From: Microcoleus sp. EPA2
GTDB lineage: Bacteria; Cyanobacteriota; Cyanobacteriia; Cyanobacteriales; Microcoleaceae
Length of the DNA: 64,000 nt
Reading direction: 5' to 3'
Assembly: GCA_020882975.1 (NCBI GenBank)
Contig: JAHRFD010000029.1
Span: 1 to 64,000 of the forward strand
Below the pieces are notes generated by a model. That model saw only the letters and a program-made list of their open reading frames with translations, was not told the origin of the DNA and ran no database searches. The position numbers and the translations under genes were made by a program. Shown here piece after piece: positions 1-64,000 of this stretch (the stretch's first letter is position 1; every line of letters starts with the position of its first letter).

Positions 1-87
1 ACGGTGGGGCACACCGAAATCAACGCTTGGGGACAGACCGATCTCTACTCTTTGATGGCAGCATCAACGAGCAAATCGACTGATTGA
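1..87 (+). CDS. TnpB-type (OrfB) protein, C-terminal end only
   Basis: The first 28 codons of the window, read from base 1, end in TGA and contain VGHTEINAWGQTDLY. A VGHT segment just before the stop is typical, as I recall, of cyanobacterial TnpB (IS200/IS605 OrfB) proteins after their zinc finger. TnpB is an RNA-guided nuclease tied to IS200/IS605 transposition. The rest of the gene lies outside the window, so intactness cannot be judged. The identification is strengthened by the transposon right-end hairpin immediately downstream. Confidence 0.6.
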   Translation, partial: TVGHTEINAWGQTDLYSLMAASTSKSTD

Positions 88-90
88 TCC

Positions 91-126
91 AAGAATCCCC
101 GCGCCTTCAAGGCCGGGGAGTGTCAA
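91..126 (+). mobile_element. Right end of IS200/IS605-family element (hairpin, TGTCAA end)
   Basis: An imperfect hairpin with CCCCG and CGGGG-type arms is followed by GGAGTGTCAA. A near-identical block occurs at 8020-8054, again just downstream of a TnpB C-terminus. In IS200/IS605 elements the subterminal hairpin of the right end is recognised by TnpA, and the guide (omega/re) RNA of TnpB usually overlaps the tnpB 3' end and this right end. The element probably ends at about base 126; the exact border is inferred. Confidence 0.6.
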
Positions 127-140
127 TCAGGTTATGTTTT

Positions 141-281
141 CCTCGTCAATGTTAGCGAGGCTTGTCGTGCCGGAGACACTTCCTTAGCTAAATAAAGATG
201 TTTAATCTCCGGCGACAGAGCTACAGGCTGGAAAGCACCCGTAGGTGTCGTGACCCTGCTAACGTAGCCTAGTTAAAGGCT
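141..281. other. Chain of four hairpins, possible structured RNA
   Basis: Four successive inverted repeats lie between the IS right end and ccs1: CCTCG/CGAGG at 141-160; TGTC plus GCCGGAGA (163-176) against TCTCCGGC plus GACA (206-217), a 12-bp stem with a 2-nt bulge; CACC/GGTG at 236-247; and AGCCT/AGGCT at 266-281. No open reading frame of note is present. The density of stems suggests a folded RNA or a decayed element. No known RNA family is recognised. Confidence 0.3.
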
Positions 282-315
282 TAGACTGGCTACCTTGTCC
301 ACTTTTGTCCAGTGA

Positions 316-1704
316 TTAGCGGATAGCACTTGGTTCAACCTGTTGTTTCGATGCAGCTAACTTATCCAAAATCTCCACAACCTCTCTTTCAAAAGTCACC
401 TGAGCGCGATTAGTCCGGCCACCAACATAAAGTTTTCCCTCTGTTTCCAAAGCCCAAATCTGGGAGTGAGACAGATAGCTCATCAGAACGCTCAACATCA
501 GCAACCCAAAGCCAGTATAAACAATCGGAATTCCCGGATCGGCTTTAATTTGTAATCCCGTGCTACCAACAACTTCATCAATTGTCAGCATCACTCCATT
601 AACTTCTATAGCACTACCAGCGCGAACAGTAGTTAACAACTTGCCATCCATACCATAAACTAACATAGTTCCTTGCAAGTCTTTAGCTAAGAGAGAAACA
701 CCAGCACTCAAATCAGGTTTAGTAGGAATCCAAGCACCCCAAATCCGGCCTTTACCTTGAGTATCTAACTGAGCCATTGGTAGTTGCAAAACCGGGCTTT
801 TGTTGAGGCGAACCCGCACAGCAGCGATCGACCAATCTGCTTGATAAAAAGTCACTCCTCGGTATCTCAGAGGCTTGTTAACATGAATAGTTTGGCGATC
901 GACCTCTTGACCTGCTTTGTCCAAAACTGATAAATCAGAATAAAACTGGTCGATCGCACCACTAGGAGTATAATCGATCCAGAACCGATTGACACGCATC
1001 GACCAATCCTTCGGTATTTGCGGCCCCGCCCAAGGTCCCGTATCCGTGATATTCTGCACCTGAAAATTTTCACCACTCGGAACCATTTCTTGAGCCATAA
1101 AACCAGTCATCGTACCCCAAATCGCCCCAGCTAAAATAATCAGCATACTGGCGTGAACAATAATCGGGCCGATTTTACCAATTATGCCCTTACGAGCATA
1201 AACTTTATCTCCTTCGCGAAACACCAGATATTTTTTTTGCTGCAAAAGTTCTTCTAAACCAGTTAAAGAACCAGTTCCCAACTCCGCACTCAGGGCTAAC
1301 TTTTCAAACTGCTTAGGTTCTTCATAAAATTTCCAGCGACGGGCGGCTTTTAGCGCCGGAAACTGTCGAGTAAAAGTACAAGCCGTCAAGCTGCTTCCGA
1401 ACAAAATCAGGATTGACAAAAACCACCAAGTGCGGTATACATGATCTAATCCTGCAATTAATAAAACTTTCCAAGTGAGGAATCCAAAAAGAGCCGGATG
1501 TTCTGGATAATTCGACTGATAAAAAGCCACAGATTGACCTTGCTCGACCACCGTACCAGAAATACTAAAAAAGGCGATCGCCAACAACAAAATAATTGCC
1601 AACCGCAAATCAGCCAGTACGGGTAAAACTTCTCGCTTAAAAAACCTTTGAGGAGCAGTCGCCCAGTCCGATAACTTAGATAGAAATAATTCTTTAGATG
1701 TCAT
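316..1704 (-). CDS. ccs1: Cytochrome c biogenesis protein Ccs1/CcsB (ResB family)
   Basis: A 462-residue membrane protein of the ResB/Ccs1 family, one half of the system II haem delivery and ligation complex that attaches haem to apocytochromes c on the lumenal or periplasmic side. Three N-terminal membrane segments (about residues 30-50, 75-105 and 175-195) precede a large soluble domain, and a last segment lies near residues 395-410, the family's usual layout. ATG start. ccdA follows downstream on the same strand in reverse order (it lies upstream in transcription), giving a functional pair that supplies reduced haem-binding cysteines. Length is normal for cyanobacterial Ccs1. Confidence 0.92.
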
Positions 1705-1917
1705 TGGTAATAGGTAATAGGTAATTGGTAGCTGACGTACATCACTTAATAGAGAACCGCGATATTATTTTCCTCAGACAACTCTATCAACTTAGATTCC
1801 CTAATCTTTCCTTTCTTCCTTCGTGTTCTTCGCGTCTTCGCGGTTCGTAAAAAAACTTCACCCATGCAGCCGTGATTACTATATGTTGAAACCTCGGTCA
1901 AATCCTGACTACAAAAC
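1705..1917. repeat. Repeat-rich spacer between ccs1 and ccdA
   Basis: It contains short tandem GGTAATA/GGTAATT units at about 1704-1735 (STRR type) and a pyrimidine-rich copy of the dispersed cyanobacterial repeat built on CGAAGAACACGAAG/CGCGAAG (about 1795-1850). A similar copy sits at about 34208-34250. No convincing gene is present. Confidence 0.55.
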
Positions 1918-2649
1918 TCAAGCAGGAAGTAAGCGAGAAAGCAGAGAAAAAACGCCAAATCCTACCAATAAAATACCACTAACAGGCGTAATCCAACTAG
2001 ACCAACGGCGCAATTCCAACAACTTTTTAATACTCGCAGTAAAAGTTCCTGCTATAATCAAAGGAGCCACATAGCCCGCAGCATAAAATAGTAATAAAAC
2101 ACCACCTAAAAATGTATCTCCAGTCTTGGAAACCCAGGCTAAGAGGGTAGCCAAAACAGGAGTGCTGCAAGGAGAAGCCACCAAACCAAAAGTTAAGCCC
2201 AATAAGTACGATCGCACTCCAGCGGGCAAATTCTTCGGCACCAAAGCCACAGCGTCAAAAGAGGGCATTTGCAAAGGTAAAGCTTCCAGTAAATTCAGCC
2301 CCATTAAAATAGCAATAATGCTCACCACGATCGGCAAACCTATGCCTATTTTGCCATAAACCTGGCCAGCAAAGGAAGCTAAAATACCCAAACCAGCAAG
2401 AGTTGTCGCCAATCCTAGGGAAAACCAAGCCGACTGAGTAGCAGCTTGGAGACGACTTTTAGCTTCGTAGCCGCCGATATAGCCGATAGTAATCGGCAAC
2501 ATGGAAAGCATACAGGGAGTTAAGCTAGTTAGCAACCCAGCCAAAAAGATGACTCCGACGCTAACGAAACTGAGGTGTGTAAGTTGAGAGTTGACTAAAG
2601 TATTAGCAAATTGTGCTAGTTCGTAAATTTTGTTTTGCAGGGTTTCCAT
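1918..2649 (-). CDS. ccdA: Cytochrome c biogenesis protein CcdA
   Basis: A 243-residue polytopic protein of the CcdA/DsbD-beta family. It passes electrons across the membrane from thioredoxin to apocytochrome c thiols. Visible hallmarks are the LTSLTPCMLSMLPITIGY segment and the second VASPCSTPVLATLL segment; each carries the conserved membrane cysteine in a PC motif. About six membrane helices are predicted. It precedes ccs1 in transcription order with a roughly 210-bp spacer, and the two proteins act in the same system II pathway. ATG start at 2649. Confidence 0.93.
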   Translation of the reverse strand: METLQNKIYELAQFANTLVNSQLTHLSFVSVGVIFLAGLLTSLTPCMLSMLPITIGYIGGYEAKSRLQAATQSAWFSLGLATTLAGLGILASFAGQVYGKIGIGLPIVVSIIAILMGLNLLEALPLQMPSFDAVALVPKNLPAGVRSYLLGLTFGLVASPCSTPVLATLLAWVSKTGDTFLGGVLLLFYAAGYVAPLIIAGTFTASIKKLLELRRWSSWITPVSGILLVGFGVFSLLSRLLPA

Positions 2650-2811
2650 TACGAGTGTTTGGTGCTGTTCTGACTCTATTTAAAATTGTAACAGATAGGG
2701 TGTACTTCGGTTAAAAAATATAAATTTTAGTTAAATTGATTGACTAGCTAACAGAAAAAAAGTAGACTACACCCCAAAAAAGTGGCACTGGTAGCTTGGT
2801 TATTATCGACA

Positions 2812-3543
2812 TTAATCAAAGGAGCTAGACTTGAAATTAATCGCCACTTCGTCATTTATAGAACCGTCAGGCATCACCGCCCCCGACAGTAAGACACCTT
2901 CGAGATTAGCTCTCGTTAAAACCGCACCTTCTAAATTAGCATTACTGAGGTTTGTTAGTTGTTTATAACCTCTGAAAAAGAAGCTTTGCAAGTCCGCACC
3001 CGTTAAATTACTATCAGCCAAATTGGCATATTGTAAATCAGCGCCATGTAACGTAGCATCAGTTAAATTAGCTTTGGTGAGATTTGTCCCCCAGAGTCGA
3101 GAATCTAAAACATTAGCCTTTTTCAAATTAGCCATACTCAAATTTGCTAAAGTCAAATTTGCATCCCACAATCGACTATGATTGAAATTAGCTGCGGTCA
3201 AGTTAGCTTTACTGAGGTCTGTGCCAAAAATATCACAATCTGTTAAGTTGGCACCACTGAGATCGGCATCAGAAAGGTCGGCATTTTTCAAGTTAGCGCC
3301 GGACAAATTTGCTCCGCTTAAATTAGCACCGCTGAGGTTAGCGTCTTGGAGATTAGCACCGCTTAAATCAGCACCGCTTAAATCGCACTGCTTCCACAAA
3401 AAGCTGACGCACCAATTATCTTTTTTTATTTGACTAATATCCTGAGCATTAGCTGCCATCGCTGGAGGAGTTAAACAAAGAGTGAATAGGGCGATCGCTC
3501 CTATTGTCACCACGATTTTTTTTAACTTCAGAACTATTTTCAT
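2812..3543 (-). CDS. Exported pentapeptide-repeat protein
   Basis: A protein of about 243 residues starting at ATG 3543 (an in-frame TTG lies 18 bp upstream). A lysine-rich N-terminus and hydrophobic stretch ending CLTPPAMA form a clear signal peptide. The mature part is mainly A(D/N)LSGANL-type pentapeptides, which fold as a right-handed quadrilateral beta helix. A pair of cysteines (NWCVSFLWKQCDL) precedes the repeats and could form a disulfide after export. Such proteins are abundant in cyanobacteria and their roles are mostly unknown; location in periplasm or thylakoid lumen is inferred. Confidence 0.85.
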   Translation of the reverse strand: MKIVLKLKKIVVTIGAIALFTLCLTPPAMAANAQDISQIKKDNWCVSFLWKQCDLSGADLSGANLQDANLSGANLSGANLSGANLKNADLSDADLSGANLTDCDIFGTDLSKANLTAANFNHSRLWDANLTLANLSMANLKKANVLDSRLWGTNLTKANLTDATLHGADLQYANLADSNLTGADLQSFFFRGYKQLTNLSNANLEGAVLTRANLEGVLLSGAVMPDGSINDEVAINFKSSSFD

Positions 3544-3594
3544 TGACACTAAGTTGAGCAAGAGATTCTTAATGAATAACTAAATCATAGCAAA

Positions 3595-3795
3595 TTATCG
3601 GCCACTTTCATCAGAAATTTTACTGAAAAGTAATTCTGCTGTTATGTGCCCGACTTCTGTAAGCACTAGGATATCTGGGTATTCTGTTGGTTGAGGTGTG
3701 TAGATAGATTTCAGTACCCGATCGGACCAATTACCTGCAAAGGCTAGACTAGATAGTTTCTGGGGGAAATTACCCTGAGTTGTGATCTGCCTCAC
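3595..3795 (-). CDS. Small hypothetical protein
   Basis: A 66-codon open frame in the spacer between the pentapeptide gene and the TPR gene. The composition looks protein-like (for example PTEYPDILVLTEVGHITAELL), but I recognise no family and see no strong ribosome binding site. It may be a short real gene, a fragment of a longer one or a chance frame. Confidence 0.25.
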   Translation of the reverse strand: MRQITTQGNFPQKLSSLAFAGNWSDRVLKSIYTPQPTEYPDILVLTEVGHITAELLFSKISDESGR

Positions 3796-3902
3796 TCACT
3801 AAGGCCAAATCTCCTCACACAAGTCAATACCCAACCATCACCGCATCTCATCAATATAATCACTATCCTGACAGTATTAACATCACTGCTTAAAGCTAAA
3901 AA

Positions 3903-4658
3903 ATGGTAGAAAATAAAAGAGTACAGTTAAATCCTCGCTTTCCTATGCCCACTATCGCCATCCTTCCCAGCAGATTAATTGTCACAAGTATTGTAAATTC
4001 GATGGATTTTTTAGGATTAACTAATCTGGCGGACAAATTATTGTCTGACTGTACTTCTGATTCGCGAAAGTCAGAAATCTTAAATGCTAAGACTAAAAAA
4101 TTTTACCTTCATGGTTTGAAAAATTTAGAAGACGGCGACTTGCACGGTGCGGTAAAAAATTTTAGCTGCGCTATTGAAATAAATCCTGACTTCGCTCCCG
4201 CTTATAATGACCGAGGCATAACCCGTTACAAATTAGGTTATAAACTATTAGCTTTAGAAGATTTAACCACAGCCATTGATATTAATCCCGAACGAGATAA
4301 GTATTACAACAATCGGGGATTTATCCTAAGTCGCTTAGAAGATTATCCGGCAGCTATCGCCGATTATAGTTTAGCTGTGCTACTTAATCCCTATGCAAGC
4401 AAAAGTTACTTCCGACGTGGCACTATCTACTTAAAAATAGATGATTATGTCGCGGCAATGGCAGATTTTGATTCAGCAATTCGCATCACACCTGATTTTG
4501 GTAAAGCTTATTTTAACCGAGGAATAGCTAAATATAATTTGAAAGATATTCCCGGAGGATTTGAGGATTTTCAGAAATCAGCAGAGCTGTTTAAGGCTCA
4601 GGATAAAATAGAAGATTATCACGAAGCTGTTGCTAAAATCACAGAATTATGGTACTAG
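3903..4658 (+). CDS. Tetratricopeptide-repeat protein
   Basis: A 251-residue protein with about four consecutive TPR units from residue 60 on, recognisable by repeats of the type G-x-AxxDFxxAIxINPxxAxAYxNRGxxxY. The first 60 residues carry no repeat and no obvious signal peptide, although a hydrophobic stretch lies at residues 17-28. TPR solenoids bind protein partners; the partner cannot be deduced. It stands alone and converges on the cyclophilin gene with a hairpin between the two stops. Confidence 0.8.
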   Translation: MVENKRVQLNPRFPMPTIAILPSRLIVTSIVNSMDFLGLTNLADKLLSDCTSDSRKSEILNAKTKKFYLHGLKNLEDGDLHGAVKNFSCAIEINPDFAPAYNDRGITRYKLGYKLLALEDLTTAIDINPERDKYYNNRGFILSRLEDYPAAIADYSLAVLLNPYASKSYFRRGTIYLKIDDYVAAMADFDSAIRITPDFGKAYFNRGIAKYNLKDIPGGFEDFQKSAELFKAQDKIEDYHEAVAKITELWY

Positions 4659-4670
4659 ATTTACCTACAT

Positions 4671-4696
4671 CCCCGACTTCTTAAAAAAAGCCGGGG
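4671..4696. terminator. Hairpin between convergent genes (dispersed CCCCGACTTCTT repeat)
   Basis: CCCCG and CGGGG arms enclose an A-rich loop, placed between the stop codons of the TPR gene and the cyclophilin-RTX gene. The same motif family recurs at 16672-16704 and 56471-56495, always between genes. It can act as a bidirectional terminator; it is also a dispersed repeat. Confidence 0.5.
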
Positions 4697-4716
4697 TTCT
4701 CAGAGCGATCGCCAAC

Positions 4717-6051
4717 TTAGCCAATTCTAAAAGCTGCATCACCGACTGGCAAGTCATTGGGACGAGAAATAGTAGCAAAGTTAATAGCAAACGCCGCGTT
4801 TTGAACTGCGGTAGGGGTGGCATTTTGAACTGTTGCCAAAGTTGCCCCTCCCAATTGAATCAGAGTGTTGCTTCCAGAGGCAGTAAATGCAACGCTGGAT
4901 AAACTGCTGGTAATCCCAATGCGATCTTCTCCTGGTACAAAATCAAGAATTAGATCGCTCGTATTATCCACAGGTATATTGTTACCAGTAATTAGAACAA
5001 AACTATCAGCACCTGCACCACCAGTCAGGGTATCAGCATCAGCATCTCCAATTAAAATATCGTTGCCATCACCACCAATTAAAACATCGTTACCTTTCCC
5101 ACCTCGCAAAAAGTCGTTACCAGCATCTCCATTGAGATTATCGTCACCCAGATTTCCCATCAAAATATCGTTACCAACACCACCGCTAATTGAGTCATTA
5201 CCTTTGCCACCTCGCAAAAAGTCGTCCCCAACTTCACCAGTGATGGTATCATTGCCTTGGCTACCATTAATTGCATCATTGGTTGGTGAACCTACAAGGC
5301 GATCGCTGGCATTACCTCCTACTACACCGCTAGGATTTTGCTGAAAATCTTGGGAAGTGACTTGATAGTTATTGGGGGTGTTAGCCAATTTGAGCGATCG
5401 CAAAGGCAGATTGACCAGATTAGTAGTATTAACGAAATTGTTCAGTAAAGTAACATCGCTAATGATACTAGAAACCCGACTGGGGACGATTCCTTGAACA
5501 ACTTTGGCGCTGGAAATGCGATCGCCCTGCTGCACCGCATTTACCGTATTAAAACCTTGAGTAACATAGCCAAAAACCGCATAATTACCATCTAAAAATG
5601 CCAAATCATCCAAAGCAAAATAGAATTGCGAAGAAGCCGTATTCAAAGCAGTAGCACGAGCCATGGCCACAGCCCCAACAGTGTGCTGTAACTGCGGAGT
5701 TTGGGTAACAACTTGGTTGTAAACAGGTTCGGTAGCTCCTTGGGGCTTAATTTCCAAAGGAATAAAACGGGCCTGATTGGTATCCGGGTCAATAAAATTA
5801 CCCGTTCCTAATTGACTTGCCGGAATTGTGGTATCTTTGCTGCGCGGATCGCCACCTTGCACCACAAAAGGAGTGGGTTGGCGCACAACTCGGTGAAACA
5901 TCACCCCGTCGTAGATGCCACGCTCAACTAAGTCTACAAAATTGCCTGCGGTAATTGGGGCATTAGTGCCATCAACTTCGATCGCAACGGGTTGACCGTT
6001 AATTACCTGGACTACAGTGGCTTTGCCTGATAACGGGAGTGCAGCGGCCAT
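4717..6051 (-). CDS. Cyclophilin-type peptidyl-prolyl isomerase fused to RTX calcium-binding repeats
   Basis: A 444-residue two-part protein. Residues about 10-190 are a cyclophilin domain, with [26 protein letters not shown] and [12 protein letters not shown], the usual active-site and core segments. Residues about 240-345 hold roughly ten GGxGNDxL nonapeptides of the RTX/hemolysin type, which bind calcium in a parallel beta roll. The C-terminus (about 345-444) resembles the non-cleaved tail of type I secreted proteins. There is no N-terminal signal peptide, which fits type I export (inference). No secretion genes are adjacent. The gene is complete and starts at ATG 6051. Confidence 0.88.
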
Positions 6052-6181
6052 AAGTAAATTGCTATTTTAGTGAGTGATATTTAGCTTTTCGGAACAATCT
6101 AGGGATAATCCACAAATTGCCCCTACCTATTTAATCAGAAAACTGTAAACTTGTGTTAAGTACAGTTCTACTTCTAAATTT

Positions 6182-6727
6182 ATGCTCTCCCGCCGCTACT
6201 TTTTTAGCACTTTCGTGGCAATTTGTCTAGTTGTTTTAAGTTTTAATTTTGCAGCCCCCGCTGCCGCCCTCGGTGGCAAGCTTCCCCAGGTAAATCAACC
6301 AGCACCGGAGTTTACTTTACCGACTAATAGCGGTAGCGGACAAGTGTCTCTCTCCGATTATCGCGGTAAGTGGCTGGTAGTTTATTTCTATCCCAAAGAT
6401 TTTACATCCGGTTGTACGATCGAAGCGCGCCGATTCCAGCAAGACTTGCCCAAATACTTGGCAAAGAATGCTCGCATTATCGGTATTAGCGCTGATGATG
6501 TCAATTCCCACGCTGAATTTTGTGATTCGGAAGGTTTGAAATTTCCGCTGTTAGCTGATACGGACGGAAAAGTGAGTAAAGCTTACGGTTCTTGGATGAG
6601 TTTTATCTCGGCACGGCACAGTTTTATTATCGATCCCCAGGGCATTTTGCGGGAAACTTTTGTGAAGATTAACCCGGCAATTCACTCTCAAGAAGTCCTG
6701 GCAAAGTTGGGTGAGTTGCAAGCTTAG
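6182..6727 (+). CDS. Exported peroxiredoxin, PrxQ/BCP type
   Basis: A 181-residue thiol peroxidase of the AhpC/TSA fold that reduces peroxides through a reactive cysteine. The active-site segment is YPKDFTSGCTIEARRF with peroxidatic Cys78; the usual resolving cysteine five residues later is an arginine (Arg83), and a second cysteine is at residue 114. The N-terminus MLSRRYFFS followed by a hydrophobic stretch and AAPAAA resembles a twin-arginine signal peptide, so the enzyme likely acts in the lumen or periplasm. The reductant is unknown. Confidence 0.85.
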   Translation: MLSRRYFFSTFVAICLVVLSFNFAAPAAALGGKLPQVNQPAPEFTLPTNSGSGQVSLSDYRGKWLVVYFYPKDFTSGCTIEARRFQQDLPKYLAKNARIIGISADDVNSHAEFCDSEGLKFPLLADTDGKVSKAYGSWMSFISARHSFIIDPQGILRETFVKINPAIHSQEVLAKLGELQA

Positions 6728-6770
6728 AGATAATATTGCATTACCTGGAATCATACCAATTTAATGGGTG

Positions 6771-6817
6771 GCTAGTCAGAAATTGAGCATTCGAGCGAGA
6801 CTCAATTCCTGACTAGC
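6771..6817. terminator. Long inverted repeat, bidirectional terminator candidate
   Basis: The arms GCTAGTCAGAAATTGAG and CTCAATTCCTGACTAGC pair almost perfectly around a 13-nt loop. The structure lies between the convergent peroxiredoxin and PsiE genes, 44 bp after the first stop, and could end both transcripts. No clear U tract is present. Confidence 0.55.
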
Positions 6818-6859
6818 AAAGCGATCGCCTCCATGACAAATAGGTGCATACTCAGGATT

Positions 6860-7354
6860 TTAGTCCTGGTCGTAAAGATTTCTATTTACCTTAGACATCC
6901 GGCGTTCTGGGTCAATTCCCTCAAAGGTGGGGGGCAACCAGACTCGGATTACCAACAACATTCCTAAAACTAGCAAAAATCCACCTGTAGATAATATCTG
7001 AACCCAGGGAGTCTCCAGCACTCCCCGCACGATTACTTCTCGCAAAACTGATACAATACAAACTTCCACAGCAACACCAATTGAAACTCGCTGCTCTTGC
7101 AAGTAAATAATTAATAATCGAAATAGTTCAACTAAAACTAATAGAAATAGAATATCAGCGGTGACTTGCTTGAAATTCAACGGAGGCAACAGCGAGAAAA
7201 ACATTTCTCGAAGTTCCAGCACCATGAAACAGAACAAACCGATACATAAGGAAATTACAATTAAGTCTTGGACTGTTTCCAGAGCGCTAACAATTAGTTT
7301 CAGATTTAACCATGGTGAGCCATGGCTCGTGGAGTTGTTTAAAGGCTTTTGCAT
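6860..7354 (-). CDS. PsiE family membrane protein
   Basis: A 164-residue protein with four predicted membrane segments (about residues 30-50, 65-85, 95-115 and 120-140) and the family-like stretch LVLVELFRLLIIYLQE. The PsiE family was named after a phosphate-starvation-inducible gene of E. coli; its molecular role is unknown. Start at ATG 7354. It is a single gene convergent with the peroxiredoxin. No Pho box was identified. Confidence 0.75.
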   Translation of the reverse strand: MQKPLNNSTSHGSPWLNLKLIVSALETVQDLIVISLCIGLFCFMVLELREMFFSLLPPLNFKQVTADILFLLVLVELFRLLIIYLQEQRVSIGVAVEVCIVSVLREVIVRGVLETPWVQILSTGGFLLVLGMLLVIRVWLPPTFEGIDPERRMSKVNRNLYDQD

Positions 7355-7610
7355 TGGCGGCTCCTGCGACTTGTTTGACTTGTTTACAGCTTAAGTTAAA
7401 TAGAGCTAATATTTGACAAGACAATGGTTTAATTTATTTATAACCATGATAAAACTTGCGTCACATTAAAAATTTACACAAACTTTTAGGTACATCGCAG
7501 GTGGGTTGACATTCTGCCAAGCTTTATGGTATTAAAGGCTGGCGTTTGAAAGTTTTTACAGGTAAAAGCCAGAACTGAAAATGCTTAAATGCTGTAATTG
7601 TTATCAAAGG

Positions 7611-8054
7611 AGTCGGGTCGAAAACCCCGTCCTTTTAGGACGGCTTTAATTTATTCCTAAAACTTCTGCCAATTCCAGTAATCGTAGTATACTGCAATAG
7701 TCGAGGTTAAACTCCTTTGCCATCGTGAAACGGGACATGAGACACACTTTTAGGCATAAACGGGGGGGGCAAAGAGCGGCGAAAACTCTTTAAACAGCTA
7801 GAGGCTTAACACAGTCTCAAAACCAGAAAAACAAACTATTCTAGTCTTGTTAAGTAGGGTGGGGCACACCCAAACTCTAGGTCAGTATCCTAGTAAGCTT
7901 TTGGAGATAGACCCTCTGGGGTGGCTGCGAATCAGGCTCGTTAATTGGTGGAATTCCCACGGTTAAAAGGTTTGAGTATTGCCGAAAGGACGTAACACTT
8001 AAAGGTCAGTCGCTGAATTAAGAATCCCCTCGCCTTTAGGCAGGGGAGTGTCAA
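7611..8054 (+). mobile_element. Decayed IS200/IS605-type element
   Basis: This spacer (7395-8145 has no intact gene) holds a hairpin CCGTCCT/AGGACGG at 7627-7643, an open tail of a TnpB-like protein (7838-7966) and a right-end block ending GGAGTGTCAA at 8054, nearly identical to that at 91-126. The body of tnpB is missing, so this is a non-autonomous remnant. The left border is uncertain. A guide RNA of TnpB could still be encoded at its right end, since that RNA normally overlaps the tnpB 3' end. Confidence 0.5.
7838..7966 (+). pseudogene. tnpB 3' remnant
   Basis: In one frame the sequence reads ILVLLSRVGHTQTLGQ and runs on to TAA at 7964-7966. This parallels the C-terminal VGHT segment of TnpB seen at the start of the window. 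There is no start codon or upstream coding region, so it is a deletion remnant that cannot make a functional nuclease. Confidence 0.45.
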
Positions 8055-8154
8055 ATAGCTCGATCGACTCAGGCTAGGGACTAAAGGCTCTAATCACACA
8101 AAAGCCTGAGAGTCAACCCAAAAACTAAAAGTAATCCAGAGAGGATTGAACACA

Positions 8155-8757
8155 ATGGCATTTGAACTTGCACCATTACCCTTCGCCGCTGACGCTCTAG
8201 AGTCAGGCCATATGTCGGCCAATACCTTTTCGTTCCATCACGACAAGCACCACGCTGCTTACGTGACCAACCTCAACAAACTGATTGAAGGCACTGAACT
8301 TGCCAGCAAATCTCTCGAAGAGATTGTCAAGGAATCTGCCAAAGACTCGTCCAAAGCAGGCATTTTTAACAATGCAGGTCAAGTTTGGAACCACAATTTT
8401 TTCTGGAATTCTCTGAAACCAGGTGGTGGTGGCACTCCGACAGGAGCTTTAGCTGACAAAATCACCGCTGACTTCGGCAGCTTCGACAAATTCAAAGAAG
8501 AATTCAAGACTGCTGCGACAACTCAGTTCGGTAGTGGCTGGGCTTGGCTGGTTTTAGACAATGGCACTTTGAAAGTTACCAAAACCGCCAACGCCGATAC
8601 TCCTTTGGCCCATGGTCAAATCCCGTTGTTGACTTTGGATGTGTGGGAACACGCTTACTATTTGGACTTCCAAAACCGCCGTCCTGACTACATTGCTAAT
8701 TTCTTGGATAACTTGGCTAATTGGGATTTTGCAGCAGCCAATTTGGCTGCGGCTTAG
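8155..8757 (+). CDS. sodB: Superoxide dismutase, iron type
   Basis: A 200-residue Fe-SOD that converts superoxide to hydrogen peroxide and oxygen in the cytoplasm. Metal ligands are visible: the first His of FHHDKHH (residue 28), the His of QVWNHNFFW, and Asp and His of DVWEHAYYLDF. The Gln in AGQVWNH marks the iron rather than the manganese subfamily. ATG 8155 is preferred over an in-frame TTG at 8146 because AGAGAGGA lies about 9 nt upstream of it. A strong terminator follows at 8814. Single transcription unit. Confidence 0.95.
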   Translation: MAFELAPLPFAADALESGHMSANTFSFHHDKHHAAYVTNLNKLIEGTELASKSLEEIVKESAKDSSKAGIFNNAGQVWNHNFFWNSLKPGGGGTPTGALADKITADFGSFDKFKEEFKTAATTQFGSGWAWLVLDNGTLKVTKTANADTPLAHGQIPLLTLDVWEHAYYLDFQNRRPDYIANFLDNLANWDFAAANLAAA

Positions 8758-8813
8758 TACAGGTTTTGCCCTCGGCGATCGCGCTGTTGGCAAAAGTCTA
8801 AAATAGTCCTAGA

Positions 8814-8846
8814 GGCAGTCACTCTGTAAAAAGTGACTGCCTTTTT
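8814..8846 (+). terminator. Rho-independent terminator of sodB
   Basis: A perfect 10-bp stem GGCAGTCACT/AGTGACTGCC with an 8-nt loop is followed directly by TTTTT, 56 bp after the sodB stop. Confidence 0.9.
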
Positions 8847-8987
8847 GTCAACTTCACAGCCACGCAGATTGAGCCGTAGGAGTAATTGTCCAATCTCAAA
8901 TTTTAAATTTTAAATCGGCTGAGATCGTGTTAGAATAGTAAGGGTAAATTTTTTATGCTGTTTGTAGTTTCAGTGGCTGTTCGCGCG

Positions 8988-9281
8988 ATGACTTCTTCAC
9001 CGACCATAGCTCCAGTTCGATCGAGTCAAGTTACCCGCAAGCCTTATCCAAATTATCGGGTAATTGTTCTCAACGATGATTTCAATACATTCCAGCACGT
9101 TGTTGAATGTTTGACCAAATATATTCCAGGGATGACAAGCGATAGAGCCTGGGAACTTGCTAATCAAATCCATCACGAAGGCCAAGCTACGGTTTGGGTT
9201 GGACCACAAGAGCAAGCAGAACTTTATCATATGCAGTTGAGCCGCGCTGGACTGACGATGGCACCGTTAGAGTCGGCTTAA
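8988..9281 (+). CDS. clpS: ATP-dependent Clp protease adaptor ClpS
   Basis: A ClpS-family adaptor of about 97 residues that hands N-degron substrates to the Clp chaperone-protease. The core YRVIVLNDDFNTFQHVVECL carries the conserved NDD motif and the following hydrophobic helix. The reading frame is open from an ATG at 8955; ATG 8988 gives the usual length and is preferred, but no clear ribosome binding site decides it. Cyanobacteria usually have two ClpS paralogues; which one this is was not determined. Confidence 0.88.
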   Translation: MTSSPTIAPVRSSQVTRKPYPNYRVIVLNDDFNTFQHVVECLTKYIPGMTSDRAWELANQIHHEGQATVWVGPQEQAELYHMQLSRAGLTMAPLESA

Positions 9282-9313
9282 GTGGATGTTAATATTAACT
9301 GGGATATGGGATT

Positions 9314-9814
9314 TCAAGGGGCGATCGCAATTTTGCCAATCATTCCCGCCTCTGTATGTCCGGCTACCGTACATCGCAGGTTATAACTTCCAGACTTCAT
9401 GGGGATGAATACCCATTCTGCCATAGCTCCGGGTTTAAGTTCCAACTCGTGAATAGCTCCTTTAATTTCCACTTTCCCAGCTTCTACTTTTTGTGTCCAA
9501 ATCGCATCCGCAAAGTCTTTAGCAGTAAAATAATGTTTTTGCGGACTGGGGTTGGTCAGCACTAATTTATAACGTTTTCCCGAGGCAAATTCTAGCTGAT
9601 TGGGGGAAAATTTGAGTTCCCCAGTTTCGCTACCCAAACTAACAGTAATTTCAGTGATGGGTTGGCGTGATAAATCTCCTGCATTGGCAATTGTGGCAGG
9701 AGTTAATACAGTGCCCAAACAGAGAATTAACCCTAAAATTAGCTTTAAGGTTTGTGGGAACCGCCGGCTGCGGTAGCAGAATTGTACTAATTGCGATCGA
9801 AATGATTTGAGCAT
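9314..9814 (-). CDS. Exported cupredoxin (plastocyanin-like) protein
   Basis: A 166-residue protein with an N-terminal signal segment (LILGLILCLGTVLTPATIANA) and a single blue-copper fold. Potential type 1 copper ligands are the His of QKHYFTAKDF, and Cys, His and Met in LRCTVAGHTEAGM. It is longer than plastocyanin and lacks its exact sequence signatures, so a role in photosynthetic electron transfer is not assured; a periplasmic copper or electron-transfer protein is the safe call. Start at ATG 9814. Confidence 0.82.
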   Translation of the reverse strand: MLKSFRSQLVQFCYRSRRFPQTLKLILGLILCLGTVLTPATIANAGDLSRQPITEITVSLGSETGELKFSPNQLEFASGKRYKLVLTNPSPQKHYFTAKDFADAIWTQKVEAGKVEIKGAIHELELKPGAMAEWVFIPMKSGSYNLRCTVAGHTEAGMIGKIAIAP

Positions 9815-9928
9815 CAGATTTAATTATCACGTAACAGCTAAATTATGGCGACTGTAAGTCGCTACTATACAAACGAAGTGCGCCTGCGCGCACTGGGAGA
9901 AAAGACGATAAATTCTGCAATCTCAAAT

Positions 9929-11071
<1,143 letters not shown>

Positions 11072-11209
11072 TTACAAAAACTGTCTTTTTATTTTTTATT
11101 CTTATCGACTCACCTTTGCTCAAGGGCTTGATTCCTTGTTCCTGAATTTCCCCCCTTGGGGGGTGACTTCTTCCTTCTTCCTTCTTGCTTCTTTCTTCTT
11201 CCTTTTGTT

Positions 11210-11791
11210 ATGACTTTAGCACCTTGGCGATCGCATCTTGCTGGTACTCTCCATCGCAATCGGAGTCTTCCTGTTTCCCGATACTTACAACTAGCAACAG
11301 TCCGGGTTGACGGGCGTCCGGCCAACCGCACGGTTGTGTTTCGAGGGTTTTTGGAAGATACCAACCAATTACAGTTTATTACAGATCTTCGGAGTCAAAA
11401 GGTAGAAGAAATTAATTTCTATCCTTGGGGGGAGATTTGTTGGTATTTTCCCCAAACTCGCGAACAATTTCGGATTGCTGGACAACTGGTGTTGGTAAGT
11501 GCAGAACATCCAGATTCTGCACTTTGTGCGTCGCGTAGAAGGGCTTGGCAGGAAATTTCTGAGGCGGCGCGGGTGCAATTTGCTTGGCCACATCCAGGGG
11601 AAAATAGGGGTGTTTCCAGCGCTTTTGAACCTACTGCCCCAGATGCGATCGAGCCTCTGTCTAATTTTTGTTTGCTGTTGTTGGAACCGGAAACTGTGGA
11701 TTTGTTGGAGTTGCGAGGTGCCCCCCAGAATAGGTTGCTTTATGGGCGGGATGGGGAGGGAAATTGGTCTGTGCGTGAGGTGAATCCTTGA
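11210..11791 (+). CDS. Pyridoxamine 5'-phosphate oxidase-related FMN-binding protein
   Basis: A 193-residue protein of the Npun_F5749-type PNPOx-like family, with the split-barrel core RYLQLATVRVDGRPANRTVVFRG in two segments and the C-terminal RLLYGRDGEGNWSVREVNP typical of PdxH-like proteins. Probable FMN binding; the substrate is unknown and it need not make pyridoxal phosphate. The frame is open further upstream through a pyrimidine-rich repeat, but ATG 11210 begins the conserved MTLAPWR. Confidence 0.82.
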   Translation: MTLAPWRSHLAGTLHRNRSLPVSRYLQLATVRVDGRPANRTVVFRGFLEDTNQLQFITDLRSQKVEEINFYPWGEICWYFPQTREQFRIAGQLVLVSAEHPDSALCASRRRAWQEISEAARVQFAWPHPGENRGVSSAFEPTAPDAIEPLSNFCLLLLEPETVDLLELRGAPQNRLLYGRDGEGNWSVREVNP

Positions 11792-11871
11792 ACGAATTGG
11801 TGATTGGTGATTGGTTATTGGTTATTTGTTGCTTCCAATGCCTAATTCTCTTCCCCCCTTGGGGGGGGTTG

Positions 11872-11918
11872 CCCAATTCCCAATTCCCAATTCCCAATTC
11901 CCAATTCCCAATTCCCAA
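11872..11918. repeat. Heptanucleotide tandem repeat (CCCAATT)n
   Basis: About six consecutive CCCAATT units lie between the PNPOx-like gene and cysE, preceded by GATTGGT/TATTGGT-type units at about 11797-11830. This is the STRR class known from cyanobacterial genomes. Confidence 0.85.
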
Positions 11919-11921
11919 GGG

Positions 11922-12743
11922 TTAGATGCCACTGCCGTCGAAAAATTCTTGAATTGCTTTATCTTTTAACTGACAAGTGCTAGCAACAGCTAATTTAGTT
12001 GTTTCGGCTAGGGCTAAATTAGTCGTTTGATGTAAAGTTGGGAATGTTGAATTGAAATTGTGAGAATTTGGTTCGGAGGTGAAGGAAACAGGCTGTTGAG
12101 TTTGCAAACTTTTAAGTTGCTGTTCTAGGGATTCGATGCGATCGACTAAAGAGCGAATCACCACAGCTTCGGAATCTGGTAAACTACCGTGTTCTAGGGG
12201 ATTTACTCGTACTCCCGATCGATAAACTATGCGGCCGGGAATCCCTACCACTGTACAATCAGATGGTACGTCCCGGAGCACGACGGAACCTGCGCCGATG
12301 CGGACATTATTGCCAATTTGAAGATTGCCCAGTACCTTAGCACCAGCACCGATAACGACGTTTTCGCCGACAGTAGGGTGACGCTTGCCACTTTCTTTGC
12401 CAGTACCACCGAGGGTAACTCCTTGGTAAATCAGGGCAAAATCGCCGACTATCGCGGTTTCGCCGATGACAACTCCCATACCGTGGTCAATGAAAACGCT
12501 TTTACCGATGGTTGCCCCAGGGTGAATTTCAATTCCTGTAAAAAAGCGAGCGATGTGGGACATCAAGCGGGGGATGAAAGGAATTCCCACCAAGTACAGC
12601 CAGTTTGCGATGCGGTGGAATACCAGGGCCTGAAGACCAGGGTAGCAAAACAAAACTTCCAGCCAGTTGCGAGCAGCAGGGTCTCGATCGAAAATAATAC
12701 TGAAGTCAGCTCTAAGAGTCTTTAGCACTTTCGGAGTTACCAA
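11922..12743 (-). CDS. cysE: Serine O-acetyltransferase
   Basis: Acetylates L-serine with acetyl-CoA to O-acetylserine, the first step of cysteine synthesis. The N-terminal helical part begins [20 protein letters not shown]; residues about 70-190 form the hexapeptide left-handed beta helix with [22 protein letters not shown] in two runs, including the catalytic His. A serine/threonine-rich C-terminal extension of about 80 residues varies among cyanobacteria. The longest frame starts at TTG 12743; GTG 12728, giving (V/M)LKTLRADF, matches the usual family start and is a good alternative. Confidence 0.9.
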
Positions 12744-12980
12744 TTTTGGTTAAACACGCCATTTTATTTTACCGGATGGGGGAAGATAGCTGCCGATGGT
12801 GCAAACCGAATCACCAAATATGTGATCGTTCAACAGTTAACAGTGCACCAAATATCCTGCTTTGGATACTTTTGGGCTCATTTTGAGTGCTGAACTCCTG
12901 ATGAAGACAAGTTTTGGTATTATTACCTAGGCTCGGCAGGATCTTTCATAGTTAATAATTAGTTATCTAATATCTAGGAT

Positions 12981-14825
12981 GTGACATCTACCTATAGAAT
13001 GATGCAACGACAAATTTCTTCCATATCTGGATTTCGCGCTTCTGACCTAACCCTGGGGGAAACTCCTAGGAAACAGTCCCGTCCGATACAGCGGGCGATC
13101 GTGTTGATGTTGATTGCAACGGGTTTGCTGAGTCTGCACGTCGGTAGGCTGGTGCAATTGCAACTGGTGGAAGGGAAACAAAACCGGGAACGAGCCGAAA
13201 ACAATCGAGTTCGGGAAGTGCCAAAACCAGCCAATCGCGGACATATAGTCGATCGCCAAGGTAAACTGCTAGCTGGGAACAATTTAGCTCGATCGATCTA
13301 TTTGTGGCCGAAAGAACAAACCCCCGAACAGTGGAAAGTAACAGCAGACAAATTAAGTCCGCTGCTGAAAATTCCCGCCCAGGAAATTCTCGAAAAATTA
13401 AAACAGGTCGATCCTTCATCCTACAGACCGGTACGACTGAGACAAGCAATGCCACCAGAGATATTTGTGCCACTAGCAGAACAGGTGGGACAAATGAGAG
13501 GAGTGGAAGTGCGCCCCGAAGCCAGACGCTACTATCCAGAAGGCAGTTTAGCTGCTCACGTTCTCGGATATATTGGCGAAGCTACCGAAGCAGACTTGAA
13601 AGCTCATCCAGAATATCCGATGGGAATGATTGTGGGTCAAATGGGCATAGAAGCGAGTTCTAACAGTAAGATTGCGGGAGTTTGGGGCTATCGACTGATC
13701 GAGACGAATGCCCAAAATCAAGAACTGCGCCTGATCGGAGAGACACCTCCGAAACCAGGTGAAACAGTGCAGCTAACTATAGATTTCAAGATGCAAAAAG
13801 CGGCTGAAGAAGCCCTGGGGAACCGAAGGGGGGCAGTAGTAGCCCTGGATGTCAAAACTGGTGCAGTATTAGTGTTAGCCAGCCACCCTACTTTTGACCC
13901 CAATCTGTTTACGCGAAAAATCACCAAGGAAGAGTGGCAAAATCTGCAAGATTTGGAAAATCCCTTTTTGAATCGAGGCATGCAAGGCTATCCCCCCGGC
14001 AGCACTTTTAAAATTGTGACTTCCGTCGCTGGTATGGAATCGGGTAAGTTTTCACCGGACTCTATTATTGGTACTTCGTCTTACATTACTGTGGGGGGAA
14101 TTGATTTTAACGAACACAGTGGTGGTTACGGCGATATCGGCTTTCGGGACGCTTTGGCTTTTAGCAGCAATACGTTTTTTTATCAAATCGGCATGAGTGC
14201 TGGGCCCGAAGCAATTGCTAAGTGGGGACACCGCTTGGGAATTGGCAAGGATACGGATTTGAAGCTTTTGGGCCTTGGTGGCGGAGCTCATGGTCAAATG
14301 CCGACGCCGGAGGAGAAGGAGAATATTTATAAGGAACCTTGGTATGCGGGAGATACGGTAACGATGTCTATCGGCCAGGGTTTGGTGTTGGTGACTCCTT
14401 TGGAAGCGGCGGTGATGATGAGTTCGATCGCCAATGGTGGTAGTCGTGTCAAGCCCCATCTTTTGGCTTCGATGACTGGCACACCTGAAACCAAACCGGT
14501 GCCTACGGGGATTAAACCGGGGACGATTGAGGTGATTAAGGAAGGACTGGTGGCGGTGGTGACGGAGGGTACGGGACGGGCACTCAATGACGGTTCCATT
14601 CCGCTGACTGCTGGCAAAACCGGGACTTCGGAGGTGATCGGACAGAAGGATCACTCATTGTATGTGGCCTATGGACCTGCGGAGAAACCAGAAATTGCGA
14701 TCGCCGTGGTTGTGGAAAATGGTGGTTTTGGTTCTATAGCGGCGGCCCCGATCGCCAAAGATGTGTTTCAAGCTTATTTTGGTAAGCCAAAAAAGGTGGA
14801 TGAGTCCGTAGTGGTTAGTCCTTAG
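12981..14825 (+). CDS. mrdA: Penicillin-binding protein 2 (elongation transpeptidase)
   Basis: A 614-residue class B PBP that cross-links peptidoglycan during cell elongation. One N-terminal membrane segment (residues about 38-58) is followed by the dimerisation domain and the transpeptidase domain. All active-site motifs are present: STFK with Ser341, SSN at 395-397 and KTG at 546-548. Start is taken at GTG 12981 with AGGA just upstream; ATG 12999 is possible. It reads away from cysE across a roughly 240-bp spacer. No rodA or mreBCD is adjacent. Confidence 0.9.
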   Translation: MTSTYRMMQRQISSISGFRASDLTLGETPRKQSRPIQRAIVLMLIATGLLSLHVGRLVQLQLVEGKQNRERAENNRVREVPKPANRGHIVDRQGKLLAGNNLARSIYLWPKEQTPEQWKVTADKLSPLLKIPAQEILEKLKQVDPSSYRPVRLRQAMPPEIFVPLAEQVGQMRGVEVRPEARRYYPEGSLAAHVLGYIGEATEADLKAHPEYPMGMIVGQMGIEASSNSKIAGVWGYRLIETNAQNQELRLIGETPPKPGETVQLTIDFKMQKAAEEALGNRRGAVVALDVKTGAVLVLASHPTFDPNLFTRKITKEEWQNLQDLENPFLNRGMQGYPPGSTFKIVTSVAGMESGKFSPDSIIGTSSYITVGGIDFNEHSGGYGDIGFRDALAFSSNTFFYQIGMSAGPEAIAKWGHRLGIGKDTDLKLLGLGGGAHGQMPTPEEKENIYKEPWYAGDTVTMSIGQGLVLVTPLEAAVMMSSIANGGSRVKPHLLASMTGTPETKPVPTGIKPGTIEVIKEGLVAVVTEGTGRALNDGSIPLTAGKTGTSEVIGQKDHSLYVAYGPAEKPEIAIAVVVENGGFGSIAAAPIAKDVFQAYFGKPKKVDESVVVSP

Positions 14826-14858
14826 TTATTGGTTGTTAGTTGTTGGGAGCATCCCGCT

Positions 14859-14915
14859 CCCAATTACCAATTACCAATTCCCAATTCCCAATTCCCAATT
14901 CCCAATTACTAATTA
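14859..14915. repeat. Heptanucleotide tandem repeat (CCCAATT/ACCAATT)n
   Basis: ACCAATT and CCCAATT units fill the spacer between the convergent PBP2 and DUF3352 genes and run up to the stop codon of the latter. Same unit as at 11872-11918. Confidence 0.85.
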
Positions 14916-16631
14916 CTAATACAATCGCATAAATATGGTGGCTTTGCGAATGCCTGCTGTTTCTCCGGTGCTAGTAATTGTGAGCGATCGCAAATGGTCG
15001 AACAATGGTCTTGCGGAAAGTTCAATTAACCTCAACAGCGGAATTTGTTTTTCCCAAATTCCTCTGCTTGAAGGCCAATCTAAATAAAAATAGCCGTCAT
15101 TAGATGGCGGTAAGGGTTCGATACTCGTTTGAAAGTCTTGATTTGCCACCAAAGAACCTGTTTCAGCAGCTTTCAGAGCTTGGTCCATTGCTTCTACTGA
15201 TGTTGTGAAAATTTCGTATTTACCAACTGTCGCTCGGACTCCTTTTGCCTCGGTTTCGATCGCACTTTTCATCTTTTTTCCCATACCATAATTCGGGCTA
15301 GTTGTCAACTGCGTCCAAGCGGTAATTTTTTGGTTTCTGAGAGTGAAATTGCCTATGCTGTATTCTTTGCTGCGGGCAATTTCGTCCAAGCGGGCGATCG
15401 CCTGTTGGGAATCAGCAGATGTTTCAGCCACAAAAATCCAATCGCTGCTGTTTGATGCACCTGGAAGCACTGCTAAAGCGTATTCTCCTGTTACCCAGTT
15501 GAATATATCTTGGGGTAAGTTAATGCCCCAAGCTGTCTGAATATTTCTGAGGGTGCGATCGACTAATTTTGACACTTCTGCATTGCCAGAAATAGCCGAT
15601 GAAAATTCAGTCCAAAAATTGTTTAAACTGGTGCTAGCAACTGCCAAAGGGCTGGTGGAGGGAATGTATTGTAAGGCTGGTACAGGTTCCGAGAGTGTGG
15701 GAATTGCGTTGTTTTGGCGATCGGTCACTAAAGCAGTTTCGGCCACTAATCCCCGTCTATTTACTCCCACAGTCACTCCTAGGGAAGCCAGAGAAAAATC
15801 AGGTTTTTCCTGGGTTTCCGACGGCGGTAGATTGAAAAATGCTAAAGCTATTCTGCCTTGTTTTAGCTGCTGCAAAGCTTTTTGATATTCGGGCTTATTG
15901 TGAAGATTGAGGTTTGCCACTTCTACGTTATCGATGGCATCTTTAAGCACCTGCGGATGATTAGCCAATAAAACAAAATTGTGGTAATTTGTGCCATCTA
16001 AACTGCTACTAACTAAAGCAGTAGCAAAGCTTGAGGGTAAACTGGAACTTGGCAAAGCAAAGCGACTCAAAGGTGAGATCGGCTCAGTTTTTTTGGGGAC
16101 TGTGGGTAATTGTTTATAACTGAGTTTAACACCTTTATATTGTTCAAACTGACCTTGTTTTTTCCAGTAGGAATCGAGAAACTGCTGGCTGCGATCGGGA
16201 TTTTGGGAGGAAAGGGCTACCAAAAATCCAGTTTGTTTGCCATTTTTGCTGTCGCGATCGATGTCTCGTGTAGCGATCGCGAAGGTGATTTCGTCACCTA
16301 TCCAAGGTTGGATATCTCTACTGTAATTGAGGTTTGTATTGGCGAGGAGGGTGTTTTTGATTTGTTCAAATTCAGCGTGCGATCTGCTTCTTTCTGCGGG
16401 AGTAGCAAAAACTTGTCGCAGGGATTCCAGGCGATCGGGATTTACCAGCATTGACGCTAACAAAGGCGCTTGTTTCGAGACAAACACAGCAGCCGCCGGA
16501 GTAGTTGTCGGCCCGCCCTTGAGTAAATTAAGGGGAGTGTGAGTTGTCAACCAGTAAAAACCGCCTGCACTCAGGGCTAACAGCGCCAACACACCGGCAA
16601 TTAGAAAATAGAAGAACGATCGCAACTTCAT
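14916..16631 (-). CDS. DUF3352 domain protein, membrane-anchored
   Basis: A protein of about 571 residues. One N-terminal membrane anchor ([20 protein letters not shown]) is followed by a long extracytoplasmic domain matching the cyanobacterial DUF3352 family, with [20 protein letters not shown] and YFYLDWPSS-like segments. The function of the family is unknown. ATG 16631 places the anchor at the very N-terminus; an upstream in-frame start at 16652 adds seven residues. Single gene, convergent with PBP2. Confidence 0.8.
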
Positions 16632-16671
16632 CAGCAAATAACAAATTACCACAGTCTCTCATTATACACCC

Positions 16672-16704
16672 AGAACCCGGACTTGTTTAAGAAGCCGAGG
16701 TTCT
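16672..16704. terminator. Intergenic hairpin (dispersed repeat)
   Basis: AGAACC and GGTTCT arms enclose CGGACTT...AAGAAGCCGA. It is related to the hairpins at 4671 and 56471. It lies downstream of the Rpn-like gene on the minus strand and could terminate it. Confidence 0.4.
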
Positions 16705-16721
16705 CGCCACGTTATTAGTTT

Positions 16722-17894
16722 TTAACTCGATCGTTCTGTCAATCTATCTATCAGATTTTTCAGCGATAATTGAGGCCATTCTGACAGCAGTAATGATAAG
16801 TTTTCTGGGGATAAGCTCAGCAAATTGGGGATGAGAGTAACCGGGCGCGCTTCTAATTGTCCTGATTCGCTGAAGCGGTTGTTCAAAATACTTTCTGCAA
16901 GCAAATTCAGGACTGGTTGGCGATCGGTTTGGGCGATCGGCAGCATGGACAATTGCACTAACAACATCGTAAACTCGGCAGTAGGCAAAGCCGATACCGG
17001 GCGCAAGAAGGTGAGAGTTAGGGGGTCTAATTCCCCAAATCTCACCTGCAAGAAACTCTCCAAAATCAATCGCTGTCCTTCTTCCCTTCCTTCTTCCCTT
17101 CCTTCTTCCCTTCCTTCTTCCCTTCCTTCTTCCCTTCCTCGTTGAATACCTTGTTCGATACCTTGTTGTTGTGCTTCTTGTAAATGTTGTTGAAAAAGGG
17201 GTACGATCGCCATAACTAACTCCTGATCTTCATCATCCCCTGCGGGATTAGTTGGTGTATTCGCTTGCAAATTTGCTTGCAAGTTGTATAATAATTGTAG
17301 CGCATTCACTCGCAGCGGATCGTTCACGGGAAATGCAGTTAATTCTGCGATCGCCCCCTGCTGCACCCGACCCCTACCCAACATCCGCAACCACATCGTC
17401 TCTGGAGTCCTCGGTAGCTGGTGAATCGCGATTAACCCAACTCTCCAAGCCTGCGATAAAAAATAAACTCCCTTCCCCCAGCCCTCAGACGCTTCGGGAG
17501 TCCGAAAACCAAAACTGTTTAATAAAAGTTCCGAAGCAGTAGGAGTGAGAATCCACAACATCGGTAATTGTCTTTCCTCAAAACGTTGGTCTTCTCGATT
17601 AGCTCGCCGTCCCAGTTCAGCCCTACTATTTAATAATTTAACCACACAACTAAAAATTCCCTCAGCAGCCACAGGATTGCGAAACGGTTCAATTATTGCA
17701 GCCGTCGCAGCCATTTTACCTAACAAACCCAAACTTTGGGCATATTCGCCCTCAGCAACAGAAGTCGGTTGAAACCAAACATCAATTTCTCTAACTTCAG
17801 CAGTGACATCTTTGCTGGTTTCTACTTCTCCAAGAGGCGACAATAACTCTTGTAAGTATTCTTTCGCAAATTGATCGTGGGGAAACTTAGTCAT
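16722..17894 (-). CDS. Rpn/transposase-like PD-(D/E)XK family protein with REEG repeat
   Basis: A 390-residue protein resembling the large cyanobacterial family annotated as Rpn-type or DUF4351-containing proteins. The N-terminal part (residues 1-190) has the EVREIDVWFQP segment, which may be the metal-binding D-x-W part of a PD-(D/E)XK-like core. Residues about 250-275 are a run of GREE units encoded by a 12-nt tandem repeat (about 17087-17145), likely a charged helix. The C-terminal third is helical. Activity is uncertain, as many family members have degenerate catalytic sites. Confidence 0.6.
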   Translation of the reverse strand: MTKFPHDQFAKEYLQELLSPLGEVETSKDVTAEVREIDVWFQPTSVAEGEYAQSLGLLGKMAATAAIIEPFRNPVAAEGIFSCVVKLLNSRAELGRRANREDQRFEERQLPMLWILTPTASELLLNSFGFRTPEASEGWGKGVYFLSQAWRVGLIAIHQLPRTPETMWLRMLGRGRVQQGAIAELTAFPVNDPLRVNALQLLYNLQANLQANTPTNPAGDDEDQELVMAIVPLFQQHLQEAQQQGIEQGIQRGREEGREEGREEGREEGREEGQRLILESFLQVRFGELDPLTLTFLRPVSALPTAEFTMLLVQLSMLPIAQTDRQPVLNLLAESILNNRFSESGQLEARPVTLIPNLLSLSPENLSLLLSEWPQLSLKNLIDRLTERSS

Positions 17895-17952
17895 CCGATT
17901 TTAGATGGGAGATGTTAACTGTTATATAGTGGGATAGAGCTTACCAGCTTAT

Positions 17953-18558
17953 TTACCACCGCAATCCTCGCGCGTCCGAAAAATCAGCATTAACCATGGC
18001 ATCCTCATCAAATATAGCATCAGTTACATCCGCCTTTCTAAACGAAGTCACCGACAACTTTTCTATCTCTTCAACAGCAATAAAAAAACCGATCGCAGTT
18101 AAGCCAAGCATCACTCCAGAAACCAAAACTAACACAATTCCCCTAATCGCATCCCCCCCAAAAAAAGTTACAATACCACTAGCGCCGATCGCAGCAGCAG
18201 CCCCAGCCACAGCCCCAGCCACAATACCAGCCTCAGCCCTAGTCGCAGCAATCGCAGTCGCAGCCACCGCCGCCACCGCCACCGCCCCCGCATCCGCACC
18301 CCGAATCAATCCCATCAAAGCCCCCGCCAGCGTCACCGTCACCGCAGTAACCCCAGCCCTAGCAATCAAAGTTCTCACCCGTCTGCGGCTTTGTCCCATT
18401 CTGGCACCCTGAAAATTTGCCCCCCTCAACATCGCCCCAGTGAAATTGCAGCCTCGAATATCGGAACCACTGAAATTAGCCCCGGACAAATCCAAGCCTT
18501 TAAAAGAGCGATTTCGTAAATTTTGGTGAGAAAAATTGAGATTTACAGATTCAATCAT
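17953..18558 (-). CDS. Pentapeptide-repeat membrane protein with Ala/Gly-rich core
   Basis: About 201 residues from ATG 18558. Residues 1-55 contain pentapeptides (LSGANFSGSDIRGCNFTGAM), residues 60-170 are extremely rich in Ala, Gly and Val and probably span the membrane several times, and further pentapeptide-like units (FRKADVTDAIFDEDAMVNADF) end the protein. The longer frame to 18630 starts without support. Function unknown; proteins of this layout are common in cyanobacteria. Confidence 0.7.
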   Translation of the reverse strand: MIESVNLNFSHQNLRNRSFKGLDLSGANFSGSDIRGCNFTGAMLRGANFQGARMGQSRRRVRTLIARAGVTAVTVTLAGALMGLIRGADAGAVAVAAVAATAIAATRAEAGIVAGAVAGAAAAIGASGIVTFFGGDAIRGIVLVLVSGVMLGLTAIGFFIAVEEIEKLSVTSFRKADVTDAIFDEDAMVNADFSDARGLRW

Positions 18559-18664
18559 AGAGATTATAGATTTAATATTTTTGGTTGCAGATGAGAAAAT
18601 TGAGATTTGAGAATAACAAACCAAAGCCATTTAAAATAAATCCTGTGGTTTATATCGAAATTCC

Positions 18665-21346
18665 ATGTCTGTCATCTCAGAATCTCCATTTTCCCCCGAA
18701 GAAATTGCCTCCGAAGGCATTAAGCCCGAAGAATACGAAGACATTGTACGGCGTCTCAACCGCCACCCCAACAAAGCAGAATTGGGAATGTTCGGCGTCA
18801 TGTGGAGCGAACACTGCTGTTACAAAAATTCGCGGCCCCTATTAAAACAGTTTCCCACAGAGGGCGATCGCATCCTCGTCGGTCCCGGAGAAAATGCCGG
18901 CGTTGTAGACTTAGGAAACGGACTGCAATTAGCCTTCAAAATAGAATCCCACAATCACCCATCAGCAGTCGAACCATTCCAAGGTGCCGCCACAGGAGTC
19001 GGAGGAATTCTCCGCGACATCTTCACAATGGGTGCACGCCCCATCGCCCTTTTAAACTCCCTACGTTTCGGCAACCTAGATGATAGCAAAACTCAGAGGT
19101 TATTCAAAGGCGTAGTATCGGGAATTTCCCATTACGGAAACTGCATCGGCGTACCCACAGTAGGTGGCGAAGTTTACTTCGATGCCGCCTATTCCGGCAA
19201 CCCCTTAGTTAACGTCATGGCCTTGGGTTTAATGGAAACCCAAGAAATAGTTAAATCCGGTGCATCTGGAATCGGAAATCCCGTGCTTTATGTCGGTTCG
19301 ACTACCGGGCGAGATGGCATGGGCGGTGCCAGTTTTGCCAGTGCAGAATTAACCGACAAATCCATGGACGATCGCCCCGCCGTCCAAGTAGGAGATCCGT
19401 TCTTAGAAAAGTCCTTAATTGAAGCCTGTTTAGCAGCCTTCAAAACCGGTGCAGTCGTCGCCGCCCAAGACATGGGTGCAGCCGGAATTACTTGTTCGAC
19501 ATCAGAAATGGCGGCCAAAGGTGGAGTGGGAATTGAATTCGATCTAGACAAAGTTCCCGTTCGAGAAAGTGGTATGATTCCCTACGAATATCTACTTTCT
19601 GAATCCCAGGAACGGATGTTATTTGTGGCCGAAAAGGGACGGGAACAGGAATTAATCGATATTTTTCACCGCTGGGGATTGCACGCCGTAGTTGCCGGTA
19701 CAGTGATTGAAGAGCCGATCGTCCGCATTCTATTTAAAGGGGAAATTGCAGCAGAAATAACCGCAACTGCGTTAGCAGATAATACGCCCATTTATCACAG
19801 AGAATTGTTGACAGAACCGCCAGAATATGCTATCAAAGCTTGGGAATGGACGGCGGATTCCTTGCCACAATGTACGCTGGCCGGCATTGCAATAGATGGA
19901 AATTTGCAAAATTGGAATCAGATTTTGCTCAAACTTTTAGATACTCCTACCATCGCTTCTAAACGCTGGGTTTATCGTCAATACGACCATCAAGTGCAAA
20001 ATAATACTGTTGTTTTGCCCGGTGGTGCTGATGCTGCGGTTGTGCGATTGCGGCCTTTGGAACCTTGTCAAGAAAAACCCCCCCAACCCCCCCTTGCTAA
20101 GGGGGGGCTTCAAGAGGAAGCACCTGCCCTTGCTAAGGGGCAAGAAGAACCCCCCCAACCCCCCCTTGCTAAGGGGGGGCTTCAAGAGGAAGAACCCCCC
20201 CAACCCCCCCTTGCTAAGGGGGGGCTTCAAGAGGAAAAACCTGCCCTTAGTAAGGCGACGCTTCAAGAGGAAGCAGAGGGTATTCCCTTATTTAAGAAGG
20301 CACAAGGTAGAGAAACTCCTGAACTTTCTCCCCCCCTTAGCAAGGGGGGACCGGGGGGGGTTGTTCCCGGAGTTGCAGCCACGGTTGATTGCAATTCTCG
20401 CTACGTTTATCTCGATCCTTATGAAGGTGCAAAAGCCGTCGTAGCCGAAGCTGCCAGAAACTTAAGTTGTGTGGGTGCGGAACCTATTGCAGTTACAGAT
20501 AATCTGAATTTTGGGAGTCCCGAAAAACCTATTGGATATTGGCAGTTAGCATCAGCTTGTCGCGGGATTGCAGATGCTTGTCGGGAGTTGAAAACACCTG
20601 TGACTGGTGGGAACGTTTCTCTTTATAATGAAACTATCGATTCTGATGGCAATCCTCAACCCATTTATCCAACTCCGGTAATTGGAATGGTGGGATTGAT
20701 TCCCGATTTGACGAAGATTTGCGGTCAAGGTTGGCAGAATAAGGGCGATTTAATTTATGTGTTGGGAATTGGGAAAGCCGACGATGCCATTACCATGAAT
20801 TCCACTGAATATTCGTCATCGGAAAATTCAGAAAATGCCAGTTATCCTACTTTGGGAGGTTCGGAATATTTGGCGGCAATTCACGGGATTATTGCCGGGA
20901 AACCGCCAACTATTAATTTTGAGTTGGAAAGAAAGGTGCAATCAGTTTGTCGCGATGGAATTCGGCAAGGTTGGGTATGTTCTGCCCATGATGCTGCGGA
21001 GGGTGGAATTGCGATCGCCCTGGCAGAATCTTGTATCTCTGGTAAACTGGGTGCAGAGGTTCATCTAGGTGGGAATTCGGCAAATGTTAGCCGTTGGGAT
21101 GAGGTTTTGTTTGGTGAAATGGGTAATTGCATTGTTGTTTCTGTAGCCCCCAAAAATCAAGGAATTTGGGAAGCTTACCTGGAAGAACATTTGCCGAAAA
21201 TGTGGCAGAAAATCGGTGTGGTTGGGGGTGCTAACTCGCCTTTGCGGGTGGTGAGTGCTGATAATCTAGGGTTGATTGAGGTGGGGATGGGTGATATGGG
21301 CGATCGATTCTATAATGCGATCGAGCGTCGCATTGGCTCTGTTTGA
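18665..21346 (+). CDS. purL: Phosphoribosylformylglycinamidine synthase subunit II (PurL), with repeat-encoded insertion
   Basis: PurL uses ATP and ammonia from PurQ to convert FGAR to FGAM in purine synthesis. Family segments include [32 protein letters not shown] and [20 protein letters not shown]. The protein has 893 residues, against roughly 740-790 usual for small-type PurL. The excess is a Pro/Gly/Lys-rich insert at residues about 468-569, encoded by dispersed palindromic repeats, in the loop between the two homologous halves; conserved sequence resumes at [16 protein letters not shown]. The frame stays open, so the enzyme is probably functional. Confidence 0.93.
20065..20372. repeat. 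Array of CCCCCCTTGCTAAGGGGGG-type palindromes inside purL
   Basis: At least three near-identical units of about 60 bp, each an (AACCCCCCC)TTGCTAAGGGGGGG palindrome followed by CTTCAAGAGGAA, plus degenerate copies, stand in tandem. They translate in frame as (P)[13 protein letters not shown] units. Related C-run/G-run palindromes occur between genes at about 11145, 11850 and 40333, so this is a dispersed repeat family that has colonised a coding loop. Confidence 0.85.
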
Positions 21347-21366
21347 TTGTCGCTTATAAATGCGGT

Positions 21367-21505
21367 GGTTGAAACCAGTTAGAAACCAGGCGGTTGAAAC
21401 CGCGTCTACGCAGACGAAACCCACTCCAAGCGGGTTGAATTTCTTCAGTCTCGCGTTGCGTGGACTTTGTTTGACAAGGAGCGGTTTCAACCGCCGACTG
21501 ACTGA
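21367..21505. repeat. Dispersed palindromic repeats in purL-hemE spacer
   Basis: The 308-bp spacer has several short palindromes built on GGCGGTTGAAACCGC, CGTCTACGCAGACG and GCGGTTTCAACCGCC, then a CTGA tandem run (GACTGACTGACTGACTT). Similar GGTTTCAACC units appear at about 22930-22985. No gene is seen; the hemE promoter must lie in or after this block. Confidence 0.6.
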
Positions 21506-21654
21506 CTGACTTGGCGGTTACTATACCTGAGAATGAAACCGCCGTGTCCCCATGGCCCGTCAGGACTAACAGATTAATTTTTTGTCAAAAAGGGCGATCG
21601 GGCAATGGTAAGCTACCAAAGGCATTAAAATACCTAAATCCCAGAAAAATTAAG

Positions 21655-22719
21655 ATGTCAGCATTAAATGAAGTTCCCTTGCTGTTGCGCGCAGCCCGTG
21701 GCGAAACCCTAGAACGCCCTCCCGTGTGGATGATGCGCCAAGCCGGCCGCTACATGAAAGCCTATCGAGATTTGCGAGAAAAGTACCCATCCTTTCGCGA
21801 ACGTTCCGAAATTCCCGAAGTTGCCATCGAAGTTTCTCTCCAGCCGTGGCGCGCATTTCAACCCGACGGTGTAATTCTGTTCTCCGACATTGTGACACCT
21901 ATGCCCGGTTTGGGCATCGACATGGATATTGCCGAAGGTAAAGGCCCGATTATCCACTCACCAATCCGCACTCAGCAGCAAATCGACGCACTGCAACCCC
22001 TCAACCCAGAAGAAAGCTTGCCTTTCATCAAAACTATCCTCCAATCTCTGCGCCAGGAAGTGGGCAACAAATCCACTGTACTCGGCTTTGTCGGTGCGCC
22101 CTGGACTTTGGCCGCCTACGCCGTTGAGGGCAAAGGTTCTAAGGATTATGCGATTATCAAAAACATGGCATTTTCCGATCCAACTTTACTACATCAGTTA
22201 CTCTCAAAGTTTGCAGATGCGATCGCCGTTTACGTCCGCTATCAAATCGACTGTGGCGCCCAAGTAGTGCAGATGTTCGATTCCTGGGCTGGCCAACTTT
22301 CCCCCCAAGACTACGATACTTTTGCTCTACCTTACCAAAAACAAGTATTCGAGCAAGTCAAAAAAACCCATCCCCACACGCCACTCATTCTGTTAGTCAC
22401 TGGAAGTGCAGGTATCCTCGAACGTATGGCAACCTCCGGTGCCGATATTGTTAGCGTCGATTGGACTGTGGATATGGCCGATGCGCGCCGACGTTTGGGA
22501 CCCAACATGAACGTTCAGGGAAATCTCGATCCCGGTGTCTTGTTTGGCTCTCAAGCGTTTATTCGCGATCGCATTCTTGATACCATTCGTAAAGCTGGCC
22601 CGCGCGGGCACATCCTCAATTTGGGACACGGCGTCTTACCAGGAACACCGGAAGACAACGTGCGCTTCTTCTTTGAAACCGCCAAACAAGCCGACAAATT
22701 GCTTGCAGTTACTGCTTGA
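21655..22719 (+). CDS. hemE: Uroporphyrinogen decarboxylase
   Basis: Decarboxylates the four acetate side chains of uroporphyrinogen III to give coproporphyrinogen III, on the common path to haem, chlorophyll and bilins. The 354-residue product carries the signature [15 protein letters not shown] and the second motif around [15 protein letters not shown]. Start at ATG 21655; an in-frame upstream extension to 21511 encodes repeat-derived sequence and is rejected. Single gene. Confidence 0.96.
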
Positions 22720-22723
22720 ATTT

Positions 22724-22990
22724 GACAGTCCGACAGTCCGACAGTCCGACAGGGGTTTAAACCCCTGTCTCATAGCGAAAGTCCTCGCTATGAGGACTAA
22801 AGATTCATATTTCAGTCGGTTTTGACTCACATTTTGTACTATTGTGAATAAAGCTTTTAGAGGCGGGCTAAAAACAACGCCCCACAATTCAATCTTTGTA
22901 TAACAGGTATCTTGCCTGTTATTAAAAATGCTTCTCTTCAGTCGGTTTCAACCGACTTTTGCTATTAGACAGGGGTTTCAACTCCTGGCA
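22724..22990. repeat. Dispersed repeats: (GACAGTCC)3 and ACAGGGGTTTAAACCCCTGT palindrome
   Basis: Directly after hemE stand three 8-nt units GACAGTCC and the 20-bp palindrome at 22749-22768, then AGTCCTCGCTATGAGGACT and AACAGG...CCTGTT inverted repeats and a GGTTTCAACC unit. The block closely resembles 50878-50999. No gene is present in 22720-23050. Confidence 0.7.
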
Positions 22991-23050
22991 GATTGCAGGA
23001 GAATGAAACAGCCCAATTCTCCCCCCATCCCCACTCTTCCCCTATTGCAA

Positions 23051-24016
23051 ATGACAAAAAAAATTTTCATAACGGGTGCAAGTGGCTGTATTGGTCACTA
23101 CATGACCGAAACCTTAATTCAACAAACAAACCACGAACTTTACTTATTAGTTCGGAACCCCGACAAGTTAAAATTTGACTGTAACGCCCGCCCCGGCATC
23201 AACATATTGCAAGGCGATATGCGAGATATCGAGAAATATGCCGAACTTCTCCAAACAATAGATGTGGCAATTTTAGCGGCGACGGCTTGGGGGGGAACTC
23301 AAGAAGTTTTTGATGTTAATGTCAACAAAACCCTCCGCCTGATTCAGTTACTTTCACCCCAAATTTGTCAACAAGTAATTTACTTTTCAACTGCCAGCAT
23401 TCTTGGCAATGATAACAATTTGCTCCAGGAAGCAGGGGAATTAGGTACTGATTATATTCGGTCGAAATATGAGTGTATGACTCAATTGTCTGAGTTACAA
23501 AATGTGCCTCCAATTACAGCACTTTACCCCACATTAGTCTTGGGCGGAGATGCCAATAAACCTGTTTCTCACCTTTCGTCAGGTATTCCACAAGTAGCAA
23601 AATGGATTGGTTTGATTCGTTGGTTAAAGGCAGATGGCAGTTTTCACTTCATCCACGGGGCTGATATTGCCACAGTAGTGAATTATTTAGTCGAACATCC
23701 GGCGGTTTCTGAGGAACCGCGACATTTTGTGCTAGGAAATGCTCCGATTACAGCTAATCAAGCAGTAGAACAAGCTTGTGCTTATTTGAATAAAAAGATA
23801 TTTTTTCGGATTACTCTCTCACCAGGGCTGGCAAACTTCTTTATTTGGCTGTTCCGAATTCAATTAGCTGCTTGGGATAGATTTTGTATTAGCTATCGCC
23901 ATTTTACTTATCAAAATTTTGTCAATCCCCAAACTATTGGATTGCCGAGCTATTGCGGTACGATTGCTGATATGTTAAGGACTAGCGGGATTCCGGGGAA
24001 AGAGATGAAGAGTTAA
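23051..24016 (+). CDS. NAD-dependent epimerase/dehydratase (extended SDR)
   Basis: A 321-residue Rossmann-fold protein starting MTKKIFITGASGCIGHYM, with the GxxGxxG dinucleotide motif. The usual Y-x3-K catalytic pair is found as DYIRSKYEC (Tyr, Lys four on). Probably acts on a nucleotide sugar, isoprenoid or similar substrate; the substrate is not identifiable. The frame extends upstream to 22928 through dispersed repeats, but conserved sequence starts at ATG 23051. Confidence 0.85.
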   Translation: MTKKIFITGASGCIGHYMTETLIQQTNHELYLLVRNPDKLKFDCNARPGINILQGDMRDIEKYAELLQTIDVAILAATAWGGTQEVFDVNVNKTLRLIQLLSPQICQQVIYFSTASILGNDNNLLQEAGELGTDYIRSKYECMTQLSELQNVPPITALYPTLVLGGDANKPVSHLSSGIPQVAKWIGLIRWLKADGSFHFIHGADIATVVNYLVEHPAVSEEPRHFVLGNAPITANQAVEQACAYLNKKIFFRITLSPGLANFFIWLFRIQLAAWDRFCISYRHFTYQNFVNPQTIGLPSYCGTIADMLRTSGIPGKEMKS

Positions 24017-24206
24017 ACTCGAAAATCAAAATGGTCTGTAGTTTGGTTGGATGACTAAAGCCCTGACTACGAGGCTGGGATAAGAAATGTGCGATCGAGG
24101 TGCAAGATCTGGATTTTACTATTAACATGATGTCTTGAGGGCCGATCGCACTCTCAACTCTCCAGCCCCATCACAAATCTGATACTAATGTGAGGTTTAA
24201 CATACG

Positions 24207-25796
24207 ATGCGAGTTTTACTGGTTTATCCCCTGTTTCCAAAAACATTTTGGTCCTACGAGAAAATCTTAGAATTAGTCGATCGCAAAGTCCTACTACCAC
24301 CGCTGGGTTTGGTAACAGTAGCAGCTATCTTACCACAAGAATGGGAATTTAAGTTAGTCGATCGCAACATCAGACAAATCACAGAAGCAGAATGGGAGTG
24401 GGCCGAACTCGTCATCCTCTCAGCCATGATTGTCCAAAAAGAAGACTTGCTAGACATCATTCGCGAAGCCAAACGGCGCGGTAAATCAGTGGCTTGTGGC
24501 GGCCCCTACCCCACCTCCGTACCCGAAGAACCTCAAGCAGCCGGCATAGATTATCTGATTCTCGACGAAGGCGAAATCACCCTACCAATGTTCGTAGCAG
24601 CGGTAAACAGAGGCGAAACAAGTGGAATTTATCGATCGGACGGCATCAAACCCGATGTTACCACAACCCCTGTTCCCCGCTTCGACTTACTGGAATTAGA
24701 CGCCTACGACTCCATGTCAATTCAATTTTCCAGAGGCTGTCCTTTCCAGTGCGAATTCTGCGACATCATCGTCCTCTACGGGCGGAAACCACGCACCAAA
24801 AACCCCCAACAACTAATCGCAGAATTAGACTGCCTTTACAACCTAGGCTGGCGGCGCGGCGTGTTCATGGTAGACGACAACTTTATCGGCAACAAACGCA
24901 ACGTCAAACTATTGCTAACCGACTTAAAAATCTGGCAAGAAGAACACAAATTTCCCTTTACTTTCAACACAGAAGCCTCCATCGATTTAGCCCAAGACCA
25001 AGAATTGATGGAGATGATGGTAGCTTGCAATTTCAATGCAGTATTTCTAGGGATTGAAACTCCCGATGAAGAAAGCCTGCAAATGACCAAAAAATTCCAA
25101 AATACCCGAAATTCCCTGATAGAATCCGTAGAGTTGATTGCAAAAACAGGTTTGCGAGTAATGGCCGGATTCATCATCGGATTTGACGGCGAAAAACCCG
25201 GTGCCGGTCAGCGTATTGTAGACTTTGCCGAAGCAGCCGCCATTCCCAGTACAACCTTTGGAATGCTGCAAGCTTTGCCCCACACTGCATTGTCCCACAG
25301 ACTCGCCAAAGAAGGGCGACTGCGCGACAAATCTGGTAATCTCAACCAGACTACTTTAATGAACTTTATCCCCACGCGGCCTTTAGAAGATATTGCCAGG
25401 GAGTATGTCCAAGCCTTTTCTGATGTATACGATCCCCAGAAATATTTAGACCGAACTTATCGGCATTTCTTAATGTTAGGCGCACCCACAGCCAAGATAC
25501 CTGCTCGAATTCCGAGTTTGATCGATTTGCGGGCGCTGCTAACAGTCGTTTGGCGACAAGGAGTCAAGCGTAGCACTCGCTGGAAATTTTGGCATCATTT
25601 GTTCAGCATTCTCAAGCGCAATCCTGCGGTTTGGGATCATTACTTGACGGTGTGTGCTCACAACGAGCATTTTCTGGAATACCGTCAGATTGTGCGGGAT
25701 GAAATAGAAGCTCAATTAGCTGAATTTTTGGCTAATGAATCTCAGACAGTATATCAAGAACCTGTAGCTGGGGAAAAAGAAGTGCAAGTAGTTTAG
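24207..25796 (+). CDS. B12-binding-domain radical SAM protein (DUF4070-type, HpnP/HpnJ-like superfamily)
   Basis: A 529-residue enzyme. The N-terminal half (residues about 1-145) is a cobalamin-binding-like Rossmann domain; the radical SAM core has the cluster motif CPFQCEFC (CxxxCxxC), followed by a C-terminal DUF4070-like region. Members methylate or rearrange unactivated carbons; the hopanoid C-2 methylase HpnP has this architecture, and the N-terminal sequence VYPLFPKTFWSYEKILELV is of that broad type. No hopanoid genes lie nearby, so the substrate stays open. The next gene is a Rieske oxygenase. Confidence 0.85.
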   Translation: MRVLLVYPLFPKTFWSYEKILELVDRKVLLPPLGLVTVAAILPQEWEFKLVDRNIRQITEAEWEWAELVILSAMIVQKEDLLDIIREAKRRGKSVACGGPYPTSVPEEPQAAGIDYLILDEGEITLPMFVAAVNRGETSGIYRSDGIKPDVTTTPVPRFDLLELDAYDSMSIQFSRGCPFQCEFCDIIVLYGRKPRTKNPQQLIAELDCLYNLGWRRGVFMVDDNFIGNKRNVKLLLTDLKIWQEEHKFPFTFNTEASIDLAQDQELMEMMVACNFNAVFLGIETPDEESLQMTKKFQNTRNSLIESVELIAKTGLRVMAGFIIGFDGEKPGAGQRIVDFAEAAAIPSTTFGMLQALPHTALSHRLAKEGRLRDKSGNLNQTTLMNFIPTRPLEDIAREYVQAFSDVYDPQKYLDRTYRHFLMLGAPTAKIPARIPSLIDLRALLTVVWRQGVKRSTRWKFWHHLFSILKRNPAVWDHYLTVCAHNEHFLEYRQIVRDEIEAQLAEFLANESQTVYQEPVAGEKEVQVV

Positions 25797-26060
25797 AGTG
25801 GGAATATTTGAAGATTTTCTAATATCAAATCCATTTCCATGGGAATTATAAGCGTTCTTGGGTAATTGATAACTGCTAATTGCCCCCGATCGCTTTTTTG
25901 ATAGCTCAAACTCTTGCTGTTATTGATTATTGCTTCTTGCTTCTTGCTGCTACATCCAGTGGGGTCGGGTTTATTTAGATGCTTTGTCATCGTTATTTAT
26001 GCTTGGTGAAACCCGCCCCTACACGAATGTTAAGCTTGCCGTAGTTAGGAAATATTTATC

Positions 26061-27143
26061 ATGCAAAATAATACCCTACAATCTCCTTCTCAGAACACGG
26101 AAAAAACTCACATCCGCCAGTTGGGAATTAATCTCAATCACTGGTATACTGTGGCTCGCAGTACAGAAGTCACAACTCAGCCACTAGCTGCGATGGTATG
26201 GCATCAGGCGATCGTCCTATTTCGCGATAGTGCAGGCAAAATCAACGCTTTAGAAGACAGATGTCCGCACCGACAAGTTAAACTTAGTCACGGTAAAATC
26301 AAAGGTGACTTAATAGAATGTGCCTACCACGGATGGCGCTTAAATACCAGAGGAGAATGTGCAGAAGTTGATTATTTAGCCGAAAATCAAAAGTTACCTA
26401 ACTGCAAAATTCGCTCCTTTCCAGTCAAGGAAGAATCTGGTTTTATCTGGATATTTCCCGGCGATGAGACCAAAGCCGAAGCAATTAATTTATTGAGCTT
26501 ACCAGAGTGGGAACATCTCAATTATATTGCCACCGTTGCAGTCATAGACTGTCAGGCACACCATTCATTTTTGATTGAAAATTTGATGGATATGTATCAC
26601 GGACATTTGCACGAAGACTGGCAAGCTTGGGCCAATCCTGTCCTAGATTCTTTAAAAGAAGATAAACACCAAGTAACGGCTCTTTACCAGGCCGAAAGTT
26701 ATTACAAAATAGATAAAATTTGGTCAATCTCTCAGTTATTATTTAAATCTTTGCGACAACTGCACCCGGAACCTTTAGAGGTGAGTTATGTTTACCCCCA
26801 CTGGGTTTCCACTTTGGGCAATGACTTTAAGATTTATTGCTTGGTTTGTCCGGTGAGCGAGACGGCAACCCGCGCTTATTTAATTCACTTTACCTCATTA
26901 AATGCGTTTTGGCGACTGCACAAATTGCCTGTGTGGTTCCGCAGGTTTATTAAAGATATTTGTTTCGGTGCGGCTCAAAAGTTATTGGATGGTTTGGTGC
27001 GGCAGGATGTGTTGATGATTGAGGAAGAACAACAGGCTTTTTTACAAAACTCAGAAAGAAAAAATTATGAATTAAATCGGGCTTTAGTAAGCGTGCAACG
27101 GTTGATGAGAAGTCAGGCGGAAATTTGTAATTCTGCTGATTGA
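26061..27143 (+). CDS. Rieske [2Fe-2S] non-haem iron oxygenase
   Basis: A 360-residue oxygenase alpha-type subunit. The Rieske cluster ligands are Cys68-x-His70 and Cys87-x2-His90 (CPHR...CAYHGW). The mononuclear iron site is the N-x2-D-x2-H-x4-H motif in ENLMDMYHGHLHE, so the catalytic domain is complete. It resembles the pheophorbide a oxygenase/cell-death suppressor branch used by phototrophs, but the substrate cannot be read from sequence. It stands between the radical SAM gene and folP, same strand, with about 80 bp to folP. Confidence 0.87.
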   Translation: MQNNTLQSPSQNTEKTHIRQLGINLNHWYTVARSTEVTTQPLAAMVWHQAIVLFRDSAGKINALEDRCPHRQVKLSHGKIKGDLIECAYHGWRLNTRGECAEVDYLAENQKLPNCKIRSFPVKEESGFIWIFPGDETKAEAINLLSLPEWEHLNYIATVAVIDCQAHHSFLIENLMDMYHGHLHEDWQAWANPVLDSLKEDKHQVTALYQAESYYKIDKIWSISQLLFKSLRQLHPEPLEVSYVYPHWVSTLGNDFKIYCLVCPVSETATRAYLIHFTSLNAFWRLHKLPVWFRRFIKDICFGAAQKLLDGLVRQDVLMIEEEQQAFLQNSERKNYELNRALVSVQRLMRSQAEICNSAD

Positions 27144-27224
27144 CAGATGATAAAAATAGCTTTTTGAGCGAAGTCAAACTTTGCCTACCCTCCCCGTCCT
27201 TTCTGCATATTTTAGTGCCATAAT

Positions 27225-28094
27225 ATGACTGTTAATCCCAAAACAATTACAATTAGAAATAAATCTTTCGAGTGGGGAAAACGCACTTATTTAATGGGCG
27301 TTTTAAATGTTACCCCTGATAGTTTTAGTGATGGTGGCGATTTCAATACCATAGAATCGGCTCTAATGCAAGCTGAAAATATGGTAAAAAACGGGGTTGA
27401 TATTATTGATATTGGTGGTCAATCTACCAGACCCGGTGCAGCCGAAATATCCTTACAAGCAGAACTGGATCGAGTCCTTCCAGTTGTCCAAATCTTGAGA
27501 GAAAAAGCCAATATTTTTGCAGATATACCTATTTCTGTGGATACTACCAGATCCCTGGTTGCCAAGGCGGCTGTGGCTGCGGGAGCTGATATAATTAACG
27601 ATATTTCAGGAGCTACCTTTGACTCAGCAATGCTGTCAACGGTTGCCAAATTAAAAGTACCAATAATTTTGATGCACCTTCGGGGAACGCCCCAAACCAT
27701 GCAAACGCTCACCGATTATCACGATTTAATTGGCGAAATTAGCGAATTTTTAGAAGCGAGAATTGCGGCAGCCGTTGCAGCAGGTATTCACACATCTCAA
27801 ATAATTATCGACCCCGGTATTGGCTTTGCTAAAACTCACAGTCAGAATTTAGAAATTCTCCGGGATTTGCGGAAATTTCGTTATTTAGACTGTCCGATTT
27901 TAGTCGGAGTCTCGCGCAAAAGCTTCCTAGGTAAGATTTTGAATCAGCCCGAAGCGAAACAAAGAGTTTGGGGGACAGCGGCGGCTTGTACAGGTGCGAT
28001 CGCGAATTCGGCGGATATTTTACGAGTTCACGACGTCAGAGAAATGCACGATGTCTGTCAGGTAGCCGACGCCATCTTCAGAAATCAGTCTTGA
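27225..28094 (+). CDS. folP: Dihydropteroate synthase
   Basis: Joins 6-hydroxymethyl-dihydropterin pyrophosphate and p-aminobenzoate in folate synthesis; target of sulfonamides. Family signatures are GVLNVTPDSFSDGG near residue 27, DIIDIGGQSTRPGA, and the C-terminal VGVSRKSFLG. At 289 residues the length is normal. Its last codons overlap by 10 bp the 3' end of the convergent stomatin-like gene. Confidence 0.96.
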   Translation: MTVNPKTITIRNKSFEWGKRTYLMGVLNVTPDSFSDGGDFNTIESALMQAENMVKNGVDIIDIGGQSTRPGAAEISLQAELDRVLPVVQILREKANIFADIPISVDTTRSLVAKAAVAAGADIINDISGATFDSAMLSTVAKLKVPIILMHLRGTPQTMQTLTDYHDLIGEISEFLEARIAAAVAAGIHTSQIIIDPGIGFAKTHSQNLEILRDLRKFRYLDCPILVGVSRKSFLGKILNQPEAKQRVWGTAAACTGAIANSADILRVHDVREMHDVCQVADAIFRNQS

Positions 28095-28924
28095 GTAGCG
28101 TGAGTATCGATAACTTTCATGTCCTCATGGGGAGAGTGCGGTTCAATATCAGACATAGAACCCATCAACTCATTCAGAGCTTCTGTCATGTTTTTTGGGT
28201 CCATAAACAGAATTTTAGCGTTATCGCTTTCGCCCAATTTTTGTTGAGCATCTAAGTATTTTTCTGTTACTAAGTAATTCAAAACTTGCTTACTATTGGG
28301 ATGGGAATCGAGAGCCTCCACTAAGAGTTTCATGTACTCCTTAGTACCAGTAGCTTTATTGACCATTGCTTGCCACTCGCTCTTGGTTGCCTGCTCCAAT
28401 TCCATAGCTTCTTGCACCCTTTTTGGAGGTGTAATGCTTTGAATTTCGACCCGGATGACTTTGACACCCCAAGTTTCAGTAGCTTCGTCCAATTTCTTGA
28501 GTAACTGCTTATTCATGTCATCTCTGGAACCGAAAATCTCTTTCATCGGCAACCGACCAATTTCACCACGAAACGTAGTTAAAACTAAGTTGGCGATCGC
28601 ATTTTCAATTTGATCGATGCCGTAATAAGCTTTCTGCAAATTTACAACTCGCCAATACACCACGGCATCGACGTCGAGAACCACATTATCTACCGTGATG
28701 GCTGACTGAGGTTTAATATCTAAAACTCTTTCGCGGGTTGTGTCCACGCAGACGACTTTCTCTACCACGGGACTGATAAAGTGGAATCCGGGCTTGAGAG
28801 TGCGCTTGTATTGGCCCAAACGTTCGACTAAAGCTTCGTCGCCGCCGCTGACTATTTTCACAGAGGAGTTAACAGCGTAGCCGAGGATGAGCGCAACGAG
28901 CATGGCTAGAATAGACTGCCCCAT
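28085..28924 (-). CDS. SPFH/band 7 (stomatin-like) membrane protein
   Basis: A 279-residue protein with one N-terminal membrane segment (SILAMLVALILGYAV) and a band 7 domain from about residue 25 to 190, with GFHFISPVVEKV and the helical EAMELEQATKSEWQAMV region. Stomatin/prohibitin-like proteins oligomerise in membrane microdomains; the partner protease that often accompanies them (NfeD) is not adjacent. Convergent with folP, overlapping by 10 bp at the stop codons. Confidence 0.88.
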   Translation of the reverse strand: MGQSILAMLVALILGYAVNSSVKIVSGGDEALVERLGQYKRTLKPGFHFISPVVEKVVCVDTTRERVLDIKPQSAITVDNVVLDVDAVVYWRVVNLQKAYYGIDQIENAIANLVLTTFRGEIGRLPMKEIFGSRDDMNKQLLKKLDEATETWGVKVIRVEIQSITPPKRVQEAMELEQATKSEWQAMVNKATGTKEYMKLLVEALDSHPNSKQVLNYLVTEKYLDAQQKLGESDNAKILFMDPKNMTEALNELMGSMSDIEPHSPHEDMKVIDTHATQD

Positions 28925-29107
28925 TTCTACTTTCCTGCTAAGTTTACTGAATAATTGATCGGAATTCTACTCTAATTTAACGCAAAATATGCCACAGAGT
29001 GCTAAAATATCTCGACTGTTAATAACTTCTTAATAGTGCGCACCCATTTCTCAGACTCTGACAGGGTGTGAAACCCAGGATATCAAAAACACGTTGCTAC
29101 AGAATAT

Positions 29108-29878
29108 ATGAAAAACGATCGAGAGTTTCGCCCTTTAAAAATTTTGATCTGGATCGCCCCAAGCATTTTGGCAACGGGAGCAATGGGCGCTTTAGCAGTG
29201 GTACCAGCGGTACAAGCTGAACCCAGCAGCCTCCAAATTTCCCAAAACTTGCAGTCCCAAAACACCCCGCCACGAAGTCCCCGCGGCCCAGTTCGGGAAG
29301 TTCTCTCCTACGAGATGAAGGGAGACGAACTCAGGATTTGCAAACAGGAAGGCAACTCCGACAAAAAGTGCGAAGTTGTCGGCAAAGGATACACAGTAGC
29401 TTTGAGGATCGCCAACGACCTTTACAATCAAGGAAACCTGGCCAATGCCGAAATTTTGTACCAACAACTGATTACTCGTTTTCCGAAACAGGGAGATGCT
29501 TACTATAAGTTGGGAACCTTGCTCTCAGCCCAAGGTAAAATGAGCGATGCGATCGTCCAATTTAGAAAAGCAATTCAACTAAACCCGCAGCACGCCAAAG
29601 CTCACAACGATTTGGGCGTAGCCATGGCAAGTCAAGGGCAATTGCCAGAGGCAATTTTGGAGTGGAGACAAGCAATTAAAATTAACAGCCAATATCCCGA
29701 TGCATTAAACAATTTAGGAGTCGGACTGTACCAACAAGGAGTCAAAGAAGACCAAGCAGAAGCAGTAGCCAGCCTCAAAAAAGCTCAGGAATTATTCATC
29801 AAACAAGGCCGAGTTTCACAAGCCAAAAAAGTCGAGCAAATTTTGCAGCAAATCAATTCGCAATCTAGCGGTTCCTAA
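29108..29878 (+). CDS. Exported tetratricopeptide-repeat protein
   Basis: A 256-residue protein with a signal-peptide-like N-terminus (LIWIAPSILATGAMGALAVVPAVQA) and about three TPR units from residue 95 to 200 (for example GDAYYKLGTLLSAQGKMSDA and KAHNDLGVAMASQGQLPEA). A short region with two cysteines (RICKQEGNSDKKCEVVG) precedes the TPRs. Probably periplasmic or lumenal, binding unknown partners. Divergent from the stomatin-like gene with a 183-bp spacer. Confidence 0.82.
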   Translation: MKNDREFRPLKILIWIAPSILATGAMGALAVVPAVQAEPSSLQISQNLQSQNTPPRSPRGPVREVLSYEMKGDELRICKQEGNSDKKCEVVGKGYTVALRIANDLYNQGNLANAEILYQQLITRFPKQGDAYYKLGTLLSAQGKMSDAIVQFRKAIQLNPQHAKAHNDLGVAMASQGQLPEAILEWRQAIKINSQYPDALNNLGVGLYQQGVKEDQAEAVASLKKAQELFIKQGRVSQAKKVEQILQQINSQSSGS

Positions 29879-29933
29879 GCTGCATAGGTTATGAGTCATG
29901 AATTATGCGTTATTGGTGATTAGGACAAACTAA

Positions 29934-30036
29934 TGACTACTGACTACTGACTAATGACTACTGACTAATGACTACTGACTACTGACTACTGACTACTGAC
30001 TAATGACTAATGACTACTGACTACTGACTACTGACT
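29934..30036. repeat. Heptanucleotide tandem repeat (TGACTAC/TGACTAA)n
   Basis: About 14 head-to-tail 7-nt units run up to 3 bp before the aroB stop codon. This is a typical cyanobacterial STRR; copy number is expected to vary between strains. Confidence 0.92.
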
Positions 30037-30038
30037 TC

Positions 30039-31133
30039 CTAAAGCATTTCCTTCAAAACTTGTAAGATCACATCTCCATCCACCCGATCGCTCACCGCCG
30101 CCTCACCCAGGCGCACTGGTAGCACAAACCGCACCTTACCATCCTGCACCTTTTTGTCCAATTGTAAAGTCTTCACAATCTCCTCAACATCCATACCAGC
30201 GGGCAATTTCGTAGGCAAACCAGCCTTTTCCAGCAAAGCTAACTGACGTCGATCGCACTCTCGGTCCCACATTTCCAACTCCACAGCCAACCGACTTGCA
30301 GCCACCATACCAATCGCCACACCTTCCCCGTGATTCACCAACTTGTAACCAGTCAAACTTTCCACCGCATGGCCAATGGTGTGCCCATAATTCAAAATCG
30401 CCCGCAAACCAGACTCCTTTTCGTCCTTACTTACCACATCCGCCTTAGCTTGGCAAGACCTGCTCAAAATTTCTGCCAGCAAATCCGCCTTCACGTAGCG
30501 CATCTGATCCAAACGCTTGCAACTCTCCAACTGCTCGAACAATTCCACATCCCAAATCACCCCGTACTTAATCACTTCCGCCATGGCGGAGCGAAACTCC
30601 CTCGCCGGCAAAGTTTTGAGTACATCCGGGTCAATTAACACCAAACGAGGCTGATGAAAAGCCCCAATTAAATTCTTCCCTAAAGGATGGTTGACCCCAG
30701 TTTTACCACCAATAGAAGCATCAACCATCGCCAGCAAAGAAGTCGGAACTTGGACAACATTAATTCCCCGCAACCAAGTAGCAGCAGCAAAACCCGTCAT
30801 ATCGCCAACCACTCCGCCACCCAAAGCCACCATCGTCGAAGAACGTTCTAAGCGGTTTTCCAAAGCAGCGCCGTAAATCTTCTGCACCGAATTTAAAGTT
30901 TTGTACTGTTCTCCTGGTGGTAGAATGCAGTTACCAACATGAAAACCCACCGATTCCAAGGAAGCAGCCGTCTTTTCTCCGTAATGCCGAAAAATCGACT
31001 GATTCGACACTAGCAGCACTTTTTTACCCAAATTCAGCCCACCGAGCATATTGCCTAGTTCGTTTAAACCGCCCGATCGCACGCAAATATTGTAAGATTG
31101 TGGTCCCAAGTCAACTTTAATTACTGATTTCAT
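30039..31133 (-). CDS. aroB: 3-dehydroquinate synthase
   Basis: Second step of the shikimate pathway: cyclises DAHP to 3-dehydroquinate with NAD and a divalent metal. The 364-residue sequence shows [26 protein letters not shown] (NAD loop), [20 protein letters not shown] and [11 protein letters not shown] with the metal-binding histidines. Length and order are standard. Divergent from petL across 77 bp. Confidence 0.96.
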
Positions 31134-31210
31134 ATTTATCTAATTTAGATTATAGATTTTAGATTATAGTTCTTATAGGTCTTTTTATTGATTGTTTTGG
31201 AGAAATTGCA

Positions 31211-31312
31211 ATGACTCTTAGCGGAGCAATAACTTATTTTGGGCTTTTCGGCGGAATGCTGGGCTTGGCGACAGTGTTGATGTTTGGTCTGCGGGCTGTC
31301 AAACTCATCTAA
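31211..31312 (+). CDS. petL: Cytochrome b6f complex small subunit PetL
   Basis: A 33-codon gene encoding a single membrane helix: MTLSGAITYFGLFGGMLG, then a hydrophobic run ending FGLRAVKLI. Length, one central helix and a basic end resembling the (R/K)-x2-KL/IL tail of known cyanobacterial PetL subunits support the call. PetL stabilises the b6f dimer in thylakoids. GGAGA lies about 9 nt before the ATG. A hairpin follows 21 bp after the stop. Another small photosystem or b6f subunit is the main alternative. Confidence 0.75.
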   Translation: MTLSGAITYFGLFGGMLGLATVLMFGLRAVKLI

Positions 31313-31333
31313 TTTACTAATTTAGATGCGAGA

Positions 31334-31356
31334 ACCAGAGGATTTTAACCTCTGGT
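31334..31356 (+). terminator. Hairpin after petL
   Basis: ACCAGAGG and CCTCTGGT form a perfect 8-bp stem 21 bp past the petL stop, followed by AAAA and no U tract. A probable 3' end or processing site of the petL transcript. Confidence 0.5.
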
Positions 31357-31375
31357 AAAAGTAACATTTTGCAGA

Positions 31376-31429
31376 AGTATTTACGCCAAAAATCTGTAGT
31401 TTGATCTGTAGATTTAGGGCGTAAATACT
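31376..31429. repeat. Perfect 12-bp inverted repeat
   Basis: AGTATTTACGCC and GGCGTAAATACT enclose a second, inner pair AAATCT/AGATTT. A further inverted repeat built on HIP1 sites (GAGCGATCG/CGATCGCTC) follows at 31449-31482. They separate petL from the convergent small gene and may terminate both transcripts. Confidence 0.6.
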
Positions 31430-31509
31430 GATCTTGAATTTAATCAAGGAGCGATCGCACTTGCGATAAAACACGATCGCTCTTCATCAATTACAGAATT
31501 AGTTCTAAT

Positions 31510-31725
31510 TCAGCCGATTGAACTTCGGGCAATTTCAAAGGCCCCTGTCGTATCAAAAACGATCGCGTGTTTAGCCTGCGGCAACAAACGCCGTAAAATC
31601 TGGATGTATCCGTCAGCATCACCGCGGCGGTGGAACCTTGCAACCACCAATCGCTGCATATTTGGCAATTGCCGCACGATACACCAGGGATGAGTGTTTA
31701 ATTTGGGCTTTGATGTTGGTATCAT
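31510..31725 (-). CDS. Small conserved-looking hypothetical protein
   Basis: A 71-codon gene with GGAAGGAT about 8 nt before its ATG (31725). The sequence RQLPNMQRLVVARFHRRGDADG, then IQILRRLLPQAKHAIVFD, looks like a compact alpha/beta fold and resembles small uncharacterised cyanobacterial proteins I have seen. Function unknown. No partner gene is evident. Confidence 0.55.
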   Translation of the reverse strand: MIPTSKPKLNTHPWCIVRQLPNMQRLVVARFHRRGDADGYIQILRRLLPQAKHAIVFDTTGAFEIARSSIG

Positions 31726-32090
31726 AGGGTAATCCTTCCCCGCCGAAAGCGGGATTTGGTAGAAAAGGCGATCGCCCTTAAGTTTTCGAGGCTCGGAGGG
31801 CGATCGTTTTTAGCTTGACAGACGGGAATCCCCACACCATACCGCTTCGGTTGGTGTGGGATGAAAGGCGCGTGAATTGAGGAGGTACAAATAGGCTAAT
31901 TTCATCCGCCCACCTTTGTTGAGTCCAAGGTCGCATAAACATAGCAGTGTTGACAATTTCTTTACCTTCTTGCGAAAGGCTCAAACTGTTCTGTTTCCGA
32001 TTTTTTAAAAGGCTCAAAATTCCTAGATTAATGTCGTACTTATCGTCGCCATTTCTTCACCTGTTGGTAGGGAAAGCAGTTAATAACATC
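31726..32090. other. Spacer with a possible gene remnant
   Basis: The only frame of note is 31778-32017 on the minus strand (79 codons). Its first half, LSLSQEGKEIVNTAM...WTQQRWADEI, faintly resembles the helix-turn-helix N-terminal domain found on cyanobacterial NACHT/NB-ARC proteins, and then loses likeness. It may be a decayed fragment; it is not called as a gene. Confidence 0.25.
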
Positions 32091-32282
32091 CTATAGCATA
32101 TAACTACCTTTGGAATCAGATTCCATCAGTTCCAAGTAGACAGTTTTGGGAACTTCAAAGTATCGATATGTCTTGCTGCTATTCAAAACAACTTCGAGGG
32201 TAGAGGTTGTTTCGTCATAACCCACAGCTTGGATCATGCTAGATTCGACTGGTTCTAGTTTCATGGTAATAATGCAATCCAT
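32091..32282 (-). CDS. KTSC domain protein
   Basis: A 63-residue protein consisting of one KTSC domain, with VESSMIQAVGYDETTSTLEV, then the GKTYRYFEVP-like SSKTYRYFEVP. KTSC domains occur next to lysyl-tRNA synthetases and in stand-alone form; their role is unclear. AGGAGA stands right before ATG 32282, favouring this start over the internal ATG at 32264. It is divergent from cpcT with only 43 bp between the start codons, so the two promoters overlap or share control. Confidence 0.75.
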   Translation of the reverse strand: MDCIITMKLEPVESSMIQAVGYDETTSTLEVVLNSSKTYRYFEVPKTVYLELMESDSKGSYML

Positions 32283-32325
32283 TTTCTCCTAAAATAATTT
32301 CTACTTCCCTCAATCTCAAATCGCA

Positions 32326-32916
32326 ATGTCTCATTCCACCGATATCCTCACCCTCGGCCGCTGGATGGCCTCCGACTTCAGCAACCAAGCCCAAGCTTTT
32401 GAAAATCCGCCCTTCTTTGCCCACATCCGCGTCTGCATGAGACCCCTACCCGTGGAACTTTTGGGCGGCCTCAGTCTCTATCTAGAACAAGCCTATGACA
32501 TCGAACTCAACACGCCGTACCGAGTTCGAGTGTTAAAATTAGTGCCGAAGGGCGATCGCATCGATATCGAAAATTACGCGATCGAAAACGAAGAGCAATT
32601 CTACGGTGCCTCCCGCGATCTCCAACGACTCCAAGAACTCAAAAAAGCAGAATTTAAACTAATGCCGGGATGCACCTTTATTACGCACTGGACCGGCCAC
32701 AGCTTCAAAGGGTGCGTTGAACCAGGAAAAGGCTGTATGGTGGTCAGAAAGGGCAAAAACACCTATCTAGACAGCGAATTCGAGATCGATGGAGACAAAT
32801 TTATTAGTCACGATCGCGGGCGGGACCCAGAAACCGACGCCCACGTCTGGGGAGCCCTCGCCGGTCCCTTTGAATTCACCCGTCGAGCTAGCTTCGCTGA
32901 TGAAATTCAGGTTTAA
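32326..32916 (+). CDS. cpcT: Phycobilin lyase CpcT (CpcT/CpeT family)
   Basis: A 196-residue chromophore lyase. CpcT attaches phycocyanobilin to Cys-153 of the phycocyanin beta subunit; CpeT-type paralogues attach other bilins. Family segments include TLGRWMASDFSNQAQAFENP, HIRVCMRPLP, and the conserved GCxxxxxWxGxxF-like MPGCTFITHWTGHSFKG. Length is typical. It stands alone, not in a phycobilisome operon, and precedes the sulfolipid genes by about 110 bp. Confidence 0.9.
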   Translation: MSHSTDILTLGRWMASDFSNQAQAFENPPFFAHIRVCMRPLPVELLGGLSLYLEQAYDIELNTPYRVRVLKLVPKGDRIDIENYAIENEEQFYGASRDLQRLQELKKAEFKLMPGCTFITHWTGHSFKGCVEPGKGCMVVRKGKNTYLDSEFEIDGDKFISHDRGRDPETDAHVWGALAGPFEFTRRASFADEIQV

Positions 32917-32941
32917 TACAAAAAAACAAGGGGCGATTTAG

Positions 32942-34177
<1,236 letters not shown>

Positions 34178-34204
34178 GTTCTGGTAGATAGCTGCGGTGC
34201 AATA

Positions 34205-34350
34205 GTTTTTTTAAGGAACCGCGAAGGCGCGAAGGGCGCGAAGGAAGAGGAAAGAAGGGAAGAGAAGGGTTTACAAGTTATGAATTGATTTGCCTCTATC
34301 TTTGACTCTCTTGCTCTGTGTCCTCTGTGTCCTCTGCGGTTAATTAAAAA
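34205..34350. repeat. Dispersed CGCGAAG / CTCTGTGTCCTCTG repeats in sqdB-sqdX spacer
   Basis: The spacer contains AACCGCGAAGGCGCGAAGG-type and TCCTCTGTGTCCTCTGCGG-type repeats, common between cyanobacterial genes; a relative lies at about 1795-1850. No gene is seen in 34178-34474. Confidence 0.6.
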
Positions 34351-34474
34351 AATTAGATATCGTAATTACTGGTGATGAAGCTGCTAACAGAACCCTATTT
34401 AAATCAAGCGAGTAAATGGCCAAAAACAGATCGTCAAATTCTGGCAAAATTTTCGATTTTCTAAATATTTTATT

Positions 34475-35608
34475 ATGAGAATTGCTCTTTTCACTGAAAC
34501 TTTCTGGCCGAAAATAGACGGCATTGTCACTAGGCTGATTCACACTGTAGACCACTTACAACGCGCGGGCGAACAGGTTCTCATCTTTTCCCCAGATTAC
34601 GGCATAAAAGAATACAAAGGGGCTAGAGTTTATGGTGTTGAGGGTTTGCCTTTGCCGATGTACCCGGAATTAAAAATGGCACTTCCTTCTCCGGCGATTG
34701 GTCGCGAATTAGAGCAGTTTAAACCGGATATTATTCATGTGGTTAATCCCGCGATTTTGGGATTGGGTGGCATATATTATGGCAAAAAGCTCAATATTCC
34801 TATTTTGGCTTCTTACCACACTCATTTACCTAAGTATTTGCATCACTACGGTTTTGGAATGCTGGAACCTTTATTGTGGGAATTACTTAAAGGTGCTCAT
34901 AATCAAGCAGAGCTGAATTTGTGTACTTCCACTGCGATGGTGGAGGAACTTAGAAGTCATGGGATCGATCGCGTAGACTTATGGCAACGGGGTGTTGATA
35001 CAGAAATGTTTGTCCCGGAATTGGCTAGTCGAGAAATGCGATCGCGTCTTTCCCAAAATCACCCTGATAGTCCCCTGTTACTTTATGTCGGCCGCCTCGG
35101 TGCAGAAAAGGAAATCGAAGCTATCAAACCAGTTCTCGAAGCCATTCCAAACGCCCGCCTCGCCCTCGTGGGAGATGGCCCCCACCGACAAACCCTAGAA
35201 CAATATTTTGCCGGCACTCCCACCAATTTTGTCGGCTATCTCAAGGGCCAAGAACTCGCAACAGCTTACGCATCTGCTGATGCCTTCATTTTTCCCTCCC
35301 GCACCGAAACCCTCGGCCTGGTGCTCCTAGAAGCAATGGCTGCGGGGACACCCGTAGTGGCGGCACGCAGTGGTGGAATTCCTGATATTGTCACTGACGG
35401 CGTTAACGGCTATTTATTTGACCCCACTGATGACATGGGAGCCTCTACTGCTACCCAGCGTTTGTTTGCAAACCCCGCGGAACGGGAACATCTGCGCCAA
35501 AGCGCCCGCCGAGAAGCCGAACGCTGGGGTTGGGCCGCGGCTTCTGGACAATTGCGACGCTACTATCAATCGGTGATATTTGCTGAGTCCATGTCCTCTG
35601 TGGCGTGA
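34475..35608 (+). CDS. sqdX: SQDG synthase (sulfoquinovosyltransferase)
   Basis: A GT4-family glycosyltransferase of 377 residues that transfers sulfoquinovose from UDP to diacylglycerol, the last step of sulfolipid synthesis. The N-terminal ALFTETFWPKIDGIVTRL is a family mark, and the C-terminal donor-binding part shows LLYVGRLGAEKEIE and the E-x7-E type SRTETLGLVLLEAMAAGTPV. Location downstream of sqdB supports the assignment. Start ATG 34475. Confidence 0.94.
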   Translation: MRIALFTETFWPKIDGIVTRLIHTVDHLQRAGEQVLIFSPDYGIKEYKGARVYGVEGLPLPMYPELKMALPSPAIGRELEQFKPDIIHVVNPAILGLGGIYYGKKLNIPILASYHTHLPKYLHHYGFGMLEPLLWELLKGAHNQAELNLCTSTAMVEELRSHGIDRVDLWQRGVDTEMFVPELASREMRSRLSQNHPDSPLLLYVGRLGAEKEIEAIKPVLEAIPNARLALVGDGPHRQTLEQYFAGTPTNFVGYLKGQELATAYASADAFIFPSRTETLGLVLLEAMAAGTPVVAARSGGIPDIVTDGVNGYLFDPTDDMGASTATQRLFANPAEREHLRQSARREAERWGWAAASGQLRRYYQSVIFAESMSSVA

Positions 35609-35980
35609 CGGATTGACAACAATTTATTACAGTAGGGATTGGGTGAGGATTTTCTGTCGAGAGTCCAAGTTTTTTTACTGCTCCAATCGCCGTAGCTATT
35701 CTCCTCCTTGGTTTAACATTAAACTATGAATAGCTTCCTGAAAATATTGTGTGGGTAACATCAAACGCCTTCGATCGGACTGTATTTGGTCTGGTGCATG
35801 GGCTGAAACCGCGACACATCAATACCAGGAATCCAATGCTGTGACTGTCTATCGGGCAAAAAACTCCGAACTTATCTCCCCGTTGGAGGTTTTGAGTCGA
35901 TCGTGAATTGGCAGATACAGCTAATTGGGTATTATAACTTAAGTGCACCTCGATTTTGACTGGTCATCATCCAGATCGGG
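35609..35980. other. Gene-free spacer
   Basis: I see no convincing gene, terminator or RNA here. A 74-codon minus-strand frame (35724-35948) has no family resemblance. The region leads into the tnpB fragment at 35981 and may include unrecognised parts of that decayed element. Confidence 0.4.
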
Positions 35981-36193
35981 GTGGTTAAAAAAACGATGTC
36001 TATAATAATTATGTCTCATTTCCCTGATTACAATAATGTGATTCTGACCAAAGTAAATCAACAAATCAGGCAGTTAGAGCGAGCTTGGGTAGTACATAAA
36101 ACCACACTCAAAGCTTATACAAAACACCCAAGTAAATTTACTGAAGGACCCAAATTACCAAAATACAAAAATCGGGTTAGCGTAGTCATTTAA
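35981..36193 (+). pseudogene. tnpB (OrfB) fragment
   Basis: The frame reads SHFPDYNNVIL, KVNQQIRQLERAW, then YTKHPSKFTEGPKLPKYKN and stops. This matches the N-terminal third of IS200/IS605 TnpB, where a block like K-x-P-KF-x-G-x-P-KLPKYK is characteristic. The catalytic RuvC part is absent. A truncated leftover of an insertion. Confidence 0.6.
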
Positions 36194-36279
36194 TGTTAAA
36201 TTCTCTCAAACTTTTAATCACGAGCAAAATCTAGTTTTTGATAAGTGGTCACTCTACCCTCCGAAAAAAGCAGTTAATC

Positions 36280-38922
36280 ATGACATTCTCCAATGCTGGT
36301 AGCGTTCTGGCTACACTGACTCAAGTCAATCTGATGGGAGCATTAACCTCCCGTGTTAAGAACCTGCCAGTTCCTGAATTAGTCTGTCTGCTGGACTTTA
36401 TTACGGCTGAATTTCAGCAATTTATCCGGGCGATGGATCTGATTAACAATGAAGCCCTCGAAAGTCTCTTAGAGCAACTTTTAGATGCCTTCACTGTCAA
36501 AATTGGTCTCATCCTCCAAGCAGACAGGACGACAATTTTTTTGGTGGACTCCAGCAAAAATCAACTTTGGCATAAAACTGTCGATGTTACTATTGGCAAA
36601 CCTGTAGAAGTTCGTTTACCGATGGATGCAGGTATTTTGGGCTATGTCGCAACTACTGGAAAATCGATCAATGTCGTAGAAGCCAGAGAACACGAGCTGT
36701 TCAATGCGGAAGTAGATGAACCTTCTGATTATCAAATCAAGAGCATCCTCTGTATGCCAATTTTTAGTAGCAAGAGCGAAACAGAACCCGTAGCTGTAGT
36801 CAGACTTTTGAATAAAGCAGGGGATGTACCTTTTGACGAAGACGACGAACAACAGTTTCGGGTGTTTGCAGATTCGATCGGGATTATTCTCGAAAGCTGT
36901 CAGTCTTTCTATGTCGTCGCTCGCAATCAGCGAGGGGTGGCGGCACTGTTGAGAGCTACGACAACTTTGGGTCAAAGTCTTGACTTGGAAACTACTTTGC
37001 GAGCTGTCATGGATCAAGCTCGTGATTTGATGCAGGCAGACCGCAGTACGCTATTTTTATTAAATCGGGAAACCAACGAACTCTGGACAAAAGTCGCCAA
37101 GGCTGATGGCAAAACGATGATGAAAATCCGCATTCCCGCTAACAGGGGAATTGCGGGCTATGTGGCTTCTACAGGTCAAATTCTCAATATTACAGATGCT
37201 TACGACGATCCCCGTTTTGACCCCACTACAGACCAGCAAACTGGATATCGCACTCGCACTGTCTTGTGTATGCCAGTTTATAACGCTAAAGGTGAGTTGA
37301 TCGGCGTAACTCAGCTAATTAATAAAAACCAAGGAACTTTTACTAATTCCGATGAAGAATTTCTGCGGGCTTTCAATTCCCAGGCGGGCATGGCACTGCA
37401 AAATTCTCAATTGTTTGAAAATATGATGGTCGAAAAACAGTATCAGAAAGATATGTTACAAAGTCTTTCTGATGCAGTTATTTCCACTGATTTTCAGGGC
37501 CGGATCGTGACTATCAATGAGGCTGCTCTCGAACTTTTGGGCTGTCCGGTAAATCAAGATAAAACTAAAGATAATCCCCAGCTTTGGGAACACAAACTGA
37601 TAAATCGCTATGTTTGGGAAGTTTTGCCGATCGAAAATTTGAAATTTAGACTGGAAGACAGCCTGAATCATGCTGCTAGACATTACGTTCCCGAACAAAG
37701 TTTAACCCTAGGACTGTTGGTGGAAAAATCCCTGGATTTACCAGAGGCAGAAAATTATATTTTGGCAGTTCCCGATCCCCATCACCCTAATTCCTATTAT
37801 GCTTGGGGCGAAAACGCTGCTTGGGCTGAAGAATTAGCAGTGCTACAATTGGCTAATTCCCAATCTCTATTTGCCCTTGATAATTCTGCTACCTATTACC
37901 CTTACTGTCCCCTCCCCATTTCCGGCTCTCACATTAAGGTAATTGAACGCAGTTTGAATTTGACTGTTAACCCCCTGACTAATCCCGAAGGAGGGGTGCG
38001 GGGGGGTTTGGTGGTACTCGAAGATATCAGTCGCGAAAAGCGGATGAAAACTACTATGTCTCGCTACATGACTCCGGGAGTCGTGGAACAAGTGATGGCG
38101 TTGGGTGACGACGCCCTGATGGTGGGGGAACGCAAGGATGTCACTATTTTATTTTCAGATATTCGCGGCTATACCACGCTGACGGAAAATTTGGGAGCAT
38201 CGGAAGTTGTTGCTCTCCTCAATCAGTATTTTGAGACTATGGTGGAGGCTGTTTTCCACTGCGAGGGTACTTTAGACAAGTTTATTGGTGATGCTTTAAT
38301 GGCTGTGTTCGGCGCGCCGTTACCGCTCAATCCCCCGGAAATTCATGGTTGGATGGCGGTTAAATCAGCTTTGGACATGAGGAAACGGCTCCAAGAGTTT
38401 AATGATTCTCGCCCCGGAGAAATTCCATTTCGTTTTGGTATTGGGATTAGTTCGGGAGAGGTGGTTTCAGGAAATATTGGTTCTCAAAAGCGGATGGACT
38501 ATACGGTAATTGGGGATGCTGTGAATTTGAGTTCTCGCCTGGAAGAGCTTACCAAGGAGTATGGCTGCGATATAATTTTGAGTGAGTTTACTTACAGTTT
38601 GTGTAGCGATCGCATTTGGGTGCGAGAATTAGATAAGGTGCGAGTTAAAGGCAAAAATCAGCCAGTTGGTATTTACGAATTGCTACAAAGTAGTTCAGAA
38701 CCTATGGAGGGAGAAACTCAAAGGTTCTTGGAACTTTACAAAAATGGTCGTGAGGCTTATATTGCTAGAAATTTTCACAAAGCTATTAGTTTTTTTGAGG
38801 CTGCTTTGGCAATTAGACAAAAGGATAAACCTGTTGAAGTTCACATCGAACGCTCTTTAAATTACTTGAAAGTCCCTCCACCCGATGATTGGGACGGGGT
38901 GCATACTATGGCGACAAAGTAG
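36280..38922 (+). CDS. Class III adenylate cyclase, GAF-GAF-PAS-CHD (CyaB-type)
   Basis: About 880 residues. Two GAF domains (about 55-210 and 230-385) are followed by a PAS domain (about 390-590) and the cyclase homology domain (about 610-790), as in Anabaena CyaB1/CyaB2. Catalytic features: metal aspartates in ILFSDIRGYT and FIGDALMAVFGAP, substrate Lys in TLDKFIGD, Thr in DYTVIGDAVNLSSRLE (ATP-type), and the transition-state Asn and Arg in that segment. A TPR-like tail (820-870) ends the protein. ATG 36280 chosen over an upstream TTG. GAF domains of this type bind cyclic nucleotides, suggesting cAMP feedback. Confidence 0.9.
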   Translation: MTFSNAGSVLATLTQVNLMGALTSRVKNLPVPELVCLLDFITAEFQQFIRAMDLINNEALESLLEQLLDAFTVKIGLILQADRTTIFLVDSSKNQLWHKTVDVTIGKPVEVRLPMDAGILGYVATTGKSINVVEAREHELFNAEVDEPSDYQIKSILCMPIFSSKSETEPVAVVRLLNKAGDVPFDEDDEQQFRVFADSIGIILESCQSFYVVARNQRGVAALLRATTTLGQSLDLETTLRAVMDQARDLMQADRSTLFLLNRETNELWTKVAKADGKTMMKIRIPANRGIAGYVASTGQILNITDAYDDPRFDPTTDQQTGYRTRTVLCMPVYNAKGELIGVTQLINKNQGTFTNSDEEFLRAFNSQAGMALQNSQLFENMMVEKQYQKDMLQSLSDAVISTDFQGRIVTINEAALELLGCPVNQDKTKDNPQLWEHKLINRYVWEVLPIENLKFRLEDSLNHAARHYVPEQSLTLGLLVEKSLDLPEAENYILAVPDPHHPNSYYAWGENAAWAEELAVLQLANSQSLFALDNSATYYPYCPLPISGSHIKVIERSLNLTVNPLTNPEGGVRGGLVVLEDISREKRMKTTMSRYMTPGVVEQVMALGDDALMVGERKDVTILFSDIRGYTTLTENLGASEVVALLNQYFETMVEAVFHCEGTLDKFIGDALMAVFGAPLPLNPPEIHGWMAVKSALDMRKRLQEFNDSRPGEIPFRFGIGISSGEVVSGNIGSQKRMDYTVIGDAVNLSSRLEELTKEYGCDIILSEFTYSLCSDRIWVRELDKVRVKGKNQPVGIYELLQSSSEPMEGETQRFLELYKNGREAYIARNFHKAISFFEAALAIRQKDKPVEVHIERSLNYLKVPPPDDWDGVHTMATK

Positions 38923-39098
38923 TAAACTATATGGCATCAGCGTGTAAAAAAATATAAAGATTTTGAAGTTGATATATAAATATTGTGAAGATATTTATAT
39001 ATTTATATTCCCTAGGACAGAGCTCAAAAGTTACAAAGTATGGAAAAATGGTGGCGAAGAATCAAAAAAATACTATAAAATAGTGGGTCAAGAATTCA

Positions 39099-40241
39099 AT
39101 GAAATATTTATCTGTTCCGAATGCTACCAAGGCCGATCGCATTCTGGTTGTAGACGATGCTCCAGATAATGTTTTATTGGTAGAGACGATTCTGGAAGAA
39201 GAAGGTTACGAAATTAGTAGCGCAGATAATGGTTTTTCGGCCTTGCTCCAAATTGAAAAATCTCCCCCAGATTTACTATTACTAGACGTGATGATGCCGG
39301 GAATGGATGGTTACGAAGTGACTAAACGAATTAGGCAAAAAACAGAATTGCCGTTTATTCCGATTTTGCTGATCACCGCTCATGACAGTGCTAGCGTAGT
39401 GCAAGGGTTGGACATGGGAGCAGATGATTTCATCCGTAAACCGGTGGAAATGGACGAGCTACTGGCCAGGGTACGATCGCTCCTACGACTAAAACACAGC
39501 GTAGACGAGCGCAATTCGATCGCGCTTCAACGAGAAGATTTTGTCTCCCGACTCGCTCACGACTTGCGGACACCCCTGGTAGCAGCCGATCGAATGTTAA
39601 CCTTAATGCAGCAAGGAGCTCTGGGAGAAATCTCCCTCCCCATGCACGAGGCTTTCGGCACGATGGTTCGCAGCAACAAAAACCTGATTAATATGGTAAA
39701 TATGCTGCTGGAAGTATATCGCTACGAAGCAGGTGGCAAATCCCTAAGTTTTGCACCCGTTGACTTGCGACAACTGATCGCTGAGGTAGCCCAAGAGCTC
39801 GCACCCTTAGCCGATGCTAAAGGTTTGTCAGTGAATTTAGACTTGACAGAAAGTGCAGAAAGTGCTCCCATTGCTAAGTATCCGGGCGATCGCCTGGAGT
39901 TGTACCGTTTGCTAACAAATTTAATCGGAAATGCGATTAAATTCACTGACAGCGGTTCCATAGACGTTCGCTTAAAAGCAGCAAATTCTCCCGATTTTAC
40001 GAGCTTCAAAAACCAACCACTAGCTTGGGTTGTCATTGAAATTCAAGATACTGGTGCGGGGATTTCCCCAGCGGAACAAGCCAAGTTATTTCAAAGGTTT
40101 GGGCCGGGAACTCACAAAAGATCTGGTACCGGTTTGGGACTCCATTTGTGTCGGCAAATAGTAGAAGCTCACCGCGGTACAATTGAGGCAAAATCGGAGC
40201 TAGGAAACGGTAGTTTGTTTACTATTCGTTTGCCTTGTTAG
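39099..40241 (+). CDS. Hybrid response regulator - histidine kinase
   Basis: 380 residues: a receiver domain (1-130; phosphoacceptor Asp63 in LLLLDVMMPGMDG, Lys114 in IRKP), then a HisKA domain with His154 in RLAHDLRTPL, and a HATPase domain with N box LLTNLIGNAIKFTDSG and G boxes DTGAGIS and GTGLGLHLC. Receiver-first kinases are soluble and are phosphorylated by another kinase before relaying on. It follows the cyclase gene by 176 bp on the same strand; a link is possible but unproven. Confidence 0.92.
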   Translation: MKYLSVPNATKADRILVVDDAPDNVLLVETILEEEGYEISSADNGFSALLQIEKSPPDLLLLDVMMPGMDGYEVTKRIRQKTELPFIPILLITAHDSASVVQGLDMGADDFIRKPVEMDELLARVRSLLRLKHSVDERNSIALQREDFVSRLAHDLRTPLVAADRMLTLMQQGALGEISLPMHEAFGTMVRSNKNLINMVNMLLEVYRYEAGGKSLSFAPVDLRQLIAEVAQELAPLADAKGLSVNLDLTESAESAPIAKYPGDRLELYRLLTNLIGNAIKFTDSGSIDVRLKAANSPDFTSFKNQPLAWVVIEIQDTGAGISPAEQAKLFQRFGPGTHKRSGTGLGLHLCRQIVEAHRGTIEAKSELGNGSLFTIRLPC

Positions 40242-40618
40242 GGCCAGAGAGTAGGTGAGGGAGGCACTCACTCACGGGCATCGCCTCTACTATTAGTTCT
40301 TCCTTCTTCGTTCTTCCTGCTTCCTTCTTTTCCCCCCTTGGGGCAGGCGGTTTCATTCTCAGGCAAAGAGGGCCGGCACGCAAGGCTGTTTCATTCTCAC
40401 CAAAAAAAGGGTTTTGTAGGGGTAGCGCCAAGAGTGCCTACCCCTGCCACCAACGATCCAATGCGCGTTTGGGGCTGACCGGGCCGGCACTCTTGGCACG
40501 GCCCCTACAGAGAATGAAACCGCCCTGGGCCGGCACTCTTGGCACGACCCCTACAAGAGAACCAAACCGCCCTGACCCTTGGGGGGCTTCTTCCTGCTTC
40601 CTTTTTCCTTCTTAATAT
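40242..40618. repeat. Repeat-filled spacer before the GUN4 gene
   Basis: Contains two tandem 46-bp units starting GGGCCGGCACTCTTGGCACG (40481 and 40527), an inverted relative (GTAGGGGTAGCGCCAAGAGTGC, two pieces, near 40420), TTTCATTCTC motifs and pyrimidine-rich TTCCTTCTTCC tracts on both flanks. No gene is seen; the GUN4 promoter is not recognisable. Confidence 0.7.
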
Positions 40619-41452
40619 ATGCCTAACTGTCCAGTATGCGATACAGAATATGTCGAAGCAACAGCAGTATTTTGCTCAACTTGTGGCTGGGATTTGACAC
40701 CTTATCCATTGCGTTATAAGCCTACAAAAATATATTTAAAAAAAGAAGCAATTAGATTAGAGTGGGCAAAAAAAATGTGGGAATTTGCCTGCACTCAACA
40801 AAGTTGGGAGACAAGGTTTGATGCGTTGCAAGGGGAATTGCAGCAAAATGCGATCGCCCGATCGCACACCCAATCTCAGCTAGACTGGGTTTTGTACCGC
40901 CTGGAACAATTGAACCCAGAAGCTATTTCCAGCACTCTCGAACGGCTGGAAGAAAAAATAGGGCAAATGCCTGAGCAAACTCCACGGCTGTCGGAAGTCG
41001 GGATGGACTACCGCCCATTGACAAAGTTCTTAAAAACTGGAAAATGGCAGAAAGCTGACGAGCATACTTGGGAAATTTTGCTGTCTATAAGTTTGAGGGA
41101 AGAGGAAGGTTGGCTCAGTGCTGCGGATATTGACAATTTTCCTTGTACAGACCTTCGCACGATCGACCAACTTTGGCAACAATACAGCGATGGACGCTTT
41201 GGGCTGAGCGTACAGCACCAGATTTGGGAAAGTGTTGGGGGCAAATATACGGAATTTTGCGATCGGGTAGGCTGGCGAGTCAAGGATAATTGGAAATATT
41301 ACGAAGAATTATCCTTCCGCGAAAGTGCCCCGCCTGGACATCTCCCCATCACAGTCTGGCGGAGGCGCGCTTGTTACGGTGCTGGCCAACTCACCGCAGC
41401 AGAGAACTTTGTCGCGATTACTCAAAGACTTGCAGCTTGCGGAAATCCTTAA
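40619..41452 (+). CDS. GUN4 domain protein with N-terminal zinc ribbon
   Basis: 277 residues. Two CxxC pairs at the start (CPVC and CSTCGW) form a zinc ribbon; residues about 40-125 are helical; residues about 130-275 are a GUN4 domain, with YRPLTKFLKTGKWQKADEHT, TIDQLWQQYSDGRFGLSVQ and FCDRVGWRV. The GUN4 proper activates Mg-chelatase by binding porphyrins; cyanobacteria also carry many proteins in which GUN4 is joined to kinases or other modules. This is one of the latter; a tetrapyrrole sensor role is an inference. Confidence 0.85.
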   Translation: MPNCPVCDTEYVEATAVFCSTCGWDLTPYPLRYKPTKIYLKKEAIRLEWAKKMWEFACTQQSWETRFDALQGELQQNAIARSHTQSQLDWVLYRLEQLNPEAISSTLERLEEKIGQMPEQTPRLSEVGMDYRPLTKFLKTGKWQKADEHTWEILLSISLREEEGWLSAADIDNFPCTDLRTIDQLWQQYSDGRFGLSVQHQIWESVGGKYTEFCDRVGWRVKDNWKYYEELSFRESAPPGHLPITVWRRRACYGAGQLTAAENFVAITQRLAACGNP

Positions 41453-41626
41453 ACTTTGGACTAAGACAAAAAAACCCGGTTTGTGCGTGTATATCTCAGA
41501 CTAATCCCCAATTTTTCCCAGAAACCCGGTTTTTGGCCTGGTGGGTGCCGAGAAATTGAATCCCCAATACAAAATTAAAAATCCAAAATCGACATTAGCT
41601 GCTATAATCAAAACGGTTCAGCAACT

Positions 41627-41951
41627 GGGGCTGTGGCTCAGATGGATAGAGCAAGCGCCTCCTGAAGAATCGGGCACCCTGGTAGGAAACTCTGGGAGTG
41701 AATGTGGTCAAACTCAAGGAAGCCTAAGTCTGACAACGGATAAGGTAATCTTGAGCCAAGCTCTACTAATACTCAAATTTTGGTAGAGAAGGTGCAGAGA
41801 CTGGCTTTAGGAAGTAAACATCATAAAACCTCCTAAACATACGGCCACCACCTAAAGGTCGCAAGCCTACGGTGAAGGAATAGTCCAGAGAGTGGGGAAA
41901 CTCACACAAATCTGAAGCGCTAGGTCGCCGGTTCGAACCCGGCCAGTCCCG
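41627..41951 (+). tRNA. trnR-CCU: tRNA-Arg(CCU), interrupted by a group I intron
   Basis: 5' exon 41627-41663 and 3' exon 41915-41951. The joined exons fold as a tRNA: acceptor GGGGCTG/CAGTCCC (one G-T pair), D stem GCTC/GAGC, anticodon stem AGCGC/GCGCT with loop CTCCTAA (anticodon CCT), T arm GCCGG-TTCGAAC-CCGGC, discriminator G. CCA is not encoded. Splicing is required for a functional tRNA that reads AGG. A terminator follows at 41978. Confidence 0.93.
41664..41914 (+). ncRNA. Group I intron in the anticodon loop of tRNA-Arg
   Basis: A 251-nt insertion after the last anticodon base. The 5' exon ends in T and the intron ends in G, as group I splicing requires. Core elements are visible: GGTGCAGAGACT (P7 side, about 41791) and AAGGAATAGTCCAGAG (P7/P3 side, about 41876), with GGTCGCAAGCCTACGG between them (P8 region). 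There is no room for a homing endonuclease gene. Group I introns at this tRNA-Arg site are known from Agrobacterium and, as I recall, from some cyanobacteria. Confidence 0.9.
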
Positions 41952-41977
41952 TAGACAAATTAAGGACAATTTAAAGC

Positions 41978-42012
41978 AAAAGGGCAAAGTCTAGGTTTTG
42001 CCCTTTTCTTTT
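41978..42012 (+). terminator. Rho-independent terminator of tRNA-Arg
   Basis: AAAAGGGCAAA and TTTGCCCTTTT form an 11-bp stem with an 8-nt loop, followed by CTTTT, 26 bp after the tRNA. Confidence 0.85.
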
Positions 42013-42244
42013 AAGGTTTTGGAGGGAGGGTAGACCCCACACACTAGCTTTCTGGTTTTCAGTCCCAACAAGTTTCGCTGACATAATTGCCTTAAAAAAC
42101 TGGGTTTCTGCATGGGTCCTTTTGACACATCCGCATGATGGCCACTTCTTAATTTTTAGATTTAAATTCCTGTTAATAGGCTGTAAGTGCCGTATTTTTT
42201 GTTATTGTTCCTATGTCAGCTACACAAAATTTTTATAGGTTTAA

Positions 42245-42835
42245 ATGTGGTTAAGAGTCAATTTAAACAAGCGACGTTACAAACGTTTGAGGAGTTCGCA
42301 GCAAGTTCGGTTGCTAGTAGCACTGTTGATGGCTTTTTGGTTGGGCTATCAACAGCTCAAGACTGAATTTCAAAGACCCCAAGCTTTGTTGGTGTTGGGT
42401 GGGGCGACGGAGCGGGAGGTGTTTGCCGCTAACTTTGCTCGCAAGCATCCTGATTTGCCGATTTGGGTTTCTTCTGGGAGTAATCCTGAGTTCGCTCAAT
42501 GGGTGTTTTCTGAGGCGGGTATTAGGTCCGATCGCCTGCATTTGGACTACAGAGCCGTGGATACTGTAACCAACTTTACCACATTGGTAGATGAGTTGCG
42601 CGATCGGGGAATTGATAGCTTGTATCTGATTACATCAGACGATCACATGAGACGAGCTTGGATCATCGGAGAGATTGTTTTCGGTAGTAGAGGTATTCGT
42701 TTCAAGCCTGTGGCTGTTCCTTCGGGCCGAGAACCCGAACCGGTGCAAAAAGCAGTGCGCGATGGTGTGAGAGCTATTGTTTGGCTGACTACCGGTTATA
42801 CGGGGGCTAATTTCAGTCAAGCCAGAATTAAATAA
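42245..42835 (+). CDS. YdcF/ElyC-family membrane-anchored protein (DUF218)
   Basis: A 196-residue protein with one N-terminal membrane segment (residues about 22-38) and a DUF218 domain with ALLVLGGATERE, PIWVSSGSNPE and LITSDDHMRRA, corresponding to the conserved G-G and S-D-x-H-M-x-R sites. The family includes E. coli SanA and ElyC, linked to envelope integrity and peptidoglycan precursor supply. The biochemical role is unknown. Start at ATG 42245. Confidence 0.8.
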   Translation: MWLRVNLNKRRYKRLRSSQQVRLLVALLMAFWLGYQQLKTEFQRPQALLVLGGATEREVFAANFARKHPDLPIWVSSGSNPEFAQWVFSEAGIRSDRLHLDYRAVDTVTNFTTLVDELRDRGIDSLYLITSDDHMRRAWIIGEIVFGSRGIRFKPVAVPSGREPEPVQKAVRDGVRAIVWLTTGYTGANFSQARIK

Positions 42836-42919
42836 ACTAAGAAAGTATGACTTATATTTGATACCTTGGGTTGTGAGCTACAATAGAAACTAGATCAATT
42901 TCAACTCATAGGAAAACAT

Positions 42920-43636
42920 ATGTCTCAATCAATTGCGCCAGTTTTAACAGACCAGCAAGTTGATGATTCACCCACATTAACCTTTGAAGAATACCGAGTT
43001 TATCAAGGCGAACTTGATGTACAATATGAACTGTACAAAGGCAAATTAATTCCGATGCCAACAGCAACAGTTTTACACATCAAAATTTGCGAATATTTAG
43101 TTTATAAATTGCAGCGTTACCTAGCTGCTCATAATCTTGATTTAGTAGTAAAAACTGGTCTGGGAGTGAGAACTGATGAAGATAAATCCCGGATTCCCGA
43201 TGTAGTTGTCTGCACTCAAAGTCTTTTGGAACAAGCTGCTGCTAGATCCGGTGCAGGCATTCTCGATTTTGATGAAAAGCCGCTATTAGTGGTAGAGGTA
43301 GTGAGTGAAGACCGGCGGGCAGATTACGTGATCAAACGAGGGGAGTACGAACTAGCGAATGTGCCAGAATATTGCATTGTTGATCCAAAAAGTGGTAAGC
43401 AAAAAATTAGGCTTTTAGCATTGATTGAAGGTGAAGATGGTTACAATCAGACAGATTTCTTTCCTGGTGAAGATATGGTGTCTGTAGTATTTCCAGATTT
43501 AGTTTTATCGGTGGATGAAATACTAAATCCGCCATTGGTGGAGGAGTTAGTCAAAGCAGAACAAGCCCAATTGCAGAAAGCTGAAAGGTTGGCGGCGAAG
43601 TTGCGGGAGTTGGGCGTAGATCCTGATTCTGTTTAA
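42920..43636 (+). CDS. Uma2 family (DUF820) putative endonuclease
   Basis: A 238-residue PD-(D/E)XK-fold protein of the family hugely expanded in cyanobacteria. Core motifs: SRIPDVVVCTQ (metal Asp) and PLLVVEVVSEDRRADYVIKRGEY (Glu and downstream Lys). A short coiled tail (KAEQAQLQKAERLAAKLRE) ends in the typical LGVDPDS. Enzymatic activity has rarely been tested, and the genes move often. A second member lies at 62398. AGGAAA precedes the ATG. Confidence 0.85.
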   Translation: MSQSIAPVLTDQQVDDSPTLTFEEYRVYQGELDVQYELYKGKLIPMPTATVLHIKICEYLVYKLQRYLAAHNLDLVVKTGLGVRTDEDKSRIPDVVVCTQSLLEQAAARSGAGILDFDEKPLLVVEVVSEDRRADYVIKRGEYELANVPEYCIVDPKSGKQKIRLLALIEGEDGYNQTDFFPGEDMVSVVFPDLVLSVDEILNPPLVEELVKAEQAQLQKAERLAAKLRELGVDPDSV

Positions 43637-43671
43637 GGGATTAAAATGATTGCAATAGCGCTTTCTCATGC

Positions 43672-45138
43672 TCAATCGTCTAGCAGTAAATCGCGCAGGA
43701 AATAAAAGCGATCGCGCCATAAATTATCTCCTTTAATTCGCCCTGCATAACCTGTCAGCGGAGAAGAAAGTTCTACTAAAATTTCGTGCAACTCTTCGCG
43801 GGACAACTGCTTGGGTGGGTTAGACATGGAATACGCACCGCTCAAAGAATCAACACTGGCTCTTTTAGAACCTGTAGTTTCTAAATACTTTTTCAGAATA
43901 GAAAGAACGTGCGATCGCACTTTAAGCTTTTCCCGCACGTCGTCAATATAGCGATTAACCTTAGCATCGGCTTCCTCACCAAAGGGCTGTTGTTCCAAAC
44001 AAGGTTTTAACTCTAATAAATCGATCGAACCTGGTTGCTTAGCTTTCAATTCAACAAGTTTTTGCAATGTTTCCGGGCGGATGACGTTCATGTGGTTTCC
44101 GATAGCAGTTTGTTTAGCGTGTCTATTTAGCTGACCAGCGGCCATAATTATCTTAATACAGCAGTTGTATTGTTCCTGAAGATGCTTATGTCCTAACTTG
44201 ATAAGTTGCGCTGGCGTTCCATCAGCTACGGTTTCACTTTTGGTAGCTTTGCATTCTCCCACTACCTGGTAGGGAGTTTCACAGTAGAAATCTAATCCGC
44301 CAGCACCGCCTGTTGATTCTGGATCGAGGCTAGCTTCTGGTTTATTGTTAGAATTGGCAAATCCTAGCTTGATAAAACTCTTGCGGACTAATTTTTCAAA
44401 GCCATTACCGTCGCTAGAGTTTCCGATTTGTGCGATCGTTTTAATCCAATCTAAATCAATATCAGGTTTTGCTGTTGGTAATTTTTCTGACCAACCTAGA
44501 AATTTTTTGATTTCTGCATCTAGTTGTTTGGCTTTTGGGTTAGTAGTTGATAAATGCACTAATGCACTTTGCAACTCTTCCAATTCTGGATGTTCAGGAG
44601 GCTCTAGTTTTTTGAGATTTTGACTGCGTTTAGCAAACAGAAAATCACTCAAAACAGGCGTTGAATCAGTCACTGTTCGGGATTTGGGCAAAGATACAAA
44701 ATTGCCGCTGTGATGCACAGGCATTTCAAGCGGCTGAGGTAGCAGATAGACGCGAAGATGAGCTAGAAAAAGATAAGGTTTTTCTAAGAGAGTTTGGTTT
44801 AATGCCTCTGTTGTCCAGACTGTTAACTGCGACAAAGCCTCTAATGATTCAGGATCATTCAGCATTTGACACAATTCGCATCTAGCCCAAGCCTTAATCA
44901 AAACTTTCTCAGAACTTAACACAGCAAGTGTGTTTTGAGCGACAGGCAAAAAATGCGATCGATAATATCGATCGCCCGATAGCAAATCAACCGAAAGATT
45001 GGCTGGATACAAAGCAAATGTTCGCCCCGGATTCAGAAACATCCGAGGCATAGCTACAATCATTCGTCCTTGGATTAAAGCTTCAATATCTGGATTTGGT
45101 AAAGCCAGAGCTGTTTGAAGCAAAATTGATTTGCTCAT
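43672..45138 (-). CDS. Putative PD-(D/E)XK (Mrr-like) nuclease, third gene of wHTH-ATPase-nuclease operon
   Basis: 488 residues. The middle (about 240-360) shows a restriction-endonuclease core: Glu248 in NGFEKLVRKSFIKLGF, Asp283 in GGAGGLDFY and Glu295-x-Lys297 in VVGECKATKS, in the order E-D-ExK of Mrr/type IV-like enzymes. Residues 1-235 match no family I know; the C-terminal 90 residues look like a small helical domain. The ATG lies 2 bp after the ATPase stop, so the genes are translationally coupled. I infer DNA cleavage controlled by the ATPase; nothing proves the target. Confidence 0.7.
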   Translation of the reverse strand: MSKSILLQTALALPNPDIEALIQGRMIVAMPRMFLNPGRTFALYPANLSVDLLSGDRYYRSHFLPVAQNTLAVLSSEKVLIKAWARCELCQMLNDPESLEALSQLTVWTTEALNQTLLEKPYLFLAHLRVYLLPQPLEMPVHHSGNFVSLPKSRTVTDSTPVLSDFLFAKRSQNLKKLEPPEHPELEELQSALVHLSTTNPKAKQLDAEIKKFLGWSEKLPTAKPDIDLDWIKTIAQIGNSSDGNGFEKLVRKSFIKLGFANSNNKPEASLDPESTGGAGGLDFYCETPYQVVGECKATKSETVADGTPAQLIKLGHKHLQEQYNCCIKIIMAAGQLNRHAKQTAIGNHMNVIRPETLQKLVELKAKQPGSIDLLELKPCLEQQPFGEEADAKVNRYIDDVREKLKVRSHVLSILKKYLETTGSKRASVDSLSGAYSMSNPPKQLSREELHEILVELSSPLTGYAGRIKGDNLWRDRFYFLRDLLLDD

Positions 45139-45140
45139 GG

Positions 45141-47120
45141 TTAACTAAATAGGTCACTTAGATCCCCATCATCTGTATCATCACTGCTGGGGGGGTTGAA
45201 AATGTCTTCTAAAAGTAGGTTTTCATCTTCATCATCAACCGCAGGCATTTCACCGGAGGGATCGCTCAAAATTTCCCGCAATAAAAGATTCTCAAAAGTG
45301 AGCTGCTTCTGAGATATAAAGTCAAAAACCTGGTCTTCTGTTAAATTGTAATCTCGGCATTTTTTACAAACAGTACGGAGAGCCAGCAGCGGCTTTATTT
45401 GCTCTTCAATCAAATACACTACCTCACCGCCTTTTTCAACTGAGACAAGTTCCTCTAGTAGCTTGTACGCTTTAGAAGTTTTCTTGATATTTTCTATTTT
45501 GGATTGGGAACGTACTAAACAACCGCGCGTCAAATCAAAAGTTTGATAATCAATTAAGCGCTTTAATGCAGCAACCAATTCGGATTGAGCAGATTGGATA
45601 ATTGCAACACCAATCTTGATAGCTTTTCCGTTTTCGGTGCCAATTATCTTGTATCCGATCCAACCCGCATTTTTTGCTTTTGGTTTAATATCTGTGCTAA
45701 TGTCATCAACTGTTACCTTGTCAATCGTCTGACCTTTCAAGGTTTCAAAGCCAAAGTAAATAGCCTGAGCAATTGTGGAATTATCTTCGATATCCTCTTG
45801 GATATCAGCCCCAAGTTCCTGATTTAAGGCCAACTCAAACCGCTCAACAGGATCTTCTGGAAGTTCAGGCACTGGAGGCATAAAAACTTTAAAATTCTCG
45901 GCACACCAAGTCAAAGCTTCCCGTACAGTTGGCTTACCTCTGCCATATTCTCTCAGTTGAGTTTCCTCAAACGGGTAGACCGGATGAGGAGGGTTTAAAT
46001 TCCTGATATTATAAAAATCTTGCAACCACAACTGGACTAAATCGACTAAAGAATCGCTATTTAAGTATTTTAAATCGATTGGTTTTCGCTGCGTGTATGT
46101 TGAAAGTCGATCGGGTATACCGCCAGACATTACGTTAACTGTGTCTGTCCACGTATAGGGCATCATTACTGTGATAATAACCAAACCTTGACCGAGAGCG
46201 GAGTGTTCGAGAGTATCGTACAAACGTTTAACTAGATCGGCAATTACCTGCGGTGTTGTCAAGCCATCATCTCTACAACTTGTATTGACATCTATTTCAT
46301 CAAAACAAATGATTACAGGACTGTAGTAACTCACCAAATTTAAAATTTGCTGGACATTATTCAAAGATTCGGCTTCTCTGTCCTGATTGGTCTTGCCGGA
46401 ATTAGCAGGCAATCCTAGTTCCTCAGCTTTAGATGTATCTAGCTCTTCACCCGATAACCATTTGATAGCAAAAGGTGTTTCAACTTCAGATAACGTCCAC
46501 AAGACAGCTCGAACAATATAAGGATCGGCTTTGGATTTTGTTTTGAGAACTTGCTTAGTTAGGGTGTTCATAAAATTCTTGTTTTTAGTAGCCCAACTAG
46601 CACATACTCTGTCAAATCGCTTGATAAGTTCTTGAGGAGAAAGATTTGGTGTAGCAGAATTGATAGCTTTGAAACCTTCGTTTGCCATTGCAGCAGCTAT
46701 TTCCTGCCATTGCATAACTCTTTGGCTGCCTGTATGGCTCAAGCTGTTAGCTAAAGTTTGCTGAAATTGGTATTTTATCAAGTTTAAGTCGGTGTAATTA
46801 TTAACACTGGCATAAACGAACAAAGCACCTCCATTGGTTTCTAGTCTGTGGCGAGTGCGGCTCAAAATGTGGCTTTTTCCCACTCCTTGTTGAGCTGTTA
46901 ATACCAGTGAAGTCACTTTTTCTTGGCTGGATTGAGTAGTCTGTACTTTTTCAACAGCCTGAAAAATGGCATCGGAAGCGTGAGCATTTAGAGTCGGAAT
47001 ATCGGGAAAGCCTTTCCCCCAAATATCCTGTTCTTTGACAATTCCAGCTTTGCTAAAGGGATTGTGATTTTGGATGGCAGCATTGAGAGCTTCTATCGGA
47101 GAAACTGATATATTGTTCAT
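45141..47120 (-). CDS. AAA+-like P-loop ATPase, second gene of the operon
   Basis: 659 residues. Walker A is TAQQGVGKSH (Lys82) and Walker B is PVIICFDEID (Asp274, Glu275), with a roughly 190-residue helical region between; an arginine-rich stretch (GGIPDRLSTYTQRK) may hold the sensor or finger. The layout resembles ORC/Cdc6-like or NTPases of defence systems that load DNA effectors. The C-terminus is acidic (DDTDDGDLSDLF). The gene sits 47 bp after the wHTH gene and 2 bp before the nuclease gene. Family not recognised by name. Confidence 0.7.
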   Translation of the reverse strand: MNNISVSPIEALNAAIQNHNPFSKAGIVKEQDIWGKGFPDIPTLNAHASDAIFQAVEKVQTTQSSQEKVTSLVLTAQQGVGKSHILSRTRHRLETNGGALFVYASVNNYTDLNLIKYQFQQTLANSLSHTGSQRVMQWQEIAAAMANEGFKAINSATPNLSPQELIKRFDRVCASWATKNKNFMNTLTKQVLKTKSKADPYIVRAVLWTLSEVETPFAIKWLSGEELDTSKAEELGLPANSGKTNQDREAESLNNVQQILNLVSYYSPVIICFDEIDVNTSCRDDGLTTPQVIADLVKRLYDTLEHSALGQGLVIITVMMPYTWTDTVNVMSGGIPDRLSTYTQRKPIDLKYLNSDSLVDLVQLWLQDFYNIRNLNPPHPVYPFEETQLREYGRGKPTVREALTWCAENFKVFMPPVPELPEDPVERFELALNQELGADIQEDIEDNSTIAQAIYFGFETLKGQTIDKVTVDDISTDIKPKAKNAGWIGYKIIGTENGKAIKIGVAIIQSAQSELVAALKRLIDYQTFDLTRGCLVRSQSKIENIKKTSKAYKLLEELVSVEKGGEVVYLIEEQIKPLLALRTVCKKCRDYNLTEDQVFDFISQKQLTFENLLLREILSDPSGEMPAVDDEDENLLLEDIFNPPSSDDTDDGDLSDLFS

Positions 47121-47167
47121 GGCGATCGTGTGTGAGGTAACGAACTACAAAAAGATTGAGGGCAATT

Positions 47168-47884
47168 TTAGGAATTCAAACGTTTGGCGTAGTAACGCAA
47201 TGCACCACCAGGAATAGCGATCGAGTCTTCACGTTTATCTGGGGTGATGTCTTGCGTTTCTCCAGCCATTAGCTGGAAAATGTCATTAGCCTGCATTTCC
47301 AACAGCCACTCGTTGAATTGCGATCGCCCAACTCTTTCCCCGATCGCCCGCCGCATCCGATAAATCGGCACTAAATCGTCTAAGTTATAATCCCGGTTCA
47401 AGCTGTCATACACATCCAACGCCACAGACATAAAATCCTCATAGGAGGCGATCGCCCCTACATCCCCTTTCCCCGTCTCAACACCAACACCCGTCGCACC
47501 ATCCTCATGCCGCATCCATTTCAACAGAGCATTTCCCAGCCGAGCACCCATTTGAGAACCATCAAACTCAAACAAAGAATCCTGACTTTTCAAACCCGCC
47601 GCTAAAACTTCTTTCCCCTTCGCCGTCAGTTCCACCTGAGTCCGTCCCTTTTCCCGCAAATAGGCGATCGCTCCCGATTCCTCTAATTCCTTCAAAATCG
47701 GCTCATAAGTCTTTTTAGTCTCATTAGTTCTCGCAATCAGCTTAGTCAACTTCCCTTGATTAACCTTATTTTTCCCTTCCCCCTCATCCCACAAATTCAA
47801 CAGCACCCGAACTTTTGCCTTCGCATTCCACAGCAATTGCTCTGCGGCCGTCAACGCAATTTCAGCTTTTTTAGACATATTCAT
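47168..47884 (-). CDS. Winged-helix-like protein, first gene of the operon
   Basis: 238 residues. Residues about 20-95 look like a winged helix: NQGKLTKLIARTNETKKTYEPILKELEESGAI is arranged as helix-turn-helix, and AYLREKGRTQVELTAKGKEVL as the wing with the T-xKG motif common to MarR- and RepA-type wings. The second half (130-225) is a separate helical region. It may bind DNA as a regulator or as a recognition subunit. ATG 47878, with AAGG 7 nt upstream, is an alternative start. Leads the ATPase and nuclease genes. Confidence 0.65.
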   Translation of the reverse strand: MNMSKKAEIALTAAEQLLWNAKAKVRVLLNLWDEGEGKNKVNQGKLTKLIARTNETKKTYEPILKELEESGAIAYLREKGRTQVELTAKGKEVLAAGLKSQDSLFEFDGSQMGARLGNALLKWMRHEDGATGVGVETGKGDVGAIASYEDFMSVALDVYDSLNRDYNLDDLVPIYRMRRAIGERVGRSQFNEWLLEMQANDIFQLMAGETQDITPDKREDSIAIPGGALRYYAKRLNS

Positions 47885-48055
47885 ACCTTCAAATACCAGA
47901 TATCATCATCGAATTTTATCAGAAATCCTGCTAAAAAACATCTCAATTGTCCGGCAAATTTCTCCAGATGCTGCCAATAATTTATGCAGATTTGCGGCTG
48001 CAATAATTTTATTACTCATCCGTATTCTTAAAGTTGATTATTAAAAAAATAGGGG

Positions 48056-48084
48056 TTGACTAAAAAACTGTTATTTGATATAAT
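48056..48084 (+). promoter_or_regulatory. Consensus sigma-70 type promoter
   Basis: TTGACT at 48056-48061, a 17-nt spacer and TATAAT at 48079-48084; one mismatch from the ideal -35 and a perfect -10. Predicted transcript start at about 48091, exactly at the base of the inverted repeat described next. It reads toward the rhodanese-like gene, leaving a leader of about 320 nt. It is the best promoter match noticed in the window. Confidence 0.75.
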
Positions 48085-48091
48085 ATGCGGT

Positions 48092-48170
48092 CTTACCCAA
48101 AGCAATTGATTCGTAAATCCACCAATTCAATCCTTCGCAGAATCAGGATGAATATCAAAAACTGGGTAAG
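48092..48170 (+). ncRNA. Folded leader or small RNA candidate
   Basis: CTTACCCA at 48092-48099 pairs with TGGGTAAG at 48163-48170, and inside it TGATTC (48107-48112) pairs with GAATCA (48140-48145), giving two nested stems over 79 nt that begin at the predicted transcription start. A third hairpin (AAGCCG/CGGCTT, 48191-48216) follows with a weak TTTAG tail. It could be a riboswitch-like leader or a short RNA; no known family is recognised. Confidence 0.4.
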
Positions 48171-48412
48171 TTATTCAACATGAATTATTCAAGCCGATGA
48201 GAGTCTACAGCGGCTTTAGTATTACAAAACAATCGCCAGTATCAACTTCCCTGAGCAACCTCAACAAATTATAGCGATCGCAACTTTAAGCAACAACTAG
48301 CACACCAGCTCAAGTGCGACTTTAGTTGAATACCCTATTCATCCTTTAGAAAGACGCATTCAACCAAAACATTTCGTTACATTACCAACAAAGTAATGAG
48401 TTGCAGATTCCT

Positions 48413-48892
48413 ATGAAAACCATTCCCGACCAAATTTCCGACATCAAAGAAAAACTGCCAGACCTTACTCCCACACCTCCTGGCCTAAAAGCCCAAGCAT
48501 CCAGCCACGACCTCAAAGACCGTTTAGATTGGGGAGAACCTGGATTAACAATCATCGATGTGCGCGATCGTGAAAGCTTCGACAAAAGCCACATTACCGG
48601 CGCATTACCAATGCCGATCGACGAATTAGTAGAACTAGCAAAATCCAGCCTCGAAACCGTGCGCGACATCTACATCTACGGCGAAAACGACGCACAAACA
48701 GCCGAAGCAGCAGGTATTCTGCGCCAAGCAGGTTTCCTAAAAGTAGCCGAACTCCTAGGCGGAATTCCGGCATGGAAAGCCATAGACGGCCCCATCGATG
48801 GTGCTATGGAACACGAAAATCCCGGCCCCGATGCCTACAACGTTTTCTCTCGCCTACAACAGCACGCCAAAGCACAGAAAACTAACAAATAA
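48413..48892 (+). CDS. Rhodanese-like domain protein lacking the active-site cysteine
   Basis: A protein of about 159 residues starting at ATG 48413. It holds one rhodanese fold, with TIIDVRDRESFDKSHITGALPMP at the start (CH2A-like) and ELLGGIPAWKAIDGPI at the end. In active rhodaneses a cysteine sits after the central strand; here the loop reads YIYGENDAQTAEA with no cysteine, and the whole protein has none, so it cannot form a persulfide. A binding or regulatory role is more likely. It has a long leader with a strong promoter. Confidence 0.85.
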   Translation: MKTIPDQISDIKEKLPDLTPTPPGLKAQASSHDLKDRLDWGEPGLTIIDVRDRESFDKSHITGALPMPIDELVELAKSSLETVRDIYIYGENDAQTAEAAGILRQAGFLKVAELLGGIPAWKAIDGPIDGAMEHENPGPDAYNVFSRLQQHAKAQKTNK

Positions 48893-48906
48893 TCTCCGCT
48901 CCTATG

Positions 48907-48941
48907 CCGAAACCCGACTTATTAAATAAATCGGGTTTCGG
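48907..48941 (+). terminator. Hairpin after the rhodanese-like gene (dispersed repeat)
   Basis: Perfect 11-bp arms CCGAAACCCGA/TCGGGTTTCGG around an A/T loop, 14 bp past the stop. Related AAACCCGG repeats are found at 41465-41530 and 63203-63265. Likely transcript end. Confidence 0.6.
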
Positions 48942-48992
48942 AGTCACCTAGAGTCGATTGGTTCAATCTCAAATCTCCAATTTTAAATCGAT

Positions 48993-49460
48993 TTAATTTT
49001 CCTTCCTGCCGTCCAAATATGCTTTAACTTCCTTCAATACTTGTCGATTTCCATCAAAAGTAATCAAATTAATAGCTTCCTCAAAAGAACTCCAAGCAGA
49101 ATTTTGAACTTCTTCTACCTGCAAAACAACATCCATTGAATTGACAAAAGCCACAAAATAAGTCACACTCTTTTCAATTACCTCCCCTTGCTTAGCAAAG
49201 GCATAATGTTTCACAGAACTGGGAGCAGCTTCCTGAACAAAAGAATAATATTCCACAAAACTAGGCTCCTCAAGCACTTCATAATCACGGATGCCAGTTT
49301 CCTCTTCCAATTCCCGTTTCGCCGTTTCCAATGCAGATTCCCCTGGATCGGCATGACCTTTGGGAAACGCCCAATGTCCGGCTTGATGTTGAATTAATAA
49401 AAACAAAGTATCAGTTTCATTCACAAAAACTGGCACTATTCCAAAAGCTTCATCTTTCAT
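48993..49460 (-). CDS. Nudix hydrolase, Ap4A-pyrophosphatase-like
   Basis: A 155-residue Nudix protein. The Nudix box G-x5-E-x7-REUxEExGU is intact in GHADPGESALETAKRELEEETGI. The preceding QHQAGHWAFPKGHA resembles bis(5'-nucleosyl)-tetraphosphatases, which remove diadenosine tetraphosphate. Substrate not certain. Convergent with the rhodanese-like gene, separated by the hairpin at 48907. Start ATG 49460. Confidence 0.85.
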   Translation of the reverse strand: MKDEAFGIVPVFVNETDTLFLLIQHQAGHWAFPKGHADPGESALETAKRELEEETGIRDYEVLEEPSFVEYYSFVQEAAPSSVKHYAFAKQGEVIEKSVTYFVAFVNSMDVVLQVEEVQNSAWSSFEEAINLITFDGNRQVLKEVKAYLDGRKEN

Positions 49461-49587
49461 GGTTTTTCTATTTCCTATTACTAACTAATCCCAATCTTTT
49501 TTTCTTTAGTCCGCGGAGGCGGACTTCGTTTGACAAGACGCGAATTCTATTCGCCGGGAATTTGTGTGTAGTTTTAACTTATTTCCA

Positions 49588-50313
49588 CTAAAATTCCCAC
49601 CCCAAGCGAGTAGGCTGTTCATAAATTCGTTTCAAAGTGTTAATATCCTTGACAGAAATAGGTGGAGGATTCCTCACTTGAGCAAAATAAAGCACATCGG
49701 TTTCCATCAAACTATGACCCCAAATTCCCAAAGCATGACCAAACTCGTGACGGGCCACCGCAGCCATATATTTGCCCACCTGATTCGGATTCAGATAAAC
49801 CGAAAACCGATGAGATAACACTGTTTTATCGCCATCGTTGCGGGTGTATAATTCATAGACAGATTCTCCCGATCGCGATCGCAACAACCCTTGACGCAAA
49901 GGTGGAGCCTGAATTAAAATTTTAATATCAGCCACCTCGGAACTATCCACCACTACCAACGGCAAATAAACCCCCCATTCCCGAACAATACCCAACACAG
50001 CCTCAACCCATTCAAGAGAGCGATTGGTATTCACCGGAGGTTGCACATAAACCCGAATTGGAAATTTTGACCAAACCAAATGACCGACTTTCGGGGGCTT
50101 GATGCGATCGAAATAATCGCCACTATCAGTTGAATCTTGCCAATTAGCCAGCGTTGGTGGCAAAGAATGAACCTGTGGAGAGGGCCAACTGTCGGGGAGA
50201 GGAGGAAGACTCGCAGCAGGAGTATTAACCTGAGTCAAAATTATCAGGCTAAAACAACATAAAGCGACTGAAAACAGTCTCCGAAATCTTCTGGTAACTT
50301 TCCACAACCACAT
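49588..50313 (-). CDS. Exported metzincin-type zinc metalloprotease
   Basis: 241 residues with an N-terminal signal segment (LFSVALCCFSLIILTQVNTPAAS). The catalytic motif HEFGHALGIWGHS is the extended HExxHxxGxxH zinc signature of matrixin-like metzincins, followed by METDVLYF, which can supply the Met turn. The N-terminal 40-90 region is proline-rich. Proteases of this kind act outside the cytoplasm; the substrate is unknown. No inhibitor gene is visible next to it. Confidence 0.82.
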   Translation of the reverse strand: MWLWKVTRRFRRLFSVALCCFSLIILTQVNTPAASLPPLPDSWPSPQVHSLPPTLANWQDSTDSGDYFDRIKPPKVGHLVWSKFPIRVYVQPPVNTNRSLEWVEAVLGIVREWGVYLPLVVVDSSEVADIKILIQAPPLRQGLLRSRSGESVYELYTRNDGDKTVLSHRFSVYLNPNQVGKYMAAVARHEFGHALGIWGHSLMETDVLYFAQVRNPPPISVKDINTLKRIYEQPTRLGWEF

Positions 50314-50355
50314 TTTTGCAACCGCAATTAAACCTCATATCTTGCACCCTTTTCA

Positions 50356-50378
50356 AGAACAGGCAAAATGCCTGTTCT
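50356..50378. repeat. Palindrome AGAACAGGC-AAAAT-GCCTGTTCT
   Basis: A perfect 9-bp-arm hairpin in the spacer between the metalloprotease start and secG. AACAGG/CCTGTT palindromes also occur at about 22900. Dispersed repeat. Confidence 0.6.
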
Positions 50379-50510
50379 ACAAAGAATCAATGGGTGCATC
50401 TGTGTTTGGCAAATATATTCCTAGAATGCTCTAGCCCTTACAAAACCCGGATGCTCCCGAATCAATTTGATTGTGGCACGTACATCTGGCCCGTGAATGA
50501 TTGCCTAATT

Positions 50511-50750
50511 TTATAACTTAGGAGTCAACCAACCAGCACTCAAAATCACCGTCAAACCTATAAAAACAATAGCCAAACCCCAAGTAATCCGATTCAGAGT
50601 TGTCTCAGCACTCTTGGTACTTGTAAACAATTGAGCTTGTCCTCCAATACCTCCAATGCCATCACCTTTAGGACTGTGCAGCAACACAAAAATCACAACT
50701 CCAAGAGCAGACAAAGACCAGATAACTTGTAAAACAGAAACAATATTCAT
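50511..50750 (-). CDS. secG: Preprotein translocase subunit SecG
   Basis: A 79-residue protein with two membrane helices (residues about 5-22 and 53-75) and the conserved SecG loop SPKGDGIGGIGGQAQLF. It assists SecYE in protein export across thylakoid and plasma membranes. Start ATG 50750. gpmI lies upstream on the same strand, a common neighbour of secG in bacteria, but here they are 347 bp apart. Confidence 0.95.
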   Translation of the reverse strand: MNIVSVLQVIWSLSALGVVIFVLLHSPKGDGIGGIGGQAQLFTSTKSAETTLNRITWGLAIVFIGLTVILSAGWLTPKL

Positions 50751-50877
50751 AATTGTGAGTAATTGGTAATCGGTAATTGGTGACTTATTATCATATCAAA
50801 TCTGGTCGATCGCCCGCAATTTATGTAGGGACATGGCAGTGCCCATTAGTGTCAAATTAAGGTAAAACCCATAGTCC

Positions 50878-51010
50878 GGCAGGGGTTTAAACCCCTGCCT
50901 CAAAGCGAAAGTCCTCTCAAGAGGACTGAAGAACTCATTAGTCCTATGCAAGAGGACTTTAGCTATTAGACAGGGAATTCATTCCCTGGCGGACTAGCGG
51001 GTGGGCGCAA
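50878..51010. repeat. Dispersed palindromic repeats between secG and gpmI
   Basis: Perfect palindrome GGCAGGGGTTTAAACCCCTGCC in two arms (50878-50899), AGTCCTCT/AGAGGACT units (50910-50957), CAGGGAAT/ATTCCCTG (50971-50988), followed by TGCCGTGTCCCTACTA-type direct repeats up to 51100. The array matches 22749-22990. Confidence 0.75.
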
Positions 51011-51097
51011 GGACTGGCGGACTCACAGCTTAAGTTGACACTCCTTGGGCAGTGCCGTGTCCCTACTAGAGTCGGAGACGGCAGTGCCGTGTCCCTA

Positions 51098-52696
51098 CTA
51101 CAACCGGACTCGCACCGGAGAGCGATTAGCGCGAACTTCAAAATCAGCCGATCGAATCATAGAACGTCCTGTCATCTCAGGAGGCTGAGGCAATCTCAAA
51201 AACTCCAAAATCGTCGGTGCAATATCAGCCAAACAGCCATCTTCCCTCAAAGGAACATCCGTTCCGTGACCAGGAATCTTCAGACCTTCGCCTTCTACCA
51301 GAATAAACGGCACCGGGTTAGTAGTGTGAGCCGTCCAAGGATTCCCATCCTCATCAAACATCTGCTCAGCATTACCGTGGTCAGCGATAATAATTGCCGT
51401 TCCCCCAGCTTTGGTAACGCCAGTCACCAGCCTCCCCAAACATTTGTCCACAGTTTCGATCGCACTTACAGTGGCACCCATCATCCCCGTATGACCCACC
51501 ATATCGGGGTTAGCGTAGTTAATCGCCACAAACGAATAAATACCCTTCTCAATGGCCGCCAGCGCCCCATCCGTCACCAGGGCCGCCGACATTTCAGGTG
51601 CCTCATCATAAGTCGCCACCATCGGACTCTGCACCATTTCCCGGTCTTCTCCCTCAAAAGGCTCTTCTAGACCGCCATTAAAAAAATAAGTCACATGAGC
51701 ATACTTTTCAGTTTCCGCCGTCCGCAACTGCCGCAAACCCTGTTTCGAGATCACCTCACCCAGAATATTGTTCAAATTCTGAGGTTCAAAAGCCACCAAC
51801 ACCGAAAGCTTGGGGTCATACTGAGTAAAAGTTGCAAAGGTCAGCGGTTCAATTAACTGTCGCTCAAACCCTTTAAAATTTGGATCGACAAAGGCCTGAG
51901 TCAACTCTCTAGCCCTGTCCGGGCGAAAATTAAAGAAAATCAGCCCATCGCCGGATGCCACTGCTCCGGGCGCAATCCGGGTCGGGACTGCAAACTCGTC
52001 CGTCACTCCTTCACCATAGGATGCCTGCAACACCTCCACAGCCGATCGACCATCAGGTGCGCCCTCAGTCGTCATCACATCATAGGCACGTTGCACCCGA
52101 TCCCAGCGCTTGTCACGATCCATCGCATAATAGCGACCGCTGAGAGTAGCTATTTTGCCAATCCCTACCTGTTGGATATAACCTTCTATTTTGGCGAGAG
52201 CTTCCACACCCTCTTTTGGGGTAGTATCGCGGCCGTCAGTAATGGCGTGAATGCAAACCTGAGAAATGCCCTGGGCTTTTGCCAATTGCAGTAACCCTAG
52301 AATATGACTGAGATGGGAATGAACCCCACCTTCGGAACAAAGGCCAGTCAGGTGCAACTTCCCGCCCCTAGCTTGCACTTCCTCGCAAAGCTTAACTAGA
52401 GCCGGATTGCTCAGCAAAGAACCATCTTCCACTGCATCAGAGATCCGCACCAACTCTTGAGGGACTACCCTACCCGCACCCAGATTCAAGTGACCAACTT
52501 CGGAGTTGCCCATTTGCCCGTCCGGTAGGCCTACAGCTCTGCCAGAAGTCCGAATTAGAGTTCTGGGATAAGCAGCCCAGAGACTGTCCATAACTGGTGT
52601 TTTGGCAGTGGCGATCGCATTTCCGTCTTTTTCTTCACGATAACCCCAGCCGTCTAGAATAATCAGCACTACAGGAGATACAGACGCTTGTGCCAT
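51098..52696 (-). CDS. gpmI: 2,3-bisphosphoglycerate-independent phosphoglycerate mutase
   Basis: Interconverts 3- and 2-phosphoglycerate with two Mn ions. The 532-residue sequence shows LIILDGWGYREEKDGNA (metal site), GQMGNSEVGHLNLGAGRVV with the catalytic Ser in NSEVGH, ITDGRDT and IIADHGNAEQM (metal site). All are typical of the alkaline-phosphatase-like mutases found in cyanobacteria. Start ATG 52696. Confidence 0.96.
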   Translation of the reverse strand: MAQASVSPVVLIILDGWGYREEKDGNAIATAKTPVMDSLWAAYPRTLIRTSGRAVGLPDGQMGNSEVGHLNLGAGRVVPQELVRISDAVEDGSLLSNPALVKLCEEVQARGGKLHLTGLCSEGGVHSHLSHILGLLQLAKAQGISQVCIHAITDGRDTTPKEGVEALAKIEGYIQQVGIGKIATLSGRYYAMDRDKRWDRVQRAYDVMTTEGAPDGRSAVEVLQASYGEGVTDEFAVPTRIAPGAVASGDGLIFFNFRPDRARELTQAFVDPNFKGFERQLIEPLTFATFTQYDPKLSVLVAFEPQNLNNILGEVISKQGLRQLRTAETEKYAHVTYFFNGGLEEPFEGEDREMVQSPMVATYDEAPEMSAALVTDGALAAIEKGIYSFVAINYANPDMVGHTGMMGATVSAIETVDKCLGRLVTGVTKAGGTAIIIADHGNAEQMFDEDGNPWTAHTTNPVPFILVEGEGLKIPGHGTDVPLREDGCLADIAPTILEFLRLPQPPEMTGRSMIRSADFEVRANRSPVRVRL

Positions 52697-53128
52697 GACA
52701 ATACCCTATTTGTAAGTATAATTTCTCAGTTAAGTAGACAGATATATACGGTGTGATTGTTCGCCCGAAGCCAAGGGATAATTTTAGGGGATTTTCTTTT
52801 TTACGGAATGAAATTTTCATTCACTATTAAAACGGCAAATTAACATAATTGACCTTTAGATGTCAAGACTATGGACCTTTGCAATAGTTATTGTGGCACA
52901 GGTCAAACAGCCTGTTCCAGAGGGGCTTTTCTGGAGAGGTCTAGGGCTGTGAGGGGAAAAATTGCGGACTCAAGGCGATGGTGAGAACGGTGGGAATGAC
53001 ACCTGGGGGAACTTGGCAATTGTGAAGCGATCGCATAACATCGAACACAGATAAACTAAAAGCGATAACAGGCTGTAATTGCAAAGCCTTGTTGGATCTT
53101 GAAATCAAGCATTTAGGGGCGATCGGCA
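52697..53128. other. Gene-free spacer between gpmI and the lipoprotein gene
   Basis: No convincing gene is seen; the minus-strand frame 52941-53153 has no family features. Upstream of both divergent genes, so both promoters should lie here, but no clear consensus was identified. A short CCAGAGGGGCTTTTCTGG inverted repeat stands at about 52917. Confidence 0.45.
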
Positions 53129-54625
53129 ATGCACAAACTTTTATATTTTGCAACTATAGGACTACTAGCTTTCTCGATCGGAGGCTGTGGTGACGGTGGG
53201 GGTGGCAACACAGCCAGCCCCAGCCCGACTCCTAGTGGAGCTTCTCCATCACCGTCAGCAGCAGCTAGCCCCACCCCAGGAACTCAGACTTTCCAGTCTC
53301 CAGTCGTAGCGGCTCAGCCTCCGGGCTTAATTCGATCGACCAACCCAGACCAACGGGCACAACAGAGTGCTACAGGGATTGGCGACAACAAGAGCGAGCC
53401 CAAAAACCCACCGGCCCCTGGTCAACCCATACCGTCGGGAGCGTTGACACCAAATCCTGCTCAGATAGACCCCTTTGGGCCGCTGCCACCGATCGCAGTT
53501 CAAAACCCAGCCGGAGCTAATGTAGAAGTTGGTCAGATTGCCAATCCGTTCCCCAAACTGGCACAACGACAAGTTGCCCTGCTACCGAAACTGCCAGACT
53601 CATCGCCTCCCCCCAGAATAGAGCCGATCGCTCCAACTGCAACTCGCAACAGTTCATCCAGGGGCGATCGATCAGGCACTAGGATAGCAACAGGCTCCCA
53701 GACAGACCCTTCCCAAGGGGGCAATGGGTCGCAAATTGGATCGACGCGCCCAATTCCGGGGCTGAATGCGCCTCAATTGGGCAGTCGCCCTGGACAGCCC
53801 GGTTTGCCAGGGGGCGAGGGGACCCAAGTTGGCTCCCCACGCCAAATTCCCGGCCTCAATACCCCTCAATTTGGCAGTCGCCCTGGACAGCCCGGTTTGC
53901 CAGGGGGCGAGGGGGCCCAAGTTGGCTCCCCCCGCCAAATTCCCGGCCTCAATACTCCTCAACTAGGAACTCGTCTAAATCCAGCAACCACTAACGGTAG
54001 GAATCCCCGCCGTCTAGCAACCCTGCGCGCGCCCCAGCCCATTGCAGCTACACCCCTAGGAGTGCCGAATCTGCCACCACTGCCCGTAGACAAGCGCCCA
54101 CCCCAGTGGAGAGCGCCCAATCCTATTGCCACCAGAGTTACTAGCACTCCTAGGCGTCCAGCACCCCCGCGCCCGCCCCAGCCCATTGCAGCTAGACCCC
54201 TAGGAGTGCCGAATCTGCCACCACTACCAGTAGACAAGCGCCCACCCCAGTGGATCGACCCCAATCCGCCTCCGGTCAAGCAAGTGCCTGCAATTCCTGC
54301 ACCTCCACCACCTCCTTCTACTGACCTCGCTACAGGCACAGAAGTCAGCGGGGTGGTCAAAGTTGGGAACGAGACGCAAGTGATTGTCAGAGTACCCAAT
54401 GAACCAACCAGTCGATATGTCAAAGTCGGCCAGCGGTTGTCTAACGGGCAAGTGTTGGTGAAGCGGGTTGATGTCAAGTCAGGAGCAGACCCGATCGTGA
54501 TTCTGGAGGAAAACGGCGTTGAGGTAGCCAAAGCAGTTGGGGAAAAACCCCCAAGTCGCGAACAAAAACCCGCCAATGCAGTTATTAGCAGTTTGCCAAA
54601 TCCTAATAGAGCGACGGGACGCTAA
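53129..54625 (+). CDS. Proline-rich repeat lipoprotein
   Basis: 498 residues. The signal ends in the lipobox FSIGGC, so it is probably lipid-anchored. A Pro/Ser/Ala-rich region is followed by two 31-residue repeats (GLNxPQxGSRPGQPGLPGGE...; encoded by 93-bp direct repeats at 53759-53944), then two copies of a PQPIAAxPLGVPNLPPLPV unit. The C-terminal 90 residues (from about 400) form a compact domain, VSGVVKVGNETQVIVRVP...GQRLSNGQVLVKRV, resembling the beta domain of pilus-assembly PilP-like proteins. Role in the envelope is unknown. Confidence 0.75.
   Translation: MHKLLYFATIGLLAFSIGGCGDGGGGNTASPSPTPSGASPSPSAAASPTPGTQTFQSPVVAAQPPGLIRSTNPDQRAQQSATGIGDNKSEPKNPPAPGQPIPSGALTPNPAQIDPFGPLPPIAVQNPAGANVEVGQIANPFPKLAQRQVALLPKLPDSSPPPRIEPIAPTATRNSSSRGDRSGTRIATGSQTDPSQGGNGSQIGSTRPIPGLNAPQLGSRPGQPGLPGGEGTQVGSPRQIPGLNTPQFGSRPGQPGLPGGEGAQVGSPRQIPGLNTPQLGTRLNPATTNGRNPRRLATLRAPQPIAATPLGVPNLPPLPVDKRPPQWRAPNPIATRVTSTPRRPAPPRPPQPIAARPLGVPNLPPLPVDKRPPQWIDPNPPPVKQVPAIPAPPPPPSTDLATGTEVSGVVKVGNETQVIVRVPNEPTSRYVKVGQRLSNGQVLVKRVDVKSGADPIVILEENGVEVAKAVGEKPPSREQKPANAVISSLPNPNRATGR
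53759..53980 (+). repeat. 93-bp direct repeats inside the lipoprotein gene
   Basis: Two nearly identical 93-bp units (53759-53851 and 53852-53944) and the start of a third. Sequence identity is higher than needed to keep the protein, pointing to recent duplication or recombination. Confidence 0.8.
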
Positions 54626-54653
54626 CAATTGACTGTAAAGTGTAAAAAATGCT

Positions 54654-54683
54654 AAAGGCAAAAACTTTCTTTTTTGCCTTTTT
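54654..54683 (+). terminator. Rho-independent terminator of the lipoprotein gene
   Basis: AAAGGCAAAAA and TTTTTGCCTTT arms around a 6-nt loop, then further T residues, 28 bp past the stop. Confidence 0.85.
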
Positions 54684-54841
54684 GCATTTAGGCTGATATC
54701 GAAGTTTGAAAGTAAAATCAATATAGAGTTAGGGCTGCTGAAAAATCACCATTAGGCATTAATCAATACCAGACTTTTCAGCAAGTCTTAGCTGCTCGAA
54801 AATTACTATTACTATTACTCTCAAGTCAAAGGAGATTTCTC

Positions 54842-55594
54842 ATGCTCGGTTCAATTCAAAAATTAGGGATCGTGATATTAGTTGCTTCTTACATCGGAGC
54901 TGCCACTAATCTCTTGAATCCCCAGCAGTCAATGGCTCAACCAAAACCCGATGCAAAACCAGAAGAAGGCAAACGCCCTCCCGTCTGTCAAGGCAATCCT
55001 CCTACAGGAAGAGTTAAATGTAATTATGAGGGAGCAGACAACTACGAGGGAGATTTCGTCAACGGCCTGCCCGATGGTACCGGAGTTTATGTCTATGCTA
55101 ATGGCGATCGCTACGAAGGACAATTTCGGAATGGAGTACCCAACGGCAGAGGGACATTTATTTTTAAAGATGATGGCCGTTACACAGGCATCTTCCAAGA
55201 CGGCACGATGAGGTCTGGGTCGGTGGTTTTTCCCAATGGGGAGCGCTACGTCGGAGAGTTCGGAGTTGTCAGAAATGTTCAAACTAATGTGATTAGCAGC
55301 CAACCTGCGGGCAGGGGTCAATTTTTTTATACTAATGGCGATCGCTATGAAGGAGTATTCTTTGCTGGTGCGCCCTTTGGACCTGGGGTATTGGTGCGGG
55401 CAGACGGGACTCGCTGTTCTGGCAGGTTTTTCAATCTCGCACTAGATGCTTCTGTTAGTTGCTCTTTTCCCAACGGTACGCGCTATGAAGGAGAATTGCG
55501 CAAGGGAGTGCCTCACGGTGTTGGGACGATGATTGATGCCAGTGGTAGGCGCTTTCCGGGGGTATTTCGCAACGGTAAACCGGGATTGTCCTAA
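54842..55594 (+). CDS. Exported MORN-repeat protein (copy 1)
   Basis: 250 residues with a signal peptide (LGIVILVASYIGAATNLL...QSMAQ). About seven MORN-like units of the form YxGxFxNGxPxGxGxxxxxNGDRYEG fill the mature part. Four cysteines sit at matching places in both copies (PPVCQ, VKCNY, TRCSG, VSCSF), suggesting disulfides. AAGGAGA lies just before the ATG. MORN proteins bind lipids or other proteins; exported ones in cyanobacteria are uncharacterised. A paralogue follows 54 bp downstream. Confidence 0.85.
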   Translation: MLGSIQKLGIVILVASYIGAATNLLNPQQSMAQPKPDAKPEEGKRPPVCQGNPPTGRVKCNYEGADNYEGDFVNGLPDGTGVYVYANGDRYEGQFRNGVPNGRGTFIFKDDGRYTGIFQDGTMRSGSVVFPNGERYVGEFGVVRNVQTNVISSQPAGRGQFFYTNGDRYEGVFFAGAPFGPGVLVRADGTRCSGRFFNLALDASVSCSFPNGTRYEGELRKGVPHGVGTMIDASGRRFPGVFRNGKPGLS

Positions 55595-55648
55595 ATCATA
55601 AATAGAGGTTTAAAGGCAAGTTTTCACCAGAAATCGGACAAACGACAA

Positions 55649-56410
55649 ATGACAAAGCACAATAATATCCAGAATCGCATAGGAGAAACTTGGTTAATGA
55701 TTTCCCCTGTTAAAATCAGTCGAATCAGTCTATTAGTTGCATCAGTTTGGGGAATTAGTAGTTACGCGATTTATCCCTTGCCATCAATGGCGCAAGGAAC
55801 AGAAGCTAGAAGTGGTCGCTGTGTCCCTGCGATCGCTACAGGTAGAGTTAGGTGCGATTACGACAGTGGCGACAGCTACATCGGAGACTTTGTTAACGGT
55901 TTGCCCGGTGGCACGGGGGTATACATCTACTCCAGCGGCGATCGCTATGAGGGGCAGTTTCGCCTGGGTCAGCCAAACGGTCGAGGACAATTTATCTTTA
56001 AGGATGATGCCCGCGTTGAGGGTATATTCCGAGATGGCAAAATTAGCACTGGAACAGCTATTTTTACGAATGGCGATCGCTACATTGGGCCGTTTTCTCT
56101 GGATTGGAAAGTGGGTACGCCGACTGGACAGGGGCAATTCATTTTTGCTAATGGCGATCGATTTGTCGGTCAATTTTTGGGAGGTAAACCTTTAGGTGCG
56201 GGGGTATTCACCCGCGCCGATGGTACCCGGTGTTCGGGACAATTTTTTAATCAAGAACTCGATGCTAGGGGTAGTTGTTCGTTCTCCAATGGTATCCGCT
56301 ATGAGGGAGAATTTCGCAAGGGATTACCTCACGGTAAAGGCACAATTATTAATACCAGTGGCAAGCGCTTTCCGGGAGTGTTCCGCGACGGCCAGCGGGT
56401 CGAACGTTAA
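55649..56410 (+). CDS. Exported MORN-repeat protein (copy 2)
   Basis: A tandem paralogue of the preceding gene, 253 residues from ATG 55649 or 237 from ATG 55697, which opens directly before the signal peptide (ISLLVASVWGISSYAI...SMAQG). It shares the same MORN register and the same four cysteines (GRCVP, VRCDY, TRCSG, GSCSF). The two copies are clearly diverged, so the duplication is not recent. Probably co-transcribed with copy 1. Confidence 0.84.
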   Translation: MTKHNNIQNRIGETWLMISPVKISRISLLVASVWGISSYAIYPLPSMAQGTEARSGRCVPAIATGRVRCDYDSGDSYIGDFVNGLPGGTGVYIYSSGDRYEGQFRLGQPNGRGQFIFKDDARVEGIFRDGKISTGTAIFTNGDRYIGPFSLDWKVGTPTGQGQFIFANGDRFVGQFLGGKPLGAGVFTRADGTRCSGQFFNQELDARGSCSFSNGIRYEGEFRKGLPHGKGTIINTSGKRFPGVFRDGQRVER

Positions 56411-56470
56411 AAATGGCAATAAGTGCGATCGTCCGCTATTAAGTAAGTCCACTGCCAAACAGATCAAGAA

Positions 56471-56495
56471 CCCTGACTTCTTTAAGAAGTCGGGG
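56471..56495. terminator. Hairpin CCCTGACTTCTT/AAGAAGTCGGGG
   Basis: A 12-bp stem with one mismatch-like wobble, 60 bp after the second MORN gene and before cax. It belongs to the repeat family of 4671 and 16672. Confidence 0.6.
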
Positions 56496-56614
56496 AAATC
56501 GTATAAAATTGTTAGTTCTCAATGGGCTCGGATTGACTCCTAACTCAGGTAACTTCGTCACCAATCTTTCGGCTGCTTGTTCAAATTGATTCTTTCTTAT
56601 TTATCCGAGTTCCT

Positions 56615-57715
56615 ATGTCAATCAAAAAAATCATTTCCCTAGCCTTGTTAATTTTTGTCCCCATTTCCATCCTCGCTGAGTATCTGCACTGGGGTTCCCT
56701 CACAGTTTGTATCACATCCGCTTTAGCTATCGTACCTCTGGCGATTTGGTTGAGCACTGCTACAGAAGAAGTGGCGATCGTCACTGGGCCTTCCATCGGC
56801 GGCTTACTAAATGCAATCTTCGGCAATGCTACAGAATTAATTATTGCCATAGTCGCCCTCAAAGCCGGATTAATTGACATTGTGAAAGCCAGCATTACCG
56901 GCTCAATTATCAGCAACTTGCTCTTAGTCATGGGACTTTCCATGCTTCTAGGAGGAATCCGCTACAAAGAACAGGAATTTAAACCCATTATCGCGCGGGT
57001 AAACGGTTCTACCATGACTCTAGCAGTGATTGCAATTCTACTGCCGACAATGGTCATTTATACCTCCAATGGAGTCGAACCCGCAGCGATTCAGAATCTT
57101 TCCTTAATAACTGCGATCGTCCTAATTACAGTTTACGCTCTAACTCTGCTATTTTCATTAAAAACTCACAGCTATCTTTACGAAGTTGGATTACTCGAAC
57201 TAGAGTCAGAAAATCCTCAAAATACTAAAGAGGAATCTACTACGCACAAACCGAATTTGTGGCTGTGGATAGGAGTGCTAGTTGCCTCAACTGTTGCTGT
57301 TGCTTTTGAATCAGAAATCTTTGTGGGAGTTGTGGAAGAAACTACCAAAGGATTGGGATTGACACCACTGTTTACAGGCGTGATTTTGTTGCCGATTGTG
57401 GGTGGCGCTGCGGAATATGTAACAGCGGTGGGAGTAGCACTGAAAAACAATATGGATTTATCGGTTTCTGTGGCGATGGGTTCGAGTTTGTTAGTTGCTT
57501 TGTTGGTGGCGCCAGTTTTGGTGATTATCGGATTTGTAATTCATCAGCCAATGGATTTGAACTTTAATCCTTTTGAAGTAGTGGCAGTGGCTATAGCCGT
57601 GACTATTGCGAATCTAATTAGTCTCGATGGGCGCTCTAATTGGCTCGAAGGAGTGCTGCTTTTAGCAACCTATACTCTCTTAGGAGCAGCATTTTACTTT
57701 CATCCCATTACTTGA
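56615..57715 (+). CDS. cax: Calcium/proton antiporter (CaCA family, CAX type)
   Basis: 366 residues, about eleven membrane helices in two homologous halves. The two alpha-repeat ion-binding segments are NAIFGNATELIIAIVALKAG and VGGAAEYVTAVGVALKNN, each with the essential Glu. An acidic/polar loop (about residues 190-205) divides the halves. It exports Ca2+ in exchange for H+, protecting against calcium and salt stress. Start ATG 56615. Single gene. Confidence 0.93.
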   Translation: MSIKKIISLALLIFVPISILAEYLHWGSLTVCITSALAIVPLAIWLSTATEEVAIVTGPSIGGLLNAIFGNATELIIAIVALKAGLIDIVKASITGSIISNLLLVMGLSMLLGGIRYKEQEFKPIIARVNGSTMTLAVIAILLPTMVIYTSNGVEPAAIQNLSLITAIVLITVYALTLLFSLKTHSYLYEVGLLELESENPQNTKEESTTHKPNLWLWIGVLVASTVAVAFESEIFVGVVEETTKGLGLTPLFTGVILLPIVGGAAEYVTAVGVALKNNMDLSVSVAMGSSLLVALLVAPVLVIIGFVIHQPMDLNFNPFEVVAVAIAVTIANLISLDGRSNWLEGVLLLATYTLLGAAFYFHPIT

Positions 57716-57984
57716 ACTAACAATTTTTTGGGAGGGGAAATGGGAGCATCCCGATTTTGCATAGGCGAAGCATGACCGCAGAAAATTTATTAGTGATAAC
57801 GAGAGTTTTACAGCGGTCATGCTCTACAGCCCCTACGAATATATTTGCACTCATTGAGATGCACCAGGGGGAATCCTCCGTGGTTCTCCCTTGTCCCTGG
57901 AACATAACCGATCTTGTTTGTGGTTTGTGATTCCTATTTGTTTTCTGCCCTTAATTTACAAAACAATTTTATGGCACAAAGTAA
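57716..57984. other. Gene-free spacer between convergent genes
   Basis: Contains fragments of dispersed repeats (GGGAGCATCCCG palindrome, GCGGTCATGCTCTACAGCCCCTAC-type piece in shorter form elsewhere) and no gene or clear terminator. Confidence 0.4.
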
Positions 57985-58629
57985 TTACGGACAACGACAC
58001 TCTTGAACAGGAAAACACTCTCGTCTGCAACTTCTGTTTCTGCCTTTACTGTCGCGACAATCAGAAGTATCCCGACATTCTAACTTATTATTACAAATTC
58101 GCTGACGCGGAAAAATCCCTAAATTTTGTATAGAAACTTCAGCGGTAAGTGTACCCTGTTCTATTACCTGACTATTTTCTTTAATTTCATAGGTAAACTT
58201 ATTTTCTCCCTCTAAAACCGAAAAAGTTTTTGTTTTGTGACTGTTACCCAACTTAAATCGAAAATCCTCGGAAAATTCACCTTTGTCATAATCTCTGTCT
58301 GTGTATGGATAGGGGTCAGTTTCCATCCCATCAGTCACATTTTTAATCATCACCCTTCTGTTAGGGCCGGGGGGAGTCTTGCTGGAAACAAATCGAGCGC
58401 TTTGGGAATCTGGGGAGAAGACAGTACCAGTACACTCACCTACATATTCAATGCGCTTAAATTGAATCAGATTAATATTAAAACTGTTTTCATTCTTGAC
58501 CCTAAATTTTGCTTCGCTAGTCTGCTGGGCGCTGACTGTAAAAGCTGCTATCATCAAAAAAAAAGTCCCGACTAAAAGAGCTAGGAATTTGATTTGTGGC
58601 CTCCCCGTAACAAATCGCGCGTATTTCAT
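57985..58629 (-). CDS. Exported Cys-rich hypothetical protein
   Basis: About 214 residues from ATG 58629, which has AGAGGTAGAGAG just upstream; an upstream in-frame ATG (58659) is less likely. A signal segment (FLALLVGTFFLMIAAFTVSAQ) is followed by a domain rich in beta strands, then a tail with about eight cysteines (RICNNKLECRDTSDCRD...CRRECFPVQECRC). No family recognised. The cysteine tail suggests a disulfide-stabilised secreted protein. Confidence 0.6.
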   Translation of the reverse strand: MKYARFVTGRPQIKFLALLVGTFFLMIAAFTVSAQQTSEAKFRVKNENSFNINLIQFKRIEYVGECTGTVFSPDSQSARFVSSKTPPGPNRRVMIKNVTDGMETDPYPYTDRDYDKGEFSEDFRFKLGNSHKTKTFSVLEGENKFTYEIKENSQVIEQGTLTAEVSIQNLGIFPRQRICNNKLECRDTSDCRDSKGRNRSCRRECFPVQECRCP

Positions 58630-58820
58630 CTCTCTACCTCTAATGTGAATAGATAGCATTTTGTGTAGGAGTTATTTTAACTTGAGAGCTGATTTGTTGT
58701 CAAATTAGGTTCAATAGGTTTATAGTTAGGAATTGAGTCTTTGATGCTGAATTGTGAAAGGAAGGATGGAATTTCTGACTGTGAACTTTGTCAGGAATGA
58801 AGTCCTGAGTAGGAACTTAA

Positions 58821-60506
58821 TTACCAAGTTACCCGATCGCGCCATCTCTCTAAAAGCTTGTCCCCAATCCCCTGCACCTGCGCCACGTCCTCCACAGATG
58901 TGAAAGGTTGCTGTTTCCTGGCTGCTATAATCCTCTCGGCTAACTTCGGCCCAACTCCCGGCAAAGTCTCTAATTCTGCCTGACTCGCGGTATTCAAATT
59001 AACTAATTTTTTACCAGCAGCAATTGGAAGTTTGGCTGCCACATTTCCCGCCGTCACTGTTGAAGATTTGGATGCTAATGGTACTGATTCGCACTCTTTT
59101 TTCCTAGCATCAATTCTCTGCTTGATTCGGGGAGGAATTCCCAACATTGCACCTTTGTAAAGCCGATCGAACTCCCGCTCAAAATGGGCTGCAACTACGG
59201 GATTGTCGATCGCCAATAGCGTCTCATCATTCCCATGATTTGCAGCCTCACTCCAGTTATGAGAGCCTGTAATCACCGTACTTCCATCTACAACCCCAAA
59301 TTTGTGGTGCAGGCGATCGCCCTTTGGTAACACAGGCACTCCCACCGTAGTTAGGGGTTGTTTCCAAGGGCGATTGTCCGCTTCCAACTGGCAATGTTCA
59401 ATCAAAGTCGCCCCCATCATATCCAAACCTTCACTGTAAGGGCGATAAATAAAATTAGAGTCAATTAAAGCTCGCACTGCAACTCCCCGCCTCGCCTCAA
59501 TTTCCAGAGTATTTGCTAACCGCTGAGCCGAAAAAACAAACAGTGCCAAATCCACTGACTTTTTGGCAAGTCCCAAAGTTTTATTAATTAAACTGTTAAC
59601 ACTTTTTTCCCAAGGTAATGTCTTGGAAGTCGGTGAAAATTGCACCGCCACAGTCCCATTCCCTACTCGGATTTTTTGTACTTGACGAAAGGGCTTTTTA
59701 ATGCCAAATTTACTGTCTGGTTTGCCTCCTGGTCCATCGCCCCACATGATGTTAAATTCTTGAGTAAATATTTGTGCTAATTCAGGATTTTGAATTTTTA
59801 ATAAATTGTTAGCGTTGCCACGGCTTTCTGCTGTTTTGAAATCACCATGTACATCGCTAGTTGTAAAATTAGCCGAAGTTACAATCACGGTTTTATTGTC
59901 AATAATCACAAATTTATGGTGCATCAAGCCGCTACCTTTAGAACCGTCAGCCCTATCATCTATTAAAGGAATAGCTGCATTTTTGAGAATTAGCAAAGCA
60001 TCATTTTTCTGGATTTCCTCGGCACTCAATTTCCCGTCTTTATTAGTATCTGCAAGTTGGACAAATTCCTGGTAGCGATCGCGCTCTCTTTCGGGTAATT
60101 TCCCTAACTCCGACGCGGAAAAATCGCTCCAAGGGCGACCATAGATATGTTCGACAATCAATCTCACTTTGATCCCAGAACGTTGGCGATCGGCTAAAAC
60201 TCGCGCTATACCGGGCAAGCGAAACTCCTGCACCGCTACGTCTACCGTCGATTCAGCAGTGGCGATCGCCTCCATGACCAATTTTTCCAAATCATCTCCA
60301 GGTCGAGTTTGCAGACGATAAGGCTCTGTATAACTGGAAGTGAGTGACTGATTGAAGTATACTTGCAACAAAGGGTCTTGAGGCAAGGGAGTCAGACTGG
60401 GAGAGGATTTAGGCAACTCTTGCTCTCGTTGTCCACAAGCAGCCAGACCGATTGTCAGTAACAAAAGCGAGCACAAACGCGGTAAATTATCAAAAAGTTT
60501 ATCCAC
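58821..60506 (-). CDS. Phospholipase D-like nuclease lipoprotein with EF-hand loop and ComEA-type HhH domain
   Basis: 561 residues, GTG start. The lipobox LAAC ends the signal peptide. Two HKD motifs, MHHKFVIIDNKTVIVTSANF and LHHKFGVVDGSTVITGSHNW, form the PLD active site. An EF-hand loop DTNKDGKLSAEE is inserted in the first half (about residue 155). Residues about 495-561 are two helix-hairpin-helix units (LNTASQAELETLPGVGPKLA), the DNA-binding module of ComEA. The combination suggests an envelope-anchored, calcium-responsive DNase; substrate is inferred. Confidence 0.85.
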   Translation of the reverse strand: MDKLFDNLPRLCSLLLLTIGLAACGQREQELPKSSPSLTPLPQDPLLQVYFNQSLTSSYTEPYRLQTRPGDDLEKLVMEAIATAESTVDVAVQEFRLPGIARVLADRQRSGIKVRLIVEHIYGRPWSDFSASELGKLPERERDRYQEFVQLADTNKDGKLSAEEIQKNDALLILKNAAIPLIDDRADGSKGSGLMHHKFVIIDNKTVIVTSANFTTSDVHGDFKTAESRGNANNLLKIQNPELAQIFTQEFNIMWGDGPGGKPDSKFGIKKPFRQVQKIRVGNGTVAVQFSPTSKTLPWEKSVNSLINKTLGLAKKSVDLALFVFSAQRLANTLEIEARRGVAVRALIDSNFIYRPYSEGLDMMGATLIEHCQLEADNRPWKQPLTTVGVPVLPKGDRLHHKFGVVDGSTVITGSHNWSEAANHGNDETLLAIDNPVVAAHFEREFDRLYKGAMLGIPPRIKQRIDARKKECESVPLASKSSTVTAGNVAAKLPIAAGKKLVNLNTASQAELETLPGVGPKLAERIIAARKQQPFTSVEDVAQVQGIGDKLLERWRDRVTW

Positions 60507-60697
60507 AAAAGTTTAAAAAATCTTGAGGTTATTTATTAGCTTACCGTTCAAATATATTCGATAATGTATGGTTAGAACCTATTAAATTTATGAAAGGGAA
60601 TAGATTATACGTCTTTTAAGACTGCCTCGATGCCGGAAGCATCACTGGTAGGGTAGCAGCATTCAGGGGCGTGGATCGAACCCGATACTGCTGCTTT

Positions 60698-61099
60698 ATG
60701 GCTAAAAGAAAAACACTTTTTCCGTGCGGTCACAAAGGATATGGTAAAGCGTGTCATCGCTGTACGCAAGAGTTTGCAGCACAGCAGCAGTGCGTCCAAC
60801 TGCGGGCGGAAAAACAAACCAAAAAACAGGAAAGAGAGGCTTCATTTGCCAGAGATATCATCGATCTCAGAGGTCTGCCAGATCATGTAGTTACTAAAGC
60901 ACGAGCAATTATAGCAGCTTTGGGTGAAAATAAAAATTACAGAGATTTCGGTGGCAAACGCCTGCGTCACAATCGTTTGATCGTGAGTATTCCTGTAACG
61001 CGAAACTACAGAATGCTCTGCGAAGATTGTGGGACATTCTTGATTCCCCAAAAAGTTTTGTCCCACGAAGAGTATAATGTTTGTAAACCTGGAAGTTAG
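60698..61099 (+). CDS. Small zinc-binding hypothetical protein
   Basis: About 133 residues from ATG 60698 (frame opens at 60671). An N-terminal CGHKGYGKACHRC motif and a C-terminal LCEDCGT give two metal-binding pairs. Between them is a basic coiled region and VRxLPDHVVTKARAI-like LRGLPDHVVTKARAII followed by GKRLRHNRLIVSIPV, which resembles the compact core of ParE/RelE-like or similar small proteins. A cyanobacterial family without assigned function; no partner antitoxin is seen. Confidence 0.6.
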   Translation: MAKRKTLFPCGHKGYGKACHRCTQEFAAQQQCVQLRAEKQTKKQEREASFARDIIDLRGLPDHVVTKARAIIAALGENKNYRDFGGKRLRHNRLIVSIPVTRNYRMLCEDCGTFLIPQKVLSHEEYNVCKPGS

Positions 61100-61103
61100 T
61101 TAA

Positions 61104-61150
61104 ATAACCAATAACGAATAACAAATAACCAATAACAAATAACCAATAAC
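61104..61150. repeat. Heptanucleotide tandem repeat (AATAACC/AATAACA)n
   Basis: About seven 7-nt units between the zinc-binding gene and the cysteine desulfurase gene, ending 12 bp before the latter's ATG. It therefore covers part of its translation initiation region. Confidence 0.85.
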
Positions 61151-61162
61151 TTATTTAAAGCC

Positions 61163-62332
61163 ATGCAAATTTATCTCGACTATAGCGCCACGACTCCCAC
61201 ACGCCCAGAATCAATTGATGCGATGCAAAAAGCTCTGGCTCAACAGTGGGGAAATCCTTCGAGTTTGCACGAGTGGGGACAAAGAGCCGCCACAGCTTTA
61301 GAATTAGCCAGAATGCAGGTAGCTAGCCTGATTAACGCTCTCCCAGAATCGATAATTTTTACTTCAGGTGGTACTGAATCTGACAACTTAGCCATCCTGG
61401 GAATTGCACGTCTTTATAGTACGCCACAGCACATAATTATCTCTAGCGTAGAGCATTCAGCAGTATCAGAAACCGCGCTACAACTTGAACAGTCGGGATG
61501 GGAAGTGACTCGCATACAGGTGGATAAACTTGGGCGAGTTCACCCTTGGGATTTGCAGCAGTCAGTGCGATCGAATACAGTGTTAATTTCCATTATTTAC
61601 GGACAAAGCGAAGTTGGCACGCTGCAACCAATTGAAGCATTAGGAAAGATAGCACGCGATCGCGATATCCTGTTTCATACCGATGCAGTTCAAGTTGCTG
61701 GCAGATTACCCATCGATGTCCAGAAACTTCCCGTAGACTTGCTTTCCCTTTCCAGTCACAAGCTGTATGGGCCCCAAGGTGCGGGGGCGCTTTACGTGCG
61801 TCCTGGTGTAAAATTAGCGCCCATATTGACTGGTGGTGGCCAAGAATTGAAACTGCGTTCGGGGACGCAAGCAGTGCCGATAATTGTGGGTTTTGGGGTG
61901 GCCGCGGAATTGGCATCCCAGGAGATGGATGGGGAAACTGCAAGATTAATTGAATTGCGCGATCGCCTTTTTGACGGATTAGCCCACGTACCTAGTTTAG
62001 TACCAACTGGCGATCGATACTGTAGACTTCCACACCACGTCAGTTTTTGCATTGTTTCTCCCAACTGCGACCCAGGGAAAGTGACGGGAAAAACTTTAGT
62101 AAGACAGCTCAATTTAGCGGGAATTGGCATTAGTTCCGGTTCTGCTTGTAACAGCGGAAAACTGACTCCGAGTTCGATATTATTGGCAATGGGATATAGT
62201 AAAAGCATGGCTATTGGTGGCATTCGGTTGAGTCTAGGACGGGAAACAACGGAAGCTGATATTGATTGGACTGCCAAGGCGATCGAGCAAATTTTGGATA
62301 GATTAATTCCCAAGGTAGCATTATGTAAATAA
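61163..62332 (+). CDS. Cysteine desulfurase (NifS/IscS class)
   Basis: A PLP enzyme of 389 residues that takes sulfur from L-cysteine for Fe-S clusters and thio-cofactors. PLP lysine is Lys200 in SLSSHKLYGPQG; catalytic Cys329 lies in GISSGSACNSGKLTPS, a class I loop. N-terminal YLDYSATTPTRPE is a family mark. No iscU or nifU adjoins it, so which pathway it serves is open. An AATAACC repeat stands right before its start. Confidence 0.92.
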   Translation: MQIYLDYSATTPTRPESIDAMQKALAQQWGNPSSLHEWGQRAATALELARMQVASLINALPESIIFTSGGTESDNLAILGIARLYSTPQHIIISSVEHSAVSETALQLEQSGWEVTRIQVDKLGRVHPWDLQQSVRSNTVLISIIYGQSEVGTLQPIEALGKIARDRDILFHTDAVQVAGRLPIDVQKLPVDLLSLSSHKLYGPQGAGALYVRPGVKLAPILTGGGQELKLRSGTQAVPIIVGFGVAAELASQEMDGETARLIELRDRLFDGLAHVPSLVPTGDRYCRLPHHVSFCIVSPNCDPGKVTGKTLVRQLNLAGIGISSGSACNSGKLTPSSILLAMGYSKSMAIGGIRLSLGRETTEADIDWTAKAIEQILDRLIPKVALCK

Positions 62333-62397
62333 GCTACCAATGACGTTGAAATCGTTTACAATGCTATATTATTACCAGCCAATTTGGGGAAACAGCA

Positions 62398-63156
62398 ATG
62401 GTTACACAACTGCAATCTCCCGACAAATCAAATATAATCTACCCCGACGATAACGGAGAACCCATGTCAGACAATACTGAGCAATTTCGATTGATCGTCT
62501 GGATCAAGGAAAATTCAGAACTATTGTTTGCTAATGACCCAAATGTTTTTGTGGCCGGGGACTTGCTTTGGTATCCCGTTGAAGGAAATAATAAACTTTG
62601 CCAAGCACCCGATGTGATGGTAGTTTTTGGTAGACCAAAAGGATATCGAGGTTCTTACCAACAATGGAAAGAAGATGGCATTGCGCCGCAAGTCGTGTTT
62701 GAAATTTGGTCGCCAGGAAATCGGCCTGCTCCGATGATTCAAAAGTTCAAATTTTACGAACGTTATGGTGTGGAAGAATACTATTTGTACGACCCACAAA
62801 GCTTAGAATTGACAGGATGGCAACGTCAAGCAGAACAATTAGAAGCGATCGAACAAATAGACGGTTGGATCAGTCCCAGACTGGGCGTGCGGTTCCAGTT
62901 ATCTGACAAGGGACTCGAAATGTTTGACCCCTCTGGAGAACCGTTTATGAGTTTTGTGGAACTGGCTCAATTGCGGCGAGAAGCCCAAGCACGGGCTATC
63001 GAAGCAGAGCAACTGCGACAGCAAGCAGAGCAACTGCAACAGCAAGCAGAGCAACGCGCCACCGAGACAGAAGCTTTGTTGGAACAAGAACGATCGCGAT
63101 CGCAAGCTTTAGAATCAAGACTCCGAGAAATGGGAATCGATCCAAATCAATTATGA
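62398..63156 (+). CDS. Uma2 family (DUF820) putative endonuclease with coiled-coil tail
   Basis: 252 residues. PD-(D/E)XK-like core with CQAPDVMVVFGRPKGYRGSY (metal Asp) and PQVVFEIWSPGNRPAPMIQKFKFYERYGVEEYYLYDP (two pieces; Glu and Lys). The C-terminal 55 residues are a Gln/Glu-rich coiled coil of EQLRQQAEQLQQQAEQRA type ending LREMGIDPNQL, as in many cyanobacterial members. Not closely similar to the copy at 42920. Confidence 0.85.
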   Translation: MVTQLQSPDKSNIIYPDDNGEPMSDNTEQFRLIVWIKENSELLFANDPNVFVAGDLLWYPVEGNNKLCQAPDVMVVFGRPKGYRGSYQQWKEDGIAPQVVFEIWSPGNRPAPMIQKFKFYERYGVEEYYLYDPQSLELTGWQRQAEQLEAIEQIDGWISPRLGVRFQLSDKGLEMFDPSGEPFMSFVELAQLRREAQARAIEAEQLRQQAEQLQQQAEQRATETEALLEQERSRSQALESRLREMGIDPNQL

Positions 63157-63202
63157 TGGGGCGATTGAAATCGCCGAGTCCCTTGTTTCTACACATAACC
63201 AA

Positions 63203-63265
63203 AGAAACCGGGTTTTTTCCAGAATTTTCGCCTGTAACCAAATCTGTCGCAAAAACCCGGTTTCT
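63203..63265. repeat. Inverted repeat AGAAACCGGGTTTTT/AAAAACCCGGTTTCT
   Basis: 15-bp arms separated by 33 nt, downstream of the Uma2 gene. Part of the AAACCCGG dispersed family; may end the upstream transcript. Confidence 0.65.
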
Positions 63266-63320
63266 CGTCAACGACCAATCATGATAAAATACATTCCGGT
63301 GTTATTGACAACTCTCCACA

Positions 63321-63968
63321 ATGGAAGAAAACCGCGCCCAAGCCTATCTCCAATTAATTCACAGCTTGCTGAATTGCCCCAACGGAGACGAACCGCAGAT
63401 ATTACAGGATAATTCAGAATTGTTGGATCGCGGATTTCTGGAAACTTGCGAGTTAGTAGCATCAACCTTGGCTCAACAAGGAGGGGAAAATGGTGCTAAA
63501 TTTCTGCGAAATCTGGCCCGTGAGCTAGGGCAATTCATGGATATGAATGATGACGGAAATAGCAATAACTCAGAAGTTGAAAATTTTCAAGAATATGCAA
63601 ACTTCTTCCTAGAATTATTGCAAGCAGAACAAGCTAGCAATAGCGATAGTGCAGTAATTTTTCCCATGCTCGCGGGGCGGGAACATCTCCTCAATGACAG
63701 TTTTGCCCGGACTTTAGAACAAGTTTCTTCTAAGTTACTGGACGGTGAAAATTCAGAAACAATTAGCTCAATTATTGGCATAATTGAAAGTTTGAGTGGT
63801 CATATTAGTGAATTTAGCAGCGGTAATCAAGAGAAGAATATGGAAATTGCCATTACTGGTTATCAAATAGTTTTAAGTAATCGGGAACTGGGAAGCGAAA
63901 AGTTTGCTCAAACTCAACAGAATCTGGCTACTGCTTACAGTAAGAGAATCAATGGTTCGCCGGCTTGA
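63321..63968 (+). CDS. Short protein resembling the N-terminal region of CHAT/TPR proteins, probably truncated
   Basis: 215 residues. The opening NRAQAYLQLIHSLLNCPNGDEP and following helical pairs resemble the N-terminal region of large cyanobacterial TPR proteins that end in a CHAT protease domain. The sequence ends QQNLATAYSKRINGSPA just where TPR units usually begin. A stop at 63966-63968 and another stop soon after suggest truncation or frameshift, but the window ends 32 bp later, so this cannot be settled. Confidence 0.55.
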   Translation: MEENRAQAYLQLIHSLLNCPNGDEPQILQDNSELLDRGFLETCELVASTLAQQGGENGAKFLRNLARELGQFMDMNDDGNSNNSEVENFQEYANFFLELLQAEQASNSDSAVIFPMLAGREHLLNDSFARTLEQVSSKLLDGENSETISSIIGIIESLSGHISEFSSGNQEKNMEIAITGYQIVLSNRELGSEKFAQTQQNLATAYSKRINGSPA

Positions 63969-64000
63969 CTGAACCCTCGCCCAAGTTCCTAGGCTGACTA

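Follow-up and report, generated by a model that had tools for sequence, protein, structure and literature searches.

What does a compact operon coding for a putative DNA-binding protein, an ATPase and a nuclease do on a cyanobacterial chromosome? The question is raised by three adjacent genes in the window, by which we mean the whole stretch of 64,000 nucleotides of Microcoleus sp. EPA2 DNA analysed here. A sequence-only reading of this DNA had taken the trio for a candidate defence operon of an undescribed kind; the conservation of the trio and its intact motifs are borne out, a defence role stays putative, and the word "undescribed" has to be given up.

A compact operon with intact motifs

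The three open reading frames lie on the minus strand and are all intact, with gaps of 47 bases between genes 1 and 2 and 2 bases between genes 2 and 3; the ORF coordinates agree exactly with the layout first reported, and the three ORFs contain no modification methylase. The features are:

47168..47884, minus strand: gene 1, 238-residue winged-helix protein, the operon's first gene; predicted DNA-binding subunit
45141..47120, minus strand: gene 2, 659-residue ATPase; residues 10-414 form the Orc/Cdc6-type AAA+ core
45258..45731, minus strand: gene 2 residues 464-621, putative inactive-REase-like segment and, behind it, a putative winged helix
43672..45138, minus strand: gene 3, 488-residue nuclease (ASCH-like, PD-(D/E)XK and winged-helix parts)
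44620..45111, minus strand: gene 3 residues 10-173, DUF1802, a predicted ASCH/PUA-like reader domain
43933..44463, minus strand: gene 3 residues 226-402, FokI/Nt.BspD6I-like nuclease domain with E248, D283, E295 and K297; exchangeable cassette, class 3 here
43675..43926, minus strand: gene 3 residues 405-488, C-terminal winged helix; second module, reassorting largely independently

The operon has a single match in its source genome (6.26 Mb), which likewise has one DUF1802 match. Similar spacing is evident across 114 trios, where the median gaps are 46 and 3 bases. The Walker motifs that had been recognised by eye (Lys82; Asp274 and Glu275) are conserved across 114 aligned ATPases: G79, G81 and K82 of Walker A are invariant in all 114, and in Walker B D274 is present in 113 and E275 in 103, with Gln in the other 11. 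The nuclease core was said to be complete, and this holds as well; the tetrad E248, D283, E295 and K297 is invariant in 53/53 relatives, and all four catalytic residues are kept in 138 of the 141 nuclease genes of a larger set.

Predicted folds of the three proteins

The N-terminal part of gene 3, which the sequence-only reading could not assign, matches Pfam DUF1802 (PF08819, E 1.9e-31) and has a predicted ASCH/PUA-like fold, of a kind known to read modified bases. A structural check of this protein had been proposed, and it returned predicted ASCH-like, FokI-like and winged-helix folds in that order along the chain, the FokI-like fold being that of the nuclease core, together with an Orc/Cdc6-type prediction for the ATPase core. 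The predicted fold and the intact nuclease motif fit the coupling of a modified-base reader to an active nuclease, base reading and cutting both being predicted activities. Within the ASCH-like domain, residues 49-80, with residues 1-8, are among the most variable stretches in 15 close relatives. To judge from these alignments, residues 49-80 are a candidate recognition surface.

For the ATPase core, the top fold group comprises Orc/Cdc6, TnsC and BrxC, which are ATPases working on DNA. In the modelled C-terminal segment of the ATPase, strands and helices succeed one another in a way that would fit an inactive REase and then a winged helix; the D...ExK pattern is absent from aligned columns 488-509, and the VIA-align and Foldseek matches to the ATPase include no entry clearly spanning this C-terminal part. 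Gene 1 gave weak wHTH-like profile matches only. Solved relatives were also sought by sequence: none was convincing, and gene 1 had none.

These predictions bear on one rival explanation, an abortive or self-directed effector in which a triggered sensor would cut host DNA and the ATPase would be a switch rather than a DNA loader. The putative reader, however, sits on the nuclease itself, and the predicted fold group of the ATPase is one of DNA-working enzymes; both points count against such an effector, which we consider improbable.

Conservation of the trio

With a threshold of E 1e-5, ATPase relatives were recovered from 71 of 386 cyanobacterial genomes, spread unevenly across the phylum. 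Co-occurrence of the three genes across genomes, which the sequence-only reading had proposed as a check on its claim, is borne out from both ends of the operon. In an ATPase-led sample (60 stretches around ATPase matches, chosen from the matches listed, plus the window), a nuclease relative is found in 53 loci, and in 53/53 of these the order is wHTH gene, ATPase, nuclease on one strand, with a wHTH-like gene adjoining in every case and the ATPase frame split in 4; the remaining 8 stretches have the ATPase without this nuclease. In a nuclease-led sample, drawn from a scan of GTDB contigs as the best 80 of 244 relatives with search patterns that favour close kin, all three families are present at 75/79 loci, and 2 of the 4 incomplete loci begin within ~530 bases of a contig end. 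All 79 of these loci, from the best 80 of 244 relatives, are cyanobacterial by title; among the named records listed, the window's nuclease gene is closest to those of an Oscillatoriales MAG and of Lyngbya, Tychonema and Microcoleus.

The wider set of 141 nuclease genes mixes genome contigs and named records, so genomes may recur in it. For tree building, 18 of the 141 were kept out as coming from incomplete or split trios; removal of identical trios then reduced the set from 123 to 114, and thinning of near-identical ones to 112.

In one family, f6, the nuclease profile matches at E 1e-10 in 172 of 192 genomes and at 1e-80 or better in 145. We infer that f6 is Nostocaceae, because the contig of its genome G019 is that of Anabaena sp. 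4-3. The 27 weaker f6 genomes may point to a separate, stand-alone DUF1802 protein. DUF1802 is also present in 2 of 14 control genomes, those of Synechococcus elongatus and Deinobacterium chartae.

Chromosomal sites and neighbours

At 23 of the 53 loci, all in f6, one or more of four recurring genes stands no further than six genes from the trio; from their sequences we take these four to be fpg-like, malate-dehydrogenase-like, peptidase-like and branched-amino-acid permease-like genes. A second site is shared by the window and L032-L036 (6 of 53 loci), where the trio stands beside genes that we presume to be gpmI-like and NUDIX, with Uma2 too in 5 of the 6; the DNA flanking the operon is ~77-90% identical within the genus across L032-L036. 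L054 is a genus mate whose flanks are unmatched to those of the window in blastn, and it is not assumed to occupy the same site. In the window a Uma2-family gene (42920-43636; PADLOC PDC-S03, E 2.5e-46) faces the 3' end of the operon, Uma2 being a very common cyanobacterial family. The sequence-only reading had named conserved synteny with housekeeping genes in all cyanobacteria as grounds for abandoning a defence role; fixed sites beside housekeeping-type genes do exist in one family and in the window's genus, though cyanobacteria as a whole do not share them.

Defence genes did not recur in the flanks of 29 loci, which were hand-picked, mostly from outside the two conserved sites, and for which 137 of 147 listed flanking genes were scanned, with the window's own 48 other genes as sole background. 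The PADLOC matches in the 137 genes are mostly singletons (for example one DpdF-type and one Cas12f-type) plus Uma2, among the 25 of 46 matched families listed, and those of the window's other 48 genes are housekeeping look-alikes and one Uma2; a location in defence islands is thus not borne out by these flank scans. A mobile or phage-borne origin likewise found little support in the plasmid, phage-record (ATPase) and viral-contig searches: the nuclease had no match on plasmids, the ATPase had one weak match there (Pseudanabaena, 21.8%) and none in phage records, and neither protein was confirmed in viral contigs. The lack of recurrent defence neighbours and of viral-contig matches counts against defence.

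The same observations give some weight to a second rival, a housekeeping DNA-repair or replication-restart complex in which the ASCH-like domain would find damaged or modified host bases, the Orc/Cdc6 ATPase would load and the nuclease would incise. The fixed sites beside housekeeping-type genes, including what is presumably a MutM-like (fpg) gene near the trio in 15 of 53 loci, speak for it, as do the strong matches in 145 of 192 genomes of one family and the absence of confirmed ATPase or nuclease matches in viral contigs; high prevalence at a fixed site fits a repair role too. Against it, most of the phylum sample is without ATPase relatives (71 of 386 genomes have them at E 1e-5), and two further points are taken up below with the reassortment and the tandem loci. 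On balance we regard a repair role as unlikely.

A third rival turns on methylases. Restriction of unmodified sequence, with self-protection by a methylase encoded elsewhere in the genome, would agree with an operon that has none, orphan methylases being common; however, no methylase was found among recurrent neighbours (clusters in at least 3 loci, judged by eye), and the predicted ASCH/PUA-like reader would favour modification dependence. We give this explanation very little credence.

Reassortment of the nuclease domain

A mosaic structure is evident from the comparison of 112 distinct trios. The nuclease domain (residues ~217-405) falls into three allelic classes of 56, 33 and 22 members plus one outlier, with median identities of 63-76% within classes and 44-54% between them, and the excess information on class is concentrated in that part of gene 3: 0.13-0.68 bits per 12-residue block over residues 217-408, as against at most 0.09 elsewhere in the three proteins. 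The class changes 3 times on the tree of the domain itself and 41 times on each of the ASCH and AAA trees, for a shuffled mean of 47.7; since 41 only just falls inside the range of 300 shuffles (minimum 40-41), the reassortment is imperfectly random, and on the trees of the wHTH protein and the C-terminal helix the counts, 37 and 39, are smaller than in any shuffle. A division of the ATPases into two classes (51/49), taken as a control, is accounted for by 16 (ASCH tree) or 20 (wHTH tree) changes, where shuffling gives 46; this balanced ATPase split arises only at 8 clusters, and the ASCH, wHTH and most ATPase cuttings are lopsided (at least 96 of 112 in one cluster) and little informative. 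The nuclease class thus reassorts nearly at random, across strains and genera alike, with respect to the ASCH domain, the ATPase and, as shown below, the flanks.

Likelihoods lead in the same direction: on the AAA tree the ASCH data retain 0.83 of the gain in likelihood that separates their own tree from a relabelled one, whereas on the nuclease-domain tree they retain 0.31, although both domains belong to one protein. Per-topology likelihoods with resampling reject each foreign tree (0 of 2000 resamples), and this means little by itself because two halves of the same ATPase reject each other too; the case for reassortment rests on the loss measured against a relabelled tree (one relabelling per partition) and on the label changes. 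By its labels (88/19) the C-terminal winged helix behaves as random, with 22 or 23 changes on each of the other trees and 23 after shuffling, but its distances correlate with those of the wHTH protein at r 0.46.

The f6 site, which holds all three nuclease classes (11, 8 and 4 loci), allows each part of the trio to be compared with four flank genes, at 13-17 loci per flank gene. Distances for the wHTH protein follow those of the flanks (r 0.70-0.87, p 0.001), as do those of the ASCH part (r 0.44-0.81, p 0.003-0.012); the correlation is weak for the AAA part (r 0.24-0.59, p 0.034-0.085) and the C-terminal helix (r 0.07-0.34), and there is none for the nuclease domain (r -0.04 to 0.11, p 0.075-0.61).

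The exchange can be followed within the window's own genus. Between the sets {window, L033, L034, L035} and {L032, L036, L054}, nuclease residues 217-404 are 40-43% identical, compared with 70-95% inside the first set and 90-95% inside the second, and the parts on the N and C sides are 65-94% and 54-92% identical between the two sets. At the DNA level, identity between L033 and L036 drops from 94% to ~40-75% at codon 217 and returns to 94% at codon 408. Exchange between alleles probably proceeds by homologous recombination. Of 195 genomes of the order, 91 have the cassette, and frames of 464-545 residues account for 91 of its 98 matches, so the donors are probably other trios. Near-free reassortment of classes with 44-54% median identity would be unexpected for a repair enzyme.

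In L054 (5433-9638) the wHTH protein is 77-95% identical to that of the window per 60-residue block and the ATPase only 35-55%; ATPase alleles are therefore exchanged as well.

Tandem and variant loci

Some loci carry more than one trio or nuclease gene. Two or three trios stand in a row at L099, L101, L130 and L132, with two nuclease classes per array, and divergent tandem copies of this sort argue against repair. At L101 (2215-16063; Oscillatoria sp. PCC 10802) there are three tandem trios of two nuclease classes, the middle wHTH gene being split. L118 has two nuclease genes of one class, set apart.

A different arrangement occurs at L115, L159 and L166, where two nuclease genes stand behind a single ATPase gene; in 3/3 cases the second of them has none of the four catalytic residues left. 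The tetrad has become AEKQ, KNTP and QNTP, respectively, in these dead second copies (L115:11570-13015, L159:11685-13130, L166:11584-13032), which keep the conserved W84, C87, W108, R129 and Y131 of the ASCH domain. By way of speculation, a dead copy could act as a heterodimer partner or a decoy.

Other variants concern the remaining genes. An extra wHTH-profile protein of 324-416 residues lies upstream of some trios (L062:6753-7727, L126, L128, L130, L132, L152), and at L052 (1245-7386) one wHTH gene stands between two divergent ATPases and is followed by a single nuclease gene. L077 (8184-10830), L078 and L079 have an ATPase of the family without wHTH or nuclease relatives, beside a TerF-like vWA protein, an arrangement conserved in one genus.

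A proposed mechanism and its meaning

We propose that the trio is a chromosomal modification-dependent (type IV-like) restriction complex, a reading whose chances we judge to be even. The ASCH/PUA-like domain of gene 3 would inspect DNA for a non-self mark, a modified base, with the wHTH protein and the winged helices assisting; the Orc/Cdc6-type AAA+ ATPase would assemble on the marked DNA and license the nuclease, and the FokI-type domain would then make its ATP-gated cut. A methylase would be needless, because the host would lack the mark. Counting for restriction are the conservation of the trio, the intact tetrad, the predicted folds, a sister operon (described below), the reassortment and the divergent tandems. 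Modified DNA is on record in cyanobacterial phages, S-2L and S-B43 being named in the available text of PMC8342488 and PMC12783734, respectively.

The nuclease domain and the C-terminal winged helix are swapped between alleles, and the locus keeps its wHTH gene and ASCH domain and, less strictly, its ATPase; the variation may be maintained by selection that phage inhibitors or competing copies exert on the surface of the nuclease. More tentatively, and with less than even confidence, we suggest that two cassettes are traded at a fixed immune locus: balancing selection would keep three nuclease alleles, each retaining the motif, and the C-terminal winged helix close to linkage equilibrium with the reader and the ATPase, since the nuclease and not the recognition domain would be what phage inhibitors, or cross-talk between copies, act on, and the dead second nuclease of some loci would be a partner or decoy.

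Should the trio restrict modified DNA, some three quarters of one large cyanobacterial family (145 of 192 genomes) would have it as an immune system, and modification-dependent nucleases could be drawn from it. Restriction loci with variation at a fixed site usually carry it in the recognition module. Here, contrary to what a specialist would expect, the trading involves the cutting module and the C-terminal winged helix, and the putative reader remains with the ATPase; the nuclease surface is therefore indicated as the contested site.

Comparison with known systems

No known named defence system was recovered: in PADLOC the ATPase and the nuclease were unmatched and gene 1 had no more than a weak match to a CARF-type wHTH, and the ATPase matches to NCBIfam DS41_1 (23 bits, cut-off 370) and Sll1717 (32, cut-off 75) are far under the cut-offs, with nothing relevant to either name among the best 12 of 266 literature matches. 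Our literature searches found no experimental work on the trio, and DUF1802 appeared in them only in a soil-network study.

One sentence of PMC10853773 (NAR 2024) predicts as a counter-invader operon the combination of Orc/Cdc6, an ASCH-REase and a DndG-like triple-wHTH protein, and with the same component set already predicted there the trio can no longer be called undescribed; the plan of DNA-binding protein, ATPase and nuclease is, as the sequence-only reading supposed, one used in counter-invader systems. We infer that the window's trio is this operon, as far as the text of PMC10853773 allows: the Orc/Cdc6-family AAA+ ATPase, the REase fused to an ASCH domain and the wHTH protein are shared. 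The two differ in that the neighbourhoods are there called mobile, whereas many loci here occupy fixed chromosomal sites, and in that the wHTH protein described there has three wHTH domains, the window's being a protein of 238 residues. The available text also places an iREase between the AAA+ core and the C-terminal wHTH of the ATPase in a HerA/FtsK-linked group, and its authors tie the ATPase of the HerA/FtsK capture system to ASCH-REase operons.

A sister operon (L089:5284-10977, L091:5496-10980, L090:6527-11576) carries a wHTH-like gene, weakly related to gene 1 or unmatched, and an Orc/Cdc6-like ATPase of 662-686 residues, ~26% identical to that of the window over the matched part. Its third protein in L089 and L091 joins 3'-5' exonuclease, PD-(D/E)XK, FtsK-alpha and FtsK domains. 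Since this make-up is that of the HerA/FtsK capture type, as far as PMC10853773 describes it, the cyanobacterial sister operon strengthens the tie of the trio to that paper. The likeness to the capture system extends to a distantly related ATPase and a wHTH-like gene; its effector, in contrast, is an FtsK-nuclease fusion, the ASCH domain is unmatched in the L089/L091 operon, and the window's three proteins have no FtsK/HerA matches. Weak ATPase matches of a size like that of the sister operon recur in many of the genomes searched with the ATPase.

VcaM4I, one of the PUA/EVE/SRA modification-dependent endonucleases in the available text of PMC7897488, likewise has a PUA-superfamily reader fused to a nuclease, but is a sensor-nuclease fusion with HNH, whereas the window trio has an AAA+ ATPase and a wHTH protein as constant neighbours. 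From BREX, to judge from the BrxC/DUF499 ATPases in the available text of PMC12839542, the operon differs in being without PglZ, methylase and helicase, and no BREX family (BrxC, PglZ, BrxX/PglX methylase) is found among the window's other 48 genes. Beyond PMC10853773 and the systems compared here, our literature searches gave nothing closer.

At the E. coli hsd locus, whole systems and specificity vary; here, by contrast, the nuclease domain and the C-terminal winged helix move and the putative reader stays with the ATPase. The hsd locus, or immigration control region, is likewise a variable chromosomal site between conserved genes, and negative frequency-dependent selection is discussed for it in the available text of PMC12707154. 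In the literature searched, mostly outside subscription journals, no exchange of a nuclease domain at a locus of this kind came up; as far as we have searched, then, a trio of these components was already predicted in print, and the reassortment of its nuclease domain is what is new here.
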